Positions 1 to 64,000 of a stretch of 64,000 nt of DNA are shown here, one piece after another. The notes beneath the pieces are model-generated. The model searched no databases. It had not been told where the DNA came from and was given only the letters and a program-made list of their open reading frames with translations. Position numbers and translations under genes: made by a program. The DNA lies in contig NC_017096.1 of the NCBI RefSeq assembly GCF_000284335.1, forward strand, positions 620,001 through 684,000, in the 5' to 3' direction. The DNA comes from Caldisericum exile AZM16c01. Lineage in GTDB: Bacteria > Caldisericota > Caldisericia > Caldisericales > Caldisericaceae. The stretch's first letter is position 1, and the number at the start of each line of letters is the position of its first letter.

Positions 1-723
1 AAGATATCTTAAAATTTGTCTTCCTTCACGAAGTGTAATTCCCATTTCTTTACATATTGTCGGAAAATCTTTTCTTCCGTCAATTTTATTGTAGAATGCA
101 ATGTTTCTATCACCGTAGACAGGCGTGTTCACCGCATACCATCCGGTTTCTTTTACAGGAATGACTTGATCCTCCTCTTTTAGAACATCCTCGGTTTCAA
201 AACTCATCGTAATGAGGCCTTTATCAAAAAGGGAAGCAAGAATTTCAAGAGTTTTCATTTCTCCCATTGGAGAATTCATAAGCAACCGCAAAAGTGTTGT
301 TGGTTCTCTAACAAGAGCAAGTATTTTCCATTCCTCTGGTGTGAGTTTTACTTCTTCTGATTTTGCCTCACCTATATCAAAAACGATATCGTAGTTTGGA
401 AATTTCTTTTTTAGTTCTTCCCATCTCTTCAAAATGTTATCGATATCTTTTGTAAGTGATTCGAGTTCTTTTGCTTTGTCGCTTTCTTTTACATCATCCA
501 TTTTAATAAACTCGAATTTTCCAGACCTGAGGCCTGCCGCTTTTTCAAATGATGAGATTGGATCTTTGTCTCCTTCTGCATTAACTAAGATGCCGTTTTT
601 GAAATAGAGAAATACATGCGTTGAGTCACCAATGATTTCAAGTTTTCCTGTGCCTTTCATGGATTGAACTAAATTCAATAAGCCTTTAAGGTCAAGTTCA
701 CTTAAATCTCCCGTTAAAGCCAT
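1..723 (-). CDS. DUF4388 (PATAN-like) domain protein, 3' end outside window
   Basis: The reverse strand is open from the window edge to an ATG at 721-723, preceded by a GGGAGG ribosome site. The first 241 codons are visible. The N-terminus (GDLSELDLKGLLNLVQSMKG) is the typical opening of DUF4388, a domain found in bacterial signalling and gliding-related regulators where it is thought to mediate protein interaction. Residues 1 to about 75 form this domain. A charged, helix-rich linker follows, then a region that looks like one or two small helix-turn-helix folds (around LTPEEWKILALVREPTTLLR). The function is not known. It is divergent from rapZ, with a short shared promoter region. Confidence 0.75.
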   Translation of the reverse strand, partial: MALTGDLSELDLKGLLNLVQSMKGTGKLEIIGDSTHVFLYFKNGILVNAEGDKDPISSFEKAAGLRSGKFEFIKMDDVKESDKAKELESLTKDIDNILKRWEELKKKFPNYDIVFDIGEAKSEEVKLTPEEWKILALVREPTTLLRLLMNSPMGEMKTLEILASLFDKGLITMSFETEDVLKEEDQVIPVKETGWYAVNTPVYGDRNIAFYNKIDGRKDFPTICKEMGITLREGRQILRYL

Positions 724-774
724 CCTCAGCCTCCCTTTTTTAAGATTTATTTTACTATTCTTATTATAGATATT

Positions 775-803
775 TTTAAAAAAAGTCAAATAGCATGTAT
801 AAT
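775..803 (+). promoter_or_regulatory. Promoter of rapZ, predicted leaderless
   Basis: A perfect TATAAT lies at 798-803. A weak -35 (TTTAAA, 775-780) sits 17 nt upstream. The ATG at 810 begins exactly 6 nt after the -10 box, so the expected transcription start coincides with the start codon. No Shine-Dalgarno sequence precedes either possible ATG (795 or 810), and the 795 ATG would lie upstream of the predicted transcript start. Confidence 0.6.
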
Positions 804-809
804 ATTTCG

Positions 810-1697
810 ATGAAAGAGCGAATCAATTTTGTAATTATAACTGGGTTAAGTGGCGCAGGAAAGACAAAAACCGTTGGAGTAATGGAAGATTTGGGTTATT
901 ACTGTATTGATAATCTTCCACCAACTCTAATAAATGACTTTATAAAAATTGCACAGAGTACTGATGGTAAAATTAACAAAATTTGTGCAGTAATAGATAT
1001 AAGGAGCAAGGATTTCTTACAACAATTTCCAGAAATTGTTAAAGAATTGAAAAAAAGAGAGGATATAAATCTAAAGATCATTTTCCTTGAGGCATCAGTT
1101 GAAGCGCTTGTTAAAAGATTTTCCGAAACAAGAAGAAAGCATCCTTTTGATGAAAGCACTTCTGTAACTCTTGAAGAAAAAATTAAAGAGGAAATAAACT
1201 GTCTTACTCCAATTAAGGAAATCGCAGATATTGTGGTTGACACAACACATTTTAAAGTTCAGGACCTTAAGAGAAAAATTATCGAAATTCTCACATTACC
1301 TGAAGAGAAAGCACTACATATTACGATAATTACTTTTGGCTACAAATATGGTGTGCCGATTCAGTCTGATATTGTAATTGATGTTCGTTTTATTCCAAAT
1401 CCTTTTTATGAGGAGGAACTGACTTTTAAGTCAGGGCTTGATAAAGAAGTACAGGATTTTGTTTTGAGTTTTGAGGAGACGAGGGAATTTCTCAAAAAAC
1501 TTATAGATTTCTTGCTATTCTTAATCCCTTATTATATAAAAGAGGGTAAATCATATCTTACAATTTCACTTGGTTGCACAGGCGGACATCACAGGTCTGT
1601 CGCTATAGGTGAAATTCTATCCGAGAAGCTTAAAGAAAAAGGCTTTAACGTTTCTGTTGTTCACAAGGATTTGCAAAATGAGGATAGAACAAAGTAA
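810..1697 (+). CDS. rapZ: RapZ/YvcJ family nucleotide-binding protein
   Basis: RapZ/YvcJ proteins are P-loop ATP/GTP-binding proteins. In Escherichia coli RapZ is an RNA-binding adaptor controlling GlmS synthesis; in Firmicutes YvcJ affects competence. The Walker A motif GLSGAGKT lies at residues 12-19, and the conserved C-terminal GCTGGHHRSV motif is present. Length (295 aa) matches the family. I place the start at ATG 810 rather than ATG 795, because 810 sits 6 nt after a TATAAT box and 795 would precede the likely transcript start. The 3' end overlaps yvcK by 20 nt, and rapZ-yvcK-whiA-rpoN form one tightly overlapping unit, as in Firmicutes. Confidence 0.93.
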   Translation: MKERINFVIITGLSGAGKTKTVGVMEDLGYYCIDNLPPTLINDFIKIAQSTDGKINKICAVIDIRSKDFLQQFPEIVKELKKREDINLKIIFLEASVEALVKRFSETRRKHPFDESTSVTLEEKIKEEINCLTPIKEIADIVVDTTHFKVQDLKRKIIEILTLPEEKALHITIITFGYKYGVPIQSDIVIDVRFIPNPFYEEELTFKSGLDKEVQDFVLSFEETREFLKKLIDFLLFLIPYYIKEGKSYLTISLGCTGGHHRSVAIGEILSEKLKEKGFNVSVVHKDLQNEDRTK

Positions 1698-2988
1698 ATT
1701 AAGGTTTTTATTACCTGGCTTAAAATTAAAGAGATACATTGCTCTAATTATATTTTCAATTTTTCTTCTTATGTACGGAATTTTTGTATTTTCTACCGCT
1801 ATCTCAGGAAACGACAATCTTATGCAGAGCAATCTTTATCCTGGGAAATATTTTGATGTCCGTTTCGAAAATTTATATATTCAGGTTGGTTCACTTCTTG
1901 TAATAATACTTTCACTTACACTTCTTTACTTAGGAATTACTCTTCTTGTCCAATCTGTTGCAAAGGCACTTGTACCTGATAAACCGTATGAGGAGATATT
2001 TGACCTTCTTTTTGAAAGTAGGAAGGAAAGTCTTAAAAAGCGTGTTGTTAATATTGGTGGTGGCACCGGAACTACATCAGTCCTTGAAGGGTTGAGGGGT
2101 AAGTTTTTAAAAATCGCTGCTGTGATAACTGTTGCGGATTCTGGTGGTTCGTCGGGAAGACTTAGAAGAGAATTAAATGTTCCGCCACCAGGTGATATAA
2201 GGAATTGTCTTCTTGCTTTAACTGAGGAAAATTCTCTTGCAAGAAAAATTCTTTCATACAGATTTAATGCACCCAACTCGTGTCTTGATGGACATAACCT
2301 TGGAAATATTCTTATTGCAGGCTTAACAAAGGTAACAAACGATTTTGGTGATGCCGTTCTCAAGCTTTCAAAACTTCTTAATATAAACGGTGAAGTCTTG
2401 CCTTTTACTGAAGATGAAGCAATTTTGTGTGCTGAGTTTGAAGACGGGGAAATCGTTGAGGGGGAAGCAGAAATAACGGAAAGAGGAAAGAAAATAAAAA
2501 AAGTATTTTTAAAAAATGGAGAAATTAAACCTTATTTACCTGCTTTAGAAAGAATCCTTAATGCGAATGTTATTGTGATAGGCCCGGGAAGTTTGTTTAC
2601 AAGCATAATGCCACCTCTTTTACTTCCAGCAATTGTGGATACAATAAGAAGGTCGACTGCTATCAAAATTTATATTGTCAATGCAATGACTGAACATGGA
2701 GAGACTGATGGTTTTAAGGCATCTGACCATGTGAAGGCAATAGTCCACATTCTTGGAGATGGCGTTCTAAACTATGCTATTATAAATACAAAAGAATTTT
2801 CAGAAGAAACATTAGCAAGGTATAGACTTTCAAATTCTGAGCCTGTTTTTCCCGATGTCGAGAATGTTAAGAAACTTGGCGTTAAACCTATTGTAGGGGA
2901 TTTTGCAAAGGAAAGAGGTGGTCTCATACGACACGATCCAGAGGCACTGGGCGGAATAATAATGAAGTTAGCACAAAAGAGAGTTTAA
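1678..2988 (+). CDS. yvcK: YvcK/CofD-like gluconeogenesis factor, membrane-anchored
   Basis: YvcK proteins bind UDP-sugars and are needed for growth on gluconeogenic carbon sources and for cell-wall homeostasis. The chosen ATG at 1678 follows AAGGA and overlaps the end of rapZ; 436 aa. Two hydrophobic segments (about residues 20-41 and 70-92) precede the catalytic-fold domain, which starts with VVNIGGGTGTT near residue 123 and includes ADSGGSSGRLR and GDIRNCLLAL. Bacillus YvcK (about 317 aa) lacks the membrane anchor, so this is the longer architecture. It lies between rapZ and whiA, the conserved order in Firmicutes. Confidence 0.93.
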   Translation: MRIEQSKLRFLLPGLKLKRYIALIIFSIFLLMYGIFVFSTAISGNDNLMQSNLYPGKYFDVRFENLYIQVGSLLVIILSLTLLYLGITLLVQSVAKALVPDKPYEEIFDLLFESRKESLKKRVVNIGGGTGTTSVLEGLRGKFLKIAAVITVADSGGSSGRLRRELNVPPPGDIRNCLLALTEENSLARKILSYRFNAPNSCLDGHNLGNILIAGLTKVTNDFGDAVLKLSKLLNINGEVLPFTEDEAILCAEFEDGEIVEGEAEITERGKKIKKVFLKNGEIKPYLPALERILNANVIVIGPGSLFTSIMPPLLLPAIVDTIRRSTAIKIYIVNAMTEHGETDGFKASDHVKAIVHILGDGVLNYAIINTKEFSEETLARYRLSNSEPVFPDVENVKKLGVKPIVGDFAKERGGLIRHDPEALGGIIMKLAQKRV

Positions 2989-3017
2989 ATATAAGGCTTA
3001 AAAGAGAACTTGTTTCG

Positions 3018-3815
3018 GTGGGAGAAGAGCCCCTTTTTGAACTTTATGGGATAGTGTTAGGAAATGGGCGAATCGTAATTTCAAATGAAAAGATGCTTAA
3101 ATTTTCTTCTCGTGAGTTATTTGTTATCAGAAAAATAATTTCTCTTTTTAACGATTTAAATATAAAAAGGGAAAAGGATATTATTTCAAGCGAAAGGGGA
3201 ATCCATGAAATAATATTCACAAGTGTTTCAGAGGATTTTGACATTGAAGAAATTTTTGAAAGGGTATCAAACGCAAAGATAAATCAAAAGAAGGCATTTT
3301 TGCGTGGCGTTTACCTTGGATGTGGCATTATCTCAACTCCGCCTTCTTATCACCTTGAATTCAGATTTGAAAAAGATGCAGAAAGGGATTTTGTCTCTCA
3401 TATTCTTTCTCAGTTTAAGATTAAACATTCCACAAAACCCGGCAGAATTTTCATAAAAGGTCGCGAAAATATAAAGGATTTCCTTTACGCTGTAAAGGCG
3501 TTTCATATCTACACCGAACTTGAAGAGGACGCAGTTGAAAAATCAGTCTTAAATGAAGCAAATAGGCTTGCTAACTTTGAATACGCAAACCTAAAAAGAC
3601 AAACAGACTCTGCTTCAAAAGAGATTAAGGCAATAAAATCTCTCATTGAGAAAGGCAAATTTGAGAGCCTCGATCCAGATCTTAAAGAGGTTGCCATTTT
3701 ACGACTTGAATATCCTTTTCTATCCCTAAGAGAGCTTTCTGAAAAAACTAAGGGACGGTTCTCAAAGCAGGAAATTTATTACAGGTTGAGGAAAATCGAG
3801 TCCTATGGAGAATAA
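3018..3815 (+). CDS. whiA: WhiA-family DNA-binding protein
   Basis: WhiA combines a degenerate LAGLIDADG homing-endonuclease fold with a C-terminal helix-turn-helix and acts in sporulation or cell division. Seen here: LRGVYLGCGIISTPPSYHLEF in the N-terminal half (LAGLIDADG-like), and a C-terminal DPDLKEVAILRLEYPFLSLR helix-turn-helix followed by RFSKQEIYYRLRKIE. The first canonical in-frame start is GTG 3018, without a good ribosome site. Homology-like residues (IRLKREL) continue upstream of it, so the true start may be a non-canonical codon such as ATA at 2991, just after the yvcK stop. Its 3' end overlaps rpoN by 11 nt. Confidence 0.88.
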   Translation: MGEEPLFELYGIVLGNGRIVISNEKMLKFSSRELFVIRKIISLFNDLNIKREKDIISSERGIHEIIFTSVSEDFDIEEIFERVSNAKINQKKAFLRGVYLGCGIISTPPSYHLEFRFEKDAERDFVSHILSQFKIKHSTKPGRIFIKGRENIKDFLYAVKAFHIYTELEEDAVEKSVLNEANRLANFEYANLKRQTDSASKEIKAIKSLIEKGKFESLDPDLKEVAILRLEYPFLSLRELSEKTKGRFSKQEIYYRLRKIESYGE

Positions 3816-5043
3816 GAACAGAGTAAAACAGATTTTAAGACAGAAGTTTTTGCCCTACCTTGTCTTAAAATCACACATATTTGAACTTCCTAATCTTGAA
3901 CTTAATAAGTACATAGATAATCTAATTGAGAGTAATCCTTTTATTGACGAAGGTGATACCATTGTTTACGAAGAATTTGAAACAGTGTTGGCGCCTCAGG
4001 ATGACGACCTGTATAGTTTTCTAAGAACTCAGATTGAAGTTTGTCCCGTTGACGATACACTCAAAGAAATTGCTTACAAGATTGTCGATAATCTTGATGA
4101 ATGTGGATTTTTAACGAAGAACGAAAATGATCTCGTAAAAGAAATCGGTGTAAAAAAAAGTGATTTTAGGAAGGCACTTGAATTTGTCCAAACTCTCGAG
4201 CCTATAGGAGTTGCCGCAAGAAATATACAGGAGTATTTTGTAATCCAACTTTCAAACGAAGATGAAGTACCTGCCGAAATAAAAAAGTTAATATTTAATG
4301 ATCTTGAAAACCTTATGAAAGAAAACTATAAAGAACTTATAAAGAAATACAAGATGTCAAAAGAAGAACTATTTTCTCTTAGGGAAAAGTTGCTTTCTAT
4401 GGATGCATGTCCTGCAAAGGAATTTAGGACTGTTAATTTTATAAGCCATGTCCCAGATATTATTGTTGAAAAAGACGGTGATGACTTTAAGGTTTCCGTG
4501 AATAGGTCTTCAAGAAGAGTCATCCGCCTCGTTGAGAACTATGCAAAATTAATTGATAGATTGCAAGATAAAATTGAAAAAGTTGAACTTGAAGATTTAT
4601 TAAACAGGGCCCAATGGTCGATTCACGCAATTGAAGAGCGAGATAATTTACTTGAAAAAATCGCACAGAGAATTGTGAGTGAAAACGTGGATTTTTTAAA
4701 AGGGACCGGAGAAGTTAATAAACTCTCAATTGAAGACTTTGTTTCAGAGGATGTGGACTATTCAACGATTTCAAGGCTTATTCAAGGAAAGTATATATTA
4801 ACTCCCATTTCTATGTTTCCTTTGAGGTATTTTATTAAACACAAAAATGAGAAATTTAACGAGGAAAAAGTCCTTAAAGAAATAAGAGAAATTATTGAAA
4901 ACGAGGATAAAACCAACCCTTACACGGACGAAGAAATTGAGAAAATTTTGAAAGATAAGGGTTATGATATAAAGAGGAGGACGGTTTCAAAGTACAGAGA
5001 AAAGTTGAAAATACCAAACTCATCAAAGAGAAAAGTCAGTTAA
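3805..5043 (+). CDS. rpoN: RNA polymerase sigma-54 factor
   Basis: Sigma-54 directs transcription from -24/-12 promoters and needs AAA+ activators. The N-terminal activator-interacting region is visible (residues about 8-46, ending LIESNPFID). The core-binding region follows (DDTLKEIAYKIVDNLDECGF and PIGVAARNIQEYF). The C-terminal RpoN box is clear (RRTVSKYREKLKIPNSSKRK). At 412 aa it is on the short side; the acidic region II is nearly absent. ATG 3805 lies inside the end of whiA, implying translational coupling. No sigma-54 activator gene lies in this window, and I did not find a convincing -24/-12 promoter. Confidence 0.92.
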   Translation: MENKNRVKQILRQKFLPYLVLKSHIFELPNLELNKYIDNLIESNPFIDEGDTIVYEEFETVLAPQDDDLYSFLRTQIEVCPVDDTLKEIAYKIVDNLDECGFLTKNENDLVKEIGVKKSDFRKALEFVQTLEPIGVAARNIQEYFVIQLSNEDEVPAEIKKLIFNDLENLMKENYKELIKKYKMSKEELFSLREKLLSMDACPAKEFRTVNFISHVPDIIVEKDGDDFKVSVNRSSRRVIRLVENYAKLIDRLQDKIEKVELEDLLNRAQWSIHAIEERDNLLEKIAQRIVSENVDFLKGTGEVNKLSIEDFVSEDVDYSTISRLIQGKYILTPISMFPLRYFIKHKNEKFNEEKVLKEIREIIENEDKTNPYTDEEIEKILKDKGYDIKRRTVSKYREKLKIPNSSKRKVS

Positions 5044-5095
5044 TTTGGTTAAGTATTTATTAGTTATTTTTTACACAAAGTTGTAATTTTTGGTA

Positions 5096-5123
5096 TTGAC
5101 ATAAATTAGTATTTTGCTAAAAT
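5096..5123 (+). promoter_or_regulatory. Sigma-A-type promoter of gap-pgk
   Basis: TTGACA (5096-5101), a 16-nt spacer and TAAAAT (5118-5123), preceded by TGC as an extended -10. A leader of roughly 33 nt carries an AGGAGG ribosome site at 5152-5157. Confidence 0.8.
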
Positions 5124-5163
5124 ATTCATAGTTTAAATTTAGTTAAAAAATTAGGAGGTAAAT

Positions 5164-6174
5164 ATGGCAAAAGTTGCAATTAACGGATTTGGTAGAGTTG
5201 GAAGGCAGGTATTCAAAAGACTTACAGAAGTTTACCCAGAAATTGAGGTCGTTGCAATTAATGATCTATTTCCACCGGATCAACTTGCATTTCTTGCAAA
5301 GTATGACTCTAACTATGGAATTTGGCAAAGGGATATTAAACTTGAAGGAAATGAACTTGTAGTTGACGGAAGAAGAACAAAAATGTTTGCAGAAAAAGAT
5401 CCAACGAATCTTCCGTGGAAGGACCTGGGCGTTGATATCGTAATTGAATCCTCAGGCGCATTCACAAAGAGAGATAAGGCAATGCTTCACATCCAAGCTG
5501 GTGCAAAGAAAGTTATTATTACAGCACCTGCAGAAGGAGAAGACATTACTGTTGTTCTTGGAGTAAACGAAAACTTACTTGATATGGAAAAGCATGTAAT
5601 TATTTCTAATGCGTCTTGTACAACGAATAGTATTGCACCAGTTATAAAGGTAATTCACGATAAAATTGGCATTGAGAAAGGTTTCCTAACAACAACTCAC
5701 TCTTATACTCAAGATCAAAGACTTCTTGACTCACCTCACAAGGACCCAAGAAGGGCAAGATCTGCTGCAACTAACATTATCCCGACAACCACTGGTGCAG
5801 CAAAGGCAGTAGCGTTAACGATTCCTGAACTTAAAGGGAAACTCCACGGATTTGCATTGAGAGTGCCAACACCAACAGTTTCTATTTCTGTCTTCAATGC
5901 GGTTTTAAAAAGAAACGCAACTGCAGAAGAAGTTAACGGATACCTCAAAGAAGCCTCAGAAACCTATATGAAGGGAATTCTTGGATATACCGAAGAGCCG
6001 CTTGTTTCATCCGACTTTAAAGGTATTACTTATTCAGGTGTAGTAGATGCGCTTTCAACAATGGTTGTGGATGGGAACCTTTTGAATGTCGTAAGTTGGT
6101 ATGATAATGAATGGGGATACTCTTGTAGAGTTGCAGATCTTACGAAACTTGTTGTTGAAAAAGCAGGATATTAA
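5164..6174 (+). CDS. gap: Type I glyceraldehyde-3-phosphate dehydrogenase
   Basis: Catalyses the reversible phosphorylating oxidation of glyceraldehyde 3-phosphate to 1,3-bisphosphoglycerate in the cytoplasm. The Rossmann motif is INGFGRVGRQ at residues 6-15. The catalytic Cys is in SNASCTTN at about residue 152, with its partner His in THSYTQDQ. An acidic residue in AINDL (about 31-35) suggests NAD preference. Length (336 aa) is standard. It has its own promoter and a strong AGGAGG site, and is followed 15 nt later by pgk. The order rpoN-gap-pgk resembles the Firmicutes glycolytic operon, but no CggR-type repressor is present. Confidence 0.97.
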   Translation: MAKVAINGFGRVGRQVFKRLTEVYPEIEVVAINDLFPPDQLAFLAKYDSNYGIWQRDIKLEGNELVVDGRRTKMFAEKDPTNLPWKDLGVDIVIESSGAFTKRDKAMLHIQAGAKKVIITAPAEGEDITVVLGVNENLLDMEKHVIISNASCTTNSIAPVIKVIHDKIGIEKGFLTTTHSYTQDQRLLDSPHKDPRRARSAATNIIPTTTGAAKAVALTIPELKGKLHGFALRVPTPTVSISVFNAVLKRNATAEEVNGYLKEASETYMKGILGYTEEPLVSSDFKGITYSGVVDALSTMVVDGNLLNVVSWYDNEWGYSCRVADLTKLVVEKAGY

Positions 6175-6189
6175 TATTAGGAGGACTAA

Positions 6190-7380
6190 ATGAATAAAAA
6201 AACCTTAAGGGATGTTGATATTACAAATAAAAGGGTCCTTGTTAGGGTTGATTTTAATGTGCCCATAACAAAAGACGGTAAAGTTCTTGATGATTTTAGG
6301 ATTTTAAGCGTCCTTCCAACGATAAATTATCTTAGGGAAAGAAATGCAAAAGTTGTTTTAATGAGCCATCTTGGAAGACCGAAAGGAAGAGACGAATCCC
6401 TCAAAATGGACCCTGTTGCAAAAGCCCTTGAGGAACTTGGAGGCTTTAAAGTTTATAAACTTGACGATTGCATCGGAGAAAACGTTAAAAAATTCATTGA
6501 TGAAACTCTCAAAACAGGCGAAGTAGTCCTTCTTGAAAATTTGCGATTCAATAAAGGAGAAGAAGATAATGACCCTGAATTTGCAAAGGCACTTGCAAGT
6601 TTAGGTGATATTTTCGTAAATGATGCCTTCGCAACAGCACACAGGGTTGCTGCATCTACTGTGGGTATTACGCAATACCTTCCGGCAGTCGCAGGAATCC
6701 TAATGGAGAAAGAAATTGCAACACTTTCTAAACTTCTTGAATCTCCCGAGCACCCATATATTGCAGTATTAGGTGGAGCGAAAGTTTCTGATAAGATCGG
6801 TCTTATTAAGAATCTTCTTACAAAGGTTGATGAAATTCTCATCGGTGGCGGCATGTGTTTTACTTTCCTAAAGGTTAAAGGCTACAACATTGGTAGATCT
6901 CTCTGTGAGGATGACAAACTCGATGTCGCAAAGAGCCTTTTGGAGGAAGCAAAAGCGCGAGGTGTTAAGATTGTTCTTCCTGTGGATGTTATCAGTGCAA
7001 CTGAAGTTAAGGAAGAAGGTTATGCAGGCATATTTGACATTGAGGATATGAAGAGTGACCTTGTTGGTGTTGATATTGGTCCCAAGACAGTAAAACTTTT
7101 TGAAAACGAACTTTCGAAAGCAAAGACAATTGTTTGGAATGGTCCTCTTGGAGTCTTTGAGATTGAGAAATTCGCACAAGGTACATTTGAAACAGCAAAA
7201 CTCATTGGAGGACTTGAGGGAGTTACTACTGTTGCAGGTGGCGGAGAAACGGTTGCAGCTTTCAGAAAGTTTAACCTTCAGGATAAGATTACCCATCTTT
7301 CAACAGGTGGTGGAGCGTTTCTCGAATTCCTCGAAGGAAAAGTGCTTCCTGCAGTTGATGCGCTAAACGATAAAGAGTAA
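6190..7380 (+). CDS. pgk: Phosphoglycerate kinase
   Basis: Transfers the acyl phosphate of 1,3-bisphosphoglycerate to ADP, the step after GAPDH. Signature segments are RVLVRVDFNVPI near residues 20-30, the VLLENLRF loop, VLGGAKVSDKI at the hinge, and the nucleotide-binding TVAGGGETVAA near the C-terminus. Length (396 aa) is that of a stand-alone enzyme; it is not fused to triose-phosphate isomerase as in Thermotoga. Ribosome site AGGAGG 6 nt before ATG. It is presumably co-transcribed with gap. Confidence 0.97.
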   Translation: MNKKTLRDVDITNKRVLVRVDFNVPITKDGKVLDDFRILSVLPTINYLRERNAKVVLMSHLGRPKGRDESLKMDPVAKALEELGGFKVYKLDDCIGENVKKFIDETLKTGEVVLLENLRFNKGEEDNDPEFAKALASLGDIFVNDAFATAHRVAASTVGITQYLPAVAGILMEKEIATLSKLLESPEHPYIAVLGGAKVSDKIGLIKNLLTKVDEILIGGGMCFTFLKVKGYNIGRSLCEDDKLDVAKSLLEEAKARGVKIVLPVDVISATEVKEEGYAGIFDIEDMKSDLVGVDIGPKTVKLFENELSKAKTIVWNGPLGVFEIEKFAQGTFETAKLIGGLEGVTTVAGGGETVAAFRKFNLQDKITHLSTGGGAFLEFLEGKVLPAVDALNDKE

Positions 7381-7425
7381 TGAAGTATAAAAAGAAATGA
7401 ATCTTATAAAAAGTAGGAGAAACTT

Positions 7426-8055
7426 ATGAAAAAAATTGTATTAATTGTCGTAGCATCTTTGCTAATGTTTGCTCTTGTTTCAGCAGTCTATGCTTCCTCG
7501 GGAAGCAAAAATATACTTGTCACTTTCAGGAACATAAAAATAGTTATAAACGGTGAGCCCAAACTCTCTTCACAGGAACCATTTATATACAACGGTTCAA
7601 TTTATGTGCCGTTGCGCTTTATTTCCGAAAGCTTAGGTATGTCTGTGAAATGGGACGGGCCTACTAACACGGTAGATATAGAGCCGTTACCAAATACGGT
7701 GACAATTAAAAGCGAGCCAGTTCCTGGAGCAGAAATTACCGTTGAGCAATGCCCAGGGCCCGTTGTTATCTTTAAGAAAAAAACATGTAAGACAGATGAA
7801 AGTGGCAATTTTTCAATTACTTTCTCAAAAAGCGAACTTGCAGCAATGGGAGATCAAACAGATATTCTGCTCACAATTAATGTTAAGGATTCGGCGAGGT
7901 ATTCTCTCGAAGACGTAGCTTCAAATAGAATAGTCGTAAGACTATTGCGTTCAAAAGGACCAACTTATAATTTTACCCTACTTTGGAACCAGAACACCGC
8001 TCAGAATAAGGCTAATAAGGGCTCGTTTGCCGTAAATCCCAAAGCGCAAACTTAA
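7426..8055 (+). CDS. Secreted stalk-domain (copper amine oxidase N-terminal-like) protein
   Basis: A 209-aa protein with a Sec signal peptide (residues 1 to about 24, ending VYASS). A copper-amine-oxidase-N-type stalk domain follows (about 30-85, containing VPLRFISESLGMSVKWDG), a module common in Gram-positive and thermophile surface proteins. The remainder (about 90-200) is a beta-rich domain including PVPGAEITVEQCPG and a GNFSITFSKSEL strand pattern, possibly a transthyretin-like or carboxypeptidase-regulatory fold; this last point is a guess. It lies 45 nt after pgk and could be co-transcribed. The role is unknown, probably at the cell envelope. Confidence 0.75.
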   Translation: MKKIVLIVVASLLMFALVSAVYASSGSKNILVTFRNIKIVINGEPKLSSQEPFIYNGSIYVPLRFISESLGMSVKWDGPTNTVDIEPLPNTVTIKSEPVPGAEITVEQCPGPVVIFKKKTCKTDESGNFSITFSKSELAAMGDQTDILLTINVKDSARYSLEDVASNRIVVRLLRSKGPTYNFTLLWNQNTAQNKANKGSFAVNPKAQT

Positions 8056-8079
8056 TTTGAAAAAAGTTTCCAAAACCTC

Positions 8080-8107
8080 TTGAAATTTCTTTTGAAATCT
8101 GTATAAT
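8080..8107 (+). promoter_or_regulatory. Promoter of secG and probably the tRNA cluster
   Basis: TTGAAA (8080-8085), 16-nt spacer, TATAAT (8102-8107). No terminator-like hairpin was seen between secG and the three tRNA genes, so they may share this transcript. Confidence 0.75.
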
Positions 8108-8130
8108 ACACTTGGAAGAAAGGAATGAAT

Positions 8131-8364
8131 ATGAGTACATTTGCGATTGTATTAATAGTTTTGGATTTGATTTTTGCAGTTAGCACGGTTTTGTCGATCC
8201 TCTTAATGGATCCAAAAGGTGCTGGACTTGGTGCTATTTCTGGTGGCGCAACAGTCTTCCATAATAAGACTGCAAAGGACATTTTGTTGGAGCGTTTGGC
8301 TACCGTATTTGGCATACTATTCGTCCTTACTACAATATTTTTAAACGTATTTAAAGTCTTTTAA
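8131..8364 (+). CDS. secG: Preprotein translocase subunit SecG
   Basis: SecG is the small non-essential subunit of the SecYEG protein-export channel. The 77-aa protein has two transmembrane segments (about 4-22 and 54-75), joined by the diagnostic loop MDPKGAGLGAISGG. I use the second ATG (8131) because AAGGA lies 6 nt upstream of it, whereas it directly abuts the ATG at 8125. A tRNA-Leu(GAG) gene follows immediately, an arrangement also seen downstream of secG in Escherichia coli (leuU) and other bacteria. Confidence 0.93.
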   Translation: MSTFAIVLIVLDLIFAVSTVLSILLMDPKGAGLGAISGGATVFHNKTAKDILLERLATVFGILFVLTTIFLNVFKVF

Positions 8365-8374
8365 GTTTACTTGT

Positions 8375-8459
8375 GCTGGGATGGCGGAATTGGCAGACGC
8401 GCACGTTTGAGGGGCGTGTGGGCTACCCCGTGTGGGTTCGACTCCCACTCCCAGCACCA
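8375..8459 (+). tRNA. tRNA-Leu(GAG)
   Basis: Cloverleaf with acceptor stem GCTGGGA pairing with TCCCAGC and a genome-encoded CCA. The D-arm region reads GGCGGAATTGGCAGACGC. The anticodon loop TTGAGGG gives GAG, and the long variable arm is typical of class II leucine tRNA. It begins 10 nt after secG. Confidence 0.95.
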
Positions 8460-8462
8460 TTT

Positions 8463-8537
8463 GGGCGGATAGTTCAACGGTAGAACGCTTGCCTTACACG
8501 CAAGAAGTTAGAGGTTCGAATCCTCTTTCGCCCACCA
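8463..8537 (+). tRNA. tRNA-Val(TAC)
   Basis: Acceptor stem GGGCGGA pairs with TTTCGCCC positions; anticodon stem CTTGC/GCAAG with loop CTTACAC gives TAC. T-arm GAGGTTCGAATCCTC, CCA encoded. It starts 3 nt after tRNA-Leu. Confidence 0.95.
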
Positions 8538-8540
8538 TGT

Positions 8541-8616
8541 GCCGAGGTAGCTCAGTCGGTAGAGCAGTGGACTGAAAATCCACGTGTCGGCGGTTCAATT
8601 CCGTCCCTCGGCACCA
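8541..8616 (+). tRNA. tRNA-Phe(GAA)
   Basis: Acceptor stem GCCGAGG pairs with CCTCGGC; anticodon stem GTGGA/TCCAC with loop CTGAAAA gives GAA. T-loop TTCAATT, CCA encoded. Its 3' end directly abuts the remnant of a serine recombinase on the other strand, suggesting it served as an integration target. Confidence 0.95.
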
Positions 8617-9541
8617 TCAAAAACGACGACGAAGTTGGCTCTGGAAGCGCAAAGGTAAAGCGTACTGTCATCTCTTTAGGAGTCATTTTTACGCCCTTAA
8701 TGAAAAACTTCAGATAGTTATTGAGTTCTTCGTCATTCAATCTGCTTATTTTTTCTTTCATTGAATTTGCAAATTGGGTTACATCCTTTTTCGAATAGTG
8801 GTGAACCTTTTCTTTTTTCGACGCATCGAGTTCTTTCAGCAGATCATCTTTTTTCTCTTTCAATTCTTCCAGGCGTTCTTCGAGGAGCTTCTGGCTGGAG
8901 CCTCTCTCTACTTCCTTGTAAATGTTGGCAATCTTTGCATCGATTCTTTTAATTGATTCCCTGAGATTTTTGCTTTTGTTTTTATTTCTTCCCTGACATC
9001 GGCATAATCTTTATGCATATCGCAAACAATCTTTTTTACATTCTCCGGGGAAAGGAGTTTCGATTTCACAAGCTCTAAAATGTAGTTTTCAATTTGAGGT
9101 GTTTTGATTGCGATATTGTGACAGGCGTTCTTGGAAAGCTTATCCTTCTTTCCGCAAACGTAGTAGCTAGTCTCGTATCTGTGGCTGCATGCACTTTGCT
9201 CTTTCTTGCGTAAATGTAATTAGAGCCACACAGCCCGCACTTGATTAGCCCTGACAACACATGAACCCTTCCAAGGCTTTTAGGGTTCATTTTCTTCCTT
9301 TCCTCAAAAGCTTTTGGACGGTTACAAAGTCCTTTTTGTCGATTATTTTAGGGATTCTGTTATCGATTTTGACCCAATCCTTTTTATCGTTGTATTTCTT
9401 TTCTCTTGTTTTCTTGTCGTACTTGTTCCAGATAAGTATCCCTGTGTAAACCTCATTTGTCAGAATTCCCCTAACTGTCGAGGGCGAGTAAACATTCCCT
9501 TTGTTGGTTTTTAATCCTTCGCTGTTTAGGATTTCTTTTTA
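8617..9541 (-). pseudogene. Decayed large serine recombinase (C-terminal part)
   Basis: Reading the reverse strand through three frames recovers one continuous recombinase C-terminus. Segment 1 has LKTNKGNVYSPSTVRGILTN and TGILIWNKYDKKTREKKYND (the Recombinase domain). Segment 2 has HVLSGLIKCGLCGSNYIYAR and, after a frameshift, YYVCGKKDKLSKNACHNIAI (zinc beta-ribbon, CxxC...C...C). Segment 3 is a coiled-coil tail, ELKEKKDDLLKELDASKKEK, followed by NDEELNNYLKFFIKGVKM. Frame changes fall near 9290, 9200 and 8925. The N-terminal resolvase catalytic domain is missing. The last frame has no stop and runs into tRNA-Phe. This is a dead integrase of a lost mobile element. Confidence 0.85.
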
Positions 9542-9580
9542 AAAGAATTTTTTGTATAATTGGAATCTGAAAGGTATGCG

Positions 9581-10909
9581 ATGGAAAAGGACGCTGCGGT
9601 AATTAAAAATAACTCAATTTCTAAGAAAATTCTAAAGTGTTTTCCATCATTGAAGTAAAGGAATTTCAACATGTTCTTCTACGGACAATCGATTTCTCTT
9701 ATGGGTACCTCGATGCAGACGTCTGCTCAAAGCTGGCTTGTACTTGAATTGACAAACTCTTCCTTTCATTTAGGACTTCTTAGCGCGGTGCAATTTCTCC
9801 CTATGACGTTACTATCATTTATTGCGGGTGTTTTAGCTGATAGATTCTCAAAACAAAAACTGCTTTTGATAACACAATCTTTTTTAACGCTTCTCGCCGT
9901 TGCCCTTGCAGTGCTAACCCAAATGCATGCAATAAAATTCTGGCATGTGCTTATCATAGGATACATGACAGGAATAGCAAATGCAGTAGATATGTGAGCA
10001 AGACAGGCATTTTATTCAGAAACAGTAGAAAAAGATGCTTTAATGAACGCAATTTCACTCAATTCAGGTATATTTAACCTTGCCCGCATAGTAGGCCCTG
10101 CTGCAGCAGGAATTTCCATCGCAAAACTTGGCTATGCTTTTTGTTTCTATGCAAATGCTGCAAGCTTTATTCCTGTAATAGTAGGCCTTTCTTTGATACG
10201 TTTGCCATCCAGGGAGAGAAATACAAAAAGCATTATAAAGAATCTATTTTCAGAGATTCGGGAAGGCATAGTTTATGCTTTCAAGAGAAATATCATCCTA
10301 ATTTCCTTATTTTTGCTCCTCATTGTTAACATACTTGCACTTAATTTCAATGTGCTTATACCTGTTTTTGTCAAAGATGTTCTTAAACGGAGTGCAGAGA
10401 CATATAGAAACATGCTTTCTGTTATGGGAATAGGCGCAATCCTCGGCTCTACAATACTTGCAGCGACAAGTCACAAAGGCGTTAAGGACTACTACATATT
10501 TGGAGGAGCAACACTTCTTGGTGTTTCTCTTATACTGTTTTCTGTTCAAAAATCCTTAATAATATCTTTTATTTTTATAATGCTTTCTGGATTTATAATG
10601 ATTATTTTCCTGAACTTCATAAACACAACAATTCAAATTAACTTAGAACCTTATATACGTGGAAGAGTTATGAGCCTTTACGCTTTTGTGTTTGGTGGTC
10701 TAACGCCAATTGGTTCTCTTTACGCAGGCACCGTTTCCGAAAAATTTGGTGCAAGTTTTGCATTTCCTCTATCAGGATTACTTGTGCTTGTTGTGGCACT
10801 TGTCATTTACTTCTCATGGTAAAAAAAGATTTTTGGAAGCATGTTCAAAAGGGAAGAACCTGGAATTTCAGAAATTTCCTCAGCTCCTATTAACGCTGTG
10901 AAAAAATGA
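9581..10909 (+). pseudogene. MFS transporter (DHA3-like) with three in-frame stop codons
   Basis: A single open frame from ATG 9581 to a TGA overlapping the next start (ATGA, 10906-10909) encodes a recognisable major-facilitator drug/solute exporter, interrupted by TAA (9656-9658), TGA (9995-9997) and TAA (10820-10822). The frame is never lost: family-like sequence continues across each stop (FPSLK-stop-RNFNMFFYGQ; NAVDM-stop-ARQAFYSETV; YFSW-stop-KKIFGSMFKREEP). Segment TM1-4 lies before the second stop and the rest after it. A TATAAT box at 9554-9559 and GAAAGG precede the ATG. Most likely a pseudogene decaying by nonsense substitution. It would have been translationally coupled to chrA. 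Confidence 0.85.
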
Positions 10910-11457
10910 AAATTAAAAAGTGTTTGAAACTATTTTTCATTTTCTTTCAGATAGGCTTATTTACAATAGGTGGCGGATATGCAATGATACCTCTTATGAG
11001 AGAACATCTTGTAAGAAGAGAAAAGTACATAAATGAAGAGGAATTCCTGGACATTTTTGCCATATCTCAAATTACACCTGGACCAATTGCAATTAACATG
11101 GCAACTTTTATTGGTTCAAAGCAAGCGGGAGCAAAAGGCTCAGCATTCGCAACATTTGGGGTAGTGTTGCCGTCGTTCATTATAATACTTCTTATCTCAT
11201 TTTTCTTTGCAAACCTCACAAAAATCCCGCTAGTGCAAAGGCTTTTTATAGGCATATTAACAGGAGTTGTTGGAGAGATTGCATATATCACTGTCGATCT
11301 CTTTAAAAAACAGAAATACACTGCTCTTTTTTGGATCATATTGGCTTCATCTCTAATTAAGCTTTTTGTAATCAAAATAAGCCCTATCTATGTAATTCTT
11401 CTTGGTGGCTTTATTGGAATCATCTTTGGGAAAGACAACAGTGCCAATGCTTCTTAG
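10906..11457 (+). CDS. chrA: Chromate transporter, short ChrA subunit 1
   Basis: A 183-aa single-domain CHR transporter. Seen are the CHR motifs FFQIGLFTIGGGYAMIPLM near the N-terminus and ISQITPGPIAINMATFIGSK, with about five to six membrane segments. Short CHR proteins normally work as heteromeric pairs encoded by adjacent genes. The partner gene here (from 11447) overlaps its end but is frameshifted, so the pair is probably no longer functional as a transporter. The family exports chromate or a related oxyanion; the real substrate is not known. ATG overlaps the end of the broken MFS gene. Confidence 0.85.
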   Translation: MKIKKCLKLFFIFFQIGLFTIGGGYAMIPLMREHLVRREKYINEEEFLDIFAISQITPGPIAINMATFIGSKQAGAKGSAFATFGVVLPSFIIILLISFFFANLTKIPLVQRLFIGILTGVVGEIAYITVDLFKKQKYTALFWIILASSLIKLFVIKISPIYVILLGGFIGIIFGKDNSANAS

Positions 11458-11965
11458 AATTTTCGGTGAATTTTTAAAAATCGGAATTGTCACATTTGGT
11501 GGTGGACAGGCAATGCTTCCTATTCTTCAGCACGAACTTGTTTACAACTACGGATGGATAAATATCGATAAGTTTCTCTACTTTGTTTCAGTTTCGGAAG
11601 CCACCCCTGGGCCTGTTGCCTTAAATATGGCGACTTTCATCGGTTTTGAACTTAAGGGAGTAATCGGCTCTGTTTTTGCAACTCTTGGGTTGTCATGCCT
11701 TCCTTCATAGTAATCCTCCTTGTTGTAAAGGTCTCGGAGAAGTTCAAAAAGAATAGAATCTATAAGAGATTTATGAAAGGTGTCCGACCTGTAATCATAG
11801 CACTGCTGGTTAATGCAATATACCTTATTGCACAGAGGGGGTTTTCAGGATATGCTTCCTATATTATGTCAGTTTCAGTTTTTCTTGATTTTTAAATACT
11901 GGAGAAAGAATCCTGCTCTTTTGCTTCTCATCACAGGAATAATCGGAGTGTTTGTTATTAGATAA
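11447..11965 (+). pseudogene. Chromate transporter subunit 2, frameshifted
   Basis: Starts at ATG 11447 inside the end of the first chrA. Its first frame (FLKIGIVTFGGGQAMLPILQ, SEATPGPVALNMATFIGFEL) runs to a TAG near 11708. Shifting frame near 11692 continues the family sequence (MPSFIVILLVVKVSEKFKK, GVRPVIIALLVNAIYLIAQR). A second shift near 11886 recovers the C-terminus (KYWRKNPALLLLITGIIG), ending with TAA at 11963-11965. Two single-base frameshifts make this a pseudogene unless they are sequencing errors. Confidence 0.8.
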
Positions 11966-11966
11966 T

Positions 11967-12459
11967 CTATTTTTCAAAATCACTCACAAAAACATACCAA
12001 TCTTCAAAAGGATAATATCTTCTATAAATAGGGTAAATTGTAAAGGTGTAGATTTTGTTTGCTGTAATTTCATTGCCTCTGCCCCCTAGTATTTTAACTG
12101 CATGGTAAAATGGGCCTGATTTGCTCTGGTTCTCAAGATAAATTATCGAATCAGTAACATATTTCTCTCCCAAATAACCTTTAATTTTAATTGGTTCCGG
12201 GAGAACATAATCTTGAGTTTTCATCGACTGGATACGCTTGCAAGTCAATTTTCAATTTAGAAAGGGCTTCTTCTACCTTGTCTCTGTTGTCAAGTTCAGG
12301 AAGTTCAAGGTAGCCTTCAAGTCTTTCGATATCGAGCCTAATTCCAACAATTGCAGCACCTATACAACCCTGTTTAATCGCATTCATTGATGGTTTACAC
12401 GCACCTAAAATTACAACAATCGTAACTAAAAGAATTGTTGGAATTATGTTACGCCTCAT
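11967..12459 (-). pseudogene. Small lipoprotein gene, apparently frameshifted
   Basis: The reverse-strand ATG at 12457-12459 follows GAGGTGG. It starts a lipoprotein signal (hydrophobic core, then the lipobox LGAC, Cys about residue 21) and a helical region. The frame ends near 12187. A second frame, overlapping from about 12248, continues with QDYVLPEPIKIKGYLGEKYV and a beta-rich C-terminus (YPIYRRYYPFEDWYVFVSDF) to the stop at 11967. The second frame has no ribosome site or signal of its own, so I read this as one gene with a frameshift near 12220. I do not recognise the family. Confidence 0.55.
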
Positions 12460-12783
12460 TCCACCACCTCTGTATTTTAGACAATAATCAAGAACGAAAG
12501 GTTCCAAGAAGAGTTAATAATATGTATAAAAGAGGCTCTATAAAATCCATTTTGTTATTCTATTTTGACGGAGTTTATTTTTTGTCGCTTAATGCAAAGC
12601 CACTAGAATATTTAACATATCACAAAAGAAAATAGAATCCGCACTTAAAATATGTGTTATTTCAGGCGGGGTACCATACCCCGCCTTCCATAAAATCTAA
12701 TAGTGCCGACACTTGAAATCCTATTCATCCTTTCTGTCGCAAATAAATATATACTTTAGTAATCTTCCTAAATCCATAAGTCA
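12460..12783. other. Intergenic region with a strong GC-rich hairpin
   Basis: No gene is supported here. A perfect 10-bp stem with a 3-nt loop (AGGCGGGGTA/TACCCCGCCT) lies at 12664-12686, downstream of the large CARDB gene read on the minus strand. It lacks a U-tract on either strand, so it may be a transcript-end or processing hairpin rather than a classical intrinsic terminator. The upstream part presumably carries the promoter of the lipoprotein gene (TAAAAT-like box on the minus strand just above 12470). Confidence 0.5.
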
Positions 12784-15700
12784 TCACTTTGTTAATTCTT
12801 CGTATATCCTTTCAAAGTGCTTATTGCCATCTTGGATGCTAACATCGCTTATCCAGTCAAGTATAGATCTAGCACAGTCGTCATTGCATTCACCAGATCC
12901 GCAAAAGTGTCCCTCCCCGTTTTTAACACAATTATGTCCATCCACAAACTCTCCTGGAAAGCCATACTTAGTTAGATCATTTATTAGTAGATGAGCAGGC
13001 TCTCCGACATTATAAGTCTTCAGTCTATAAACTTTGTCCTTACTTCCACAATCTTCGCCAATGTTAATTGAAAATAAATGTCTAAGAGTTCCAAGCACAT
13101 TTGTGCTGCAGTTCTTACCACAAGTCTCGCATGAATTATCATTTGCCACTAAAAGTTCGTACAGTTTTTTCGCAATACTCTCTGCCATGCTTCTTCTATC
13201 GCCCTCTTGAGTAGCGCGCCCATCATCATCGAACAACGTTGCTGAAAACCCCACAAAATAGAAAGGAGTCACATTCCCCTCGTAAATAACAAACTGTGGC
13301 ATGCTGCACCACTCTCCTGAGTCAATATTTTGGGTCCTTGGTACACCTGCAGCCCATGTTACAGCGCCTTCTGGGTAAAGCGAAAATCCGTCTATGAGCA
13401 AATATGGCTCGTCTTGATTACCGTTCATATCATACCCTTCTGGGTCATAACCGTTAGTTTCGTCATCACAGTATAAGGACTCAAACATGATTTTCACATG
13501 AGCCAAGTCTGGCCTAACGTTGGAAACTGTAATGGAATATCCTAGAGTATACTTGTAGTCGCCTTTCTTCTCAAAAGTTACATTCTTTACTCTTGATATT
13601 ACTCTTTCTTCTGGAGGTATTGGGTCATAAGTTCCCCAGAATAAGTTCCAAATGTCTGTGAAACTAACAACGACAACTTGTGTACCTAAGTTGTCATCTT
13701 TTGTATATGTAAAAAAATCCCATATCTTATCAAAAAACCACATTATTGATTCCCAAATTGTTCTTACAATAGTCCCTATTATTTGCCCAAGATCGTTCAA
13801 GGCCTTATCTTTATCAAATGACATTTCGGAACTAGGCATAACTATAATAGTACTTTCACATGCTTCACAAGAGGGGTAAATGGTGTGCTTATCCTGGGAA
13901 GCATATAACTTAAGTCTGTTGTTTTTAAATTCAAGAGCCGAGCAAAGGGTTTCTTGTGCAATTTTATTTTCAAGAAAGTCACAAATACCGCTTTCATTAC
14001 ACGATGTGCCAACCGTGTACCAAACATCTTTTCTTTTGTTACATCCGCCATGTCCTTCTACATAAAGAAATTCAAAGTGAATTGTATATTCATCGACAAG
14101 CCTCCATACCATTACAAATGGTTCAGTATCACCTGAATGGGCCTCAAATCCAAATCTTCCATAGTCTTGTGGCCAGCATACAACAAAATAAAACAGAATG
14201 TATCCCTGATGAGAATTTCCTTTGTATACATTGTAAGGAGTTACTCGAACAAAATTGACAACATTTTTTTCAATGTCTTTTTGAGTCTCATCCTCATCAA
14301 ACTCAATATATGGATTTACCTCTTCCATAGCCTGGTTTTCCCAACAATCTGAAAGCCCGTCACTGTCTTTGTCAGGCTTACCAAAAATTGTTATACTGCT
14401 TTTGAGAGTCCTGCCTCCTTCACCAAATGTGAACCCTATTTTGCCACATTCTATATTTATTGTCATTTCTTCGGATACGCCTTTTACTCCGTAAATGTTA
14501 TAAGCTTCTGCTTTGAACTTAATTGTTCCAGGTTCATATGGACCGCCAGTATATGAACACTCCCAATATGGTAGTTTTATACCCTTTTTCTCTTCAGGCG
14601 ACAAACATTCGTATACCTTGTTTCCGTTTATAAAGAAAACAATTCTGCTAACTTTATTAGATCCATGTGCATCTGCAATAAAGGTTATTTTGTGAGAGCT
14701 TGTGGGTGGTCCAGCAACTCCTTGTGGAAGCTGATATCTAACATATACAGTTGGCGCCGGAATAGTTTTCTTGCATGTGCAGTTTATTTCCTTTGTATTA
14801 TTGTTTTCGTCTTGTTCCTTTAGTTTATTGTTTACATCAAGAACAATTTTTATTTTGTTTGAGGGCGAACTGTTTTCGAACTGACATTCAACAATATAAG
14901 CCCAACCTTTGCCTTTTGGTTTTTCTTGAACATCAAAGAAAGGCTGACCTAAATCAAAAGTCGCCTTTAATTCTCCATTAAAATAGACATTGTTAATTAT
15001 TCCATCAATACTCTTTATTTTGCCTGGTCCGATATTATTCACGTAAACAACAATAGAACTATCTTTGCAATCGATTGTATCAACTACAAGATCGGGCAGG
15101 TTTTCAACGTAAAGTGATTTTTCAAGACAATTATTATCTTCGTTAATTTCCAAAAAAACATTTTTAGAATCTGCACAAACCTTAACAATATGTTGTCCAT
15201 TAGTCATTTCATGACTATAGCATCGTTCAATTTTACTGGCAGCTCCGATAGTTGAAAAACAATCTTCTCCAATTATTTTGTCGTCAACGCTTATCGAACA
15301 ACAGATATTCCCCGATTCAAGGGAATTACTGCTTAAGTTTATTAATGTATAGCAAATAGAAGAACCTTTTATGAAAATGCTATCAATTGCGAAATCTATT
15401 TTACCTTTATAAGGTTCAACCTTTGCTTCCATTGTATTATTTGTTTCATCGAATTCGTCGATGTTGTTTTCGGAGTCTACAATCACCTTCACTGAAATTG
15501 TTTTTGTTATGTGAGTAGCAAGTTCATAAGTGCTTGTACCACCTGCATTGTAAATACCTCCTCCAGTAGAAAAAGTAGGAACAACCGAAAGTTTGAACCA
15601 AGCTGCTTTTGTTCCATCTATATAAACGTTAACAAGACCATCTGAACCTGCTGGCATAGGAGCAGAGCCTATGTTTGAAAGTGTGATAGTCAATCTGCTA

Positions 15701-16995
15701 TCTGCCGAACAGTAGATTTTTGAAACCGTTAGATCAGGCTTAGGGATACACGGTTCAACCTTTGCTTCCATTGTATTATTTGTTTCATTTGATTCAGCAA
15801 TTGTATTTCCGGAATCAACAACTACTTTAACAACACAGGGCTTTGTAATCTTTGTAGAGATAAGGAAGGTGCTTGTTCCGCCTGCGTAATAAATGCTACC
15901 ACCTGTGGATGAAGTAGGAACGGTTGATATCTTTAACCAGGTAGACTTTGTTCCATCAACATAGACATCTATTATCCCATCTGAGCCTGCAGGTATATGG
16001 GCAGTGCCTATGTTTGCAATAGTAAATGTAACTTGGTTATCGCCTGCACAATAAATCTTTGTGACTGTTAAGTCTGGAAGCTCCTGTTTCCAGGTTACTT
16101 CTTTGCAGTTATTTGACTCATCCTTCTCTGTCACATTTTGCTGATAATCAGCACAAACCCTAATGATGTCCTCTGTACCTGACATAGAGTATTGAAAATT
16201 GAAGCAACGATCAATACTCTGCCCTGGTTGCAAAATTGCATTCAGTTGATCTTGTGCTTTCAATGTTCCATCAATAAAAAGCGCAGTGTAATAAGTTACA
16301 AGTTGATTTGGACTTCCAACTGATGTATCACCTATATTCTTAATCGTATAGCAGATTGTAGAACCACTTCTTCTAATATCTGTTATTGTAAGATCTGATA
16401 AAGAAACAGTAGTTTGTTCTATGTTAGCAGTTGCCCATACAGCCCAGTCCTGACCAGAACCTTTTAGAGCATTGACATAGAGAATAAAGTTACCTGTTTT
16501 GTGAGATAGGGAAGACAAGTCGAAACTAACAGAATCAAGATGCCCATCGTAGAATGCTCGTTGCTCAATTAATGTTTGGCGAGTTTGCCCCTGCTGAAAG
16601 TAGACCCGGAAAATTACTCCGTCAGAATTAGTTGCGCCTTTGATAAATCCAACATTGATATTAAGTTTTGAGTTATTGGGAATTGTAATCTGGGGATAGA
16701 TGCCTTGTATCCAACCAGTGTCCACCCATTGCGGGTGGGTTTCAAGAACTTTAGAGTATACCTTGTTATCTTCAAGAGTTATTTGTGTTCGGAAAAGAGC
16801 AAAACCACGAGAGTCTGAATCAGAACCTGGAAAAGGAAGAGTTCCTGCACCACTACTCCAACTTGCACTGGAAGCATTTGAAACGAAGTCATAAAAGATA
16901 GAAGTTGAAACCGATTTGATAGTTGTTGGTTTAGGAACAGGAAAATTAGGTAATAGGAAAAGGAACAAAAGTACTACTGATACTACCCGTTTCAT
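12784..16995 (-). CDS. Very large secreted protein with five CARDB-type repeats
   Basis: A 1403-aa exported protein. The start ATG (16995) is 9 nt after AGGAGG; an in-frame GTG at 17004 overlaps that site and is less likely. Signal peptide about 1-25. Residues about 30-190 form a beta-rich domain ending in AVWATANIE. Five CARDB-like Ig-fold repeats follow (about 195-730), the second and third very similar to each other and each ending ETNNTMEAKVEP. Then come an Ig-like domain (about 735-850) and a calcium-binding-like DKDSDGLSDCWEN motif opening a large domain with HSGDTEPFVM and ASQDKHTIYPS, faintly like the Vps62 family. Many Cys residues in the C-terminal part suggest disulfides. Function unknown; probably a surface adhesin or enzyme. 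Confidence 0.8.
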   Translation of the reverse strand: MKRVVSVVLLFLFLLPNFPVPKPTTIKSVSTSIFYDFVSNASSASWSSGAGTLPFPGSDSDSRGFALFRTQITLEDNKVYSKVLETHPQWVDTGWIQGIYPQITIPNNSKLNINVGFIKGATNSDGVIFRVYFQQGQTRQTLIEQRAFYDGHLDSVSFDLSSLSHKTGNFILYVNALKGSGQDWAVWATANIEQTTVSLSDLTITDIRRSGSTICYTIKNIGDTSVGSPNQLVTYYTALFIDGTLKAQDQLNAILQPGQSIDRCFNFQYSMSGTEDIIRVCADYQQNVTEKDESNNCKEVTWKQELPDLTVTKIYCAGDNQVTFTIANIGTAHIPAGSDGIIDVYVDGTKSTWLKISTVPTSSTGGSIYYAGGTSTFLISTKITKPCVVKVVVDSGNTIAESNETNNTMEAKVEPCIPKPDLTVSKIYCSADSRLTITLSNIGSAPMPAGSDGLVNVYIDGTKAAWFKLSVVPTFSTGGGIYNAGGTSTYELATHITKTISVKVIVDSENNIDEFDETNNTMEAKVEPYKGKIDFAIDSIFIKGSSICYTLINLSSNSLESGNICCSISVDDKIIGEDCFSTIGAASKIERCYSHEMTNGQHIVKVCADSKNVFLEINEDNNCLEKSLYVENLPDLVVDTIDCKDSSIVVYVNNIGPGKIKSIDGIINNVYFNGELKATFDLGQPFFDVQEKPKGKGWAYIVECQFENSSPSNKIKIVLDVNNKLKEQDENNNTKEINCTCKKTIPAPTVYVRYQLPQGVAGPPTSSHKITFIADAHGSNKVSRIVFFINGNKVYECLSPEEKKGIKLPYWECSYTGGPYEPGTIKFKAEAYNIYGVKGVSEEMTINIECGKIGFTFGEGGRTLKSSITIFGKPDKDSDGLSDCWENQAMEEVNPYIEFDEDETQKDIEKNVVNFVRVTPYNVYKGNSHQGYILFYFVVCWPQDYGRFGFEAHSGDTEPFVMVWRLVDEYTIHFEFLYVEGHGGCNKRKDVWYTVGTSCNESGICDFLENKIAQETLCSALEFKNNRLKLYASQDKHTIYPSCEACESTIIVMPSSEMSFDKDKALNDLGQIIGTIVRTIWESIMWFFDKIWDFFTYTKDDNLGTQVVVVSFTDIWNLFWGTYDPIPPEERVISRVKNVTFEKKGDYKYTLGYSITVSNVRPDLAHVKIMFESLYCDDETNGYDPEGYDMNGNQDEPYLLIDGFSLYPEGAVTWAAGVPRTQNIDSGEWCSMPQFVIYEGNVTPFYFVGFSATLFDDDGRATQEGDRRSMAESIAKKLYELLVANDNSCETCGKNCSTNVLGTLRHLFSINIGEDCGSKDKVYRLKTYNVGEPAHLLINDLTKYGFPGEFVDGHNCVKNGEGHFCGSGECNDDCARSILDWISDVSIQDGNKHFERIYEELTK

Positions 16996-17004
16996 GAAAT
17001 TCAC

Positions 17005-17317
17005 CTCCTTTCTTATTATCTTTTCGGAGGATTACTGAAAGTCATGTTTGAAAACAAATATATTATAGGCAAAATCTAAAAATTGTCAAGTAATTTATGT
17101 AAAGTTGTTTGAAGAGTGGAGGGTAATAATAACCGAAAATAATTACTACTTGAAATATAAGAAAACATTGGCACTAGAGCAATTAATTTATGAAGTAACT
17201 ATTTTGAGAGGCGGTGCCTACCCCCTTTTTTAGAAGATAGTTACTATTTTACGTACATAATTTTTGCTAAATTTGTCAAGTTGTTTGGTGCGAATTTTCA
17301 AATTCTCTTTAAAACCA
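17005..17317. other. Intergenic region upstream of the CARDB gene
   Basis: No gene is supported. The region is AT-rich and contains the ribosome site of the CARDB gene at its left edge. A 9-bp inverted repeat (AGTAACTAT at 17194-17202 and ATAGTTACT at 17237-17245) flanks a GC-rich patch and a run of C then T. It could be a small remnant or a regulatory hairpin; no function can be assigned. Confidence 0.35.
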
Positions 17318-17503
17318 TTAAGTATCAACCGAATGAAATGGCGGAATTTCTCTCCTGGGCTTCGCAACATGAAAAAGAGTCTTGATATAGTCAATTTCCT
17401 CTTTTTTTATTCCTTCTTTAATCAATCTATCTTCTTCAATTTGGTTTTTAAGGGCATAGAGAATAGTATCATTTTTTATAAGACATTTGAAGCGCAAATT
17501 CAT
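17318..17503 (-). CDS. Small hypothetical protein
   Basis: A 61-aa charged, helical ORF (Lys/Glu-rich in the middle: EEDRLIKEGIKKEEIDYIKT). AGGA lies about 8 nt before the ATG. I do not recognise it. It lies 43 nt downstream of the other small minus-strand ORF (17547-17777) and could be the second half of one decayed gene. Coding status is uncertain. Confidence 0.35.
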   Translation of the reverse strand: MNLRFKCLIKNDTILYALKNQIEEDRLIKEGIKKEEIDYIKTLFHVAKPRREIPPFHSVDT

Positions 17504-17546
17504 CAGTCATTCCTGGCATAATGTCAGGGGGCAAGAGATTTGCTTA

Positions 17547-17777
17547 TTATTTCATATGGGACAACAACAAATCTTCAATTTCTCTCACTTGAGTTTTATA
17601 AAGTCCAGCAATCGTGTCAATATCAGAACCTGAATCTCCATATTTTCCAAAGTAGCCCGTTAGTTTTTCAGTCTTATTACAGTAGCCAAGGACAAAATAA
17701 TTTTTCAACTCAGCATAGTAATACCACATTATAATTCTTAGCTTGTGCTTTATCCTAAGGAAGTCAATTCCTCTCAT
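17547..17777 (-). CDS. Small hypothetical protein, Tyr-rich
   Basis: A 76-aa ORF preceded by GGGAGGAGAAGG about 12-18 nt before the ATG. It is rich in Tyr, with segments IMWYYYAELKNYFVLGY and TIAGLYKTQVREIEDLLLSH, the latter a likely amphipathic helix. No signal peptide. Family not recognised. Composition and ribosome site make it more credible than the neighbouring 17318-17503 ORF, but it could be a fragment of a larger lost gene. Confidence 0.45.
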   Translation of the reverse strand: MRGIDFLRIKHKLRIIMWYYYAELKNYFVLGYCNKTEKLTGYFGKYGDSGSDIDTIAGLYKTQVREIEDLLLSHMK

Positions 17778-17929
17778 AAGTTCAGTGCTTCCTTCTCCTC
17801 CCTTTTGCGACTTTAAAAAGGTCGTCTATTCATCCTGGAAATGTTTATACTTATTAGGCACGTATTTTTCCTGAAACGAGCGTGGGAAAAATAGAAGGTG
17901 GCGGTTCGAATTTGTAAATGCCGATCCTT

Positions 17930-18754
17930 CTAAAGATCGGAGTATAGTTTAATTTTGTAATCATAGTATTCTACTTCTATACTTTCAATTAATTCTTTCT
18001 CATTTAAGGGATCTTTGAATATATTCTTAGGGACGAAAATTTTTCTTCTGTGTTCAAAAGGTGCTAAATTTGTTAAAATAGTTAATTTATTAGATGAAAT
18101 TTTTGTTATTCTAAATAGTTTTTCAATTTGCGAGTCTATTATAGCAATTTTTTCAGGATCTAAAACATCATTCGTAAAATTTACTGTTATCTTAAGGTTA
18201 TCAAATAAGTAGGGACATGAATTTCCAATTTGTGCGATACAGTATGCATCTCTGTTAAAAGGCTTTTCTTCCGTAATGGTGCCGTTTTTGAAACCATAGT
18301 TTTCTAATCGAATGGAATCCTTCAAGTATTCTTCTATTTTTCCGTGTGCAAAACCCTCTTCTTTTTTATATTCTAAGAGCGAGAGGAATTGGGAGACAAA
18401 AAATAAAAGTGCAAGAAAATCTAATAAAAGAAAATTTAGAGAACTATATATTAAAGAATATACACAAGCACGCAAGATAAGTAATACTATTCCAACATAA
18501 AAAAATTCTATTTTTTTAGATAAATTCATATGGAGTAAATTCCTAATATAATGAGCGAGAACGAAAATTATAATATAACTCACACCTGTTTGACGATCTA
18601 TCTCGAAAATCTTGAAAAAATATAAATTAAAACCTTTTAAAAAATTGAAATTAAAGGTTGTTTTTAGTTTTAATGTCATAAATTTGAAAGTACCAATCAC
18701 AGAAACTAGAAAGGCAACCAGTAAAATAAATGACAATGAGCTCAATCCCCACAA
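17930..18754 (-). CDS. Hypothetical membrane protein
   Basis: A 274-aa protein with an N-terminal membrane half: about four hydrophobic segments within residues 1-125, including SLSFILLVAFLVSVIG and YIIIFVLAHYI. A soluble C-terminal half follows (about 130-274), with ILTNLAPFEHRRKIFVPKNI. The start is most likely TTG at 18754, 3 nt after the stop of the upstream gene (18758-19195), so the two are probably translationally coupled. I do not recognise the family. GC content and lack of homology to core functions suggest accessory DNA. Confidence 0.6.
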   Translation of the reverse strand: MWGLSSLSFILLVAFLVSVIGTFKFMTLKLKTTFNFNFLKGFNLYFFKIFEIDRQTGVSYIIIFVLAHYIRNLLHMNLSKKIEFFYVGIVLLILRACVYSLIYSSLNFLLLDFLALLFFVSQFLSLLEYKKEEGFAHGKIEEYLKDSIRLENYGFKNGTITEEKPFNRDAYCIAQIGNSCPYLFDNLKITVNFTNDVLDPEKIAIIDSQIEKLFRITKISSNKLTILTNLAPFEHRRKIFVPKNIFKDPLNEKELIESIEVEYYDYKIKLYSDL

Positions 18755-18757
18755 AAT

Positions 18758-19195
18758 TTAAAAATCTTTAATTGGAACATTAATCCCATACTTTTTATAA
18801 GTTTCAATTTTTGAAGAAAATTTTAATTCAGGTATATCTGAAAATGCATTGATTGAATGTTTTGCTTCAAATTCGTTAAGCTTGCTTTCCCAAAAATTTT
18901 TCATTGCACGACTTGTCCTTCTTGTATTATCCATGTCAGTTGAAACTAAGTAGGCAATTCCTGATGAGACAACAAGTAAGAGGCCAAGAAAAAACAAATA
19001 AGGATTTGCTTCTTTAAGTTGTTTAGTAAACTCTATCAATGTCGTTGCAAAAATATATATCGCACCGCCTAAAATTAACCACAAAAAATTCATTCTGTTA
19101 TTTCCTTGTTCAATTGCATGCTCTCTATTTCTAACCAATGTTTCATACTCCAATTTTTCCTTTTCTGTTAGAGTGTTTCTTTTCCAAAAGAACAT
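18758..19195 (-). CDS. Hypothetical protein with two membrane segments
   Basis: A 145-aa protein with a perfect AAGGAGG ribosome site 8-9 nt before ATG 19195. A charged N-terminus (about 1-35) precedes two transmembrane segments (about 36-56 and 68-88). A cytoplasmic or external tail follows, ending in a repeat-poor helical region (SKLNEFEAKHSINAFSDIPE). First gene of a two-gene unit with the 274-aa membrane protein. The pairing of two small membrane proteins of unknown family is consistent with a membrane complex, but nothing identifies its job. Confidence 0.65.
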   Translation of the reverse strand: MFFWKRNTLTEKEKLEYETLVRNREHAIEQGNNRMNFLWLILGGAIYIFATTLIEFTKQLKEANPYLFFLGLLLVVSSGIAYLVSTDMDNTRRTSRAMKNFWESKLNEFEAKHSINAFSDIPELKFSSKIETYKKYGINVPIKDF

Positions 19196-19326
19196 TGCGT
19201 AAAGGACCTCCTTTCTTTTAATTTTTTGATTGATATTTTACAATTTTCAAATATTTTTAAAATTTTTAGATAAGGCGACTTTTCCTCAATTTAAAATTTC
19301 TTGCTATACTATTTTTAGGTAAACAT

Positions 19327-19971
19327 ATGGGTGAATATTTTGAATTTTTAACAAGTAGCGAGCTTGTTTTTCTTACGGGAAGAAGGGCCAAGAACCTTTC
19401 AGAACTTCTTGAAGGTATTAAGGCATCAAGTGATGCAACAATTTTCTATCATACTCATAGATTCCTTATCCAACACCAATATATTTCTCCAGAACCTCCA
19501 AATGATTTTGCTTACTGGGTTTCAAATATTCTACTTGATAGACTTGTTTCCGAAAAACTTGCGGCGATTGACCTTATAGAGTGTAAGTCTATTCGTGAAA
19601 TAAAAGAGAAAATCATTAGAGTAATAGAAGAAAACATGAGTAGAAACAATTCGAGGACATGCCCTCCAGGAATGGAATTTCACTTTATGTATTCACACAT
19701 ATTTATCACAAATTCAGGCAAGAAAGCATCAAACCTTAAAGAGTTTGTTGAAATTCTCCGAGTTATACCCATTCGATCAGTTTACTTTCATATGTTCCAG
19801 TCTCGCCTTATGCTTGGAAAAGGAGAAAACGATTTTTCAATATGGCTGAGAGAAAGTTTAGGGCAAAAAGAACTTGCAGACGAGATTTCGAGAATTGACC
19901 CTTACACCTACACACTTGAAGGATTGCGAAATAAATTGATAAGATTGGTTTCGGAGTATGTATATGGCTAA
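19327..19971 (+). CDS. DUF5752 family protein, linked to trehalose synthase
   Basis: A 214-aa protein with two similar halves. The first holds FYHTHRFLIQHQYISPEPPNDFAYWVS; the second holds VYFHMFQSRLMLGKGENDFSIWL. This internal duplication, with a conserved His and an (N)DF..W motif, is characteristic of the DUF5752 family as I recall it. Such proteins are encoded next to glycosyltransferases of the TreT type in several thermophiles. Its stop overlaps the treT start, implying a functional link, possibly as a regulator or subunit of trehalose synthesis. Promoter-like TATACT lies about 20 nt upstream; the ribosome site is weak (AGG). Confidence 0.7.
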   Translation: MGEYFEFLTSSELVFLTGRRAKNLSELLEGIKASSDATIFYHTHRFLIQHQYISPEPPNDFAYWVSNILLDRLVSEKLAAIDLIECKSIREIKEKIIRVIEENMSRNNSRTCPPGMEFHFMYSHIFITNSGKKASNLKEFVEILRVIPIRSVYFHMFQSRLMLGKGENDFSIWLRESLGQKELADEISRIDPYTYTLEGLRNKLIRLVSEYVYG

Positions 19972-21184
19972 AATAGACGATTATAGAAGCGTAGTTTCTA
20001 ATGAGGTTGTGGATGAACTATACTCTATCTCGAAACATCTTCAAGGGAAGGTGATTCAAAATATCAATTCAACAGCAGTTGGTGGCGGTGTTGCGGAGAT
20101 CCTGACAAGAATGGTTCCACTTTTAAAAGAGCTTGGCATAAATGCGTTGTGGGATGTAATTAAAGGAAATGACAGGTTTTTCACGATAACGAAGAAAATG
20201 CATAATGCCCTACACGGAGTAGATATAGAAATAACCAAAGAAGAGTTTGAATATTTTCTTGAAGTTGACAGGGAAAATTTTTCAATTTTGGATGGTAATG
20301 CTCACATCATATTTGTCCATGATCCACAGCCTGTTGCTCTTGTTGAGAAAAGGAAAGAGTTTAAAAGCAAGTGGCTTTGGCGATGTCATATAGACTTTTC
20401 AAATCCAAAGGAAAATGTGTGGCAATTTTTGAAAAATTATATTGAAAATTATGATTTAGCGGTGTTTTCAGCGCCTGCCTTTGCAAGAAGCCTATCAATT
20501 CCGCAAGTTTTAATTTCACCTTCGATTGATCCTCTAAGCGATAAGAATAGGGAATTAACAGGAAACGAAATTAATGAGGTTTTTGAACGATTTAAAATTG
20601 ACCGAAGTAGGCCAATAATAACTCAAATCTCACGGTTTGATTATTTGAAGGATCCTGTTGGTGTAATAGAAGCATATAAACTTGTAAAGAAACATGTTGA
20701 TTGCCAATTGATTCTTGCAGGAGGTGGAGCAAATGACGACCCAGAGGGGGAGAAGGTTCTAAATGAGGTAATGGATAGGGCATCTTCTGATCCCGACATA
20801 CATGTGCTTCTTCTTCCACCAGGATCGGATATTGAAATAAATGCACTTCAAAGAGGATCAACGGTAGTTCTACAAAAATCGTTAAGGGAAGGTTTTGGCC
20901 TTACAGTTGCAGAGGCGCTTTGGAAAGCAAAACCTGTTATTGCCTCTGCTGTTGGTGGGATTCCCCTCCAAATAACGCATAAGTATTCAGGAATTCTAAC
21001 TTTAACTGTCGAAGGCACCGCTTATTGGATAAAACAACTTATCCAGGCACCAGAATTTGCCTATAATCTTGGAAGAAATGGCAGAGAACACATAAGAAAT
21101 AACTTCCTTATCACAAGGCATTTAAGAGATTACATGCTCACCTTCCTTTCGCTTATAACCAAAGGTGAAGTAGTCAGATTGTAG
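19964..21184 (+). CDS. treT: Trehalose glycosyltransferring synthase (TreT-like, GT4)
   Basis: TreT makes trehalose reversibly from NDP-glucose and glucose. The N-terminal Rossmann half contains INSTAVGGGVAEILTRMVPL and HDPQPVALVE. The C-terminal nucleotide-sugar-binding half contains ITQISRFDYLKDPVGVIEAY, LAGGGANDDPEGE and the GT4 E-x7-E motif REGFGLTVAEALW, followed by PVIASAVGGIPLQI. Length (406 aa) fits TreT. I prefer ATG 19964 over 19958 because GGAG lies 7 nt before it. It overlaps the DUF5752 gene. A second trehalose route (OtsAB fusion) is encoded 1.3 kb away on the other strand. Confidence 0.85.
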   Translation: MAKIDDYRSVVSNEVVDELYSISKHLQGKVIQNINSTAVGGGVAEILTRMVPLLKELGINALWDVIKGNDRFFTITKKMHNALHGVDIEITKEEFEYFLEVDRENFSILDGNAHIIFVHDPQPVALVEKRKEFKSKWLWRCHIDFSNPKENVWQFLKNYIENYDLAVFSAPAFARSLSIPQVLISPSIDPLSDKNRELTGNEINEVFERFKIDRSRPIITQISRFDYLKDPVGVIEAYKLVKKHVDCQLILAGGGANDDPEGEKVLNEVMDRASSDPDIHVLLLPPGSDIEINALQRGSTVVLQKSLREGFGLTVAEALWKAKPVIASAVGGIPLQITHKYSGILTLTVEGTAYWIKQLIQAPEFAYNLGRNGREHIRNNFLITRHLRDYMLTFLSLITKGEVVRL

Positions 21185-21543
21185 AATTTTCTTTTGACTT
21201 ATTTCACCCCAATATATAAACACATCGTAATGTCTGTCTATTATAACGCGCCTTACGACAAAAAATCTCGACAATAAGGAATCTCGACAACAAGGAAAGT
21301 GCAATACTACTTCTAAGATCTCTTGAATAAGCACTTTCAAACATATCAAAGGATAACAATCACCTCATAAAAGATGGAATTTTAGGGGTTTAGTTTCTCA
21401 ATACGTGGATCAAAAGCAAAACTAAGGATGTAGCAGATTTAAATGGACATCCTTATTCATATGAGATTGAACTCTATTTCGATTGTTAAAATACCTCTCT
21501 TAAAAATGTTTTTAGCCCTGCTGAATTTAGCAGGGCTCTTTAA
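21185..21543. other. Intergenic region with hairpin and 16-bp tandem duplication
   Basis: No gene is supported. At 21264-21295 a 16-bp unit (AATCTCGACAATAAGG) is tandemly repeated with one mismatch. At 21514-21537 a 9-bp stem AGCCCTGCT/AGCAGGGCT with a 6-nt loop lies between the convergent treT and caspase-like genes. Its tail CTTTAATT gives a weak plus-strand terminator. A short frame near 21410-21489 (KDVADLNGHPYSYEIELYF) may be a gene fragment of unknown origin. Confidence 0.45.
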
Positions 21544-22428
21544 TTACGGAAGTAGATCGTTTGTGAATTGGTCTGAAATTGTTGGCTTTTGATAAATGCA
21601 ATTCGAAGCCGTGTAATCAAATGCTTCTTCAACAGTAACACTGCCATCGGCTTTATTGGTATCCGCCAATCCGTTGAGCATCCCTTGAACTACAAAATAA
21701 TATGTGAATTGTCCATGTCCGAGGTCTGAAAATTCGTAACTTACGCCTGATTCAGAACAAGCCATATTGATTATCCTGCCTCCACTTGCAAGATCGGTCA
21801 TTCCGCCTGAAAGGCATGAGTCAAATGCAAAAATGATTCTATTAGTTTTAAAACCGTTGAATAAGTCTTTTAATTCCCCATCCCATAGGTAGTCAAAATT
21901 ACCATTATCTCCCCAAATAACAATGGATTCATCAATATTCTCTTTATCGCCGTCGTTTGCCTTGCCTTTTGCTCCGTGCCCGCTAAAGAAGAAGAACACC
22001 TCATCATTGTTTTGGACGGTGTATCTTAGTGAAGTTATTGCATTTGTAATGTTTGTTCTATTTGCATCACTATCAGTTATTAAATAGATGTTCGTTGTTT
22101 CATAGCCATATTTTGTGGTGAGTGCTTCTTTCATGCTAAGCGCATCTGCAACACAAAAGTTGAGGTCATTCGATGTCCCAGGGTAATCATTTATGCCAAT
22201 GACTATTGCGTATTTATTACCTGCACAAGGTTCACCAATTATACCTGTTGCAACGGCTGTTGCAGGTTTTCCTGAAGTAGGCTTTCCTTTAACTTCTAAC
22301 TTCTTTACGATCTCAATGTCAGTTGCTGAAAATTCTTGCTTTCCTCCGTTTGAGCTTATTGCAAGTGTTGGGAATGTTGTAATAAAAATAAACAAAATTA
22401 ACAAAAAATAGGCTAACAATTTTTTCAT
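21544..22428 (-). CDS. Secreted caspase-like (C14/metacaspase) protease
   Basis: A 294-aa protein with a Sec signal peptide (1 to about 23). The caspase-fold p20-like domain begins at NKYAIVIGINDYPG. The catalytic His lies in FFFFSGHGAKG and the catalytic Cys in IIFAFDSCLSGGM, the classic metacaspase/C14 dyad; an acidic insertion lies between them. ATG 22428 is chosen because GGGGGTGA precedes it; an in-frame GTG 9 nt upstream overlaps that site. Prokaryotic caspase homologues act in proteolysis and stress or defence responses, but this one is predicted extracytoplasmic and has no recognised partner next door. Substrate unknown. Confidence 0.85.
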   Translation of the reverse strand: MKKLLAYFLLILFIFITTFPTLAISSNGGKQEFSATDIEIVKKLEVKGKPTSGKPATAVATGIIGEPCAGNKYAIVIGINDYPGTSNDLNFCVADALSMKEALTTKYGYETTNIYLITDSDANRTNITNAITSLRYTVQNNDEVFFFFSGHGAKGKANDGDKENIDESIVIWGDNGNFDYLWDGELKDLFNGFKTNRIIFAFDSCLSGGMTDLASGGRIINMACSESGVSYEFSDLGHGQFTYYFVVQGMLNGLADTNKADGSVTVEEAFDYTASNCIYQKPTISDQFTNDLLP

Positions 22429-22521
22429 TTTTATCACCCCCTCATTTTATTTTACCACTTTTTTTAAAAAAAACATTTACAAGATGAAAGATTAAATAAA
22501 AAATTGAGAAGCCCTTAAATC

Positions 22522-24777
22522 CTATATTTTGAAAAGACTTTTTATGTAATCGATAAAGGAGAGTTTGTGCTCTTTTGGTTTTTCTTCAAGCGATTTTGAA
22601 AGTAATTTGAGGATTTTTAATAATTCCTCAGGTGAGTTTACAAAATATTTTGCTTTGGTATATACCGCACTTCCCACTTTTAATGTAAAATATCCATATT
22701 TGTTGCCAACCTTGAATGCTTCTTCGTCAACATAATCATCGCCTGCAATAATTGCAAAGTCGTAGCCCTCTTTTGCAATGCGTGAAACAAAGATACCTTT
22801 GTTTAACTCTTGTGCTTTTATTTCTATGCCTTTGTTTATCTTTGTTACATAAGCGTTTGTCTGAGCGGTAAGTTGGATGAGTATGTCAAGCATTTCTCTC
22901 AATGCAAGTTCTGCTGTATCTGTTGGAGATGCTCTTACATGAAAAACTATCGAAAATTCTTTTTCTTCAATTGACGAGTTGGGAATTCTATCTTTATATA
23001 GAGTTAAGATTTTTAAAACATCTTTTTTGAAAGATGCGTCAACCCATTCAAAGGTCTTCTCCCAATCTTTATCCTTTTCTTTTATGAATGCGCCGCGCTC
23101 TGCGATGAGAGTGAAATTTCCCTTAGGAAAGAATTTATCAAGGTCTGTTTTTGTTCTTCCGCTTGAAATTGCAACGAATATACCCTTACGAGAAGCTCCG
23201 TCTAAAAGGTCTAAAACTTCTTTTGATGGCAATGTTTTTGATCTGTCAACATCGAAACCTACAAGAGTTCCATCGTAATCGAGAATTATTGCTTTTCTTT
23301 TTGCATGTAAAAACTGATTTTTTAGTTCCTCTATATTTTTCTCATCAAGGTAGATGGGCTTTTTTGTGGGGGTACATTGCGATAGTTCTTCGAGAAAACT
23401 TGTCGTCCATTTTTTTATATCGTTTTTCTTAAGATATTCAACCATAATCTTATTTCTCTCGAAAAGTTCATCTTTACTTAAAGAGAGTGCTTCTTTCAAA
23501 GTATCAGCAATGCCTTCAATATCGTTTGGGTTTATGATAAATGCTCTTCTCAGGTCTTCAGCTGCACCAGTTAATTCGCTTAGGATAAGTGCTCCTTTTG
23601 GATTTGCTGCAATGTATTCTTTTGAAACCAGATTCATACCATCTGCAAGAGAAGTTACAAGAAGGGCATCTCCAAGTATATAAAGCGGGACAAGTTCTTC
23701 AAAAGGAAGGTTTTTAAATAAGTACTGAATTGGTGACCAATCGATAGTGCTAAACCTTCCATTTATTTTTCCTATTAGCGAATCAATATATTCCTTAGTC
23801 TCATTGTATTTTTCAACACCAATCCGTGACGGTACTACAACTACGATAAATAAAACATTTTTATGAAACTCGGGATATTTTTCGAGGAATCGTTCAACTG
23901 CAAAGAGCCTGTTTACTATGCCTTTTGAATAATCAAGTCTGTCTATAGAAAGGACAACTTTTGAGTTGTGTGATAGATTTTTAAGTTCTGCAACTCTTTT
24001 CTTTATTTCAGGCAGTTCTTCTGCCTTGTTGTATTTATCAAAGTCGATACTTATCGGGAAAACGTCAGTTCGAATCCGTCTTCCGTCTATGTAGATATTT
24101 TTTATATCATGCTCTATGGAGAAAATGCTTCTAACTGTTTTTATGAAATTTTGCTGATATTGATACGTGTGAAAGCCTATAAGGTCTGCATTTAATACGC
24201 CTTCAAGAATTGTTTCTCTCATATTTTTGGGCATGAGTTTAAATATTTCATAAGGAGGAAAAGGGATATGTAAGAAAAAACCCACTAATACATTTGGTTT
24301 TTCCTTTTTAATGAATGATGGGAGAAGCATCAAATGGTAATCGTGTATCCAAAGTAAATCATCGTCGTCAAGAATTTTTAGGGCTGTTTCTGCAAATTTT
24401 TTGTTAACTTCAATGTATCTTTCAAATTCATCCCGTTTAAATTTTGCGAAGCTCGGGAATGAGTGGAAAATGGGCCATAGGGTGCTATTACAGAATCCAA
24501 GGTAAAATTTTTCCATTTCTTCTTTTGAAAGAAAAACGGGTATAGCGTTGAGGGTTTTTAAAAGATATTCGTAGACACGCTCTTGGTTAACTTCTTCGAT
24601 TGTTTCTCCAGGCCAACCAATCCAAAAATAATCTTTACTTTCTGTAATCTCAAGGATTGTGCCGATTGAAGCAGAAAGACCTTGAACAAGCCCACCTGGG
24701 CTTTGCTTGAAAATTAAAGAATCACCCTCTTTTACTGCGTAAACTGGCAACCTGTTTGATGCAATTATAAGTTTCAT
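22522..24777 (-). CDS. Bifunctional trehalose-6-phosphate synthase/phosphatase
   Basis: A 751-aa OtsA-OtsB fusion making trehalose from UDP-glucose and glucose 6-phosphate. Residues 1 to about 470 are the GT20 synthase, opening with IIASNRLPVYAV, then PGGLVQGLSA, IHDYHLMLLPSFI, VLSIDRLDYSKGIVNRLFAV and LADGMNLVSKEYIAANP. Residues about 500-730 are a HAD-type phosphatase with the nucleophile motif ILDYDGTLVGF and IAGDDYVDEEAF. No Shine-Dalgarno is seen before the ATG; instead TAAAAT ends 5 nt upstream, so a leaderless transcript is likely. Together with TreT it gives the cell two independent trehalose routes. Confidence 0.93.
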   Translation of the reverse strand: MKLIIASNRLPVYAVKEGDSLIFKQSPGGLVQGLSASIGTILEITESKDYFWIGWPGETIEEVNQERVYEYLLKTLNAIPVFLSKEEMEKFYLGFCNSTLWPIFHSFPSFAKFKRDEFERYIEVNKKFAETALKILDDDDLLWIHDYHLMLLPSFIKKEKPNVLVGFFLHIPFPPYEIFKLMPKNMRETILEGVLNADLIGFHTYQYQQNFIKTVRSIFSIEHDIKNIYIDGRRIRTDVFPISIDFDKYNKAEELPEIKKRVAELKNLSHNSKVVLSIDRLDYSKGIVNRLFAVERFLEKYPEFHKNVLFIVVVVPSRIGVEKYNETKEYIDSLIGKINGRFSTIDWSPIQYLFKNLPFEELVPLYILGDALLVTSLADGMNLVSKEYIAANPKGALILSELTGAAEDLRRAFIINPNDIEGIADTLKEALSLSKDELFERNKIMVEYLKKNDIKKWTTSFLEELSQCTPTKKPIYLDEKNIEELKNQFLHAKRKAIILDYDGTLVGFDVDRSKTLPSKEVLDLLDGASRKGIFVAISSGRTKTDLDKFFPKGNFTLIAERGAFIKEKDKDWEKTFEWVDASFKKDVLKILTLYKDRIPNSSIEEKEFSIVFHVRASPTDTAELALREMLDILIQLTAQTNAYVTKINKGIEIKAQELNKGIFVSRIAKEGYDFAIIAGDDYVDEEAFKVGNKYGYFTLKVGSAVYTKAKYFVNSPEELLKILKLLSKSLEEKPKEHKLSFIDYIKSLFKI

Positions 24778-25165
24778 ATTTTATTTTACACTATTTCAAG
24801 AAATATCGAAAAATATTATAGATTTTAACTTTTCTAAGTAAAATTTTAGGTCTTTGTAAAAAGTGGACCTCTAACAAACCAAGTATTTATGCAGAAGTTA
24901 TCTAAGGAATGAAAGCAAAAGAATCAAGGAAGTATCGTTAAGGCCGCACTATTGCTTGATTAATACCGTGCATTTTAATCGATTTAGAGCGTTAAAAAAA
25001 ACTAAAATGGGTTAAACTACTTAGAACAAAAATTCGCTTATCTACGCTTAAATATGATTTTATTTTTAAAGAAGGCATATTAAAACTAAGTGCTTTAGAC
25101 TTATTTTAAATTTTTAAATTTTTAATTTGGTAAGTTTATGCTAAAATATCCTGTAAGGAGGTAGG
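24778..25165. other. Divergent intergenic region between otsAB and pckG
   Basis: On the minus strand TAAAAT (24783-24788) lies 5 nt before the otsAB start, with no ribosome site. On the plus strand an extended -10 (TGCTAAAAT, 25139-25147) and AAGGAGG (about 25155-25161) precede pckG. The middle (24860-25080) shows short stop-riddled stretches such as NTVHFNRFRALKKTKMG that could be transposase debris, but this is too weak to call. Confidence 0.5.
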
Positions 25166-27040
25166 ATGGAAAACATTTTAAAGGAAAAATTAGACGAAGT
25201 AAGCCTTAAAAAGTTAGAAGCAATTGAAAATCCAACGGTTCTTGAATTTATTTCAAAGTATGTTTCTTTATGTAATCCGAAAAGCATTTTTGTTTCAGAT
25301 GGAAGTCCTGAGGACATTAACTTTATTAGGAAAAAGGCACTTGAAGATGGGGAAGAGATGCCTTTAAAAATTAAAGGGCACACGGTTCATTTTGATTCCT
25401 ATTACGATCAGGGAAGAGACAAAAGGAACACAAAGATTTTGTTAGATGAAGGAGAGTATCTTGACCCAGTTATTGAAACTGGGGATAGAAAACTTCTTAC
25501 AGAAGAAGTGCACAAGATTTTGAGAAACATTATGTTTGGTAGGACAATGTATGTTCTCTTTTATGTACTTGGACCTGAAAACTCGCCCTTTACTATCCCT
25601 GCCATACAACTTACTGACTCACCATATGTTGCACACTCCGAGAATATCCTCTATAGACAAGGCTATAATGAATTTCTAAGGAAGGGAAGAAGTTTAACGC
25701 GATTTTTTAAATTTGTCCACTCTGAAGGCGAACTTGATGAGAGGAAGACTTCAAAAAATCTTGACAAAAGGAGAGTCTACATTGACCTAAAAGACGAAAT
25801 TGTCTATTCATGTAATACGCAGTATGGTGGCAATACAATTGGCCTTAAAAAATTGGCAATGCGTCTTGCAATAAAAAGAGCATCACTTGAAGGATGGCTT
25901 ACAGAACATATGCTCCTTATGGGAGTAAATGGTCCAAACGGAAGGGTTTCTTACTTTGCAGGTGCATTTCCCTCTATGTGTGGTAAAACTTCTACTGCGA
26001 TGCTTAAAGGGGAGCGTATTGTTGGTGATGATATTTCCTACATAAGAGAAATTAACGGTGTTGCAAAGGCAGTTAATGTCGAAAAAGGAATGTTCGGCAT
26101 AATTCAGGGTATAAATTCGAAGGATGATCCAATCCAATGGAAAGCGCTTCACACACCAAATGAAATAATTTTCTCGAATGTTTTAGTTTATGATGAAGGA
26201 TCTGTTTATTGGGTAGCGCACGATGGCTCTATTCCTGAAAGAGGAATAAACCACTCTGGAGAATGGTTTAGGGGAAAGAAAGATGAGAAAGGAAATGAAA
26301 TTCCACCATCGCACCCGAATGCAAGATTTACCCTTCATCTTGAAATCCTTGAGAATGTCGATGAAAACTTACACAATCCCAATGGCGTTGAAGTTTCGGG
26401 GATTATCTACGGTGGAAGAGATTCCGACACATGGAATCCTGTTTGCGAAGCGTTTGATTGGGAACATGGAATTGTGCTTAAAGGTGCTTCGATTGAATCG
26501 GAAACAACCGCTGCAACCTTAGGGAAAGTTGGTGTAAGGGAATTTAATCCTATGTCAAACCTTGATTTTCTTTCAATCCCGATTGGAAAGTACATTGAAA
26601 TTAACCTTGAATTCGGAAAAAAGCTTAAAAAGGTGCCTAAGATTTTCGGGGTTAATTACTTCTTGAAAGATGAAAACGGGCGATTCCTCAACGATAAGAA
26701 TGATAAAAAGGTGTGGTTAAAGTGGATGGAAAAAAGAGTTCACGGTGAAGTTCGTGTGCTTAAAACACCTGTTGGCTTTATGCCGCTTTATGAGGACTTA
26801 AAAGTGCTTTTTAAACAATATCTTGGTAAGGATTATACCGAAGATGAGTATGTAAAACAATTTACCTTGAGAGTAAATGAAAACCTATCGAAGATTGAAA
26901 GACTTAGAAAAATTTATTCTGACTTAAAATTTGTGCCTGCCCGTGTTTTTGAACTCTATGACGAGGAAGAAAAAAGGCTAAAAGAAGCACAATCAAAATT
27001 CGGAAACTACATAGAACCTTACAAATTTGAGGTGGTATAG
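25166..27040 (+). CDS. pckG: Phosphoenolpyruvate carboxykinase (GTP)
   Basis: Converts oxaloacetate and GTP to PEP and CO2, the entry to gluconeogenesis, or runs in reverse for anaplerosis in anaerobes. The 624-aa length and the P-loop region FAGAFPSMCGKTSTAML (with the hallmark reactive Cys) identify the GTP-type family. Other conserved pieces are FGRTMYVLFYVLGP, NTIGLKKLAMRLAI and VGDDISYIRE. AAGGAGG lies before the ATG. It is transcribed alone and followed by a hairpin. YvcK, encoded at 1.7 kb, is required for gluconeogenic growth in other bacteria, but no regulatory link is visible here. Confidence 0.95.
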   Translation: MENILKEKLDEVSLKKLEAIENPTVLEFISKYVSLCNPKSIFVSDGSPEDINFIRKKALEDGEEMPLKIKGHTVHFDSYYDQGRDKRNTKILLDEGEYLDPVIETGDRKLLTEEVHKILRNIMFGRTMYVLFYVLGPENSPFTIPAIQLTDSPYVAHSENILYRQGYNEFLRKGRSLTRFFKFVHSEGELDERKTSKNLDKRRVYIDLKDEIVYSCNTQYGGNTIGLKKLAMRLAIKRASLEGWLTEHMLLMGVNGPNGRVSYFAGAFPSMCGKTSTAMLKGERIVGDDISYIREINGVAKAVNVEKGMFGIIQGINSKDDPIQWKALHTPNEIIFSNVLVYDEGSVYWVAHDGSIPERGINHSGEWFRGKKDEKGNEIPPSHPNARFTLHLEILENVDENLHNPNGVEVSGIIYGGRDSDTWNPVCEAFDWEHGIVLKGASIESETTAATLGKVGVREFNPMSNLDFLSIPIGKYIEINLEFGKKLKKVPKIFGVNYFLKDENGRFLNDKNDKKVWLKWMEKRVHGEVRVLKTPVGFMPLYEDLKVLFKQYLGKDYTEDEYVKQFTLRVNENLSKIERLRKIYSDLKFVPARVFELYDEEEKRLKEAQSKFGNYIEPYKFEVV

Positions 27041-27045
27041 TTTAA

Positions 27046-27065
27046 TAGGGGGCAAAAGCCCCCTA
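27046..27065 (+). terminator. Hairpin after pckG
   Basis: TAGGGGGC/GCCCCCTA stem with an AAAA loop, 6 nt after the pckG stop, followed by AATTT. The T-tract is short. It also lies just beyond the end of the converging MEMO-CapA gene and may serve both. Confidence 0.7.
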
Positions 27066-27079
27066 AATTTGACAAGGAT

Positions 27080-28801
27080 TCAATAATTAATTGTTAAATT
27101 AATAATTCCATTCTTAATTGATTCTTTGAGATCTTTACTCGACATATTTGCAAGTTCCGTAAGGAAAGTTGTTCTTTCTTTTTCGCTCATTAATTTTGGT
27201 TGTGATTGATATAGTGTAATAGGCTCCAACACAAATTGAAAATTTTTACCTATTTTTGTTATAAAGAGCATCAAGCCAACTTGTGTTTCATATGAGAAGT
27301 ACTGGTCAAATATAAAATTGCCAAGTGAGTAAAAAATAAGTGTTTTTATTTTCCGCTTTTCCGAGGTGTAAAGTTCAATATCCTTTACCACATGTGGGTG
27401 GCTTCCTATTATGAGGTCTGCACCTGCGTCTACAAGTGTATGTGCAAGGTAAGAGTCATAAGAAGTACTCTTTTGGATATATTCTTCGCCAAAGTGCATA
27501 AACAGGATTAAGAAGTCATTTTTGTGTGTTTCTTTGGTGTTTCTTATCCAATCCTTAACTTCGCCAATTTTAAATGGATATGTTGCATTAAATCCAACAA
27601 TGACAATTCCATTTCCTTTAAAAATTTTTGAATTTTTAAAATCCCACGGCTCGCCAAAGTATTCGATATTTCCGCTTTCTAAAATTTCTTTTGTTTCTTG
27701 GAGGCCTTTGTTTCCCATATTGTCTGTGTGATTATTTGATAATGATACAACGTTGAAGTGTGCGTAAAGAAGTGTTTGTAATGCACCTTTATCAAAACAA
27801 AAACGGAGAGAATCCCTTGGAAAATTTACCTTTTTGTATGTAATTGGTCCTTCAAGATTGCCTACCACGTAATCCAATCCTCGAAATGCCTGTTCAATAT
27901 GATAAAATGGATAAAAATACGAATTTGATAGGATTTTTTGATACACACCTCTATCAAGCATGATATCTCCCACAAATGAAAGTGTTAGGGGTTTATCATT
28001 TTGAGTGGGAATTTCCCCTTTTTCAAAGATACAACTTACGTATGAGGTTGAACTTGCAAGGTAATCATTTGAGTAGTCCTGTGTATTTTTGTGGGAAAGA
28101 ATCTCATATTTTCCATAGCCTCTTTTTAATGAAAAACTCCTTAAAATATAGAGACTTTGCCATGAGTCAACATCGATTTTTGGAAATTCGTTTTCTTCAA
28201 AGTCTAAAAGTACCCTTAAACTTTTTTGGTCGTGCACATTCTCTATTGATTTTGGAAGATAATGCGAAAAATCTACACTTGCGATGATAAGTGAATTATA
28301 TGGAAGGATCTTATTTAGAATATCGGAAAATTCTTTTGCAATATTCAATGTAACGTTTTGGCTTACAAGAATTGGCAAAACATTGCTATTTCTGAAATAC
28401 TTATTTAAAAAAGGTATGTGATTTTCAATGCCATGATCAAGGTAAATTGAAGCATTATCTTCAATTATATTAAAATGACTCCTCAATTTGTTAATTTTAT
28501 CAGTTGCTATATTTAGCTCAAGAAATTGTGAGTTAGCAGTGATAAAAGAAGCACCCATTGAGGCACATTTTCCAAAGTGGTCTGGGGAAAGTAAAACTAT
28601 TACATCGGGCTTTACCTTGGTTGAAACATTTTTGTAGAAGTCAATCATTACATCTTCTGCAACCAGATGGTGTGGAACAACACCGCCTATTATAACAGGC
28701 TCTTTAATTTCTGGTGCAATAGCATTAGATGGGTTTAGTGCAACAACCAAAACCCATAGAATTGTTAAAATTACAATTAATTTGAAAAGTTGCTTACCCA
28801 T
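27080..28801 (-). CDS. Secreted MEMO-CapA fusion protein
   Basis: A 573-aa protein with an N-terminal hydrophobic export or anchor segment (about 7-27). Residues about 35-265 are a MEMO domain (AmmeMemoRadiSam protein B family), with its conserved His motifs LLSPDHFGK, LDHGIENHIPFL and ASVDFSHYLP. Residues about 270-540 are a CapA/PgsA-type metallophosphatase-like domain: LSFVGDIMLDRGV, VVGNLEGPIT, VVSLSNNHTDNMGNKGL, LIIGSHPHVVKDIE and YSLGNFIFDQ. CapA proteins are tied to poly-gamma-glutamate capsule formation; MEMO domains are metal-binding proteins of unclear activity. The start lies 25 nt inside the upstream DUF3160 gene, so translation is coupled. Substrate unknown. Confidence 0.85.
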   Translation of the reverse strand: MGKQLFKLIVILTILWVLVVALNPSNAIAPEIKEPVIIGGVVPHHLVAEDVMIDFYKNVSTKVKPDVIVLLSPDHFGKCASMGASFITANSQFLELNIATDKINKLRSHFNIIEDNASIYLDHGIENHIPFLNKYFRNSNVLPILVSQNVTLNIAKEFSDILNKILPYNSLIIASVDFSHYLPKSIENVHDQKSLRVLLDFEENEFPKIDVDSWQSLYILRSFSLKRGYGKYEILSHKNTQDYSNDYLASSTSYVSCIFEKGEIPTQNDKPLTLSFVGDIMLDRGVYQKILSNSYFYPFYHIEQAFRGLDYVVGNLEGPITYKKVNFPRDSLRFCFDKGALQTLLYAHFNVVSLSNNHTDNMGNKGLQETKEILESGNIEYFGEPWDFKNSKIFKGNGIVIVGFNATYPFKIGEVKDWIRNTKETHKNDFLILFMHFGEEYIQKSTSYDSYLAHTLVDAGADLIIGSHPHVVKDIELYTSEKRKIKTLIFYSLGNFIFDQYFSYETQVGLMLFITKIGKNFQFVLEPITLYQSQPKLMSEKERTTFLTELANMSSKDLKESIKNGIINLTINY

Positions 28802-31269
28802 TTTGGCTTTGGAGGGACATTCCCATTCTTAAGCATTGTCCTCCATTCTTCGTCTGTAAGCCTATTTTCTATTGGATACTTAAATTCGTAATAAGAAAAA
28901 ACAGGTCCAATTGATAGGTAGATGTTGCCTTTGTCGTCGGGACATGCAACGATAATTGTATTAACATAGCCAAGTCCTTCCTCAACTGCAAGTTTTGTAT
29001 TTCCATCAGTATGAACATCAGTTACAATGGTTGGCTTTATAAGGTCAATATCTGTTTCTCCAGAAAAAAGCATTTGCATGGACGAATCGAAGTATTCTCC
29101 AATACCTTTAATTGTGTAGTAATCGGTATCATCAAGAGGTGTATTTTCAAGTTCTTTCTTTACAACTGAAAGAAGCCTTTGGAGAAGTGAGTCTAATTGT
29201 TCAAGAGAATATTTCTTTCGCTCTATTGTATCTATTAAATTTTGGTCATTTGTTTGTGCTTGAATTCTTATAAGCCCATTCTTTGTAAGGCGGGTTAATT
29301 CAAGAAGTTTTACATAAAATTCAGGTATAGGCTCAACGTATCCGGGATATGGTTTCTCTTCCGGACCACCTTCTCCTTTTTCTGCCATTGTATAACTCTG
29401 TTTTACGTAGAGAACTGTATCATGTCTTAGCTCTGTCCAAGAGGAGAGGGCAGTTTGAAGGAGTTTATCAGAGTAGGCGCTTGTTTTCATAAACGTTGGG
29501 AGCCCTTGTGTGTTATTTAAAAAAAGGGTTGTAAGAACTGAAAGCCATTTATTGTAGAGCGTTTTATTCCATTCATCTTTGGGTAAATTTTGGACATAGG
29601 TTTTAAGTTCATTAAACATCTTATTATAATCCGAATAATTTGTGTCACCCTCTTTTTTCAAGATTTCATAAGCTCTATCTGAGCCCAGAAGTGCCATAAG
29701 ATCGAGGCCTCTTGGGAAGGCTTTCACTTCTCTTCCACTATTGCAAAACTCAATATATGTTTTTACCCAAGTAAAAGGGCGATTTTCAGTTGCATCGTTG
29801 TACTTATCAAACCACGTATAGGTAAAAGGTAGATCTTTTGTTGGAAGTGGCGTTTTTGGACCTGTATATTCTCCCGAAAAAGGCGATACGATTCTTGAAA
29901 ATAAATACGAATCGATAGTATTTCTCTGCCCAAGAAATCTCATTCCCTTTGTTTCTTTAAGGAGTCTTAAATTTATTTCTTTTAATTTGTCTAAGTCATC
30001 TTTACTTAGAGGAGGGCAAGGCGTAGACATAGTGCATTCACCGAGACCGCTATAAATCATTGGATCTTTTAATTTTTGAAGTTCTCCTTTTATTTCATCA
30101 AATTTCGTTAATATATCACTTTCTTTTGAGTTTTCAGTAAGAAATTTGTTTAAAACGCTTGCATATTCGTAAGGTGTAATATCATCAGAAAATCCAACAA
30201 GGAATGATGTAATTTCATACATGGTTGACCATTTATTCTGCGCTTCGTTTGACCTTAGAAAATCGTAAGCAATAATTAATCCTTGGAGGGTTTGAATTTT
30301 TGCATCATATTCGGATATGATTGCATCGTATGGTCCGCACTCCGATTGACCAGGTTCGATGTACCGTGAGCCATTCAAAAGAAAAGTCATTCTCCCATAC
30401 CACATAAGTGTCTTAAAATATGATTTAAGAGCTTCGTTTTCGGTGTAATGTCCTCTTGGCACGTATTGAGAGTAATCTTCCTTATAAAAGAATATTTTGG
30501 AATAGTCAAAACCTCTGTGAGCATTTATTAACTGTAATTCTTGCTTAACTTGGTCTTTTACACTTTCATCAACTTTGAAATTTTCATCTTGAAGAAGTTC
30601 TGCAACACCAAAGAATGCGAGATTCCTTTTTGCAACATCTTTAATTATTGGATCAGAAGTGCTGTTGTATCTTTTTAAATTTTCGTTGTAAAAATAGTGA
30701 GTTAAATCTTTGATATATTGGTTAAATACATTGTTCTCAAAATCCTTTAGGGTTTTTTCAAAGAAAATATGGTAAAAATGAAGAATCGAATCTGCCGTAA
30801 TATATTTAGGGAGCTCTTTTGTTTCAAGTGCAAGATAATATGAATAAAAGTCCTCCTTTGGTGAAATTGTTTCTGGATACTGAATGTATCTCGTAGATAG
30901 TTTTAAATCTGCAATCTCTTTTGGTGTGTCTATCACAACAAAACCATTCTTTTTAAGTAAGGCAATTGCACTTTCGGGTATTGTAATTTTTCCTGAAATT
31001 GTCTTTAGGTTTTGAATCTTCGTAAGATCAAGTGGGAGTTCGTATTGTTTAGCCTGTGCATTTATTGGGAACTCAATGGCTACTTCTTCTGTTTCAAAGG
31101 ATTTTGCCATCAAAAATTCAATTTTTTGCTCACTGGTTTCTCCTGTTTGATTTACTCCCCCATTGTTTGATGTGCCTTGTTTCTTCCCTTGTAATGTAAA
31201 ATAAAAAAAGACCACCAAACTTGTTAAAACAAGCGTAATGATAATTGCAAAGACTATGACTTTTTTCAT
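28777..31269 (-). CDS. DUF3160 family exported protein
   Basis: An 830-aa protein. ATG 31269 follows GGGGAGG by 6 nt and is preferred to the ATG at 31284 that overlaps the ribosome site. One N-terminal membrane segment (about 4-25) is followed by a polar Gly/Asn-rich linker, so it is a membrane-anchored or secreted protein. The motif PKYITADSILHFYHIFFEKT is typical of DUF3160, a large alpha-helical family of unknown function. Later conserved-looking segments are KGMRFLGQRNTIDSYLFSRI, FPRGLDLMALLGSDRAYEIL and SSWTELRHDTVLYVKQSY. It forms a two-gene unit with the MEMO-CapA protein. Confidence 0.8.
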   Translation of the reverse strand: MKKVIVFAIIITLVLTSLVVFFYFTLQGKKQGTSNNGGVNQTGETSEQKIEFLMAKSFETEEVAIEFPINAQAKQYELPLDLTKIQNLKTISGKITIPESAIALLKKNGFVVIDTPKEIADLKLSTRYIQYPETISPKEDFYSYYLALETKELPKYITADSILHFYHIFFEKTLKDFENNVFNQYIKDLTHYFYNENLKRYNSTSDPIIKDVAKRNLAFFGVAELLQDENFKVDESVKDQVKQELQLINAHRGFDYSKIFFYKEDYSQYVPRGHYTENEALKSYFKTLMWYGRMTFLLNGSRYIEPGQSECGPYDAIISEYDAKIQTLQGLIIAYDFLRSNEAQNKWSTMYEITSFLVGFSDDITPYEYASVLNKFLTENSKESDILTKFDEIKGELQKLKDPMIYSGLGECTMSTPCPPLSKDDLDKLKEINLRLLKETKGMRFLGQRNTIDSYLFSRIVSPFSGEYTGPKTPLPTKDLPFTYTWFDKYNDATENRPFTWVKTYIEFCNSGREVKAFPRGLDLMALLGSDRAYEILKKEGDTNYSDYNKMFNELKTYVQNLPKDEWNKTLYNKWLSVLTTLFLNNTQGLPTFMKTSAYSDKLLQTALSSWTELRHDTVLYVKQSYTMAEKGEGGPEEKPYPGYVEPIPEFYVKLLELTRLTKNGLIRIQAQTNDQNLIDTIERKKYSLEQLDSLLQRLLSVVKKELENTPLDDTDYYTIKGIGEYFDSSMQMLFSGETDIDLIKPTIVTDVHTDGNTKLAVEEGLGYVNTIIVACPDDKGNIYLSIGPVFSYYEFKYPIENRLTDEEWRTMLKNGNVPPKPKWVSNFSN

Positions 31270-31370
31270 TTTACGCCTCCCCATATATATTTTATTAATT
31301 TTTATGAATATTAGATAATTTTATTTGAGATTTGTTCCACGTTTGTTAAAATCTTTTGGGAGGTTAAAGA

Positions 31371-31784
31371 ATGAAACTAAAAGTACTTTTTGTTTGTACA
31401 CACAATTCTGCACGATCGCAAATGGCAGAGGCGTTTTTGAATGCACTTTATGGCGAAAGATTTGAGGCATTTTCAGCGGGCACTCATCCAGGTACTCTTA
31501 ACCCATATGTAGTTAGAGCAATGAAAGAAATTGGGATTGACTTATCAAATAACAAGACAAAGTCTGTTACGGAGTTTAAAGGAAAAAGATTTGACTATGT
31601 TGTGACTGTTTGCGATCAAGCAAAAGAAGAATGCCCATACTTTCCAGGGGCACTCCAATACATTCATAAAGGATTTGAAGATCCAAGTACATTTACAGGC
31701 TCCGATGAGGAAATAATGGAGCGTGTTCGAAAACTACGTGATGAAATTGAGCAGTGGGTAATGGAAACATTTAGAAAGATATAA
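31371..31784 (+). CDS. arsC: Thioredoxin-type arsenate reductase / low-Mr phosphatase fold
   Basis: A 137-aa cytoplasmic protein with the P-loop CTHNSARSQ (catalytic Cys near residue 9, Arg 15) shared by low-molecular-weight tyrosine phosphatases and thioredoxin-coupled ArsC. The later [16 protein letters not shown] supplies the two further Cys residues expected for the ArsC triple-cysteine redox relay, which favours arsenate reductase over a plain phosphatase. GGGAGG precedes the ATG; a -10 TAAAAT lies just upstream. No arsR, arsB or acr3 gene is adjacent, so its role in arsenic resistance here is inferred from family only. Confidence 0.85.
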
Positions 31785-31793
31785 AGGATTTAG

Positions 31794-31816
31794 GGGGGCT
31801 TAAAGCCCCCTTTTTT
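31794..31816 (+). terminator. Intrinsic terminator of arsC
   Basis: GGGGGC/GCCCCC stem, TTAAA loop, followed by TTTTTT. The T-run overlaps the stop codon of the converging molybdenum hydroxylase gene. Confidence 0.9.
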
Positions 31817-34124
31817 ATTTATTCTTTTCTTTTAGGGCTTTTAAAACTTTTTCTGGAGTGTATGGAGAACTTCCGATTCTTACACCGATTGCATCATAGA
31901 TTGCATTTCCTATTGCAGGGATTGCTCCATTGATGTTAATTTCAGAAACAGATTTTGCACCAAGCGGTCCTGTTGGCTCGTATGTTTCAACAAGAATTGG
32001 CACGATTTCTGGGATGTCACGTGAGGAAGGAATTCTGTATTCCATAAAGTTTGGATTTAACACCTTACCATTTTCACCGAATTTGTATTCTTCAGTAAGT
32101 GCATACCCAATGCCATTTACGATAGCACCAATAATCTGTCCTTTTGTAAGTTCGGGGTTTATAACAATTCCACAATCAACTGCTGCAACATATTTAATTG
32201 GTGTTACAATACCCGTTTCTTCGTCAACTTCAACTTCTACGAAATGTGCTGCAAATGGTGGAGGCGACGACTCAGAGACAAAAGAACCGACTGCCATAAT
32301 TTGTTTTTGTTTCTTTACATAGAATGTATCATATGCCATCTCCGAAAGGCTTACACGCTTGCCACTTCTTTCAGAAATCACAAATCCATCTTTTAAAATG
32401 TAATCCTTGCTATCTTGTTCACCAAACATCTCTTTTGCTACCTCGAGAATTTGATCTCGAAGTTTTAAGGCAGTGTTATATACTGCACTTCCTGAGATAA
32501 ATGTTCCAGATGATGCGTATGCGCCTTTATCGAATGGTGTTATGTCTGTATCCGAAGGATATACGATGACCTTTTTGGGGTCAATACTAAGTACTTCTCC
32601 TACAATTTGAGCAACAACTGTGTCAAGACCTGTTCCAATATCAGTCCCACCGTATAACACGTTAACAGAACCGTCTTCGTTTAACTTCATTGTTGCAGAA
32701 CCCATATCAATTTTTGGTATTCCTGAGCCTTGCATATGTAATGACATTCCAACACCACGAACCTTTGAGCCATTTCTTATTTTCTTACCCCACTTTTCAT
32801 AGAAGCCAATCTCTTTTGCACCTAATTCAAGAAGTTTATCAATTGCTTCACTTTCAATATATTGGACTACGCCTTCTCTTCCTTCGCCAAGGGCCTCAAA
32901 TATGGGAGAAGTTTCACCTTTTCTTATGTGATTTATTTTCCTTATTGCAATAGGGTCTAAACCAAGTTTTTCTGCAACCATATCAACTGTTTGCTCAAGA
33001 CAAGCGTAACCTTGGGTTGCACCATACCCACGGTATGCTCCTGGCACGGGTAAATTTGTATAAACTACATCTGCAACAAATTCAACATTAGGTGCTTTGT
33101 TATATAGAGGAAGAGTTTTTGACCCTGTATTTGACGCAACAGTAAGTCCGTGTGTTCCATATGCCCCTGTATTGCTTAAAGCATACATTCTTATTGCGGT
33201 AAACTTTCCATCTTTCTTTGCACCAATTTTAACTGTAATTTTCATTGGGTGTCGAGTTCTTGAAGAGATGAATTCTTCTTCCCTTGAATATACCGCTCTT
33301 GCGGGGCGTCCTGTTTTCATTGTTACAAATGCACAGACTTCTTCAAGGATAATTTCCTGCTTACTTCCAAAGCCACCACCAATTCTTGGTTTTATTACTC
33401 TTATTTGTGATACAGGGATACCTAAAACCTGTGCAACTATTCTTCTTACATGAAATGGCACTTGCGTTGAAGACCTTATCACAATTCTCCCATTCTCGTC
33501 AAGATATGAGATTGTTGCATGGGTTTCTATGGGAGAGTGCTGTGCAAATTGTGTTTCAAAGGTGTGTTCAACAACAACGTCTGCTTCTTTAAAACCTTTT
33601 TCAATATCGCCTGCTTTTACTTCGATATGTGCAACAAGGTTCTTCTTGTAGTCATAAACTCCTTGCGGGTTTTCTTCGTGAAGAATTGGTGCCCCTTCCT
33701 TCATTGCTTCTTCCGGGGTAAAAACAGCAGGAAGAACATTATATTTTACCTTAATAAGTTTCAATGCCTCTGTCGCAATTTCCTCAGAGTCTGCTGCAAC
33801 TGCTGCAACTCTATCCCCAACAAACCTCACATGCTGATTAAACATACATGTATCATATGGAGATGGTTCAGGCCATCCTTGTCCTGCTGTCGTGTGGTAA
33901 ACCTGTGGGGTATTTTTGTATGTCAAGACCATGTGAACCCCTCTCAATTTCTCTGCTTCACTTGTATCAATGTCTTCAATGATTGCATTTGCATGAGGTG
34001 AATAAAGGAATTTTATGTGAAGAGTATTAGGAAGGTTAATATCATCGGTGAATACTGGTTGTCCTGTTGCAAGGGCAAGTGCATCTATTTTTTCAACGTT
34101 TTTTCCTATAATTTGTCTTTCCAT
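31815..34124 (-). CDS. Xanthine dehydrogenase-family molybdenum-binding subunit
   Basis: The 769-aa large subunit of a molybdenum hydroxylase. An N-terminal a/b-hammerhead domain (about 1-110; RVKYNV-like IKVKYNVLPAVFTPEEA) is followed by the molybdopterin cytosine dinucleotide-binding domain: RIGGGFGSKQEIILEEV, VPGAYRGYGATQGYACLEQT, YGGTDIGTGLDTVVAQIVGE and GPLGAKSVSEININGAIPAI, which carries the expected catalytic Glu. GAYRGYGATQ is unlike the VAYRCSFR loop of CO dehydrogenase, so CO oxidation is unlikely. The substrate could be a purine or an aromatic or heterocyclic compound. Third gene of a three-subunit operon; start overlaps the 2Fe-2S gene (TAATG). No xdhC-type maturation gene is adjacent. 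Confidence 0.9.
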   Translation of the reverse strand: MERQIIGKNVEKIDALALATGQPVFTDDINLPNTLHIKFLYSPHANAIIEDIDTSEAEKLRGVHMVLTYKNTPQVYHTTAGQGWPEPSPYDTCMFNQHVRFVGDRVAAVAADSEEIATEALKLIKVKYNVLPAVFTPEEAMKEGAPILHEENPQGVYDYKKNLVAHIEVKAGDIEKGFKEADVVVEHTFETQFAQHSPIETHATISYLDENGRIVIRSSTQVPFHVRRIVAQVLGIPVSQIRVIKPRIGGGFGSKQEIILEEVCAFVTMKTGRPARAVYSREEEFISSRTRHPMKITVKIGAKKDGKFTAIRMYALSNTGAYGTHGLTVASNTGSKTLPLYNKAPNVEFVADVVYTNLPVPGAYRGYGATQGYACLEQTVDMVAEKLGLDPIAIRKINHIRKGETSPIFEALGEGREGVVQYIESEAIDKLLELGAKEIGFYEKWGKKIRNGSKVRGVGMSLHMQGSGIPKIDMGSATMKLNEDGSVNVLYGGTDIGTGLDTVVAQIVGEVLSIDPKKVIVYPSDTDITPFDKGAYASSGTFISGSAVYNTALKLRDQILEVAKEMFGEQDSKDYILKDGFVISERSGKRVSLSEMAYDTFYVKKQKQIMAVGSFVSESSPPPFAAHFVEVEVDEETGIVTPIKYVAAVDCGIVINPELTKGQIIGAIVNGIGYALTEEYKFGENGKVLNPNFMEYRIPSSRDIPEIVPILVETYEPTGPLGAKSVSEININGAIPAIGNAIYDAIGVRIGSSPYTPEKVLKALKEKNK

Positions 34125-34591
34125 TATCTACCCTCCTTTAAAAGTGCGATTGCATATTTTATTGCTTCGATTTGCTGGACGTATCCTGTGCATCTACAGA
34201 GGTTCCCGTCGATTGCCTTTTTTATGTCTTCATCAGTTGGGTTAGGGTTTTGCTTTAAAAGAGCGTAAGCAGAAAGTATAGTTCCGGGTGTGCAATACCC
34301 ACATTGCACTGCACCTTTCTCAACAAAAGCCTTCTGAAGTGGATGCGGATTAAGAATGTCCCCTATGCCCTTAATTGTTGTAATTTCTGCTCCATTTATC
34401 TTTGCTGCCAATATTGTACAGCTTGTTTTTGGTGTGCCATTTATTAAAACTGTGCATGCTCCACATGTTCCCATATAGCAATTTCCCTTAACTTCTGTGA
34501 AGCCATTTTCTCTTAAAACATCTAAAAGTACTTTTCCCGGATGAATGTCAAATTCGTAGTCTTTTCCGTTGATTTTGTAGTGGACTTTCAT
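34124..34591 (-). CDS. Molybdenum hydroxylase 2Fe-2S subunit
   Basis: The 155-aa electron-transfer subunit. The N-terminal plant-ferredoxin-type cluster is ligated by Cys residues in KGNCYMGTCGACTVLING plus a further Cys (KTSCTI). The C-terminal all-helical domain holds the second cluster, with CGYCTPGTILSAYALL and NLCRCTGYVQQIEAI. This is the standard two-domain layout of CoxS/XdhC-like small subunits. It lies 2 nt after the FAD subunit gene and overlaps the large subunit gene by 1 nt. Confidence 0.95.
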   Translation of the reverse strand: MKVHYKINGKDYEFDIHPGKVLLDVLRENGFTEVKGNCYMGTCGACTVLINGTPKTSCTILAAKINGAEITTIKGIGDILNPHPLQKAFVEKGAVQCGYCTPGTILSAYALLKQNPNPTDEDIKKAIDGNLCRCTGYVQQIEAIKYAIALLKEGR

Positions 34592-34593
34592 TT

Positions 34594-35436
34594 CTACCTC
34601 CCAAACGATTCTAACAATCTCTTTGCAAAGATTCCAGTTAGTTCTCTTCTATATGCTTCGTCTTTTCTTACATCGCCTTTTACGTCTGCATGCTCTTTTG
34701 CAAAGTTGTAAACCTGTGTGATTACTTCATCTAATTTTTTCCCTCTTAAAAAATCCTCCAAAGCGCTAAATCGTTCTGCTGGCATTGGTCTTGAACCATA
34801 ACTAACAATAATCTCTTCGATGACATTATCTTCTATTTTTCCAAGCATCGCCATGTTTAACAGGGAAATATCTGTTGCGTTTCTTACATGTCTCTCTATC
34901 CCAAACTTGTATAACTTATCAAACTTTTTAATCCTTACTTCTGTTATGATTCCAGTCTTTAGTTTTTCTCTAAAGTCGCTTTTGTAAAAGTCGTTGAGAT
35001 TTTCTGTATGTGTGCTTCCATCAAAATAAACTACATCTGCATCAAGTGATAAAAGAATTGTAGCAATATCAGAATAAGGCTCACGCTGTGCAACAGACCC
35101 GCCAAAAGTGATTTGATTTCTTAAAAGTTCTGATGCAATAAGGGATAGAGATTGTGATAACTTCCCATCAAAAAGCTCATTTAATGTTTTCGAATTTGCA
35201 GCATCTGTGATGGTTGTTGTAGCACCTATAGAAATATACTTTCCCTCATCCCTTACATAATTCAAATCAAGATTGTCAAGAAAAATGAGATACTCAATTT
35301 GCGGATTCGGAAACACCGTAAGATGCAACCCACCACCTACTACCTTTGCTTTATCGCCTTTTTCTTTTAAAATGCTTACTGCATCATCAATAGTTTTTGG
35401 GTAAAAGCATTCTGCAACATTTTTAAGTTTTAACAT
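34594..35436 (-). CDS. Molybdenum hydroxylase FAD-binding subunit
   Basis: The 280-aa medium subunit, first gene of the operon. The FAD-binding PCMH fold shows KAKVVGGGLHLTVFPNPQIEY and SIGATTTITDAA; the second FAD contact appears as RNQITFGGSVAQREPYSDIA. The C-terminal CO-dehydrogenase-flavoprotein-like domain ends ADVKGDVRKDEAYRRELTG. Length lacks the extra 4Fe-4S insertion of 4-hydroxybenzoyl-CoA reductase beta subunits. AAGGAGG precedes ATG. Its -10 box overlaps the promoter of the divergent binding-protein gene. Confidence 0.92.
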   Translation of the reverse strand: MLKLKNVAECFYPKTIDDAVSILKEKGDKAKVVGGGLHLTVFPNPQIEYLIFLDNLDLNYVRDEGKYISIGATTTITDAANSKTLNELFDGKLSQSLSLIASELLRNQITFGGSVAQREPYSDIATILLSLDADVVYFDGSTHTENLNDFYKSDFREKLKTGIITEVRIKKFDKLYKFGIERHVRNATDISLLNMAMLGKIEDNVIEEIIVSYGSRPMPAERFSALEDFLRGKKLDEVITQVYNFAKEHADVKGDVRKDEAYRRELTGIFAKRLLESFGR

Positions 35437-35459
35437 TTTTTAACCTCCTTAATTTACAC

Positions 35460-35472
35460 TATAATTATTATA
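35460..35472. promoter_or_regulatory. Abutting divergent -10 boxes
   Basis: TATAAT on the plus strand (35460-35465) and TATAAT on the minus strand (35472-35467) lie side by side in CTATAATTATTATAG. They face the binding lipoprotein gene and the molybdenum hydroxylase operon respectively. RNA polymerase could not occupy both at once. Confidence 0.6.
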
Positions 35473-35492
35473 GCAAAAAGGAGAGAAATAAG

Positions 35493-36635
35493 ATGAGGGT
35501 GAATGTAAAGAAATTTTCAAAAATTGCCATAATAGTATTTTTCATGTGGATTATCGTATTCTTTCTTACTTCATGTATCGGTTATGTAAAAGTTGTTGTT
35601 GTTGCACCAATTAGTTCTGATTTAAGCGAATTTGGAATAAGTACGGTAAATGCAATAAAAATGAAAAGTGAGGAAGTAAATAAAAGTGGTGGAATTTTAG
35701 GTAAAAAAATTAGAATTTACGTGGTTGATGATAGAGGGGATCCTGATACGGTTAGTCACGATTTGAGGTCAATCTTATTAAGAAATAATTTCATAGGTGT
35801 CGTTGGTGCTCCTTTTAGTCGAATTGCAATTCCTGTTAGTGAAGTTTGCGAGGATATGAAAATACCATTTATTACTTCTGTTGCAACGAACCCTAAGGTT
35901 ACCAAGAATAAAGAGTACTCTTTTAGGTCTTGTTTTACAGATGACATTCAAGGGATTGCCGCAGCACATTTTGTGTATGACTATCTTGGTTTAAGAATTG
36001 GTGGAGTTTTCTACGATATTTCGGACCCATATTCATCATATCTTGCGGGGAAGTTTGCAACTGAATTTAAAAAGTTAGGAGGAAAAATTGTAGCTTTCTA
36101 CCCGCATCCCCAAAGTCCGGTGACTGTTGAATTTCCAATTCAAAAGATGCTTGAACAGAAAGTGCAATTTGTTTTTAATCCGGATTTGTATGTTGATGCG
36201 TCCATGATTTATATGGAATTAAGAAAGCAAAATTTTGTAGGTCCTGTTATCTTTGGCGATGGTGTTGATGCACCACAATTTTTGGCAAGAGTAAATAGGC
36301 CATACAACGCATTTTATATGAGTCACTATTCAATGGATAATCAATGTTGGATTAGATTTTACAATAAATACAATGAAATGTATAAAACTGAGCCAAACAT
36401 TGAAGCGTATCTTGCTTATGATGCAATGGGGTTATTTCTTGAGGCAATTAAAAAGGCAAATTCCTTTAATAAAGATCTAATTAAAGATGCCTTAAAAAAT
36501 CTCTCATATGATGGAATTACTGGAAGAATAGAGTTTAAAAACAAGAATGATCCAGTAAAGCCAGTTTATGTTTATGGATTTTCTAATTTTACCCCTGTAA
36601 AAGTGTGGGAATATATCCCCGATAAAATTGATTGA
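35493..36635 (+). CDS. Branched-chain amino acid-type ABC substrate-binding lipoprotein
   Basis: A 380-aa exported protein with a long signal and the lipobox FLTSC (Cys about residue 28), then a type I periplasmic-binding fold of the LivJ/Peripla_BP_6 family. Motifs include VVAPISSDLSEFGISTVNAI, NKSGGILGKKIRIYVVDDRG and YLAYDAMGLFLEAIKKA. It would sit on the outer face of the cytoplasmic membrane and deliver a small ligand to a permease. No ABC permease or ATPase gene is adjacent, so it may use a distant transporter or act as a sensor. Its divergent neighbour is the molybdenum hydroxylase operon, so a shared substrate is possible but unproven. Confidence 0.85.
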   Translation: MRVNVKKFSKIAIIVFFMWIIVFFLTSCIGYVKVVVVAPISSDLSEFGISTVNAIKMKSEEVNKSGGILGKKIRIYVVDDRGDPDTVSHDLRSILLRNNFIGVVGAPFSRIAIPVSEVCEDMKIPFITSVATNPKVTKNKEYSFRSCFTDDIQGIAAAHFVYDYLGLRIGGVFYDISDPYSSYLAGKFATEFKKLGGKIVAFYPHPQSPVTVEFPIQKMLEQKVQFVFNPDLYVDASMIYMELRKQNFVGPVIFGDGVDAPQFLARVNRPYNAFYMSHYSMDNQCWIRFYNKYNEMYKTEPNIEAYLAYDAMGLFLEAIKKANSFNKDLIKDALKNLSYDGITGRIEFKNKNDPVKPVYVYGFSNFTPVKVWEYIPDKID

Positions 36636-36639
36636 AAAA

Positions 36640-36715
36640 TGGTGGCGGCGGGGGGATTCGAACCCTCGACACTCCGGGTATGAGCCGGATGCTCTAACCA
36701 CTGGGCTACGCCGCC
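36640..36715 (-). tRNA. tRNA-Met(CAT), elongator-type
   Basis: Reverse-strand cloverleaf: acceptor GGCGGCG pairs with CGCCGCC, anticodon stem TCCGG/CCGGA with loop CTCATAC giving CAT, T-arm GAGGGTTCGAATCCC-like, CCA encoded. A paired G1-C72 argues against initiator tRNA. A CAT anticodon could also belong to lysidine-modified tRNA-Ile2, which I cannot exclude. The first 10 bases overlap the last codons and stop of the S1-domain gene. Confidence 0.92.
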
Positions 36716-37062
36716 TCTCCTCTATGTCTTTTGATACGCCTTTTTTGTGCTACAAGTGATTCTTGAGACTCCTTAAGGAACTTTTTCAATAAATGCTCAA
36801 AATCTGTTTTCTTCTGCTCTTCTTTTTTAGGCTGCTCGCTAACCTTTCTTATAAAAATCAAGTTAAGTTTGCCGCTTTTATCTTTGCCGTTTACCTTTAC
36901 TAAAACTCTGTCGCCTTCTTTAATTGGGTCGTCTAAGGCAGTCCCATCTAATTCTGTAAGTTGAGAAACATGGATTAACCCAACCTTTCCTTCGTCGAGT
37001 TTTACGAAGGCACCATAGGGCATCACTTTTATAACTCTTCCGGTTGCTTCCGTGTTCCCCAT
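36706..37062 (-). CDS. S1 RNA-binding domain protein (YabR/GSP13-like)
   Basis: A 118-aa protein with one S1 (OB-fold) domain at residues about 3-72 (ATGRVIKVMPYGAFVKLDEG, LIHVSQL, GDRVLVKVNGKD), followed by a Lys/Glu-rich tail ending KRRIKRHRGEAA. Firmicutes carry the same order divIC-yabR-tRNA-Met, which supports the assignment. Its last three codons and TAG stop lie inside tRNA-Met. No Shine-Dalgarno precedes the ATG; a TATATA-like -10 sits about 5 nt upstream, so it may be leaderless or coupled to divIC 17 nt away. Confidence 0.88.
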   Translation of the reverse strand: MGNTEATGRVIKVMPYGAFVKLDEGKVGLIHVSQLTELDGTALDDPIKEGDRVLVKVNGKDKSGKLNLIFIRKVSEQPKKEEQKKTDFEHLLKKFLKESQESLVAQKRRIKRHRGEAA

Positions 37063-37079
37063 ACGCTTATATATAATAA

Positions 37080-37424
37080 CTAATTTTTAAAAAGATTCAA
37101 GAGGTTTTCGAAGAAATTTTTAGAAAAATTTTGCGTTTGTTCCTTTGAATCATCACTCAATTTAAAATAAATGACGGTTTCGTTGGGTTTTGCAAGGCCA
37201 AGATTTTCACGCGCATACTTTTCTATGAACTCGTCTGTTTTTGCATATTCAATTTTTTGTTTAAGTTCTTGTTGCGCCTGTTTGAGCCTTTCTAATTCTT
37301 GCTTCTTTTTCTGAAGTAAGACATAATTATTTACAAAATAAAAGGCATTTAAAATCGATTCAACAAAAAAGTACAATACAAGAATTACAACTGCAATTTT
37401 TACGATATTTATTTTCTTTTTCAT
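37080..37424 (-). CDS. divIC: FtsB/DivIC family septum formation protein
   Basis: A 114-aa single-pass membrane protein of the division machinery (FtsL-DivIC-DivIB complex). A short basic N-terminus, a transmembrane segment (about 8-27) and a coiled coil (about 35-62; KKKQELERLKQAQQELKQKI) are followed by the family signature EKYARENLGLAKPNETVIYF. The genomic order divIC then S1-domain gene then tRNA-Met matches Bacillus. The ATG has no ribosome site and begins 7 nt after TATAAT. Confidence 0.88.
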   Translation of the reverse strand: MKKKINIVKIAVVILVLYFFVESILNAFYFVNNYVLLQKKKQELERLKQAQQELKQKIEYAKTDEFIEKYARENLGLAKPNETVIYFKLSDDSKEQTQNFSKNFFENLLNLFKN

Positions 37425-37431
37425 TTTATTT

Positions 37432-37437
37432 ATTATA
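37432..37437 (-). promoter_or_regulatory. -10 box of divIC, predicted leaderless
   Basis: Minus-strand TATAAT followed by 7 nt (AAATAAA) and the divIC ATG at 37424. No Shine-Dalgarno sequence lies in between. Confidence 0.55.
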
Positions 37438-37557
37438 CAATAGTTTCAACCTATATAAAATTTAAATTTTTTAAATTTTCTTAAATTTGTTAAAACCATT
37501 ACAAAAATGTATCTATTTTTTACAAACGATGTTATAATTACACTGTGGAGGTGAAAC

Positions 37558-37755
37558 ATGGCAAAGTACAAAGTTGCAATTAACAAAGACACCTGCATTG
37601 GTTGTGGAGTTTGCGCTTCCATTTGTCCGGAAAACTGGAAGATGGAAGATGATGGAAAAGCAAATTTCATATCTGAAATTTCCGATGCGGATTGCAACAA
37701 GGATGCTGCTGAAAACTGCCCCACTCAGAGCATCACTGTTGAGGAGGTAGGTTAA
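37558..37755 (+). CDS. 4Fe-4S ferredoxin, single-cluster Thermotoga type
   Basis: A 65-aa electron carrier. CIGCGVCASICP supplies Cys residues for one 4Fe-4S cluster together with CP near the C-terminus (AENCPTQSI). The additional Cys in DADCNKDAAENC fits the disulfide seen in Thermotoga/Pyrococcus-type monocluster ferredoxins. TGTTATAAT forms an extended -10 upstream and GGAGG precedes the ATG. It lies directly upstream of porGDAB, so it is the obvious electron acceptor for the pyruvate oxidoreductase. Confidence 0.92.
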   Translation: MAKYKVAINKDTCIGCGVCASICPENWKMEDDGKANFISEISDADCNKDAAENCPTQSITVEEVG

Positions 37756-37761
37756 GGTAAA

Positions 37762-37779
37762 GGGTGGCAGAAGCCACCC
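37762..37779 (+). terminator. Hairpin between ferredoxin and porG
   Basis: GGGTGGC/GCCACCC stem with an AGAA loop, 7 nt after the ferredoxin stop. No T-run follows, so it may be a leaky terminator or an RNA-processing/stability hairpin that lets ferredoxin be made in excess over the por subunits. Confidence 0.5.
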
Positions 37780-37804
37780 CCTAATTTATGAAGGAGGTTA
37801 AAAG

Positions 37805-38392
37805 ATGGCAGTTCAAACAAAAAAAGGTGTTTATGAAGTAAGATTTCATGGAAGAGCAGGACAAGGTGCAAAATCTGGCTCTCAGATGCTTGCCCTTGCT
37901 GCATTCAAAGAAGGTAAATCAATACAGGCTTTCCCAGAATATGGTTCTGAGCGACGTGGAGCTCCAACTGTTGCTTATACAAGAATTTCCGATAAAGAAA
38001 TCCGTACTCATGAACCAATAGTGCAACCGGACGCAGTGCTTGTATTTGACTTTGGCCTTGCAAAAAACATTCCGGTCACAGCAGGTCTTGACGAGGAAAA
38101 CGGGGTTCTGATTGTGAACACTACAAAGACTCCAGAGGAAATAAGGCAAATAACCGGATTTAAAGGAAAGATTTACACGGTGGATGCAACTGGGATTTCC
38201 TTAGATTTGCTTAAGATGGATGCACCAAATGTCCCAATGCTCGGTGCACTTGTAAGAGCGACTAACATTGTCAAATTAGAAACACTTGAAGATGTAATTA
38301 GAGAAGAATTTTTAGACAAAATTGGTGAAGAAAAAGTCCAGAAAAACATAATTGGTCTTAAAAGAGGCTTTGAGGAGGCAAAAAATGGCTGA
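37805..38392 (+). CDS. porG: Pyruvate (2-oxoacid):ferredoxin oxidoreductase gamma subunit
   Basis: The 195-aa gamma subunit (catalytic domain III-type) of the four-subunit enzyme. Typical opening VRFHGRAGQGAKSGSQMLAL, then IQAFPEYGSERRGAPTVAYT. It forms part of the alpha/gamma core around the TPP site. AAGGAGG precedes the ATG; the stop overlaps the porD start by 8 nt. The gene order porG-D-A-B is that of Thermotoga and archaea rather than the fused bacterial enzyme. Confidence 0.95.
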   Translation: MAVQTKKGVYEVRFHGRAGQGAKSGSQMLALAAFKEGKSIQAFPEYGSERRGAPTVAYTRISDKEIRTHEPIVQPDAVLVFDFGLAKNIPVTAGLDEENGVLIVNTTKTPEEIRQITGFKGKIYTVDATGISLDLLKMDAPNVPMLGALVRATNIVKLETLEDVIREEFLDKIGEEKVQKNIIGLKRGFEEAKNG

Positions 38393-38708
38393 GAAAAAGG
38401 GTTGGAAAGAATTAATGCGTGGAGGAGACTTACCACCTGCAACTGCACTTGAAAATAAAACAGGCTCATGGAGAAGTCTCCGACCTGTCTGGGATCCGTC
38501 AAATTGCATACACTGTATGATTTGTGTATCCTACTGTCCAGATATGGCGATTCCAATAACCAAAAGTGAAGAAGGGGTAATCGGAAAAAACGGAAGAGTG
38601 TATAAGGGTACAATAAGACTTGAGACAAATTTTGACTACTGCAAAGGTTGTGGAATTTGTGCGGTAGAGTGCCCAACAAAATGTATCACGATGGTAAGGG
38701 AAGAGTAG
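38385..38708 (+). CDS. porD: Pyruvate:ferredoxin oxidoreductase delta (2x4Fe-4S) subunit
   Basis: A 107-aa ferredoxin-like subunit with two cluster motifs, CIHCMICVSYCPDMAI and CKGCGICAVECPTKCI, which carry electrons from the TPP site to the external ferredoxin. The start ATG 38385 follows GAGGAGG and lies inside the end of porG; 9 nt separate its stop from porA. Confidence 0.95.
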   Translation: MAEKKGWKELMRGGDLPPATALENKTGSWRSLRPVWDPSNCIHCMICVSYCPDMAIPITKSEEGVIGKNGRVYKGTIRLETNFDYCKGCGICAVECPTKCITMVREE

Positions 38709-38717
38709 GAGGAAATT

Positions 38718-39887
38718 ATGGCAAAGCTTAAACCTTTAACTGGAGCCCAGGCAACAGCCGAGGCGATGCGTCAGATAAACCCAGATGTTGTTGTTGCGTA
38801 TCCAATAACACCTCAAACACCAATTGTTGAATTTTTTGCTCAGTTTGTTGCTGATGGCGTTGTAGATACAGAAATGGTTCCAATTGAATCTGAACACTCA
38901 GCCCTTTCAGCAGTTGTTGGAGCATCTGCTGCAGGTGCAAGAGCAATGTGTGCAACCTCTTCGCAAGGACTTGCTCTTATGTGGGAAATTGTCGCAGCAG
39001 CACCAGGCTTGAGACTTCCAATTGTTATGCCTGTTGTAAATAGGGCGTTATCTGCACCAATTAATATTCACTGTGATCACTCAGACACAATGGGAACGTT
39101 AACGCTTGGCTGGGTACAAATATATTCTGAGAATGCTCAAGAGGCGTATGAAAACATGCTGCTTGCTTTGAGAATTGCAGAACATCCAAATGTATTGCTT
39201 CCTGTGATGGTTATGCAGGATGGATTTATCACAAGCCATGGTGTTGAGGTCGTAAAGGTACTTGAAGATGAAGAAGTGAAAAAATTCATTTCCGAAAGAA
39301 AACCTGATAGGTATCTTCTTAATGTAAAGAATCCTTATACAGTTGGCCCGCTTGCGCTTCCTGATTACTACTTTGAAGTGAAGAGGCAGCAAGAAGTAGC
39401 AATATATAATGCAAAAGATGTTTATCTTGAAGTAGGTGAGGAACTTTCGAAACTTACAGGAAATAAGTATCCATTGTTTGAAGAATATCGGACTGAAGAT
39501 GCAGAAGCAGTTATTGTTGCACTTTCATCAACCGCAGGCACTGCAAAGGATGCTGTAGATGAAATGAGAGAGCAAGGTTATAAAGTTGGACTTATAAAGC
39601 CAAAACTCTTCAGACCTTTCCCATATAAAGAAATGAGAGAAACACTCGAGAGGTTTAAAGTTGTAGGTGTTCTTGATAGATCCATTGCATTTGGTGCATA
39701 TGCACCAGTTTATTCTGAGATAAGAAACGCATTGTATGAATCTGATAAGAAACCTAAACTCCAGAGTTATATATATGGATTAGGTGGAAGAGACATATTT
39801 AAGACTGACATAAAGAAGGTGTTTGAGGAACTTCTAAGTGGAAATGTTGACTCTCAAACACAGAGATACATTGGTTTAAGGGAATAA
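38718..39887 (+). CDS. porA: Pyruvate:ferredoxin oxidoreductase alpha subunit
   Basis: The 389-aa alpha subunit. The N-terminal pyrimidine-binding-type domain opens TGAQATAEAMRQINPDVVVA, with YPITPQTPIVEFFA and PIESEHSALSAVVGASAAGA. The C-terminal transketolase-C-like domain includes VIVALSSTAGTAKDAVDEMR and VGVLDRSIAFGA. Together with PorB it forms the TPP-dependent site that cleaves pyruvate with CoA to acetyl-CoA and CO2. AGGAGG-like site before ATG; 10 nt before porB. Close paralogues act on other 2-oxoacids, but the sequence pattern fits pyruvate. Confidence 0.94.
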   Translation: MAKLKPLTGAQATAEAMRQINPDVVVAYPITPQTPIVEFFAQFVADGVVDTEMVPIESEHSALSAVVGASAAGARAMCATSSQGLALMWEIVAAAPGLRLPIVMPVVNRALSAPINIHCDHSDTMGTLTLGWVQIYSENAQEAYENMLLALRIAEHPNVLLPVMVMQDGFITSHGVEVVKVLEDEEVKKFISERKPDRYLLNVKNPYTVGPLALPDYYFEVKRQQEVAIYNAKDVYLEVGEELSKLTGNKYPLFEEYRTEDAEAVIVALSSTAGTAKDAVDEMREQGYKVGLIKPKLFRPFPYKEMRETLERFKVVGVLDRSIAFGAYAPVYSEIRNALYESDKKPKLQSYIYGLGGRDIFKTDIKKVFEELLSGNVDSQTQRYIGLRE

Positions 39888-39897
39888 GGGGGTAAAT

Positions 39898-40830
39898 ATG
39901 GCAACTATTCAAGAGATCGTATCCAAAGAAAAGCCTTTAGTTTCAGGGCATAGAATGTGTGCAGGATGTGGAATTCCACCAATTGTAAATACAATAATTT
40001 CTGCCTCAGATAAGCCTGTTGTTATTGCAAATGCAACTGGTTGTCTTGAAGTTACGTCTACTATATATCCTTTTACTGCATGGAATGTTCCGTGGATTCA
40101 TTTAACATTCGAAAATGCTGCTGCAGTTGCAGCGGGTATTGAAACTGCTTTGAGGGCATTTAGGAAGCAAGGCAAGATTGATACTGATGTAAATATAATT
40201 GCTATTGGCGGAGATGGTGGAACTTACGATATTGGTTTTCAGGCGCTCTCTGGAGCACTTGAAAGAAGACATAAATTCATGTATGTTGTCTACGACAACC
40301 AAGGCTATATGAATACTGGTAATCAGAGAAGCGGTGCGACTCCATTCGGTGCTAGCACAACAACAGTTCCTTCTGGTAGGGTTAGTATTGGAAAACCACA
40401 ATGGAGAAAAAATATCGTAGAGATTGTTGCAGCACACAGGGTTCCCTATGCTGCACAGGCAGCAGTTCACAATTTGCTGGATCTCTACAATAAAGCAAAG
40501 AAGGGTTTTGAGGTAGATGGACCTTCATTCCTTGCGGTATTCCAGCCATGCACAACAAACTGGCATTATGATCCTTCTCTTACAATACAATATTCTAAAC
40601 TTGCCGCCGAAACAAACTTCTGGCCACTTTATGAAATTGAAAACGGCAAAGTAAAAATAAATTATAAACCTAAAGAAAGAAAGCCAATTGAAGAGTTCTT
40701 GAAAGGTCAGGGTAGATTTAGGCATCTCTTTAAGCCGGAGAATAAACATGTAATTGAGGAAATGCAGAAGATGGTTGATGAAGAGTGGGAAAGACTTTTG
40801 AAACTTGAGGAATCAGGCGTTCAACTTTAA
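39898..40830 (+). CDS. porB: Pyruvate:ferredoxin oxidoreductase beta subunit
   Basis: The 310-aa TPP-binding subunit. The TPP motif is AIGGDGGTYDIGFQALSGAL. Proximal 4Fe-4S cluster ligands are in RMCAGCGIPP, ATGCLEVTS and FQPCTTNW. MYVVYDNQGYMNTGNQRSGA is the conserved segment after the TPP site. It closes the porGDAB operon and is followed by a strong terminator. The enzyme supplies reduced ferredoxin and acetyl-CoA, consistent with an anaerobic fermentative life style. Confidence 0.95.
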   Translation: MATIQEIVSKEKPLVSGHRMCAGCGIPPIVNTIISASDKPVVIANATGCLEVTSTIYPFTAWNVPWIHLTFENAAAVAAGIETALRAFRKQGKIDTDVNIIAIGGDGGTYDIGFQALSGALERRHKFMYVVYDNQGYMNTGNQRSGATPFGASTTTVPSGRVSIGKPQWRKNIVEIVAAHRVPYAAQAAVHNLLDLYNKAKKGFEVDGPSFLAVFQPCTTNWHYDPSLTIQYSKLAAETNFWPLYEIENGKVKINYKPKERKPIEEFLKGQGRFRHLFKPENKHVIEEMQKMVDEEWERLLKLEESGVQL

Positions 40831-40849
40831 TTAAGATTGTTTTCTTTTG

Positions 40850-40884
40850 GCCCCCTTTAAACTTGGGGGCTATTTTTATTTTTA
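40850..40884 (+). terminator. Intrinsic terminator of the por operon
   Basis: GCCCCC/GGGGGC stem with a 9-nt loop followed by TATTTTTATTTTT. Confidence 0.9.
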
Positions 40885-40932
40885 CTTAGCGATAGTATAA
40901 TTAAACAAAGAAAAAATTTCAAAGGAGGTAAA

Positions 40933-41742
40933 ATGGAACAATATACTGCAGAATTTGGTGTTTTTGGTGGATCTGGCTTTTATTCGTTTCTTGAAAATGT
41001 AAAAGAAATAAAAGTAGAAACTCCTTATGGACCACCGTCCGACGTTATTGCAATTGGTGAATACAAAGGGAGAAGTGTTGCTTTCTTACCAAGACATGGT
41101 AAACTCCACCAACTTCCTCCACATAAAATTCCGTACAGAGCAAACATCTGGGCTTTTAAGAAGCTTGGAGTAAAGCGAATTATTGCACCGACTGCTGTAG
41201 GAAGCCTTCAATCTGAATATAAAGTAGGTGATTTTGTTGTGACAGATCAATTCGTGGATTTTACGAGAGGTAGAGAATGCACCTTTTACGAAGGTCCCAT
41301 AACAACACACATAAGTATGGCTGAACCGTATTGCCCGGAGCTTCGGGGAATTGCTATAGAAGCGCTTGAAAAACTTGGTGTTAGATTTCACAGGACTGGG
41401 ACTGTTGTTGTAATTCAAGGACCGAGATTTTCAACTAAGGCTGAAAGTTTGTTCTTTACAAGGATGGGTTTTCACATCATCAATATGACTCAGTATCCCG
41501 AAGTTGTCCTTGCAAGAGAGCTTGAAATGTGCTATGTAAACATTGCTGTGGTTACTGATTACGATGTTGGCATTGTTTCGGAAGGAAATGTTCAACCTGT
41601 AACTCAGGAAATGGTAATCAAGAAATTCAACGAGAATATCGGCACCCTCAAGGAAGTTGTAAAATATATTATCGAGCATACTCCACCTGAAAGACACTGC
41701 AAGTGTGGTGAAGCACTTAAAGATGCCCGTGTTGGAGAATAA
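40933..41742 (+). CDS. mtnP: S-methyl-5'-thioadenosine phosphorylase
   Basis: A 269-aa purine nucleoside phosphorylase-family enzyme that splits methylthioadenosine (a polyamine-synthesis by-product) to adenine and methylthioribose 1-phosphate. Motifs: FGGSGFYSFLENV with the phosphate-binding GGSG, PYGPPSDVIAIGEYKG, FLPRHGKLHQLPPHKIPYRA, APTAVGSLQ, DQFVDFTRGRECTFY, and INMTQYPEVVLARELEMCY near the substrate site. Length and motifs fit MTAP rather than plain PNP. AAGGAGG site; TATAAT at 40896-40901. The rhomboid gene follows after 5 nt. Confidence 0.92.
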   Translation: MEQYTAEFGVFGGSGFYSFLENVKEIKVETPYGPPSDVIAIGEYKGRSVAFLPRHGKLHQLPPHKIPYRANIWAFKKLGVKRIIAPTAVGSLQSEYKVGDFVVTDQFVDFTRGRECTFYEGPITTHISMAEPYCPELRGIAIEALEKLGVRFHRTGTVVVIQGPRFSTKAESLFFTRMGFHIINMTQYPEVVLARELEMCYVNIAVVTDYDVGIVSEGNVQPVTQEMVIKKFNENIGTLKEVVKYIIEHTPPERHCKCGEALKDARVGE

Positions 41743-41747
41743 GTAAA

Positions 41748-42446
41748 ATGCTTCCATTAAGAGATACTGAAGAAATTGAAACTTTTCCATTTGTAACGGT
41801 TTTTCTTATTATCGTTAATAGCATTATATTTGTCTATATGTATTTTACCGCCTTAGAAATGCCAAACCCCGACACATATTTTGCAAGTATTTATCTAAAA
41901 TATGGCTTAGTCCCCAAAAAAATAATAACCGCACCCTTTTTTAGTTCGGAATATCTAACCTTCATCACTTCCATTTTTCTCCATGGGAGTTGGTCACACC
42001 TTATATTTAATATGCTATTCTTATGGATCTTTGGAAATAATGTTGAGGATTACCTTGGACATTTACATTTCTTATTGTTTTACTTGCTTTCGGGAATCTT
42101 TGCTTCCTTAATTCAGCTTTCAACAATGGGCGTAAGTTCTGTTCCGGTAATTGGTGCAAGTGGTGCAATAGCGGGGACAATGGGTGCATACTTTTTACTT
42201 TTTCCACGCTCAAGAATTAGAACGCTTGTCTTTATTTTCTTTTTCATAACCATTATAGAAGTTCCTGCGCCTGTGTATCTTCTAATCTGGTTTTTATCTC
42301 AACTTTTTGAAGGACTTACGAATTTCGGAGTTGCAACAGGGGTTGCATTTTTTGCTCATGTTGGAGGATTTTTGTTCGGACTTTTTTATGCATTACTTAT
42401 AGGAAAACATGCAGGAAGAAAAAGGCGATACTTATACTACGTCTGA
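41748..42446 (+). CDS. Rhomboid family intramembrane serine protease
   Basis: A 232-aa membrane protein with about six to seven transmembrane segments. The catalytic Ser lies in VIGASGAIAGTMGAYF and the catalytic His in FFAHVGGFLFG. The HGSWSHLIFNMLFLWIFGN segment matches the conserved rhomboid loop-1/TM2 region. Rhomboids cleave substrate transmembrane helices; the substrate here is unknown. It lies 5 nt after mtnP and overlaps the next ORF by 38 nt, so the three are probably one transcript. Confidence 0.92.
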   Translation: MLPLRDTEEIETFPFVTVFLIIVNSIIFVYMYFTALEMPNPDTYFASIYLKYGLVPKKIITAPFFSSEYLTFITSIFLHGSWSHLIFNMLFLWIFGNNVEDYLGHLHFLLFYLLSGIFASLIQLSTMGVSSVPVIGASGAIAGTMGAYFLLFPRSRIRTLVFIFFFITIIEVPAPVYLLIWFLSQLFEGLTNFGVATGVAFFAHVGGFLFGLFYALLIGKHAGRKRRYLYYV

Positions 42447-43206
42447 ATTAAAACGCCTTGAAAGAAAATTTAAACTGCTTGAAAAAAATTTAAAAGAAGA
42501 AGTAAGTTTTTCGGATTTACTTGCAGTTCGTGGTTTCAGAGAGTTTACTTATTTAGAGCCGTTAGACTTTGGCGGCTCTAAATTATTTAATATGCTTTCA
42601 AAATATTACATAAGGAGATTTTTGGGAGATCTTTTCCTATATGAAAATCTTGATGAGGAAGAGTTAGATAGGCTAACGGGAAAGTGGAATATTAAAAAAA
42701 CTTTTATCGATGATTTATTAAATACAGGAATATTAGTTGAAGATTCTAATAAGTTTGTTAGAAATCCTAAAATTCATGATTTCTCATTTCTTATTGAGTC
42801 TTTCATTGCTTATAACATAAAGAAGAAATTTGATTTTGATGCAATCCTCAATGTGAAACTCAAAGAACTCTCAAAAGGCGGAGACATTGATATTCTTGCG
42901 AAATGGAAACTTGAACTTGTAATGATTGAATTGAAGGAAAGTCCCCCAAATAATATTTCGCTTACTGATTTAAAATTAACGTTTGACAGGTTCAAAAGTA
43001 TTTTCCCCGATCTTTTTATTTTTGTTCTTGATACCACACTTTCAATAAAGAGAAACATAATTGACAACATTTTGAAACTATTTGAAGTTAATCCTAAAAG
43101 AATTCGAGAAGGTGTTTACCAGGTATTTGAAAATGCATTTATAGTAACAGCCAAGAGAGATTTAGTTTCAAATGTTTTATTTGTGATTGAGAAAATCATT
43201 CTATAA
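42409..43206 (+). CDS. Hypothetical protein with PD-(D/E)XK nuclease-like motif
   Basis: A 265-aa soluble protein. The N-terminal part (about 1-130) is helical and charged. The central KGGDIDILAKWKLELVMIEL followed by KE fits the D-x(n)-ExK core of PD-(D/E)XK nuclease folds, preceded by a helix (ESFIAYNIKKKFDFDAIL) as expected. The C-terminal region reads LFIFVLDTTLSIKRN. I do not recognise a named family, and nuclease activity is inference from the motif alone. AGGA lies just before the ATG, which is inside the rhomboid gene. Confidence 0.6.
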   Translation: MQEEKGDTYTTSELKRLERKFKLLEKNLKEEVSFSDLLAVRGFREFTYLEPLDFGGSKLFNMLSKYYIRRFLGDLFLYENLDEEELDRLTGKWNIKKTFIDDLLNTGILVEDSNKFVRNPKIHDFSFLIESFIAYNIKKKFDFDAILNVKLKELSKGGDIDILAKWKLELVMIELKESPPNNISLTDLKLTFDRFKSIFPDLFIFVLDTTLSIKRNIIDNILKLFEVNPKRIREGVYQVFENAFIVTAKRDLVSNVLFVIEKIIL

Positions 43207-43236
43207 AATTTTTTATTTTTTGCAGTTTAAAACATC

Positions 43237-43264
43237 TTGACTAAAATTAAATTTTTGGTAAATT
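43237..43264 (+). promoter_or_regulatory. Promoter of grpE-dnaK-dnaJ
   Basis: TTGACT (43237-43242), 16-nt spacer, TAAATT (43259-43264) preceded by TGG as an extended -10. The CIRCE-like repeat begins 2 nt downstream and covers the expected transcription start. Confidence 0.75.
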
Positions 43265-43265
43265 A

Positions 43266-43292
43266 TTAGCAGATGGACGATGTAATTGCTAA
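43266..43292 (+). promoter_or_regulatory. Degenerate CIRCE-like heat-shock operator
   Basis: TTAGCA (43266-43271), 15 nt, then TGCTAA (43287-43292). The total span is 27 nt, exactly that of the HrcA operator CIRCE (TTAGCACTC-N9-GAGTGCTAA). The outer six bases of each arm are conserved and the inner three (CTC/GAG) are replaced. Placement at the transcription start of grpE is where HrcA would repress. No hrcA gene is in the window. Confidence 0.6.
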
Positions 43293-43306
43293 TTAGGAGG
43301 TAAACA

Positions 43307-43915
43307 GTGGCTAATAATGAGGAAGAAAAGAAAACTACACCAGAAGTTAAAGAAGACCTAAATGAAGAAAAGAGGTCTTCTTTGGACGAATCTAGTAAAA
43401 ATCAGGAAAAAACATTAGAGGAGAAACTTAAAGAAATGGAAGAAGAATTGAAGAAAAAGGAATCCGAAATTTTTGATTTAAAGGTTGAAAATATTAAACT
43501 GAAAGAGAGTTTGAGACAGGCTTCCGACATTTACGAAAAGGAATTAAAAAGAAAACTCCTCAAGGAAAGAATAGAAATTTTTAAGGAATTCCTTGAGGTA
43601 TTAGATAATTTCGAAAGAGCCTTTGAAAGTATTAATGATGATTCGGTTCACTCAAAAGGAATAATGTTAATAAAAGAGCAGCTTATGAAGTTCCTTTCCT
43701 CATACGGCATAAAGGAAATGGACTTATTAAATAAGCCTTACGATCCAAATATCGCAGAGATTGGCGAAGTGGTGGCAACAAAGGACCACGAGCCTAATAT
43801 GGTGGTTAAGATTCTTCGAAAAGGTTATTATATTGGAGATGATGTTTTAAGGACGGCAGTTGTTGCCGTTTCAAAAGAATCAACCGAAAATACTTCAAAT
43901 CAAAATAACAATTAG
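43307..43915 (+). CDS. grpE: Nucleotide exchange factor GrpE
   Basis: A 202-aa co-chaperone that releases ADP from DnaK. The acidic/basic N-terminus and long coiled coil (about 30-85) precede the GrpE core with [20 protein letters not shown] and [18 protein letters not shown], and a C-terminal beta domain ([32 protein letters not shown]). The start is GTG, 6 nt after AGGAGG. First gene of the operon, behind a CIRCE-like operator and 11 nt before dnaK. Confidence 0.93.
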
Positions 43916-43926
43916 GAGGTGAAACT

Positions 43927-45705
43927 ATGGGAAGAATTATTGGAATTGACCTTGGAACAAGTAACTCTGCTGCGGCAGTTATGATTGGTGGTAAGCCTAC
44001 TATTATCCCTGCGGCAGAGGGACCAAGCGTTGCAGGTAAAACTGTTCCATCTGTTGTTGCTTTTACAAAAGATGGACAAATTCTTGTTGGAGAACCAGCA
44101 AGAAGACAAGCGACAATTAACCCTGAAGGTACCATTACAGGTATCAAAAGAAAAATGGGAACGAAAGAAAAAGTAAAAGTTTTTGATAAAGAATATACAC
44201 CAGAGCAGATAGCAGCGTTTATCTTACAAAAAATCAAGAAAGACGCAGAAGCATTTTTAGGTGAAAAGGTTGAAAAGGCAGTTATTACAGTTCCTGCATA
44301 CTTTAACGATGACCAGAGACAAGCAACGAAAAATGCAGGAGAAATTGCAGGTCTTGAAGTTGTCCGTCTTGTAAATGAGCCGACTGCTGCTGCATTTGCT
44401 TACGGGCTTGATAGATCCGATAAAGAATTAAAGATCCTCGTATTCGACTTTGGTGGTGGCACACTTGATGTTACAATAATGGACTTTGGTGGTGGTGTCT
44501 TCCAAGTCAAAGCAACTGCTGGCGATACACAACTTGGTGGCCGTGATATGGATGAAGCATTGGTAAACTATATTCTTGAAGAATTCAAGAGAGATACAGG
44601 CATTGATCTTAGAAACGACAAAATGGCAATGGTCCGTATTCGTGAAGCGGCAGAAAAGGCGAAGATAGAACTTTCGTCTGTCCTTGAAACACAAATTAAC
44701 CTACCTTTTATCACTGCTGATGCAACAGGGCCAAAGCATCTTGTAATGAATATTACACGTGCAAAACTTGAGTCTCTTGTTGAACCAATTGTTAAAAGAT
44801 GTGCGGGACCTCTTGAACAAGCAATTAAGGATGCTGGGCTTACTCCCCAACAGATTGATAAGATAATTCTTGTTGGTGGCCCAACCAAAATGCCGATTGT
44901 CCAAAAATTTGTTGCAGACTACATTGGTAAACAGCCTGAAAGAGGTATTGACCCGATGGAATGTGTTGCTATGGGTGCAGCAATTCAAGCAGGTATCATC
45001 GAGGGTGAAGTAAAAAATGTTGTTCTTGTTGATGTTGTGCCAATATCTTTGGGTATTGAAACGCTTGGTGGCATATTTACCAAGATGATCGAAAGGAATA
45101 CCCCAATTCCAACATCCAAAACACAAATATTTACAACTGCAGCAGACAACCAAACAAGTGTTGAGATACACATTTTACAAGGTGAACGACCTCTTGCAAA
45201 GGACAATCTCTCATTAGGAAGATTTATCCTTGACGGCATTCCACCTGCGCCACGTGGAGTTCCTCAAATTGAAGTTACCTACGCTGTTGATGAAAACGGT
45301 ATTTTACATGTTACTGCAAAAGACCTTGCAACAGGTAAAGAACAAAAAGTAACTGTGACCAACTCTAATAAACTTTCCAAAGAAGAAATTGAAAGGATGA
45401 AAAAAGAGGCTGAAATGTACGCTGAAGCAGACAGAAAACGTGCAGAAGAAATTCAAATTAAGAACGACGGAGATGCTCTTGTTTATTCTGGAAGGAAATT
45501 CTTAAGAGAGTATGGTGATAAGATTAATCCGACCGATAAGAGTGCGCTCGAAAATGAACTTAATGAACTTGAAAAATATGTCAAAGAAGGAAATGTTGAG
45601 ATGATTAAGACAAAAATAGAATCCGTTAACCAGTTAATGTCTAAGATTGGACAGGATATGTATAAACAAGGTGGAGGAACAACAGGCGGTCAAAATCCAA
45701 GTTAA
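43927..45705 (+). CDS. dnaK: Chaperone DnaK (Hsp70)
   Basis: A 592-aa Hsp70. The ATPase domain (about 1-370) shows [53 protein letters not shown] and [20 protein letters not shown]. The linker [18 protein letters not shown] leads into the substrate-binding domain and helical lid, ending in a short Gly-rich tail. AGGAGG 6 nt before ATG. The dnaJ promoter box lies just after its stop. Confidence 0.97.
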
Positions 45706-45707
45706 TG

Positions 45708-45716
45708 TGGTATAAT
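45708..45716 (+). promoter_or_regulatory. Extended -10 of dnaJ, predicted leaderless
   Basis: TGGTATAAT (45708-45716) lies immediately after the dnaK stop. The dnaJ ATG (45723) starts 6 nt further on, with no Shine-Dalgarno. The -35 region is poor, as is common for extended -10 promoters. Confidence 0.6.
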
Positions 45717-45722
45717 TAGGCT

Positions 45723-46817
45723 ATGGCAAATAAAGACTATTACGAAATCCTCGGGGTTTCGAGAAACGCAAGTCAAGAGGAGATTAAGAAGAAGTATAGA
45801 GAACTTGTAATGAAGTATCATCCTGACTTGCATAAGGATGACCCAGAGGCTGCCAAAAAAATGGCAGAGATAAATGAAGCATACGAAGTTTTAAGCGATC
45901 CAGAGAAAAGAGCACAGTACGATAAATTTGGGACCGTAGGTCCAAATGTTGGAGGATTTGAGAGGGGCTACGGTCCCTCATACGATTTTTCAGGTGATAT
46001 CTTTTCAGATATTGGCGAAATCCTGAGGGATTTTGGATTTGGAGGATTTGGTTTTGGAACAGGGGCACGTGAGAGAGTCGAACGTGGTGAAGATATAGAG
46101 GTTGAAGTTACGATACCATTTAAGGATGCTGTCCTTGGTACTGAAAAAGAGATACCTATAAGAAAGAAGGAAACATGTCCTGTTTGTAAAGGAACTGGCG
46201 CTGAACCTGGGACAGGATATACAATATGCCCTACATGTAATGGCACAGGATTTGCAACAAAGAGGCAAAGAACCCCGTTTGGTGAATTTGTTGTGCAGAC
46301 TACGTGCCCTACGTGCCATGGAACAGGAAAAATCATCAAAGAAAAGTGTCATAATTGTGGTGGAACAGGTGTTGTTGAAAAACTTTCAAAGGTTACAGTA
46401 ACTATTCCTGCAGGCATTGAAGATGGTACAGTTATAAGAATTAGAGGAGAGGGTAATGCAGCACCCCATGGCGGTATTGTAGGTGATTTGTATGTAAGAG
46501 TTAAAGTGGAAAAGGACCCTCGGTTTATAAAAGAAGGCAATAAGATTTATTATGTAGCTCATATTTCTGTTCCCGAAGCTGTTTTAGGAACTGAAATAAA
46601 AGTTCCTCTTATTGAAGGTGGCGAGGAGGTTGTTAAAATTCCTCCAGGAACGCAACATGGGACTGAAATTAAGTTAAGAAGAAAATTTGGCGTAAGAAGG
46701 CCATACGATTATGTTATTAAAATAGTTATTGATATTCCCACAACTCTTACAAGCGAGGAAGCATTCTATTACGAGAAGTTAAAGGAGATTTATGAAACAA
46801 AGAATAGAAAAAGGTAA
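45723..46817 (+). CDS. dnaJ: Chaperone DnaJ (type I Hsp40)
   Basis: A 364-aa co-chaperone of DnaK. The J domain (1 to about 68) contains the HPD motif ([10 protein letters not shown]). A Gly/Phe-rich region follows ([11 protein letters not shown]), then the zinc-binding domain with four CxxCxGxG motifs ([32 protein letters not shown]) and the C-terminal substrate-binding domains. It has no ribosome site but a TGGTATAAT box 6 nt before ATG, so it may be transcribed both from the grpE promoter and from its own leaderless promoter. It overlaps pyk by 26 nt. Confidence 0.97.
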
Positions 46818-48225
46818 AACAAAAGTTGTTGTAACAATAGGGCCTTCAAGCGAAAGTCCCGAAATAGTAAGGGAATTTTTTAATTTAGGTGTTGATATTT
46901 TTAGGCTAAATTTTTCACATGGAACGCATGAGGATCATTTAAGAAGGATTAAAATAATAAGAGAAATTGAGTCTGAATTTGGATATTCTGCTTCTATACT
47001 TCAAGATCTTCAAGGACCAAAAATCCGCCTTGGAACCTTTAAGAGTGGAGAAGTTATCTTAAAAGAAGGAGACTCTTTTATTATAACTAAGAAAGAAGTT
47101 TTAGGTGACGAGCGAATCTCCACCATTACTTATAAAGAAGTAATTGACGAAGTAAATATTGGTGATTTTATATACATAAACGATGGGCTAATCAAATTAA
47201 AGGTTACAGGAAAAGCAAATGACGAAATTGAAACTCAGGTTATTCAGGGAGGTCCAGTTTCTGATCACAAGGGTGTTAATTTCCCTACAACCAAACTAAC
47301 TATTGATCCTCTCACCGAAAAAGACATCGATGACCTTCGGTTTGGTCTTCAAAATGGAGTTGATATGGTTGCGCTATCTTTTGTAAAAACGAAAGAGGAT
47401 GTTCTTAAACTCAAATCATACATGGGTAAATTTGGTAGAGTTGTTCCAATAATTTCAAAAATTGAAAAATGGGAAGCGGTGGAAAATCTTCAATCAATTG
47501 TAGAAGAATCGCAAGCAGTAATGGTCGCAAGGGGAGATCTTGGTGTTGAACTACCTATCGAGAAAATCCCCCTAATACAAAAAGAAATTATAAGAATTAC
47601 AAACAATCTGGGAAAGCCTGTAATTACTGCAACTCAAATGCTCGGTTCAATGGTGGAAGAGCAGTTCCCAACAAGGGCGGAAGTAACAGATGTTGCAAAT
47701 GCGATTTTTGATGGAAGTGATGCCCTCATGCTTTCGAACGAAACGGCGGCAGGTAAAAATCCTACGTTATCTTTAAAAATGATGAGAAGCATCATAAAAG
47801 AAATAGAAGAAAGTGTTCTTTTCAAAGATAACTTAAGGAAATTAAATTCTCAAATTCTTGAAATTAATGTGCCCGAAGTTCTTTCAAAATCAATAAAAGA
47901 TATCTCGGAACTTTTGGATATAAAACTTATAATTGTTGCAACTGAGAGCGGAAAAACCGCAACGCTTGTGTCAAAATATAAACCACAAGTGCCTATCCTT
48001 GCTTTAACTCCGAAAGATGAAACACTAAGATTTTTGAATTTGAAGTGGGGTGTGTTTGCATACAAAGTAAGAAATTATTCAAGCGTTGATGAGATATTAA
48101 ATGAAGCGCCAACAATTGCGACAACTCTTGGACTCCTTTCTAAGGGTGATAGATATATCATTGTTTGCGGGACACATACAGGAGTTTCAGGGACAACAAA
48201 TCTCATAAAAGTTGATGTAGTATAA
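46792..48225 (+). CDS. pyk: Pyruvate kinase
   Basis: A 477-aa glycolytic enzyme converting PEP and ADP to pyruvate and ATP. Conserved: [47 protein letters not shown], the catalytic Lys segment [35 protein letters not shown] and [21 protein letters not shown]. The C-terminal allosteric domain is present (to [10 protein letters not shown]). The ATG lies 26 nt inside dnaJ, after GGAG, which ties pyruvate kinase translation to a heat-shock gene. A strong terminator follows. Confidence 0.96.
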
Positions 48226-48249
48226 TTTTTTTCTATCAAACAAGTTTCC

Positions 48250-48284
48250 AGGCTACCGACAGGTAGCCTTTATATATTTTTTTT
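48250..48284 (+). terminator. Intrinsic terminator of dnaJ-pyk
   Basis: AGGCTACC/GGTAGCCT stem with a GACA loop followed by TTATATATTTTTTTT. Confidence 0.93.
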
Positions 48285-48315
48285 AAATAATTGTTTAATA
48301 TTATTTAAGTGCAAC

Positions 48316-48343
48316 TTGACAAAATTAAAAAATACATTAAAAT
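48316..48343 (+). promoter_or_regulatory. Promoter of the DUF2089-efflux operon
   Basis: Perfect TTGACA (48316-48321), 16-nt spacer, TAAAAT (48338-48343). The leader carries AGAGGTGA before the ATG at 48363. Confidence 0.82.
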
Positions 48344-48362
48344 TAATTAGAGGTGATTTTAG

Positions 48363-48740
48363 ATGAGAAAGAAAATTGTAAGTATCTGTCCAGTTTGCGG
48401 TGGTCCTCTAACAATAACTGAATTAAAATGCAATAACTGTGGAACTGTGATTCAAGGAAATTTTGAATTTGACAGATTTATGCTCCTTGATGACGAAGAT
48501 AGAGAATTTCTCATTGAATTTTTAAGATCTCGTGGAAATATTAAGGAAGTCCAGGCAAGACTTGATATTTCATATCCTACTGCAAAAGCAAGGCTTGATA
48601 AACTTCTCAAAAACCTGGATTTGTTTGAGGATGAAACCAAGGAAAGATTTACAAAAAGTGAGGTGCTTTCAAAATTGGAAAGAGGTGAGATAACTGTTGA
48701 TGAAGCAATAGAGCTTCTTAGGGAGGCAAAGGATGAGTGA
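48363..48740 (+). CDS. DUF2089 family zinc-ribbon/HTH regulator
   Basis: A 125-aa protein. The N-terminal zinc ribbon (CPVCGGPLTITELKCNNCG; two CxxC) is followed by a helix-turn-helix-like segment (GNIKEVQARLDISYPTAKAR, about 62-82). A short C-terminal module VLSKLERGEITVDEAIELLR resembles the SHOCT-like helical motif found again in the next gene and in the fourth gene of the operon. DUF2089 proteins are predicted DNA-binding regulators, so this is the likely local regulator. First gene behind a consensus promoter; it overlaps the next gene by 8 nt. Confidence 0.85.
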   Translation: MRKKIVSICPVCGGPLTITELKCNNCGTVIQGNFEFDRFMLLDDEDREFLIEFLRSRGNIKEVQARLDISYPTAKARLDKLLKNLDLFEDETKERFTKSEVLSKLERGEITVDEAIELLREAKDE

Positions 48741-49557
48741 AAACCTCTATAAAAAGATTGAAGAACTGTATTTATCGGGAAGAATTACTGAGGAAGAAAA
48801 AAACGCACTTTTAAAGGCCTTAGAGGATAAGGAAAAAAACGTTGAACAAATTTCTCAAATTAATATAAACATAAGAGCAACTGATCTTGAAATCGTTGGA
48901 AAAGAAGATATACATTATCCTCAATTTGGACAAGGGTCACTTAAAATGGTCAAAAACGGCAATACTTTATATCTTGAAGATAGCCTTGTTTCAAAAGATT
49001 TTGCGAAGATTTTAGTTCCATACAAAAGCAACATTCTCATAAAATCTGTTAGTTCTAATATATCTGTTTCCTCAATATTAGGGTTTCTACAAATTCAATC
49101 TGTAAGTTCCGATGTTTTAATACAAAACGTTTCAGATAGAGTTATAGTCTCTTTAATTTCAGGTGACGTTGAAATTACAAATGCTTATGGCAGATTAGAC
49201 ATTACAACAAAGTCGGGGGATATAAGAATTAATGAAAGTAAGATAGAAGGAATTCTAAAAACCTACTCTGGGGATATAATTGCATCGATTGTTGAATTTA
49301 AAAATTCACGCTTTAATACATTTAACGGCGACATAACCTTAAGAAAAAGCCGTTTCTTAAATAAGTGTGCGATTAACACGTATTTTGGGGATGTTTCAGT
49401 CGGGGTTGCAGGTGATGTTTTGATAAACGCCTTTTCATCCATGGGTAGTGTATCAAGCAACTACCGTTTAAATTCTCGTAATGTTGATAATGAACTTAAA
49501 GTAGAGACAAAATTTGGAGATATAGATATAGAGGATGAGTCTTATAAAAAGGCCTAA
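48733..49557 (+). CDS. DUF4097-type beta-repeat protein with SHOCT-like N-terminus
   Basis: A 274-aa protein without a signal peptide. Residues about 1-32 are a SHOCT-like helical module (YKKIEELYLSGRITEEEKNA). Residues about 45-270 form repeated short beta strands of the DUF4097/YvlB type (VSSNISVSSILG, TTKSGDIRINES, FNGDITLRKS, TYFGDVSVGV, TKFGDIDIED), probably a beta-solenoid. YvlB and LiaX-like proteins with this layout take part in envelope-stress responses to antimicrobials in Firmicutes. That gives a plausible but unproven role here, next to two efflux transporters. Confidence 0.75.
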   Translation: MSENLYKKIEELYLSGRITEEEKNALLKALEDKEKNVEQISQININIRATDLEIVGKEDIHYPQFGQGSLKMVKNGNTLYLEDSLVSKDFAKILVPYKSNILIKSVSSNISVSSILGFLQIQSVSSDVLIQNVSDRVIVSLISGDVEITNAYGRLDITTKSGDIRINESKIEGILKTYSGDIIASIVEFKNSRFNTFNGDITLRKSRFLNKCAINTYFGDVSVGVAGDVLINAFSSMGSVSSNYRLNSRNVDNELKVETKFGDIDIEDESYKKA

Positions 49558-50842
49558 AGGCTTTAAGGGTTTTACATTTTTAACAATCGGACAAATTCTC
49601 AGTTTTGCGGGTTCTGGTATGACACAGTTTGGACTCGGGATATGGATCTGGAAAACAACTCACAATGCAACACCTTTTAGTATTATTACATTTGCATTTT
49701 TTGTGCCTAATATGATATTTTCCACTGTTGCAGGTGCCCTTGTCGATAGATTACCAAGAAAGATATCCTTAGTCTTGCCCGATTTATCAGCAGGTATTGT
49801 TACAATTATTACTCTTATTCTATTTTTACTAAACAAGTTGAACTTGCCTTTTCTTTATATTGCATCCTTCGTTTCTGGTGCATTTAATACATTTCAATGG
49901 CCTGCCTACTCTGTTACCATAAGTTCAATGCTATCGAAGGAAGAATATGGGCGTGCAAATGGTCTATTTTCTCTTACGGAAAGCGCACCTGCACTTATAT
50001 CTCCAATTGCTTCAGGATTCTTATATTCAATCATTGGTCTTCATGGAATAATGCTTATAGATATAATTACCTTTATTATTGCAATTAGTATGGTTTTTCT
50101 CGTTGAAATCCCACAAGTACACATCGAAGAGAAACGTGAAAGCATTTTAAGAGATGCTGTGTTTGGGTTTAGGTACATATTTTATAAAAGATCACTTCTT
50201 TATCTTCTTATGGTGTTTCTTCTTACAAATTTCTTTGGTGGATTTTGGAATACTCTTTTCACTCCAATGATCTTAGGTAAATTTAATGGAAGTAGCGTTA
50301 TCTTGGGAACAGTCGAAACGATTTTTGGCGTTGGTGGAATCTTAGGTGGGATTATTATGAGTGTTTGGGGAGGAGCAAAGAAAAAGATTAAAACTTTGCT
50401 TCTTGGGATTTTTGTTGGAGGCATATCTGAAATTTTTATTGGTCTATCATATTCAGTCACAGTACTTTCGTTATTTGGACTCCTTATGGGTATCGCTAAC
50501 ATCTTTGCAAATGCATCCTCTCAGTCGATTTGGCAGAGTATAGTTCCATTGAATCTTCAAGGAAGAGTTTTTTCAGCAAGAAAATTTATTGCACAATTTG
50601 CATCTGCAATTCCAATGCTTGTTTCCGGTCCTCTCGTTGATAATGTTTTGTCAAAGTATTTTAATAGTAATAACTTACTCTCAAAGACTTTTGGAATTGG
50701 TAAAGGTGCGTCAATTGGCTTTCTTGCATTTTTATCAGGAATATTGTCTGTATTTGTTGTAATTTGGGCAGTTAGAAATACTTATGTTATGAGCGTAGAA
50801 GATTTAGCACAAAATTATGAAGTAAAGGAGGCGCTTACATGA
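49535..50842 (+). CDS. MFS transporter, DHA3/macrolide-efflux-like
   Basis: A 435-aa twelve-helix major facilitator. N-terminal FLTIGQILSFAGSGMTQFGL and GALVDRLPRKISLVLPDLSA (the loop 2-3 motif), then GAFNTFQWPAYSVTISSMLS and NGLFSLTESAPALISPIASG typify the DHA3 drug-exporter group. The start overlaps the DUF4097 gene by 23 nt and its stop overlaps the next start (ATGA). The substrate is not known; a toxic peptide, lipid or drug is likely given the operon. It is the intact counterpart of the broken DHA3-like gene at 9.6-10.9 kb. Confidence 0.88.
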   Translation: MSLIKRPKGFKGFTFLTIGQILSFAGSGMTQFGLGIWIWKTTHNATPFSIITFAFFVPNMIFSTVAGALVDRLPRKISLVLPDLSAGIVTIITLILFLLNKLNLPFLYIASFVSGAFNTFQWPAYSVTISSMLSKEEYGRANGLFSLTESAPALISPIASGFLYSIIGLHGIMLIDIITFIIAISMVFLVEIPQVHIEEKRESILRDAVFGFRYIFYKRSLLYLLMVFLLTNFFGGFWNTLFTPMILGKFNGSSVILGTVETIFGVGGILGGIIMSVWGGAKKKIKTLLLGIFVGGISEIFIGLSYSVTVLSLFGLLMGIANIFANASSQSIWQSIVPLNLQGRVFSARKFIAQFASAIPMLVSGPLVDNVLSKYFNSNNLLSKTFGIGKGASIGFLAFLSGILSVFVVIWAVRNTYVMSVEDLAQNYEVKEALT

Positions 50843-51222
50843 AAGAATTAGAAAAAATTCTTAATTTGTTCCAAGAAGGTCGAATCGGAAAGGATGAGGC
50901 GATGCGTTTGATTGAAGCGCTTTATGAATCGAAAGATGAGAGTAATCAATCCAAAACCCGAAAAATTAGAATTGAGGTGGTAGAAAACGGAGAGAAAAAA
51001 GTTTCTGTTAATATGCCATTAAGTATTTTACGGTTTCTTACAAAGACGGCTAAGTTGCTAAATAGAAATTACATTGAAATAGAGAACGAAAGAATTCCGA
51101 TTGACATAGAAGAGTTAGAAAGCATTCTAAACGATTCTAATTTTAGAGGTCCTATTATGAGTGTAGATGCTAATGGTGAACCGGATGGTAAAAATACGAA
51201 GGTAATAATCGAGGTATTGTAG
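50839..51222 (+). CDS. Small SHOCT-like domain protein
   Basis: A 127-aa soluble protein. The N-terminal LEKILNLFQEGRIGKDEAMR module (about 4-30) is the SHOCT-like helical hairpin also seen in the first two genes of the operon. The remainder (about 42-127) has KIRIEVVENGEKKVSVNMPL and looks like a small alpha/beta domain of the kind found with DUF4097/YvlB proteins. AGGAGG-like site (AAGGAGGCG) before ATG inside the MFS gene. It is likely a regulatory or interaction partner of the neighbouring proteins. Confidence 0.7.
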   Translation: MKELEKILNLFQEGRIGKDEAMRLIEALYESKDESNQSKTRKIRIEVVENGEKKVSVNMPLSILRFLTKTAKLLNRNYIEIENERIPIDIEELESILNDSNFRGPIMSVDANGEPDGKNTKVIIEVL

Positions 51223-51237
51223 ATTACGAGGTGCACA

Positions 51238-52659
51238 ATGCGAAAAGTTTCAAGAGAAGAGATACTTAGCGGAAATCCTGTGAAAATTATGTTTCAACTT
51301 GGTTTGCCAATTATGATTTCTCAAATACTTTTTACCTTTTACAACATGGCGGACACTTTTTGGCTTGGACATTTACCTTCGGCAGAATCTGGAAGCGCAG
51401 TTGCAGGATTGCAAGTTGCATTTCCCATTGTTTGGTTTCTTATATCATTTACGCTGGGCTTTGGTTTTGCTGGAGTTGCTTTGGTTTCACAGTATACTGG
51501 TGCAAACGATCACAAAAATGCGAATCATGCCGCCTCTCAGGTGCTCTCATTCTTGACAATTGCAGGAATTCTTGTTGCTATTTTTGGTTATTTTGTTATG
51601 CCCATTATTGCACATCTAATAACGAATGTAGCAAATGTATCAGCTACTGCAATAAAATATATGAAAGTTTACGTTATAGGGATTCCTTTTCTATTTGTAA
51701 GTGCAGCCTTCCAAAATATTCTATCAGCAAAGGGTGATAATGTAACTCCGATGCAGATATCGTTAGTAACCAATGTAATGAATATAATACTTGATCCTTT
51801 TCTCATTTTCGGTTGGTGGATATTTCCAAGGCTTACAGTAGTTGGAGCAGCAGTTGCGACCGTTATAACTGAGGGAGTTGCAGCAATAATTGCTGTTTAT
51901 TTTCTTTTCAAAGGAACAAAAGGTATTAAAGTTTCTTTAAGTGATTTAAAGATTGAGTTATCTTGGTTTTTACGGATTTTTAAGATCGGTTTTCCTGCAG
52001 CGGTTGGAAATTCTGGAACATCACTTGGGTTTGTTGTTCTCACGGCTCTCATTGGACGTCTTCCAAATGCAGAAATTGCACTTTCTGCCTATGGTATTGG
52101 AGATAGAGCGATTCATATAATTTTTGTTGTCGTTGAAGGAATTGGTGCTGCAATTGTTACGATGATTGGACAGAATCTTGGAGCAGGGCTTATTGAACGG
52201 GCAGAAAAAATCTCAAAAGAAGGAATTAAACTTGAATTTGTAATAACGCTTATTGAAAGTGCATTCATATTTGTAATACGAAACGCAATATACAAAGTTT
52301 TTATTCCAGGTAATATGGCAGTCATTCAAGAAGGAAGTAAATTTCTAACCATATTTATTTTAGGGCTTCCTTTCTTTGGTCTTTTCTCGGCAGTTTCAGG
52401 GGTCTTTAGAGGGTCTGGACACAATGTCGAACCCATGATCGGCGATCTTTTAAGACTTTGGGGGTTAAGGCTTCCGTTATCCTATTTACTCAGTAGATTT
52501 TGGGGCTCGTCAGGGATTTGGTGGGGAATGACTTTAAGCAATATCATCGCAGCGGTGGTTCTTTACGTTTTCTATACCTTTGGCAAGTGGAAAGTCCCGA
52601 TTATCAAGAAAGAGGAAATTTTTATTGAGGAGAGTGCAATTATCACAGGGAGTGAGTAA
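51238..52659 (+). CDS. MATE family efflux transporter
   Basis: A 473-aa twelve-helix MATE (NorM/MepA-like) exporter. It shows KIMFQLGLPIMISQILFTFY and NMADTFWLGHLPSAESGSAV at the N-terminus, with the second half starting near FLRIFKIGFPAAVGNSGTSL. MATE proteins expel cationic drugs or metabolites using Na+ or H+ gradients. It is the last gene of the five-gene unit and is followed by a strong terminator. Confidence 0.92.
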   Translation: MRKVSREEILSGNPVKIMFQLGLPIMISQILFTFYNMADTFWLGHLPSAESGSAVAGLQVAFPIVWFLISFTLGFGFAGVALVSQYTGANDHKNANHAASQVLSFLTIAGILVAIFGYFVMPIIAHLITNVANVSATAIKYMKVYVIGIPFLFVSAAFQNILSAKGDNVTPMQISLVTNVMNIILDPFLIFGWWIFPRLTVVGAAVATVITEGVAAIIAVYFLFKGTKGIKVSLSDLKIELSWFLRIFKIGFPAAVGNSGTSLGFVVLTALIGRLPNAEIALSAYGIGDRAIHIIFVVVEGIGAAIVTMIGQNLGAGLIERAEKISKEGIKLEFVITLIESAFIFVIRNAIYKVFIPGNMAVIQEGSKFLTIFILGLPFFGLFSAVSGVFRGSGHNVEPMIGDLLRLWGLRLPLSYLLSRFWGSSGIWWGMTLSNIIAAVVLYVFYTFGKWKVPIIKKEEIFIEESAIITGSE

Positions 52660-52686
52660 AAACTTTATCCTCCTTCTTTTGGTTTA

Positions 52687-52720
52687 TGGGGAAGGCAAAA
52701 CGCTTTCCCCATTTTTAATT
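52687..52720 (+). terminator. Intrinsic terminator of the efflux operon
   Basis: A 10-bp stem (TGGGGAAGGC/GCTTTCCCCA with one G-T pair) and a 5-nt loop, followed by TTTTTAATTT. Confidence 0.93.
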
Positions 52721-52727
52721 TCGGTTG

Positions 52728-52733
52728 TATAAT
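52728..52733 (+). promoter_or_regulatory. -10 box of the HD-polX-uvrB operon, predicted leaderless
   Basis: TATAAT followed by ATTTAG and the ATG at 52740, almost the same string as at rapZ (TATAAT-ATTTCG-ATG). There is no room for a Shine-Dalgarno sequence. It lies just after the upstream terminator. Confidence 0.62.
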
Positions 52734-52739
52734 ATTTAG

Positions 52740-53381
52740 ATGAAAACTTTAATTGAGATTGTAAAGAAGGAACTGAACTCTTCTTCACATGATTTTGACC
52801 ATACATTGAGAGTATTAAATCTTGCTTTAAAAATTGTAGAGCATTATCCTGAAGTAGATTTAGAAGTTTTAAAGGTAAGTTGTATTCTTCATGATATCGC
52901 AAGAGTAAGAGAAGACGCTGATCCAACGCATACCATTGATCATGCAGAACTTGGCGCAGAAATGAGTAAGGAAATTTTGAAAAGTCTTGGATATAAGGAT
53001 GATTTTATTTCAAAGGTTTCTCACGCAATAAGAGCGCATCGCTTTAGAGGTAAAATTTTACCAGAAACCATCGAAGCAAAAATACTTTCTGATGCAGATA
53101 AACTCGATGCAATCGGTGCAATTGGGGTTGCTCGTGCGTTTATAATCGCAGGTGAATATGGAGAAAGGCTTTATGTTGAAGTTAATGAAGATAATTTCAA
53201 AGAGGCTAAAAGAATTAATAACTTTAAAGAACACTCTCCAAATATTGAGTATCTTGTAAAATTGCGTTATATAAAAGATAGGCTTTATACGGATTATGCA
53301 AAAGAAATTGCTGAAGATAGATTGAGATACATGGAAGAATTCTTTGAAAGGCTCAAAAGAGAGGTAAGGGGGGAATTATGA
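52740..53381 (+). CDS. HD-domain phosphohydrolase (YpgQ-like)
   Basis: A 213-aa metal-dependent hydrolase. The HD-domain ligands appear in order: His in SSSHDFDHTLRVLNLAL, the His-Asp pair in VSCILHDIARVRED, further His in HAIRAHRFRG, and Asp in ILSDADKLDAIGAIGVARAF. The last motif is typical of the YpgQ/YedJ group, some members of which hydrolyse nucleotides. First gene of a five-gene unit linked by ATGA or near-ATGA overlaps with polX, a pfkB kinase, uvrB and a patatin, consistent with nucleotide or DNA-maintenance roles. Predicted to be translated from a leaderless mRNA. Confidence 0.88.
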   Translation: MKTLIEIVKKELNSSSHDFDHTLRVLNLALKIVEHYPEVDLEVLKVSCILHDIARVREDADPTHTIDHAELGAEMSKEILKSLGYKDDFISKVSHAIRAHRFRGKILPETIEAKILSDADKLDAIGAIGVARAFIIAGEYGERLYVEVNEDNFKEAKRINNFKEHSPNIEYLVKLRYIKDRLYTDYAKEIAEDRLRYMEEFFERLKREVRGEL

Positions 53382-55102
53382 GAAACAAGGAGGTTGCAGA
53401 AAAATTTTATGAGCTTGCGGAAGTTGCAGAACTTGCAGGTGAAAACCCATTTAAAGTGAAGGCATATCTTGAGGCGGCGCGTGTCATTGAAAACCTCACA
53501 ATTCCCATTGAAGACCTTGCAAAAGAGGACAAACTTGATGGAATAAAAGGCGTAGGTAAAAGCATTGCTGAAAAAATCAAGGAGTACCTTGAAACAGGTA
53601 AAATTACGAAACTTGAAGAGTTAAAAAAGGTTGTGCCCGAAGGTCTTCTTGAACTCGAGAAGGTGAAAGGATTAGGAGCAAAAAGAGTGAAGATTCTATA
53701 TGAAAAACTCGGAATCAAGAATCTTGAAGACCTTGAAAAAGCTGCAAAAGAACATAAAATAAGGGATCTTGAAGGCTTTGGCGAAAAGACTGAGCAAAAA
53801 ATACTTGAAGGAATCAAATCATTGAGAGACAAAAGAACAGATAGATTTTTGATAGGTATAGCGCTTCCAATTGCTGAATCTATTGTAAATCTTCTTAGCA
53901 AGAATACGCCAATTGAAAAACATATGATTTGTGGAAGTTTAAGGAGAATGAAAGATACGATTGGCGACATTGATATTCTTGTTACTTCTAAAAATCCATC
54001 ATTTGTGATGGACTATTTTGTTCAGATACCATTTGTAAAAGAAGTCCTTGCAAAAGGTGATACAAAATCTTCAATTATAACGCAGGAAGGAATTCAAGTT
54101 GATTTACGAGTTGTTGAGAATGACTCTTTTGGCGCAGCGATTCAATATTTTACGGGATCAAAAAATCATAACGTGCGTCTTAGAGAAATTGCTATTAAAA
54201 AGAATTTGAAATTGAACGAATACGGAGTTTTTAGGCTTGATGATAATGCAATAATTGCAGGTGTTAAGGAAACTGATGTGTATGAGGCACTTGATCTTGA
54301 TTGGATTCCTCCCGAAATGCGAGAAGATACAGGTGAAATTGAACTTGCGATGCAACACAAACTTCCTACTATTGTTGACTACAAGGATATAAAAGGCGAT
54401 TTGCATATGCACACGAAGTATTCAGATGGTGCTAATACAATAGAAGAGATGGCACGTAAGGCTATCTCACTTGGTTATGAATACATAGTCGTAACTGAGC
54501 ACGCAAAAGCGCTTGGTGTTGCTCACGGTCTTTCAATAGAGGAATTTAAAAAAGAAAAAGAAGAAATTAATAGATTAAATAGAAAATTTTATCCTTTTAA
54601 GATATTTCTCGGTGTTGAATTGAATATCCTTTCAGATGGCTCTATTGATTTTGATGAAAAGGATCTTGACATTTTTGATTTATGTCTTGCAGGAATTCAT
54701 ACCGGAATGAATCAGAGTGAAAGCGCAATAACTGAAAGAATTAAGAAGGTTTTACAAATCCCAAAGGTTAAAATTATAGTTCATCCTACCGGAAGAATTA
54801 TAAATGGGCGTTCAGAATATAGTGTAAACATTGATGAAATTTTTAGGGAGGCAAAAAAGTACAACAAAATTTTTGAGATAAATGCTTCGTTTGAACGGCT
54901 TGACCTAAGCGACGTCAATGCAAGAAAAGCAGTTTATGAATATGGGCTTAAAATTGCTATAGGAACTGATGCTCACTCAACCGAATCAATGAATAATATG
55001 CGCTTTGGCGTTGGTGTAGCAAGAAGGGCTTGGTTACGGAAAGAGGATATTATAAACACAAAATCTTTGAAAGAATTTGAGGAATTTTTGAGGGAAGTAT
55101 GA
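53378..55102 (+). CDS. polX: DNA polymerase/3'-5' exonuclease PolX
   Basis: A 574-aa family X polymerase used in base-excision repair. The N-terminal lyase-like 8-kDa domain (about 1-80) is followed by helix-hairpin-helix motifs (LEKVKGLGAKRVKILYEKL). The palm has the nucleotidyltransferase signature CGSLRRMKDTIGDIDILVTS. The C-terminal PHP exonuclease domain (about 340-570) holds DLHMHTKYSDGANTIEEMAR, VTEHAK, GVELNILSDG, CLAGIHTG, and IGTDAHS. All PHP metal ligands appear present. It overlaps the HD gene and the kinase gene by 4 nt each (ATGA). Confidence 0.95.
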   Translation: MRNKEVAEKFYELAEVAELAGENPFKVKAYLEAARVIENLTIPIEDLAKEDKLDGIKGVGKSIAEKIKEYLETGKITKLEELKKVVPEGLLELEKVKGLGAKRVKILYEKLGIKNLEDLEKAAKEHKIRDLEGFGEKTEQKILEGIKSLRDKRTDRFLIGIALPIAESIVNLLSKNTPIEKHMICGSLRRMKDTIGDIDILVTSKNPSFVMDYFVQIPFVKEVLAKGDTKSSIITQEGIQVDLRVVENDSFGAAIQYFTGSKNHNVRLREIAIKKNLKLNEYGVFRLDDNAIIAGVKETDVYEALDLDWIPPEMREDTGEIELAMQHKLPTIVDYKDIKGDLHMHTKYSDGANTIEEMARKAISLGYEYIVVTEHAKALGVAHGLSIEEFKKEKEEINRLNRKFYPFKIFLGVELNILSDGSIDFDEKDLDIFDLCLAGIHTGMNQSESAITERIKKVLQIPKVKIIVHPTGRIINGRSEYSVNIDEIFREAKKYNKIFEINASFERLDLSDVNARKAVYEYGLKIAIGTDAHSTESMNNMRFGVGVARRAWLRKEDIINTKSLKEFEEFLREV

Positions 55103-55962
55103 GAAGAGTTCTTGTTTTAGGAGAAAATGCTGTTGATGTTAAAATAAGGCTTGACGACCTTATACTTTCCGATGACGAAAATCATATTCCAGAAGAGACT
55201 TCAATAAATTTTGGAGGGACTGGAATAAATTTTTCGTTTGCGTTAAAGGTTCTCTCCGAAACACCAGTCTATTTTACTCCTATATCTTTGGATGCCTTTG
55301 GAAAAAGCATTCGACAATTTTTGGAGCAAAACAACATATACTATTTTGATTATAGTTCAGAAAAGCCAACTCCTGTTGTTGTGAGTATTATTTCGAAAGA
55401 TAAAAGGATAACGATTGCAAATATTAAAGGAACTGCATATGTTGACATCACTTTCAATGTCTTTCTAAATGCAAATCTTCATTATGACTATGTTTATGTT
55501 TCAGGAGGTCTATTAACTGAAAGAAATCCTCAAATTGAAAGTTTCAAAATAATAAAGCATATTAAAGAAATGGGGCGTGCTATATTCTTTGACCCACAAG
55601 TACGCATTGGCAAAGATCTTCCAGGTTTTATTGAAACTTGCGAGGAAATTATTCCTCTTTCAGATATTGTGCTTGCAAATGAAAAGGAGATTTCTGTTTT
55701 TGGGAAAGATCTTTTAGAAAACTTCCTTGAAAGAGGAGGCGTTTTAGTTGTAAAAAGAGGGAAGGAAGGCGCGAAACTTATCACAAATGTCAGGGAACAT
55801 GAGGTTAAAGGAGTAAGTTTGAAGAGTGTAAATGTAGTTGGTGCTGGCGATGTATTTAATGCAGCATTTATTAAGTCTTTTATCAATACGAATCGTTTAA
55901 ATGAATCTCTTGAATTTGCAAATGAATTTGCAACAAGATATGTAGAAAAAGGGTTTTCATAG
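55099..55962 (+). CDS. PfkB-family carbohydrate/nucleoside kinase
   Basis: A 287-aa ribokinase-fold enzyme. The N-terminal substrate-binding NFGGTGINFSFALKVLSETP and the C-terminal anion-hole/catalytic motif VVGAGDVFNAAFIKSF (catalytic Asp) are clear, as is KGTAYVDITFN-like strand pairing in the middle. The phosphate acceptor cannot be told from sequence: a sugar, nucleoside or sugar phosphate. It lies between polX and uvrB in one overlapping transcript. Whether it serves DNA metabolism or is simply co-expressed is unknown. Confidence 0.85.
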   Translation: MRRVLVLGENAVDVKIRLDDLILSDDENHIPEETSINFGGTGINFSFALKVLSETPVYFTPISLDAFGKSIRQFLEQNNIYYFDYSSEKPTPVVVSIISKDKRITIANIKGTAYVDITFNVFLNANLHYDYVYVSGGLLTERNPQIESFKIIKHIKEMGRAIFFDPQVRIGKDLPGFIETCEEIIPLSDIVLANEKEISVFGKDLLENFLERGGVLVVKRGKEGAKLITNVREHEVKGVSLKSVNVVGAGDVFNAAFIKSFINTNRLNESLEFANEFATRYVEKGFS

Positions 55963-55963
55963 T

Positions 55964-57964
55964 ATGGAAGAATTTAAACTCGTATCGGATTTTAAACCTA
56001 CAGGTGACCAGCCAGAGGCAATAGATAAACTTGTTTGGGGGATTAAGAAAGGATTTAGGTTTCAAACCCTTCTTGGTGTAACAGGATCTGGAAAGACTTT
56101 CACAATGGCAAATGTTATCGCAAGAGTTCAAAAACCTACACTTGTTATCTCCCATAATAAAACACTTGCTGCACAACTTTATTCTGAATTTCGGAGATTC
56201 TTCCCCGAAAATGCAGTTCACTATTTCGTGAGTTACTATGATTTTTATCAACCGGAGGCTTATGTGCCACAAATTGACCTTTATATTGCAAAAAATGCTG
56301 ACGTAAACGAGGATATAGCTCGCTTGAGGCATGCAACAGTAAGGGCTCTTCTTGAGAGACGAGATGTTATAGTAGTTGCATCTGTTTCCTGCATCTATGG
56401 TTGGGACTCACCAGAGGAGTATAAGGAACAACTCTTTACAATAAAAATTGGGGAGAAAATTAACAGGCTCAACATTGCAATGAACCTTGCAAGACTTCAA
56501 TACGAGAGGAACGATATAAACTTCAAAAGTGGCACCTTTAGAATGCGTGGAGACATTATTGATGTTTTTCCTAAGGAATCTGAAACAGCGATAAGAATCG
56601 AACTGTTTGGTGATGAAGTTGATTCAATAGTAGAATTTGATCCCCTCACAAACGAACTTATAAGAAGATATTCTTCTTTTACATTCTTCCCTGCTCAACA
56701 ATTTATAACAACACAAGAGCGTATACGAAAGTATGTTGATGAAATATTGAAAGAACTTGAAATGCGAGTAGAGTTTTTCAAATCACGTGGCAAGTTTGTT
56801 GAAGCAGAGCGCCTTGAAGAACGAACAAAATACGATATTGAGATGCTCCTCAATACAGGGTATTGTACAGGGATTGAAAACTACTCAAGGTATTTCTCTG
56901 GAAGAAAACCTGGCGAAGAACCGTACACACTTTTAAATTTCTTCCCAGAGGATTATCTACTTTTTATTGATGAATCCCATATAACAGTACCACAATTGCG
57001 AGGTATGTATCGTGGGGATCATGATAGAAAACTAACTCTTGTGAAATATGGGTTTAGATTGCCTTCGGCATTGGATAATAGACCTTTGAGATTTGAAGAA
57101 TTTTTAGGACATATAAATCAGTGTATTTTTGTTTCAGCAACACCATCAGAATACGAACTTTCAGTAAGTGAACAAGTTGTTGAACAGTTAATTAGACCAA
57201 CTGGTCTTGTTGACCCGGAAGTTGAGGTAAGACCTCAAAAGAATCAAATTGAAGACCTTATTAATGAGGTAAAATTAAGGGCGGAAATAGGAGAGCGAGT
57301 AATTGTTAACACTCTTACTAAAAAGTTTGCAGAAGATTTGACTAATTATCTTGTTGAAAAAGGCATAAAGGCAAAATATCTTCACTCGGATATAAAGACA
57401 CTGGAGAGAGTTGAGTTACTGAAAGGGTTTAGATCCGGAGAATTTGATTGTATTGTTGGAGTAAATCTTCTTCGCGAAGGCCTTGATTTACCTGAAGTTT
57501 CACTTGTTGCAATTCTTGATGCAGATAAGGAAGGTTTTTTAAGAAGCGAAACCTCTCTTATTCAACTCATGGGAAGAGCTGCGCGAAATGTTTCTGGTAA
57601 GGTTATCATGTATGCAGATGTGGTATCAGATGCAATGAAAAAAGCAATACAAGAGACGAATAGGAGGCGAGAGAAACAACTTAAATACAACGAAGAGCAT
57701 GGTATTACTCCTCAAACAATAAGAAAGGCAATAACTGATCTTATAGATCTACCTTGGAAAAAGGAAAGTGAACTTGAAGAAGTTATTAAAGTTGAGTCTC
57801 TTACTTATGAAGAGTTTATTGCGCTTATTACTGAACTTGAAGAGGAGATGCATCTTAAAGCAGAGGTTCTTGACTTCGAGGAGGCAATAAAGATTAGAGA
57901 CAAGATAAACAAATTACTTGAGGAGTACAAGAAAATATATCCAAATCTAAGGAGAAAAAAATGA
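55964..57964 (+). CDS. uvrB: Excinuclease ABC subunit B
   Basis: The 666-aa damage-verification subunit of nucleotide excision repair. Walker A is LLGVTGSGKTFTMANVI; the beta-hairpin region is YYDFYQPEAYVPQIDLYI; Walker B is LLFIDESHIT. Helicase motifs follow, with SATPSEYELS and LREGLDLPEVSLVAILDADK. The C-terminal UVR motif (LDFEEAIKIRDKINKLLEEY) binds UvrC. Length is standard. Its stop overlaps the patatin gene (ATGA). Confidence 0.97.
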   Translation: MEEFKLVSDFKPTGDQPEAIDKLVWGIKKGFRFQTLLGVTGSGKTFTMANVIARVQKPTLVISHNKTLAAQLYSEFRRFFPENAVHYFVSYYDFYQPEAYVPQIDLYIAKNADVNEDIARLRHATVRALLERRDVIVVASVSCIYGWDSPEEYKEQLFTIKIGEKINRLNIAMNLARLQYERNDINFKSGTFRMRGDIIDVFPKESETAIRIELFGDEVDSIVEFDPLTNELIRRYSSFTFFPAQQFITTQERIRKYVDEILKELEMRVEFFKSRGKFVEAERLEERTKYDIEMLLNTGYCTGIENYSRYFSGRKPGEEPYTLLNFFPEDYLLFIDESHITVPQLRGMYRGDHDRKLTLVKYGFRLPSALDNRPLRFEEFLGHINQCIFVSATPSEYELSVSEQVVEQLIRPTGLVDPEVEVRPQKNQIEDLINEVKLRAEIGERVIVNTLTKKFAEDLTNYLVEKGIKAKYLHSDIKTLERVELLKGFRSGEFDCIVGVNLLREGLDLPEVSLVAILDADKEGFLRSETSLIQLMGRAARNVSGKVIMYADVVSDAMKKAIQETNRRREKQLKYNEEHGITPQTIRKAITDLIDLPWKKESELEEVIKVESLTYEEFIALITELEEEMHLKAEVLDFEEAIKIRDKINKLLEEYKKIYPNLRRKK

Positions 57965-58752
57965 GAATAGGTCTTGCTTTGGGGAGTGGTGGCCCAAAAG
58001 GTCTTGCGCATATTGGTATCATAAAAGTTTTATTGAATGAAGGAATTTTGCCTTCAATAATAACGGGCTCAAGCATTGGTGCACTTATCGGTGGGGCATA
58101 TGCAAAACTTGGAGATATTGAGGAAGTTGAAAAAATTGCAAAGTCTTATGATATGAAAACTGTTTTAACAGTTCTTTTCGATCCTACATTAAAGATGGGT
58201 TTGGTAAGAGGAAAGAAAGTGGTTGATTTTATTGAAAAAAACATAGGAGATGCAGAAATTTCAACGCTTGTACCGAAGTTTTTTCCTGTTGCAACCAATT
58301 TTAATAATGGAGAGCCATACGTATTTGAAAGAGGAAGCCTTGTTACGGGAATTCGTGCAAGCATTTCAGTCCCAATTTTCTTTGAACCAGTAAGGCATAA
58401 TGGCTTGTTGCTCATGGATGGTGGTTTGTCTCAACAGGTACCAGTACGCACAGCGAAGGAAAAAGGTGCAGACTTTGTAATTGCGGTAAACTTATACGGA
58501 AAACTTTCCGAAACTCCATACAGAAAAATTAGCAGAGTTAATTTTTATAGAATCTTTTCAAATTCAATAGATATCCTTCAATATAATCTTGCAAGAGAGA
58601 ACTGTAGAGACGCAGATATTGTAATTGCACCTGACGTTCAAGATATAGGTTGGGATTATTTTTGGAAACCTTCGGAAGTGATTGAAAGAGGAGAAAAAAT
58701 TGCTTTAGAAAAACTTCCTGAAATTAAGAAGAAGTTAAATGCTTTAAAATAA
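57961..58752 (+). CDS. Patatin-like phospholipase (RssA-type)
   Basis: A 263-aa lipid acyl hydrolase. The oxyanion-hole motif GSGGPKGLAHIGIIK, nucleophile elbow GSSIG (Ser near residue 39) and catalytic Asp in LLMDGGLSQQVPVR form the complete Ser-Asp dyad. No signal peptide, so it acts in the cytoplasm or at the inner membrane face. The substrate is unknown. Last gene of the HD-polX-pfkB-uvrB unit, ended by a 12-bp hairpin. Confidence 0.9.
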   Translation: MRIGLALGSGGPKGLAHIGIIKVLLNEGILPSIITGSSIGALIGGAYAKLGDIEEVEKIAKSYDMKTVLTVLFDPTLKMGLVRGKKVVDFIEKNIGDAEISTLVPKFFPVATNFNNGEPYVFERGSLVTGIRASISVPIFFEPVRHNGLLLMDGGLSQQVPVRTAKEKGADFVIAVNLYGKLSETPYRKISRVNFYRIFSNSIDILQYNLARENCRDADIVIAPDVQDIGWDYFWKPSEVIERGEKIALEKLPEIKKKLNALK

Positions 58753-58779
58753 TTTAGGGGGGTATTACCCCCCTAAATT
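58751..58779. terminator. Bidirectional hairpin between patatin and aminotransferase genes
   Basis: A perfect 12-bp stem AATTTAGGGGGG/CCCCCCTAAATT with a TATTA loop separates two converging genes and overlaps the last bases of each. The A/T-flanked GC core resembles the other terminators in this window and can serve both strands. Confidence 0.8.
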
Positions 58780-59983
58780 ATCTAATTTTACTTTGTAGAA
58801 GTTCCCCTAAACGTTTAATACCTTCATCAATTTGCTCAAGAGTTGAAAGTGTGAAATTAAGTCTCATGTGCCTTTTGTCTTCGCCGTATGGATAGAAAGC
58901 GCTTCCTATTACATAAGCGACTTTCTTTTCCTTTACTGCTTCAATGAAAAGGGCGTCAGTATCAATATATTCTGGTGTTTCTACCCAAACAAACATACCG
59001 CCGTGAGGCTTAGTCCACGTAACTTCCTTAGGGAAATACTTTTCCATTGCATTCAACATGGTGTCTTTTTTCTCTTTGTAGACTTTGCGTACCTTATCAA
59101 GGTAATCATTCATATACCCATCTCTTATAAATTTGTCTGCAATATACTGTGTGGATGATGGAGAGCAAAGATCCGCTGCTTGCTTTGCAAGTGCAAGCTT
59201 AGAGATTGCAGTAGCATTTGCAATAATCCATCCTAATCTAAATCCAGGTGCTAAAATTTTACTAAATGTTCTTAAGCCGATTACATTTCCAATTTGGTCA
59301 AGTTCAAGAAGCGATGGAAATTTTTCTCCTTCAAATCTTATTTCTCCGTATGGGTCATCTTCAATTATTGGGATTTCGTAGGTATGAGAGATTCTCAAAA
59401 GTTCTTTTCTTCTTTCAAGGCTCAGCGTTACCCCAGCAGGGTTTTGGAAATTTGGAATAACATAAATAAGTTTGATGTTTACGCCTTTTCCTTGAAGTTC
59501 TTTAATTTTTTCTTCTAAGATGTCAGTTTTTATCCCTTCCTCATCAAGAGGCACTGTGACAAAATTTGCTTGGAATGCTTGCAAGGCTTGAAGGCCGCCA
59601 ACGTATGATGGTGCTTCGACAATTACTGTGTCTCCTGGATCTACAAAAACTTTGGCTATTAAATCAAGTGCCTGTTGTGACGCAGTGGTAACAAGGACAT
59701 TTTCAAGTCCAACGTTTTTGATTCCCTCTTCTTGCATCATTTTTACAATCGTTTCACGAAGAGGTTTTACGCCTTCTGTTGGGCCATACTGAAGCGCCTT
59801 ACCTCCGTGATTCACAAAAACCTCTTTTGCAATTTCTCCTAAGATCTCTTTTGGGAAAAGGTTTGGATCCGGCATACCCCCCGCAAAAGAAATAATGTCT
59901 GGTGATTCAACAAGTTTGAGAAGTTCTCTAATTGCGGAAGCCTTCATTGTTTTACTTCTTGAAGAAAATTTTTCTTCCCACAT
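58778..59983 (-). CDS. PLP-dependent class I/II aminotransferase (LysN/MocR-catalytic type)
   Basis: A 401-aa fold-type I aminotransferase: IISFAGGMPDPNLFPKEILG, LQYGPTEGVKPLRETIVKMM, VTTASQQALDLIAKVF, VIPNFQNPAGVTLSLERRKE, EDDPYGEIRFEG, and the PLP Lys in GLRTFSKILAPGFRLGWIIA. This is the 2-aminoadipate/multi-substrate aminotransferase group, so the amino acid specificity is open. I chose ATG 59983 because GGAGG lies 13 nt before it. An in-frame ATG at 60013 lies upstream of that site, just after overlapping TATAAT boxes, and could start a leaderless form 10 residues longer. Confidence 0.88.
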   Translation of the reverse strand: MWEEKFSSRSKTMKASAIRELLKLVESPDIISFAGGMPDPNLFPKEILGEIAKEVFVNHGGKALQYGPTEGVKPLRETIVKMMQEEGIKNVGLENVLVTTASQQALDLIAKVFVDPGDTVIVEAPSYVGGLQALQAFQANFVTVPLDEEGIKTDILEEKIKELQGKGVNIKLIYVIPNFQNPAGVTLSLERRKELLRISHTYEIPIIEDDPYGEIRFEGEKFPSLLELDQIGNVIGLRTFSKILAPGFRLGWIIANATAISKLALAKQAADLCSPSSTQYIADKFIRDGYMNDYLDKVRKVYKEKKDTMLNAMEKYFPKEVTWTKPHGGMFVWVETPEYIDTDALFIEAVKEKKVAYVIGSAFYPYGEDKRHMRLNFTLSTLEQIDEGIKRLGELLQSKIR

Positions 59984-60069
59984 TTTAAGGTTTTGACCTC
60001 CTTTCTTATTCATGCCATTATATTATATAAACTTCCATTTATTTACAAAACTTAATAAATCTCTGTAAT

Positions 60070-60729
60070 TTAAGGATGTTCAATATCGGCCTCATTTGAA
60101 AAACCTCGTGATTCCCAGTAGCCTTTATAATTCGTATCTTCTGAAACTTCAATGCCTACAACCCACTTTGCCCATTTGTAGCCGTACTTTGCTTCTGCAA
60201 CTACCCTAAAGGGAAATCCGTAGTCTTTTGGTAGCACAATTCCATTTACTTTGTACGCCAATAAAATTTTTTCATCTCTAATATATGTCAGGGGAAGTGA
60301 GGTGGTATAACCATCAACACAGTGGAAGATAATTGTATTTGCTTCATCTTTTATCTTTGCATCTTTTAAAATATCGTCAATTAAAACTCCTTCAAAAAGT
60401 AATTTTGAACTCCACCCCTCAACACAATTTAATTTCACAACTTTCTCATAGCGTTTGTATTTTGACAAAACCTCTTTATATGTTAGATTCAGAGGATTTT
60501 CAACGAGACCGTAAACACTGAGTTTGTAATTTGTAATATCGACACTTGGTTTTCCCTTAATGCCAAGTGCGGGAGTCTCAGACAAAGGTGTAAGTTTTTC
60601 TCCTTTATACTCTGTTACTTCAACTTCATTTAGGGTTTCAACTTTGTGAACTTTTGGGAGAGTAGAAATATATGATAGCGAAAGTATGCTTGCAATTATA
60701 AAGAGTAACAAGACAATTTTGTTTTTCAT
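60070..60729 (-). CDS. Exported molybdopterin oxidoreductase, sulfite-oxidase fold (YedY/MsrP-like)
   Basis: A 219-aa protein with an N-terminal hydrophobic segment (about 4-22), then an Oxidoreductase molybdopterin-binding domain. The Mo-ligating Cys is in VKLNCVEGWSSKLLFEGV, followed by VDGYTTSLPLTY and DYGFPFRVVAEAKYGYKWAK, the usual closing motif. These enzymes reduce or oxidise small sulfur or oxygen substrates on the outside of the cell. Unusually, the N-terminus (MKNKIVLLLF...) has no twin-arginine motif. Its start overlaps the plsX stop by 4 nt, so it is expressed with plsX and degV. Confidence 0.87.
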   Translation of the reverse strand: MKNKIVLLLFIIASILSLSYISTLPKVHKVETLNEVEVTEYKGEKLTPLSETPALGIKGKPSVDITNYKLSVYGLVENPLNLTYKEVLSKYKRYEKVVKLNCVEGWSSKLLFEGVLIDDILKDAKIKDEANTIIFHCVDGYTTSLPLTYIRDEKILLAYKVNGIVLPKDYGFPFRVVAEAKYGYKWAKWVVGIEVSEDTNYKGYWESRGFSNEADIEHP

Positions 60730-61721
60730 TGTGGAATCTTCTCTAATTCTTGTTTAAAGTTTTCAATGAGATTATTTTTTGCAAGTTCATATGCAGCCTT
60801 GATAGCGTTTTTTATTGCAAATCTTTTTGACCTTCCATGTGCCTTTACAGAAATTCCATCAACTCCCAGAAGGGGCGATCCACCAAAATTTTCATAGTTC
60901 AATTTGTTAAAGGCGTTTTTAAGAGCAGGTTTTAAAAGGAGTGCACCTATTTTATATACTATTGACTTAGTTATTTCTTCCTTAAGCATATCTACTGTAA
61001 ACTCAAGTGCACCTTCATAGGATTTTTCAAGAATATTACCTGTAAAACCATCAGTTACGATAACGTCTGCCTTATGATACAGGATCTCGTGAGGCTCAAT
61101 ATTACCCTTAAACTCTTTTAGATTTTCTTTTAAGACTTTATAGGCTTCTTTTACAAGTTTTGTTCCCTTTTCTTCCTCTTCCCCAATGTTTAGAAGTCCT
61201 ACAGTTAGATTTTCATTTTTGGTAAGTGTATATAGAAATGTCTTTCCGAGAATTGCAAGAATAAGATAATCCCGAGGCATAATGTCTACACTTGCACCTA
61301 CATCAATAATAACACCAAAATCCCCATCTTTAAAGGGTATTACAACTCCAATACCAGGACGATTCACATCTTTTAATCTTCCAAGAGTAAACAACGATAT
61401 TGCCATGTAGGCACCTGTATTGCCTGCCGTAACAAAACCATCTGCAATCCTTTCTCTTACAAGTTCAACCGCTTTATGCATTGATGAACCTTTCTTTTTA
61501 AGAAGCGCTTCTCTTGGCTTATCGTTCATTGTGATTACTTCATCTGCGTGCACTATTTCGATATTTTTTGTGAAGCCCTGAAGTTCCTTTTTTAACTCGT
61601 CACTTCTTCCGACGAGTAAAATTGATAAGTCAGAGAAATCGTTTATTGCAAGTCTTACACCTTCTACAATTTCTTTTGGTGCAAAATCGCCACCCATTCC
61701 ATCAACTGCAATCTTTACCAT
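60726..61721 (-). CDS. plsX: Phosphate acyltransferase PlsX
   Basis: Makes acyl-phosphate from acyl-ACP, the first step of phospholipid synthesis through PlsY. The N-terminus KIAVDGMGGDFAPKEIVEGV is diagnostic. Other conserved parts are REALLKKKGSSMHKAVELVR, GFVTAGNTGAYMAISLFTLG, and VTDGFTGNILEKSYEGALEF. Length (331 aa) is normal. It starts 2 nt after degV ends. Confidence 0.95.
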   Translation of the reverse strand: MVKIAVDGMGGDFAPKEIVEGVRLAINDFSDLSILLVGRSDELKKELQGFTKNIEIVHADEVITMNDKPREALLKKKGSSMHKAVELVRERIADGFVTAGNTGAYMAISLFTLGRLKDVNRPGIGVVIPFKDGDFGVIIDVGASVDIMPRDYLILAILGKTFLYTLTKNENLTVGLLNIGEEEEKGTKLVKEAYKVLKENLKEFKGNIEPHEILYHKADVIVTDGFTGNILEKSYEGALEFTVDMLKEEITKSIVYKIGALLLKPALKNAFNKLNYENFGGSPLLGVDGISVKAHGRSKRFAIKNAIKAAYELAKNNLIENFKQELEKIPQ

Positions 61722-61723
61722 GA

Positions 61724-62563
61724 TTACTCCTTTGTAATGAATGCAATCCCAAGGGATTCAAGTCCAAGGTGTGTACCAAGAACAGGACCAATTCTGTATT
61801 TTTTTGTCGGTAATTTAAATTCTTCTTCTACTCTTTTTCTAAATTCTTCACCTTCTTCGTCATTTGCGCTAAATATTGTGTCGATGCGCTCTATTCCTCC
61901 ACGCTTCTGAGTGATATCTTTAACGATTTTTATCAATTCTTCTTTTGAGCCATTTCTTGTTCGGCCAAACTTGTAGAGTTCAATACGTCCTTCATTAAGA
62001 TATAAAATAAAATAAAGTCTTAGAGCGGTTGTTATTGTTCCTTGAAGGTGCGATATGCGACCACCTTTTATCAGAAGATCTATGTTCATTGGAAGGAAAA
62101 AACCATGAACTTTTGGATGCATTTTTTCAATTTCATCTTTAATTTGTTCTCGCGTTGCCCCATTTTTAATGAGTTCGTGAGCCTTCATTACCTTATAGAG
62201 TAAATCTACCGAAGAAGATTTAGAGTCAATAACAGTTATCTTGTCTGTACCTAAGATTTCTTTTGCTGCATTTGCCGCATTTACAGTTCCTGATAAAATT
62301 GAAGATATGTGAATCGAAACAATTTCATGCCCTTGTTCAATAAGTGGTTTGTATGCCTCGACAAAGTCATTTGTTGATGGTTGTGAGCGAGAAAACTCCT
62401 CGCCATCTTTTAACCTTTTATAGAATTCTTCATCAGAGATATTAACCCTTTCTTTGTAGATGCCTTTGTTTGATGTTACATAAAGAGGAACAATTGTTAA
62501 ATCCATTTCTCTAATTTCTTGTTCTGTGGGGTATGCTGTTGAATCGGTTACAATTTTAATCAT
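61724..62563 (-). CDS. DegV family fatty-acid-binding protein
   Basis: A 279-aa DegV protein; the family includes FakB, which presents fatty acids to the kinase FakA. The start is ATG 62563, right after CGGAGGA; the frame stays open upstream but without a ribosome site. It shows MIKIVTDSTAYPTEQEIREM, a VIDSKSSSVDLLYKVMKAHE segment, LIKGGRISHLQGTI and a C-terminal lobe ending GTHLGLESLGIAFI. Location upstream of plsX, the acyl-phosphate enzyme, strongly suggests a role in feeding fatty acids into phospholipid synthesis. Confidence 0.92.
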   Translation of the reverse strand: MIKIVTDSTAYPTEQEIREMDLTIVPLYVTSNKGIYKERVNISDEEFYKRLKDGEEFSRSQPSTNDFVEAYKPLIEQGHEIVSIHISSILSGTVNAANAAKEILGTDKITVIDSKSSSVDLLYKVMKAHELIKNGATREQIKDEIEKMHPKVHGFFLPMNIDLLIKGGRISHLQGTITTALRLYFILYLNEGRIELYKFGRTRNGSKEELIKIVKDITQKRGGIERIDTIFSANDEEGEEFRKRVEEEFKLPTKKYRIGPVLGTHLGLESLGIAFITKE

Positions 62564-62594
62564 TTTTTCCTCCGTTAAAATTTTTATCCAATCT

Positions 62595-62622
62595 ATTATA
62601 ACTGTTATAACTTTTTTCACAA
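62595..62622 (-). promoter_or_regulatory. Promoter of degV-plsX
   Basis: Minus-strand TTGTGA (62622-62617), 16-nt spacer, TATAAT (62600-62595). The leader to ATG 62563 is about 25 nt and contains GGAGG. Confidence 0.7.
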
Positions 62623-62850
62623 AATAAAAAATGCCTTCCAATGTTCAAAGGAAAAATTTGTTTGTATGTTATATCCCTTTCATATCAAAAATTTTACAAT
62701 TCTACATTTTAATTTCGATATCTTTCATTTATGCTATAAATAAACTATTGTAAAAATCAAGTTTTTGTATTGCTTTAAATTTCGTAATCTTTATTATGTT
62801 TGGTTAAAGGAATTGTAAAAAAGGCTTATAATTATATTAGGGGTGAAAAA

Positions 62851-64000
62851 ATGGAATTTAAAAGAGTAAGCCCTTACAAGTTTGTTGTTGAAAAGCACGG
62901 AAACATGAGGGTTGATGCGCTTCTCATTTCTTCGGATAAGTTAATTCAGTATGTGGAAAAGGATAAGGCGCTTGAACAACTTCTCTGGGTTGCAACTTTA
63001 CCTGGTATTGTTAAATATTCAATTGGTATGCCTGATATTCATCAAGGATATGCTTTTCCTATTGGAGGCGTTGGTGCGTTTTTTTATGATGGAGGAGTTG
63101 TTTCGCCTGGTGGGGTTGGTTTCGATATTAATTGTGGAGTGAGAGTCATAAAAACGAACTTAAAATACGATTACATTAAGGATTCACTAGAAGAACTTGG
63201 AAAAACATTATTTAAGATGATTCCTGCAGGTTTAGGCTCAACTTCTGACTATACATTTAGCATAGAAGAATCAAAAAGAGCGATGAAATTAGGGCTTGAA
63301 TGGGCTGTTGAAAAGGGTTTTGCAAAAGAAGAAGACATTGAGAACATTGAAGATAATGGAAGGCTCGAGGCGGATCCCGATTGTGTAAGCAGGCATGCAA
63401 TAGAGCGTGGACGTGAAGAGTTTGGGACGCTTGGTGCAGGAAATCATTTCCTTGAAGTGGACAAGGTGGTGGAAATATACGATAAAGATCTTGCAAATGC
63501 GTGGGGCTTGTATGAGGGTCAAATTGTTGTTTGGATGCATACGGGTTCACGTGGTCTTGGACATCAAATTGCAACCGACTACCTTGATTTGATGCGGCCA
63601 AAGATGGAGAAGTTTGGATTTAAGTTGGTCGATAGAGATTCAGTGTATTTTCCAATTCAAGAAGACTTATCTCAAAGGTATCTTCTTGCAATGGGTAGTG
63701 CGGCAAATTTTGCTTGGGTAAATAGACAGGTTCTTACATATTTTGTTAGGAAGGCTTTCAGTAAAGTTTTTGGAATGGACTATGAGAAACTTGGCATGGA
63801 GATACTTTATGATGTTGCGCATAATATTGCAAAACAGGAGCAATATGAAGTAAACGGAAAGTTGGAAACATTACTTGTACATCGAAAAGGAGCAACTCGA
63901 TCATTTCCCAAAGGGCATCCAAAATTAAAAGGCAAATTTAAAGAAACAGGGCAACCGGTCCTTCTCCCTGGCGACATGAAAAGAGGCTCTTACATTCTAG
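62851..64000 (+). CDS. rtcB: RNA-splicing ligase RtcB, 3' end outside window
   Basis: GTP- and Mn-dependent 3'-phosphate RNA ligase used in RNA repair or tRNA maturation. 383 codons are visible from ATG 62851 (GGGGTGA 5-11 nt upstream). Seen: GMPDIHQGYAFPIGGVGAFF, VGFDINCGVRVIKTNL (metal-binding Asp and Cys), FGTLGAGNHFLEVDKV, WMHTGSRGLGHQIATDYL, LYDVAHNIAKQE and VHRKGATRSFPKGHP, then PVLLPGDMKRGSYIL at the window edge, with the catalytic His region beyond. A TATAAT lies at 62827-62832. No archease gene is on the upstream side. Confidence 0.93.
   Translation, partial: MEFKRVSPYKFVVEKHGNMRVDALLISSDKLIQYVEKDKALEQLLWVATLPGIVKYSIGMPDIHQGYAFPIGGVGAFFYDGGVVSPGGVGFDINCGVRVIKTNLKYDYIKDSLEELGKTLFKMIPAGLGSTSDYTFSIEESKRAMKLGLEWAVEKGFAKEEDIENIEDNGRLEADPDCVSRHAIERGREEFGTLGAGNHFLEVDKVVEIYDKDLANAWGLYEGQIVVWMHTGSRGLGHQIATDYLDLMRPKMEKFGFKLVDRDSVYFPIQEDLSQRYLLAMGSAANFAWVNRQVLTYFVRKAFSKVFGMDYEKLGMEILYDVAHNIAKQEQYEVNGKLETLLVHRKGATRSFPKGHPKLKGKFKETGQPVLLPGDMKRGSYIL

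Follow-up and report, generated by a model that had tools for sequence, protein, structure and literature searches.

The window, a 64,000-nt stretch of the Caldisericum exile genome, carries two overlapping genes for exported proteins on its minus strand, on which every window feature described below also lies. One (27080..28801) encodes a 573-aa polypeptide that joins a MEMO domain to a CapA domain, and the other (28777..31284) encodes an 835-aa DUF3160 protein. A fusion of this kind had been proposed from the letters of the sequence (hereafter the sequence-only reading), and profile searches and structure prediction agreed that it is genuine. The MEMO half (about residues 33-260; 28022..28705) matched PF01875 Memo at 57.7 bits (cut-off 27; residues 43-208) and TIGR04336 AmmeMemoSam_B at 67.7 bits (cut-off 26), and the CapA half (PGA_cap; residues 273-500; 27302..27985) matched PF09587 at 175.6 bits (cut-off 27). 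In the AlphaFold model of the fusion (pLDDT 91.3, pTM 0.88), both halves were backed by structure: Foldseek gave MEMO1 (7kq8, E=1.2e-10) as a fold match of the first and MslH (8gq9, E=1.1e-15) as the best structural match of the second. Searches of titles and abstracts on MEMO-CapA fusions, and of those on the AmmeMemo system, returned no such protein. The fusion begins with a predicted signal anchor (residues 2-22; 28736..28798) and the DUF3160 protein with a membrane anchor (residues 4-33; 31186..31275), each modeled as a helix. Peak N-terminal hydropathy was 3.30 and 2.96, respectively, compared to 0.85 for the canonical MEMO protein of the same genome. Orthologues of the fusion likewise begin with a hydrophobic N-terminus, as do nearly all proteins of the pairs discussed below. 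Thus, both proteins are very probably membrane-anchored and extracytoplasmic, in agreement with the export proposed in the sequence-only reading.

The DUF3160 protein is a clear member of its family (PF11369, arCOG03316), scoring 602.8 bits over residues 105-830 (cut-off 25), and is present in a single copy in the C. exile genome. Its start lies at 31284; position 31269, where the sequence-only reading had ended the feature, is the second in-frame ATG and an alternative start. To our knowledge, the family is without known function or structure. The AlphaFold model was of moderate quality (pLDDT 72, pTM 0.76) and matched none of the PDB structures at E<=0.001; a profile search for solved relatives likewise found none. 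Many relatives possess a lipobox. A literature search yielded one passing mention of DUF3160 and nothing on its pairing with CapA or with the divergent MEMO domain; a 2014 survey termed it a secreted enzyme (PMC4158269). As had been noted, the fusion starts 25 nt inside the DUF3160 gene, the two using different reading frames across the overlap (28777..28801). An identical 25-nt overlap is found in a 68%-identical relative (locus L061, genome G011; fusion start at 9894, DUF3160 stop at 9870), and most other pairs are separated by short gaps or overlap slightly. Translational coupling of the two genes is therefore likely. A scan of the pair for promoter-like and terminator-like sites (22 and 4, respectively) was uninformative because shuffled sequence would be expected to yield similar numbers (16.1 and 2.4). 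A defence-system or phage origin was dropped, since PADLOC gave no match to the pair and PHROG only one weak, function-unknown match, to the CapA half.

Two outcomes had been named in advance as counting against the sequence-only reading, namely failure of a domain profile and lack of co-occurrence in related genomes. Neither was found: every domain scored over its cut-off as described above, and DUF3160 was present in all 9 Caldisericota genomes bearing the fusion. In 8 of these genomes the two genes directly adjoin each other, and in the ninth both sit at contig ends. These pairs span two classes and their flanking genes differ. The pairing also extends beyond the fusion. A MEMO-free CapA gene adjoins 9 of the 17 full-length DUF3160 genes of Clostridia, where the CapA gene counts would predict about 0.02, an estimate that ignores the relatedness of the genomes, and the same arrangement occurs in Patescibacteria and Bacteroidota. 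A stand-alone divergent MEMO gene is the neighbor of DUF3160 in three Patescibacteria, and the fusion itself adjoins DUF3160 in Atribacterota and Patescibacteria as well. DUF3160 therefore does not pair with the fusion exclusively, as CapA or MEMO by itself can take the same place, and the fusion unites two alternative DUF3160 partners. In a CapA tree, the fused CapA domains and the MEMO-free, DUF3160-linked CapA proteins fall in different parts, which suggests that CapA was recruited to DUF3160 repeatedly.

The pairing is not obligatory. DUF3160 lacks an adjacent CapA or divergent MEMO gene in six Caldisericota genomes and, in Clostridia, at roughly one in two of the DUF3160 genes, and DUF3160 is missing from 6 of the 8 searched Patescibacteria and Planctomycetota genomes with an unlinked fusion. 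Many Patescibacteria fusions instead adjoin an unrelated, unnamed exported protein in the position of DUF3160; the idea that this family is a remote DUF3160 was rejected on a profile-profile probability of 0.5%. The many solitary DUF3160 genes, together with some solitary CapA and fusion genes, might be taken to mean that small genomes simply keep unrelated exported genes side by side. We consider such incidental adjacency extremely improbable, and rejected chance, because the pair recurs in several phyla with changed flanks, in either gene order, at short gaps or overlaps and with swapped partners. Recurrence of the same partners, paired or swapped, in such different bacteria makes a dedicated surface system probable, and we hold with high confidence that the pair is a functional module. 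The earlier proposal of a dedicated, undescribed surface system of two exported proteins translated as a pair is supported, and the two are conserved together.

The MEMO half shares with MEMO1 and AmmeMemoRadiSam B (PF01875, TIGR04336) the fold, both histidines and a D-x-S-H motif, but differs in being exported rather than cytoplasmic, in its fusion to CapA and in one metal ligand. Whereas the canonical site is His-His-Cys (H49, H81 and C244 of MEMO1), the fusion retains the histidines as H44 and H75 and has Asp (D212) at the position of Cys244. This is the one exception to the view in the sequence-only reading that the key motifs of both domains are intact. Among 27 such divergent MEMO domains, the third ligand is Asp in 25, Glu in 1 and Cys in 1, with each His retained in 25 of 27. 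All CapA-fused and DUF3160-linked MEMO domains form one group in the MEMO tree, split from canonical MEMO at 100/100. Ligands were assigned by sequence alignment rather than by coordinates, and on this footing metal binding through His44, His75 and Asp212 appears fairly probable. The divergent MEMO domain also resembles class III extradiol dioxygenases by Foldseek (E 1e-8 to 1e-5), having the same fold and a similar putative His-His-carboxylate site as LigB, DesB and aminophenol dioxygenase at an identity of only 7-14%. The genus Caldisericum is anaerobic, making O2-dependent ring cleavage doubtful.

The usual MEMO partners had been called absent, which holds within the window. Elsewhere in the genome (937-952 kb), there is a canonical MEMO-AMMECR1 pair together with a radical SAM gene split in frame, to which the fusion, at 647-649 kb, is unlinked. 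The MEMO half of the fusion is therefore an additional, divergent exported paralogue. MEMO1, for which no reaction is known, binds Fe and Cu (PMC11081632). In human cells it binds iron. This, with the MEMO fold and near-complete ligand conservation, would fit a module that senses, binds or delivers iron or copper at the surface without catalysis. We regard such a role as unlikely given that DUF3160 often pairs with CapA in the absence of the divergent MEMO domain, and that no constant metal transporter or regulator neighbor was recognized at the inspected pairs.

The CapA half bears conserved residues D279, E317, N357, H358, H436, H468 and H470. All but H468 correspond to residues of the lasso-peptide epimerase MslH (8GQ9), namely the acid/base residues D11, H88 and H295 (D279, H358 and H470 of the fusion) and the ligands E44, N87 and H259 (E317, N357 and H436). 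In all, 6 of the 8 acid/base and Ca-ligand residues of MslH (D11, H88/D91, H295, E44, N87, H259 and H261) are retained. The equivalent of D91 is Asn361 in this fusion and Asp in 19 of 25 fusions. The fourth Ca ligand, H261, is replaced by G438, and MslH G293 by H468; the center is thus not identical to that of MslH. The fusion scored 45.6 bits against the MslH NCBIfam equivalog, compared to a cut-off of 700, and no lasso peptide genes were recognized nearby. Judging from these residues, MslH-like single-metal acid/base chemistry is a possibility that we place a little short of even. Since CapA has a calcineurin-like fold, gave a weak Metallophos match (15 bits, below the cut-off) and retains the motif-V histidines His468 and His470, the fusion might instead be a surface metallophosphoesterase or nucleotidase that scavenges phosphorus with DUF3160 as carrier or binding protein. 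However, Met281 replaces the motif-I His and Glu317 occupies motif II, leaving the usual two-metal center incomplete, and the MEMO domain would go unexplained; we consider this alternative rather unlikely.

As in CapA/PgsA (PF09587), the CapA half is membrane-anchored and bears the D, NLE, NNH, H and HxH motifs. Its PGA_cap score and the extracytoplasmic, membrane-anchored character of the pair would be expected if CapA served as the PgsA/CapA of a system that makes poly-gamma-glutamate or a similar capsule polymer. Unlike such proteins, it is fused to a MEMO domain, has a DUF3160 partner and resides in a genome without PgsC/CapC (PF14102), which confirms genome-wide the absence of this one CapA partner, first noted for the window. 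CapC was likewise missing from 54/54 Caldisericota genomes, with Bacillus subtilis as a positive control. A polyglutamate-type polymer synthase is unlikely for this reason, and a polyglutamate system was dropped. In addition, no ligase was recognized next to the inspected loci and Bacillus CapA proteins branch elsewhere in the CapA tree, so that a capsule role is very improbable. Of the two pathways suggested by the sequence-only reading, an envelope polymer or a metal-dependent modification, the latter is the better one, and the pair is probably a surface system, but not one for making capsule as its annotation would imply.

The reading we favor, with reasonable but incomplete confidence, is a membrane-anchored metalloenzyme module that modifies a surface substrate of peptide or amide nature. 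The two genes would form a small operon for this single extracytoplasmic module, in which DUF3160, the large component, would be the constant or scaffold part and would work with either one or two catalytic domains, separate or fused. We infer a physical complex in which both domains would be occupied by metal, CapA at an MslH-like single-metal acid/base center and the divergent MEMO domain, with its class III extradiol-dioxygenase fold, at the putative His-His-Asp site. CapA would epimerize or hydrolyze the surface molecule, assisted by the second metal center. Peptide or amide is a tentative assignment of the substrate, and no substrate gene was found linked to the pair.

On a wider scale, DUF3160 may mark a widespread, undescribed extracytoplasmic system that uses interchangeable CapA, exported His-His-Asp MEMO domains or both fused, having recruited CapA more than once and ceding its own slot in some Patescibacteria to an unrelated exported family. 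CapA proteins of such systems would then epimerize surface peptides, or catalyze related acid/base reactions, instead of assisting capsule synthesis. This wider reading as a whole is possible but on balance doubtful. Capsule synthesis is the customary annotation of CapA/PgsA, a protein without known chemistry; MEMO is of medical interest despite lacking a known reaction, and DUF3160 is without a known function or fold. The module links all three at the cell surface and offers each of them a specific partner that can be put to the test. It also suggests that "capsule synthesis" is in many cases a misannotation. The DUF3160-CapA form occurs in cultured Clostridia.

The genome of C. exile is a single contig of 1,558,103 bases, with the window at positions 620001-684000, and its relatives are Caldisericum and other Caldisericota. 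In the window, the DUF3160 gene (28777-31284, minus strand, 835 aa) is followed by the MEMO-CapA fusion gene (27080-28801, minus strand, 573 aa), whose ATG lies 25 nt within the DUF3160 frame. Both flanking genes, one for a PEP carboxykinase (25166-27040) and the other for an arsenate-reductase-like phosphatase (31371-31784), lie on the opposite (plus) strand, so the pair represents an isolated two-gene unit. MEMO and CapA scored above cut-off in one polypeptide (Pfam and NCBIfam) and DUF3160 in the other (Pfam), and both proteins bear a hydrophobic N-terminal anchor. Thus, the domains and the 25-nt overlap proposed in the sequence-only reading were confirmed, and that observation is correct, and stronger than its author could have known.

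The supposed absence of AMMECR1 and radical SAM partners did not survive a search of the whole genome. A canonical MEMO gene (genome positions 950424-951182) lies next to AMMECR1 (951230-951748), and the radical SAM gene of the set is present at 937177-938198 on the minus strand (678-1699 of stretch L238), split over two frames. This gene is intact in the closest relative (L239), and the frame change is either a real frameshift or a sequencing error. The fused MEMO is therefore an additional exported paralogue and not a displaced member of the AmmeMemo set. The noted lack of PgsC beside CapA was borne out, as PgsC/CapC was not found in any of 54 Caldisericota genomes using a search whose control worked. 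MEMO domains that share a polypeptide with CapA or a locus with DUF3160 fall into a single group, termed MEMO*, on a branch separated from canonical MEMO with 100/100 support.

We identified the fusion, complete or as clear fragments, in 9 of the 54 Caldisericota genomes (G000, G007, G010-G014, G017 and G052, the last from another class). As the sequence-only reading would require, DUF3160 co-occurred in all 9, directly adjacent to the fusion in 8; in G014 each gene sits at a contig end. PEP carboxykinase and arsenate-reductase-like genes flank the pair in G011 and G013, while different genes do so in G012, G010, G017, G007 and G052. Six more genomes (G006, G015, G016, G018, G020 and G022) carry DUF3160 without the fusion. 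Caldisericia also encode a longer, 1017-aa DUF3160 paralogue (L073:6111-9164, L231:5015-8068), unlinked to CapA or MEMO*, whose N-terminal part appeared S-layer-homology-like by eye.

A wider scan revealed full-length fusions in Patescibacteria, Atribacterota and Planctomycetota, adjoining DUF3160 in L087 and L226 (Patescibacteria) and, in reversed order, L077 (Atribacterota). Elsewhere DUF3160 adjoins a MEMO-free CapA, in Clostridia (L117, L125, L126, L201-L204, L206, L207, L210, L211), Patescibacteria (L137, L216, L217, L220), an unclassified bacterium (L130) and Bacteroidota (L148, order reversed, one gene between), or a stand-alone MEMO* (L223, L224, L225). The CapA gene of L206 (4264-4843, genome G203) is broken into two pieces. 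In a class-level Clostridia sample, CapA was the immediate neighbor of 9 of 17 full-length DUF3160 genes, compared to an expectation of ~0.02 based on how many CapA genes these genomes carry (binomial 4e-22, which ignores relatedness and means only 'far above chance'). Because fusion CapA and MEMO-free DUF3160-linked CapA occupy separate parts of the CapA tree, a quick tree with several long rows that offers no proof, it is suggested that DUF3160 gained a CapA partner on more than one occasion.

FG-GAP beta-propeller proteins are a further common neighbor, before or after DUF3160, in Clostridia and Patescibacteria (L117:2654-3634, L125:2465-3469, L126:2774-3709, L208:3536-4597, L216:2562-4298, L218:6983-7786, L221:6902-7483), and in some Patescibacteria CapA itself carries a fused FG-GAP domain (FG-GAP-like in L216). 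In nine fusion loci of Patescibacteria and Planctomycetota without adjacent DUF3160, its usual place directly next to the fusion is occupied by exported proteins of ~550-660 aa bearing a KPVIYLYP motif (L080:3946-5769, L081:7664-9415, L082:7600-9450, L083:2193-3845, L084:1-1761, L085:4001-5794, L086:4003-5778, L088:848-2842, L089:4043-5827), with gaps or overlaps mostly as short as in DUF3160 pairs. For the members tested, no Pfam family reached its cut-off and neither NCBIfam nor solved structures gave a match; kinship with DUF3160 was rejected by profile comparison. With two unrelated families found beside it, the fusion usually has one large exported partner; four fusion loci (L078, L079, L094, L096) have neither.

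The predicted fusion structure was confident (pLDDT 91.3, pTM 0.88). Its MEMO half matched MEMO1 (Foldseek E=1e-10), followed by class III extradiol dioxygenases. The MEMO1 iron ligands H49, H81 and C244 (PMC11081632) align with H44, H75 and D212, so both His are shared while Cys is replaced by Asp. Each His is retained by 25 of 27 MEMO* sequences; at the third position, 25 of the 27 have Asp, 1 has Glu and 1 has Cys, any of which could serve as a metal ligand. Judged from these aligned columns, MEMO* probably has the same His-His-carboxylate ligands as extradiol dioxygenases.

The CapA half best matched MslH (E=1e-15), a lasso-peptide epimerase with a CapA-like fold, in which E44, N87, H259 and H261 bind Ca and H88/D91 and H295/D11 form pairs (PMC10406935). 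The fusion shares the E/N/H ligands (E317, N357, H436), but G438 replaces H261; the pairs correspond to H358/N361, with Asn for D91, and H470/D279, and a Gly of MslH is replaced by H468. In motif I, Met281 occupies the position of the His seen in two-metal phosphoesterases. Given these residues, the CapA center looks like a single-metal acid/base site, nearer to MslH than to a phosphoesterase and identical to neither.

The DUF3160 model was moderate (pLDDT 72.3), with no PDB match at E<=0.001 and no solved relative found by profile search. Near-invariant residues among 55 sequences include five acids (D165, E183, E249, D270, D368), compatible with, though no proof of, an enzyme or ligand-binding site. 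In the explanation that we favor, DUF3160 would work with CapA, MEMO* or both as part of an extracytoplasmic metalloenzyme module anchored in the membrane. The dedicated surface system of the sequence-only reading is, as a functional unit, well supported; any reaction and substrate are putative.

Nearby, the window also encodes a caspase-like secreted protein (21544-22437, minus strand; PF00656, 65.3 bits) with a hydrophobic N-terminal stretch and, side by side, two trehalose routes, a TreT-like trehalose synthase (19958-21184, plus strand) and a fused trehalose-phosphate synthase/phosphatase (22522-24777, minus strand).
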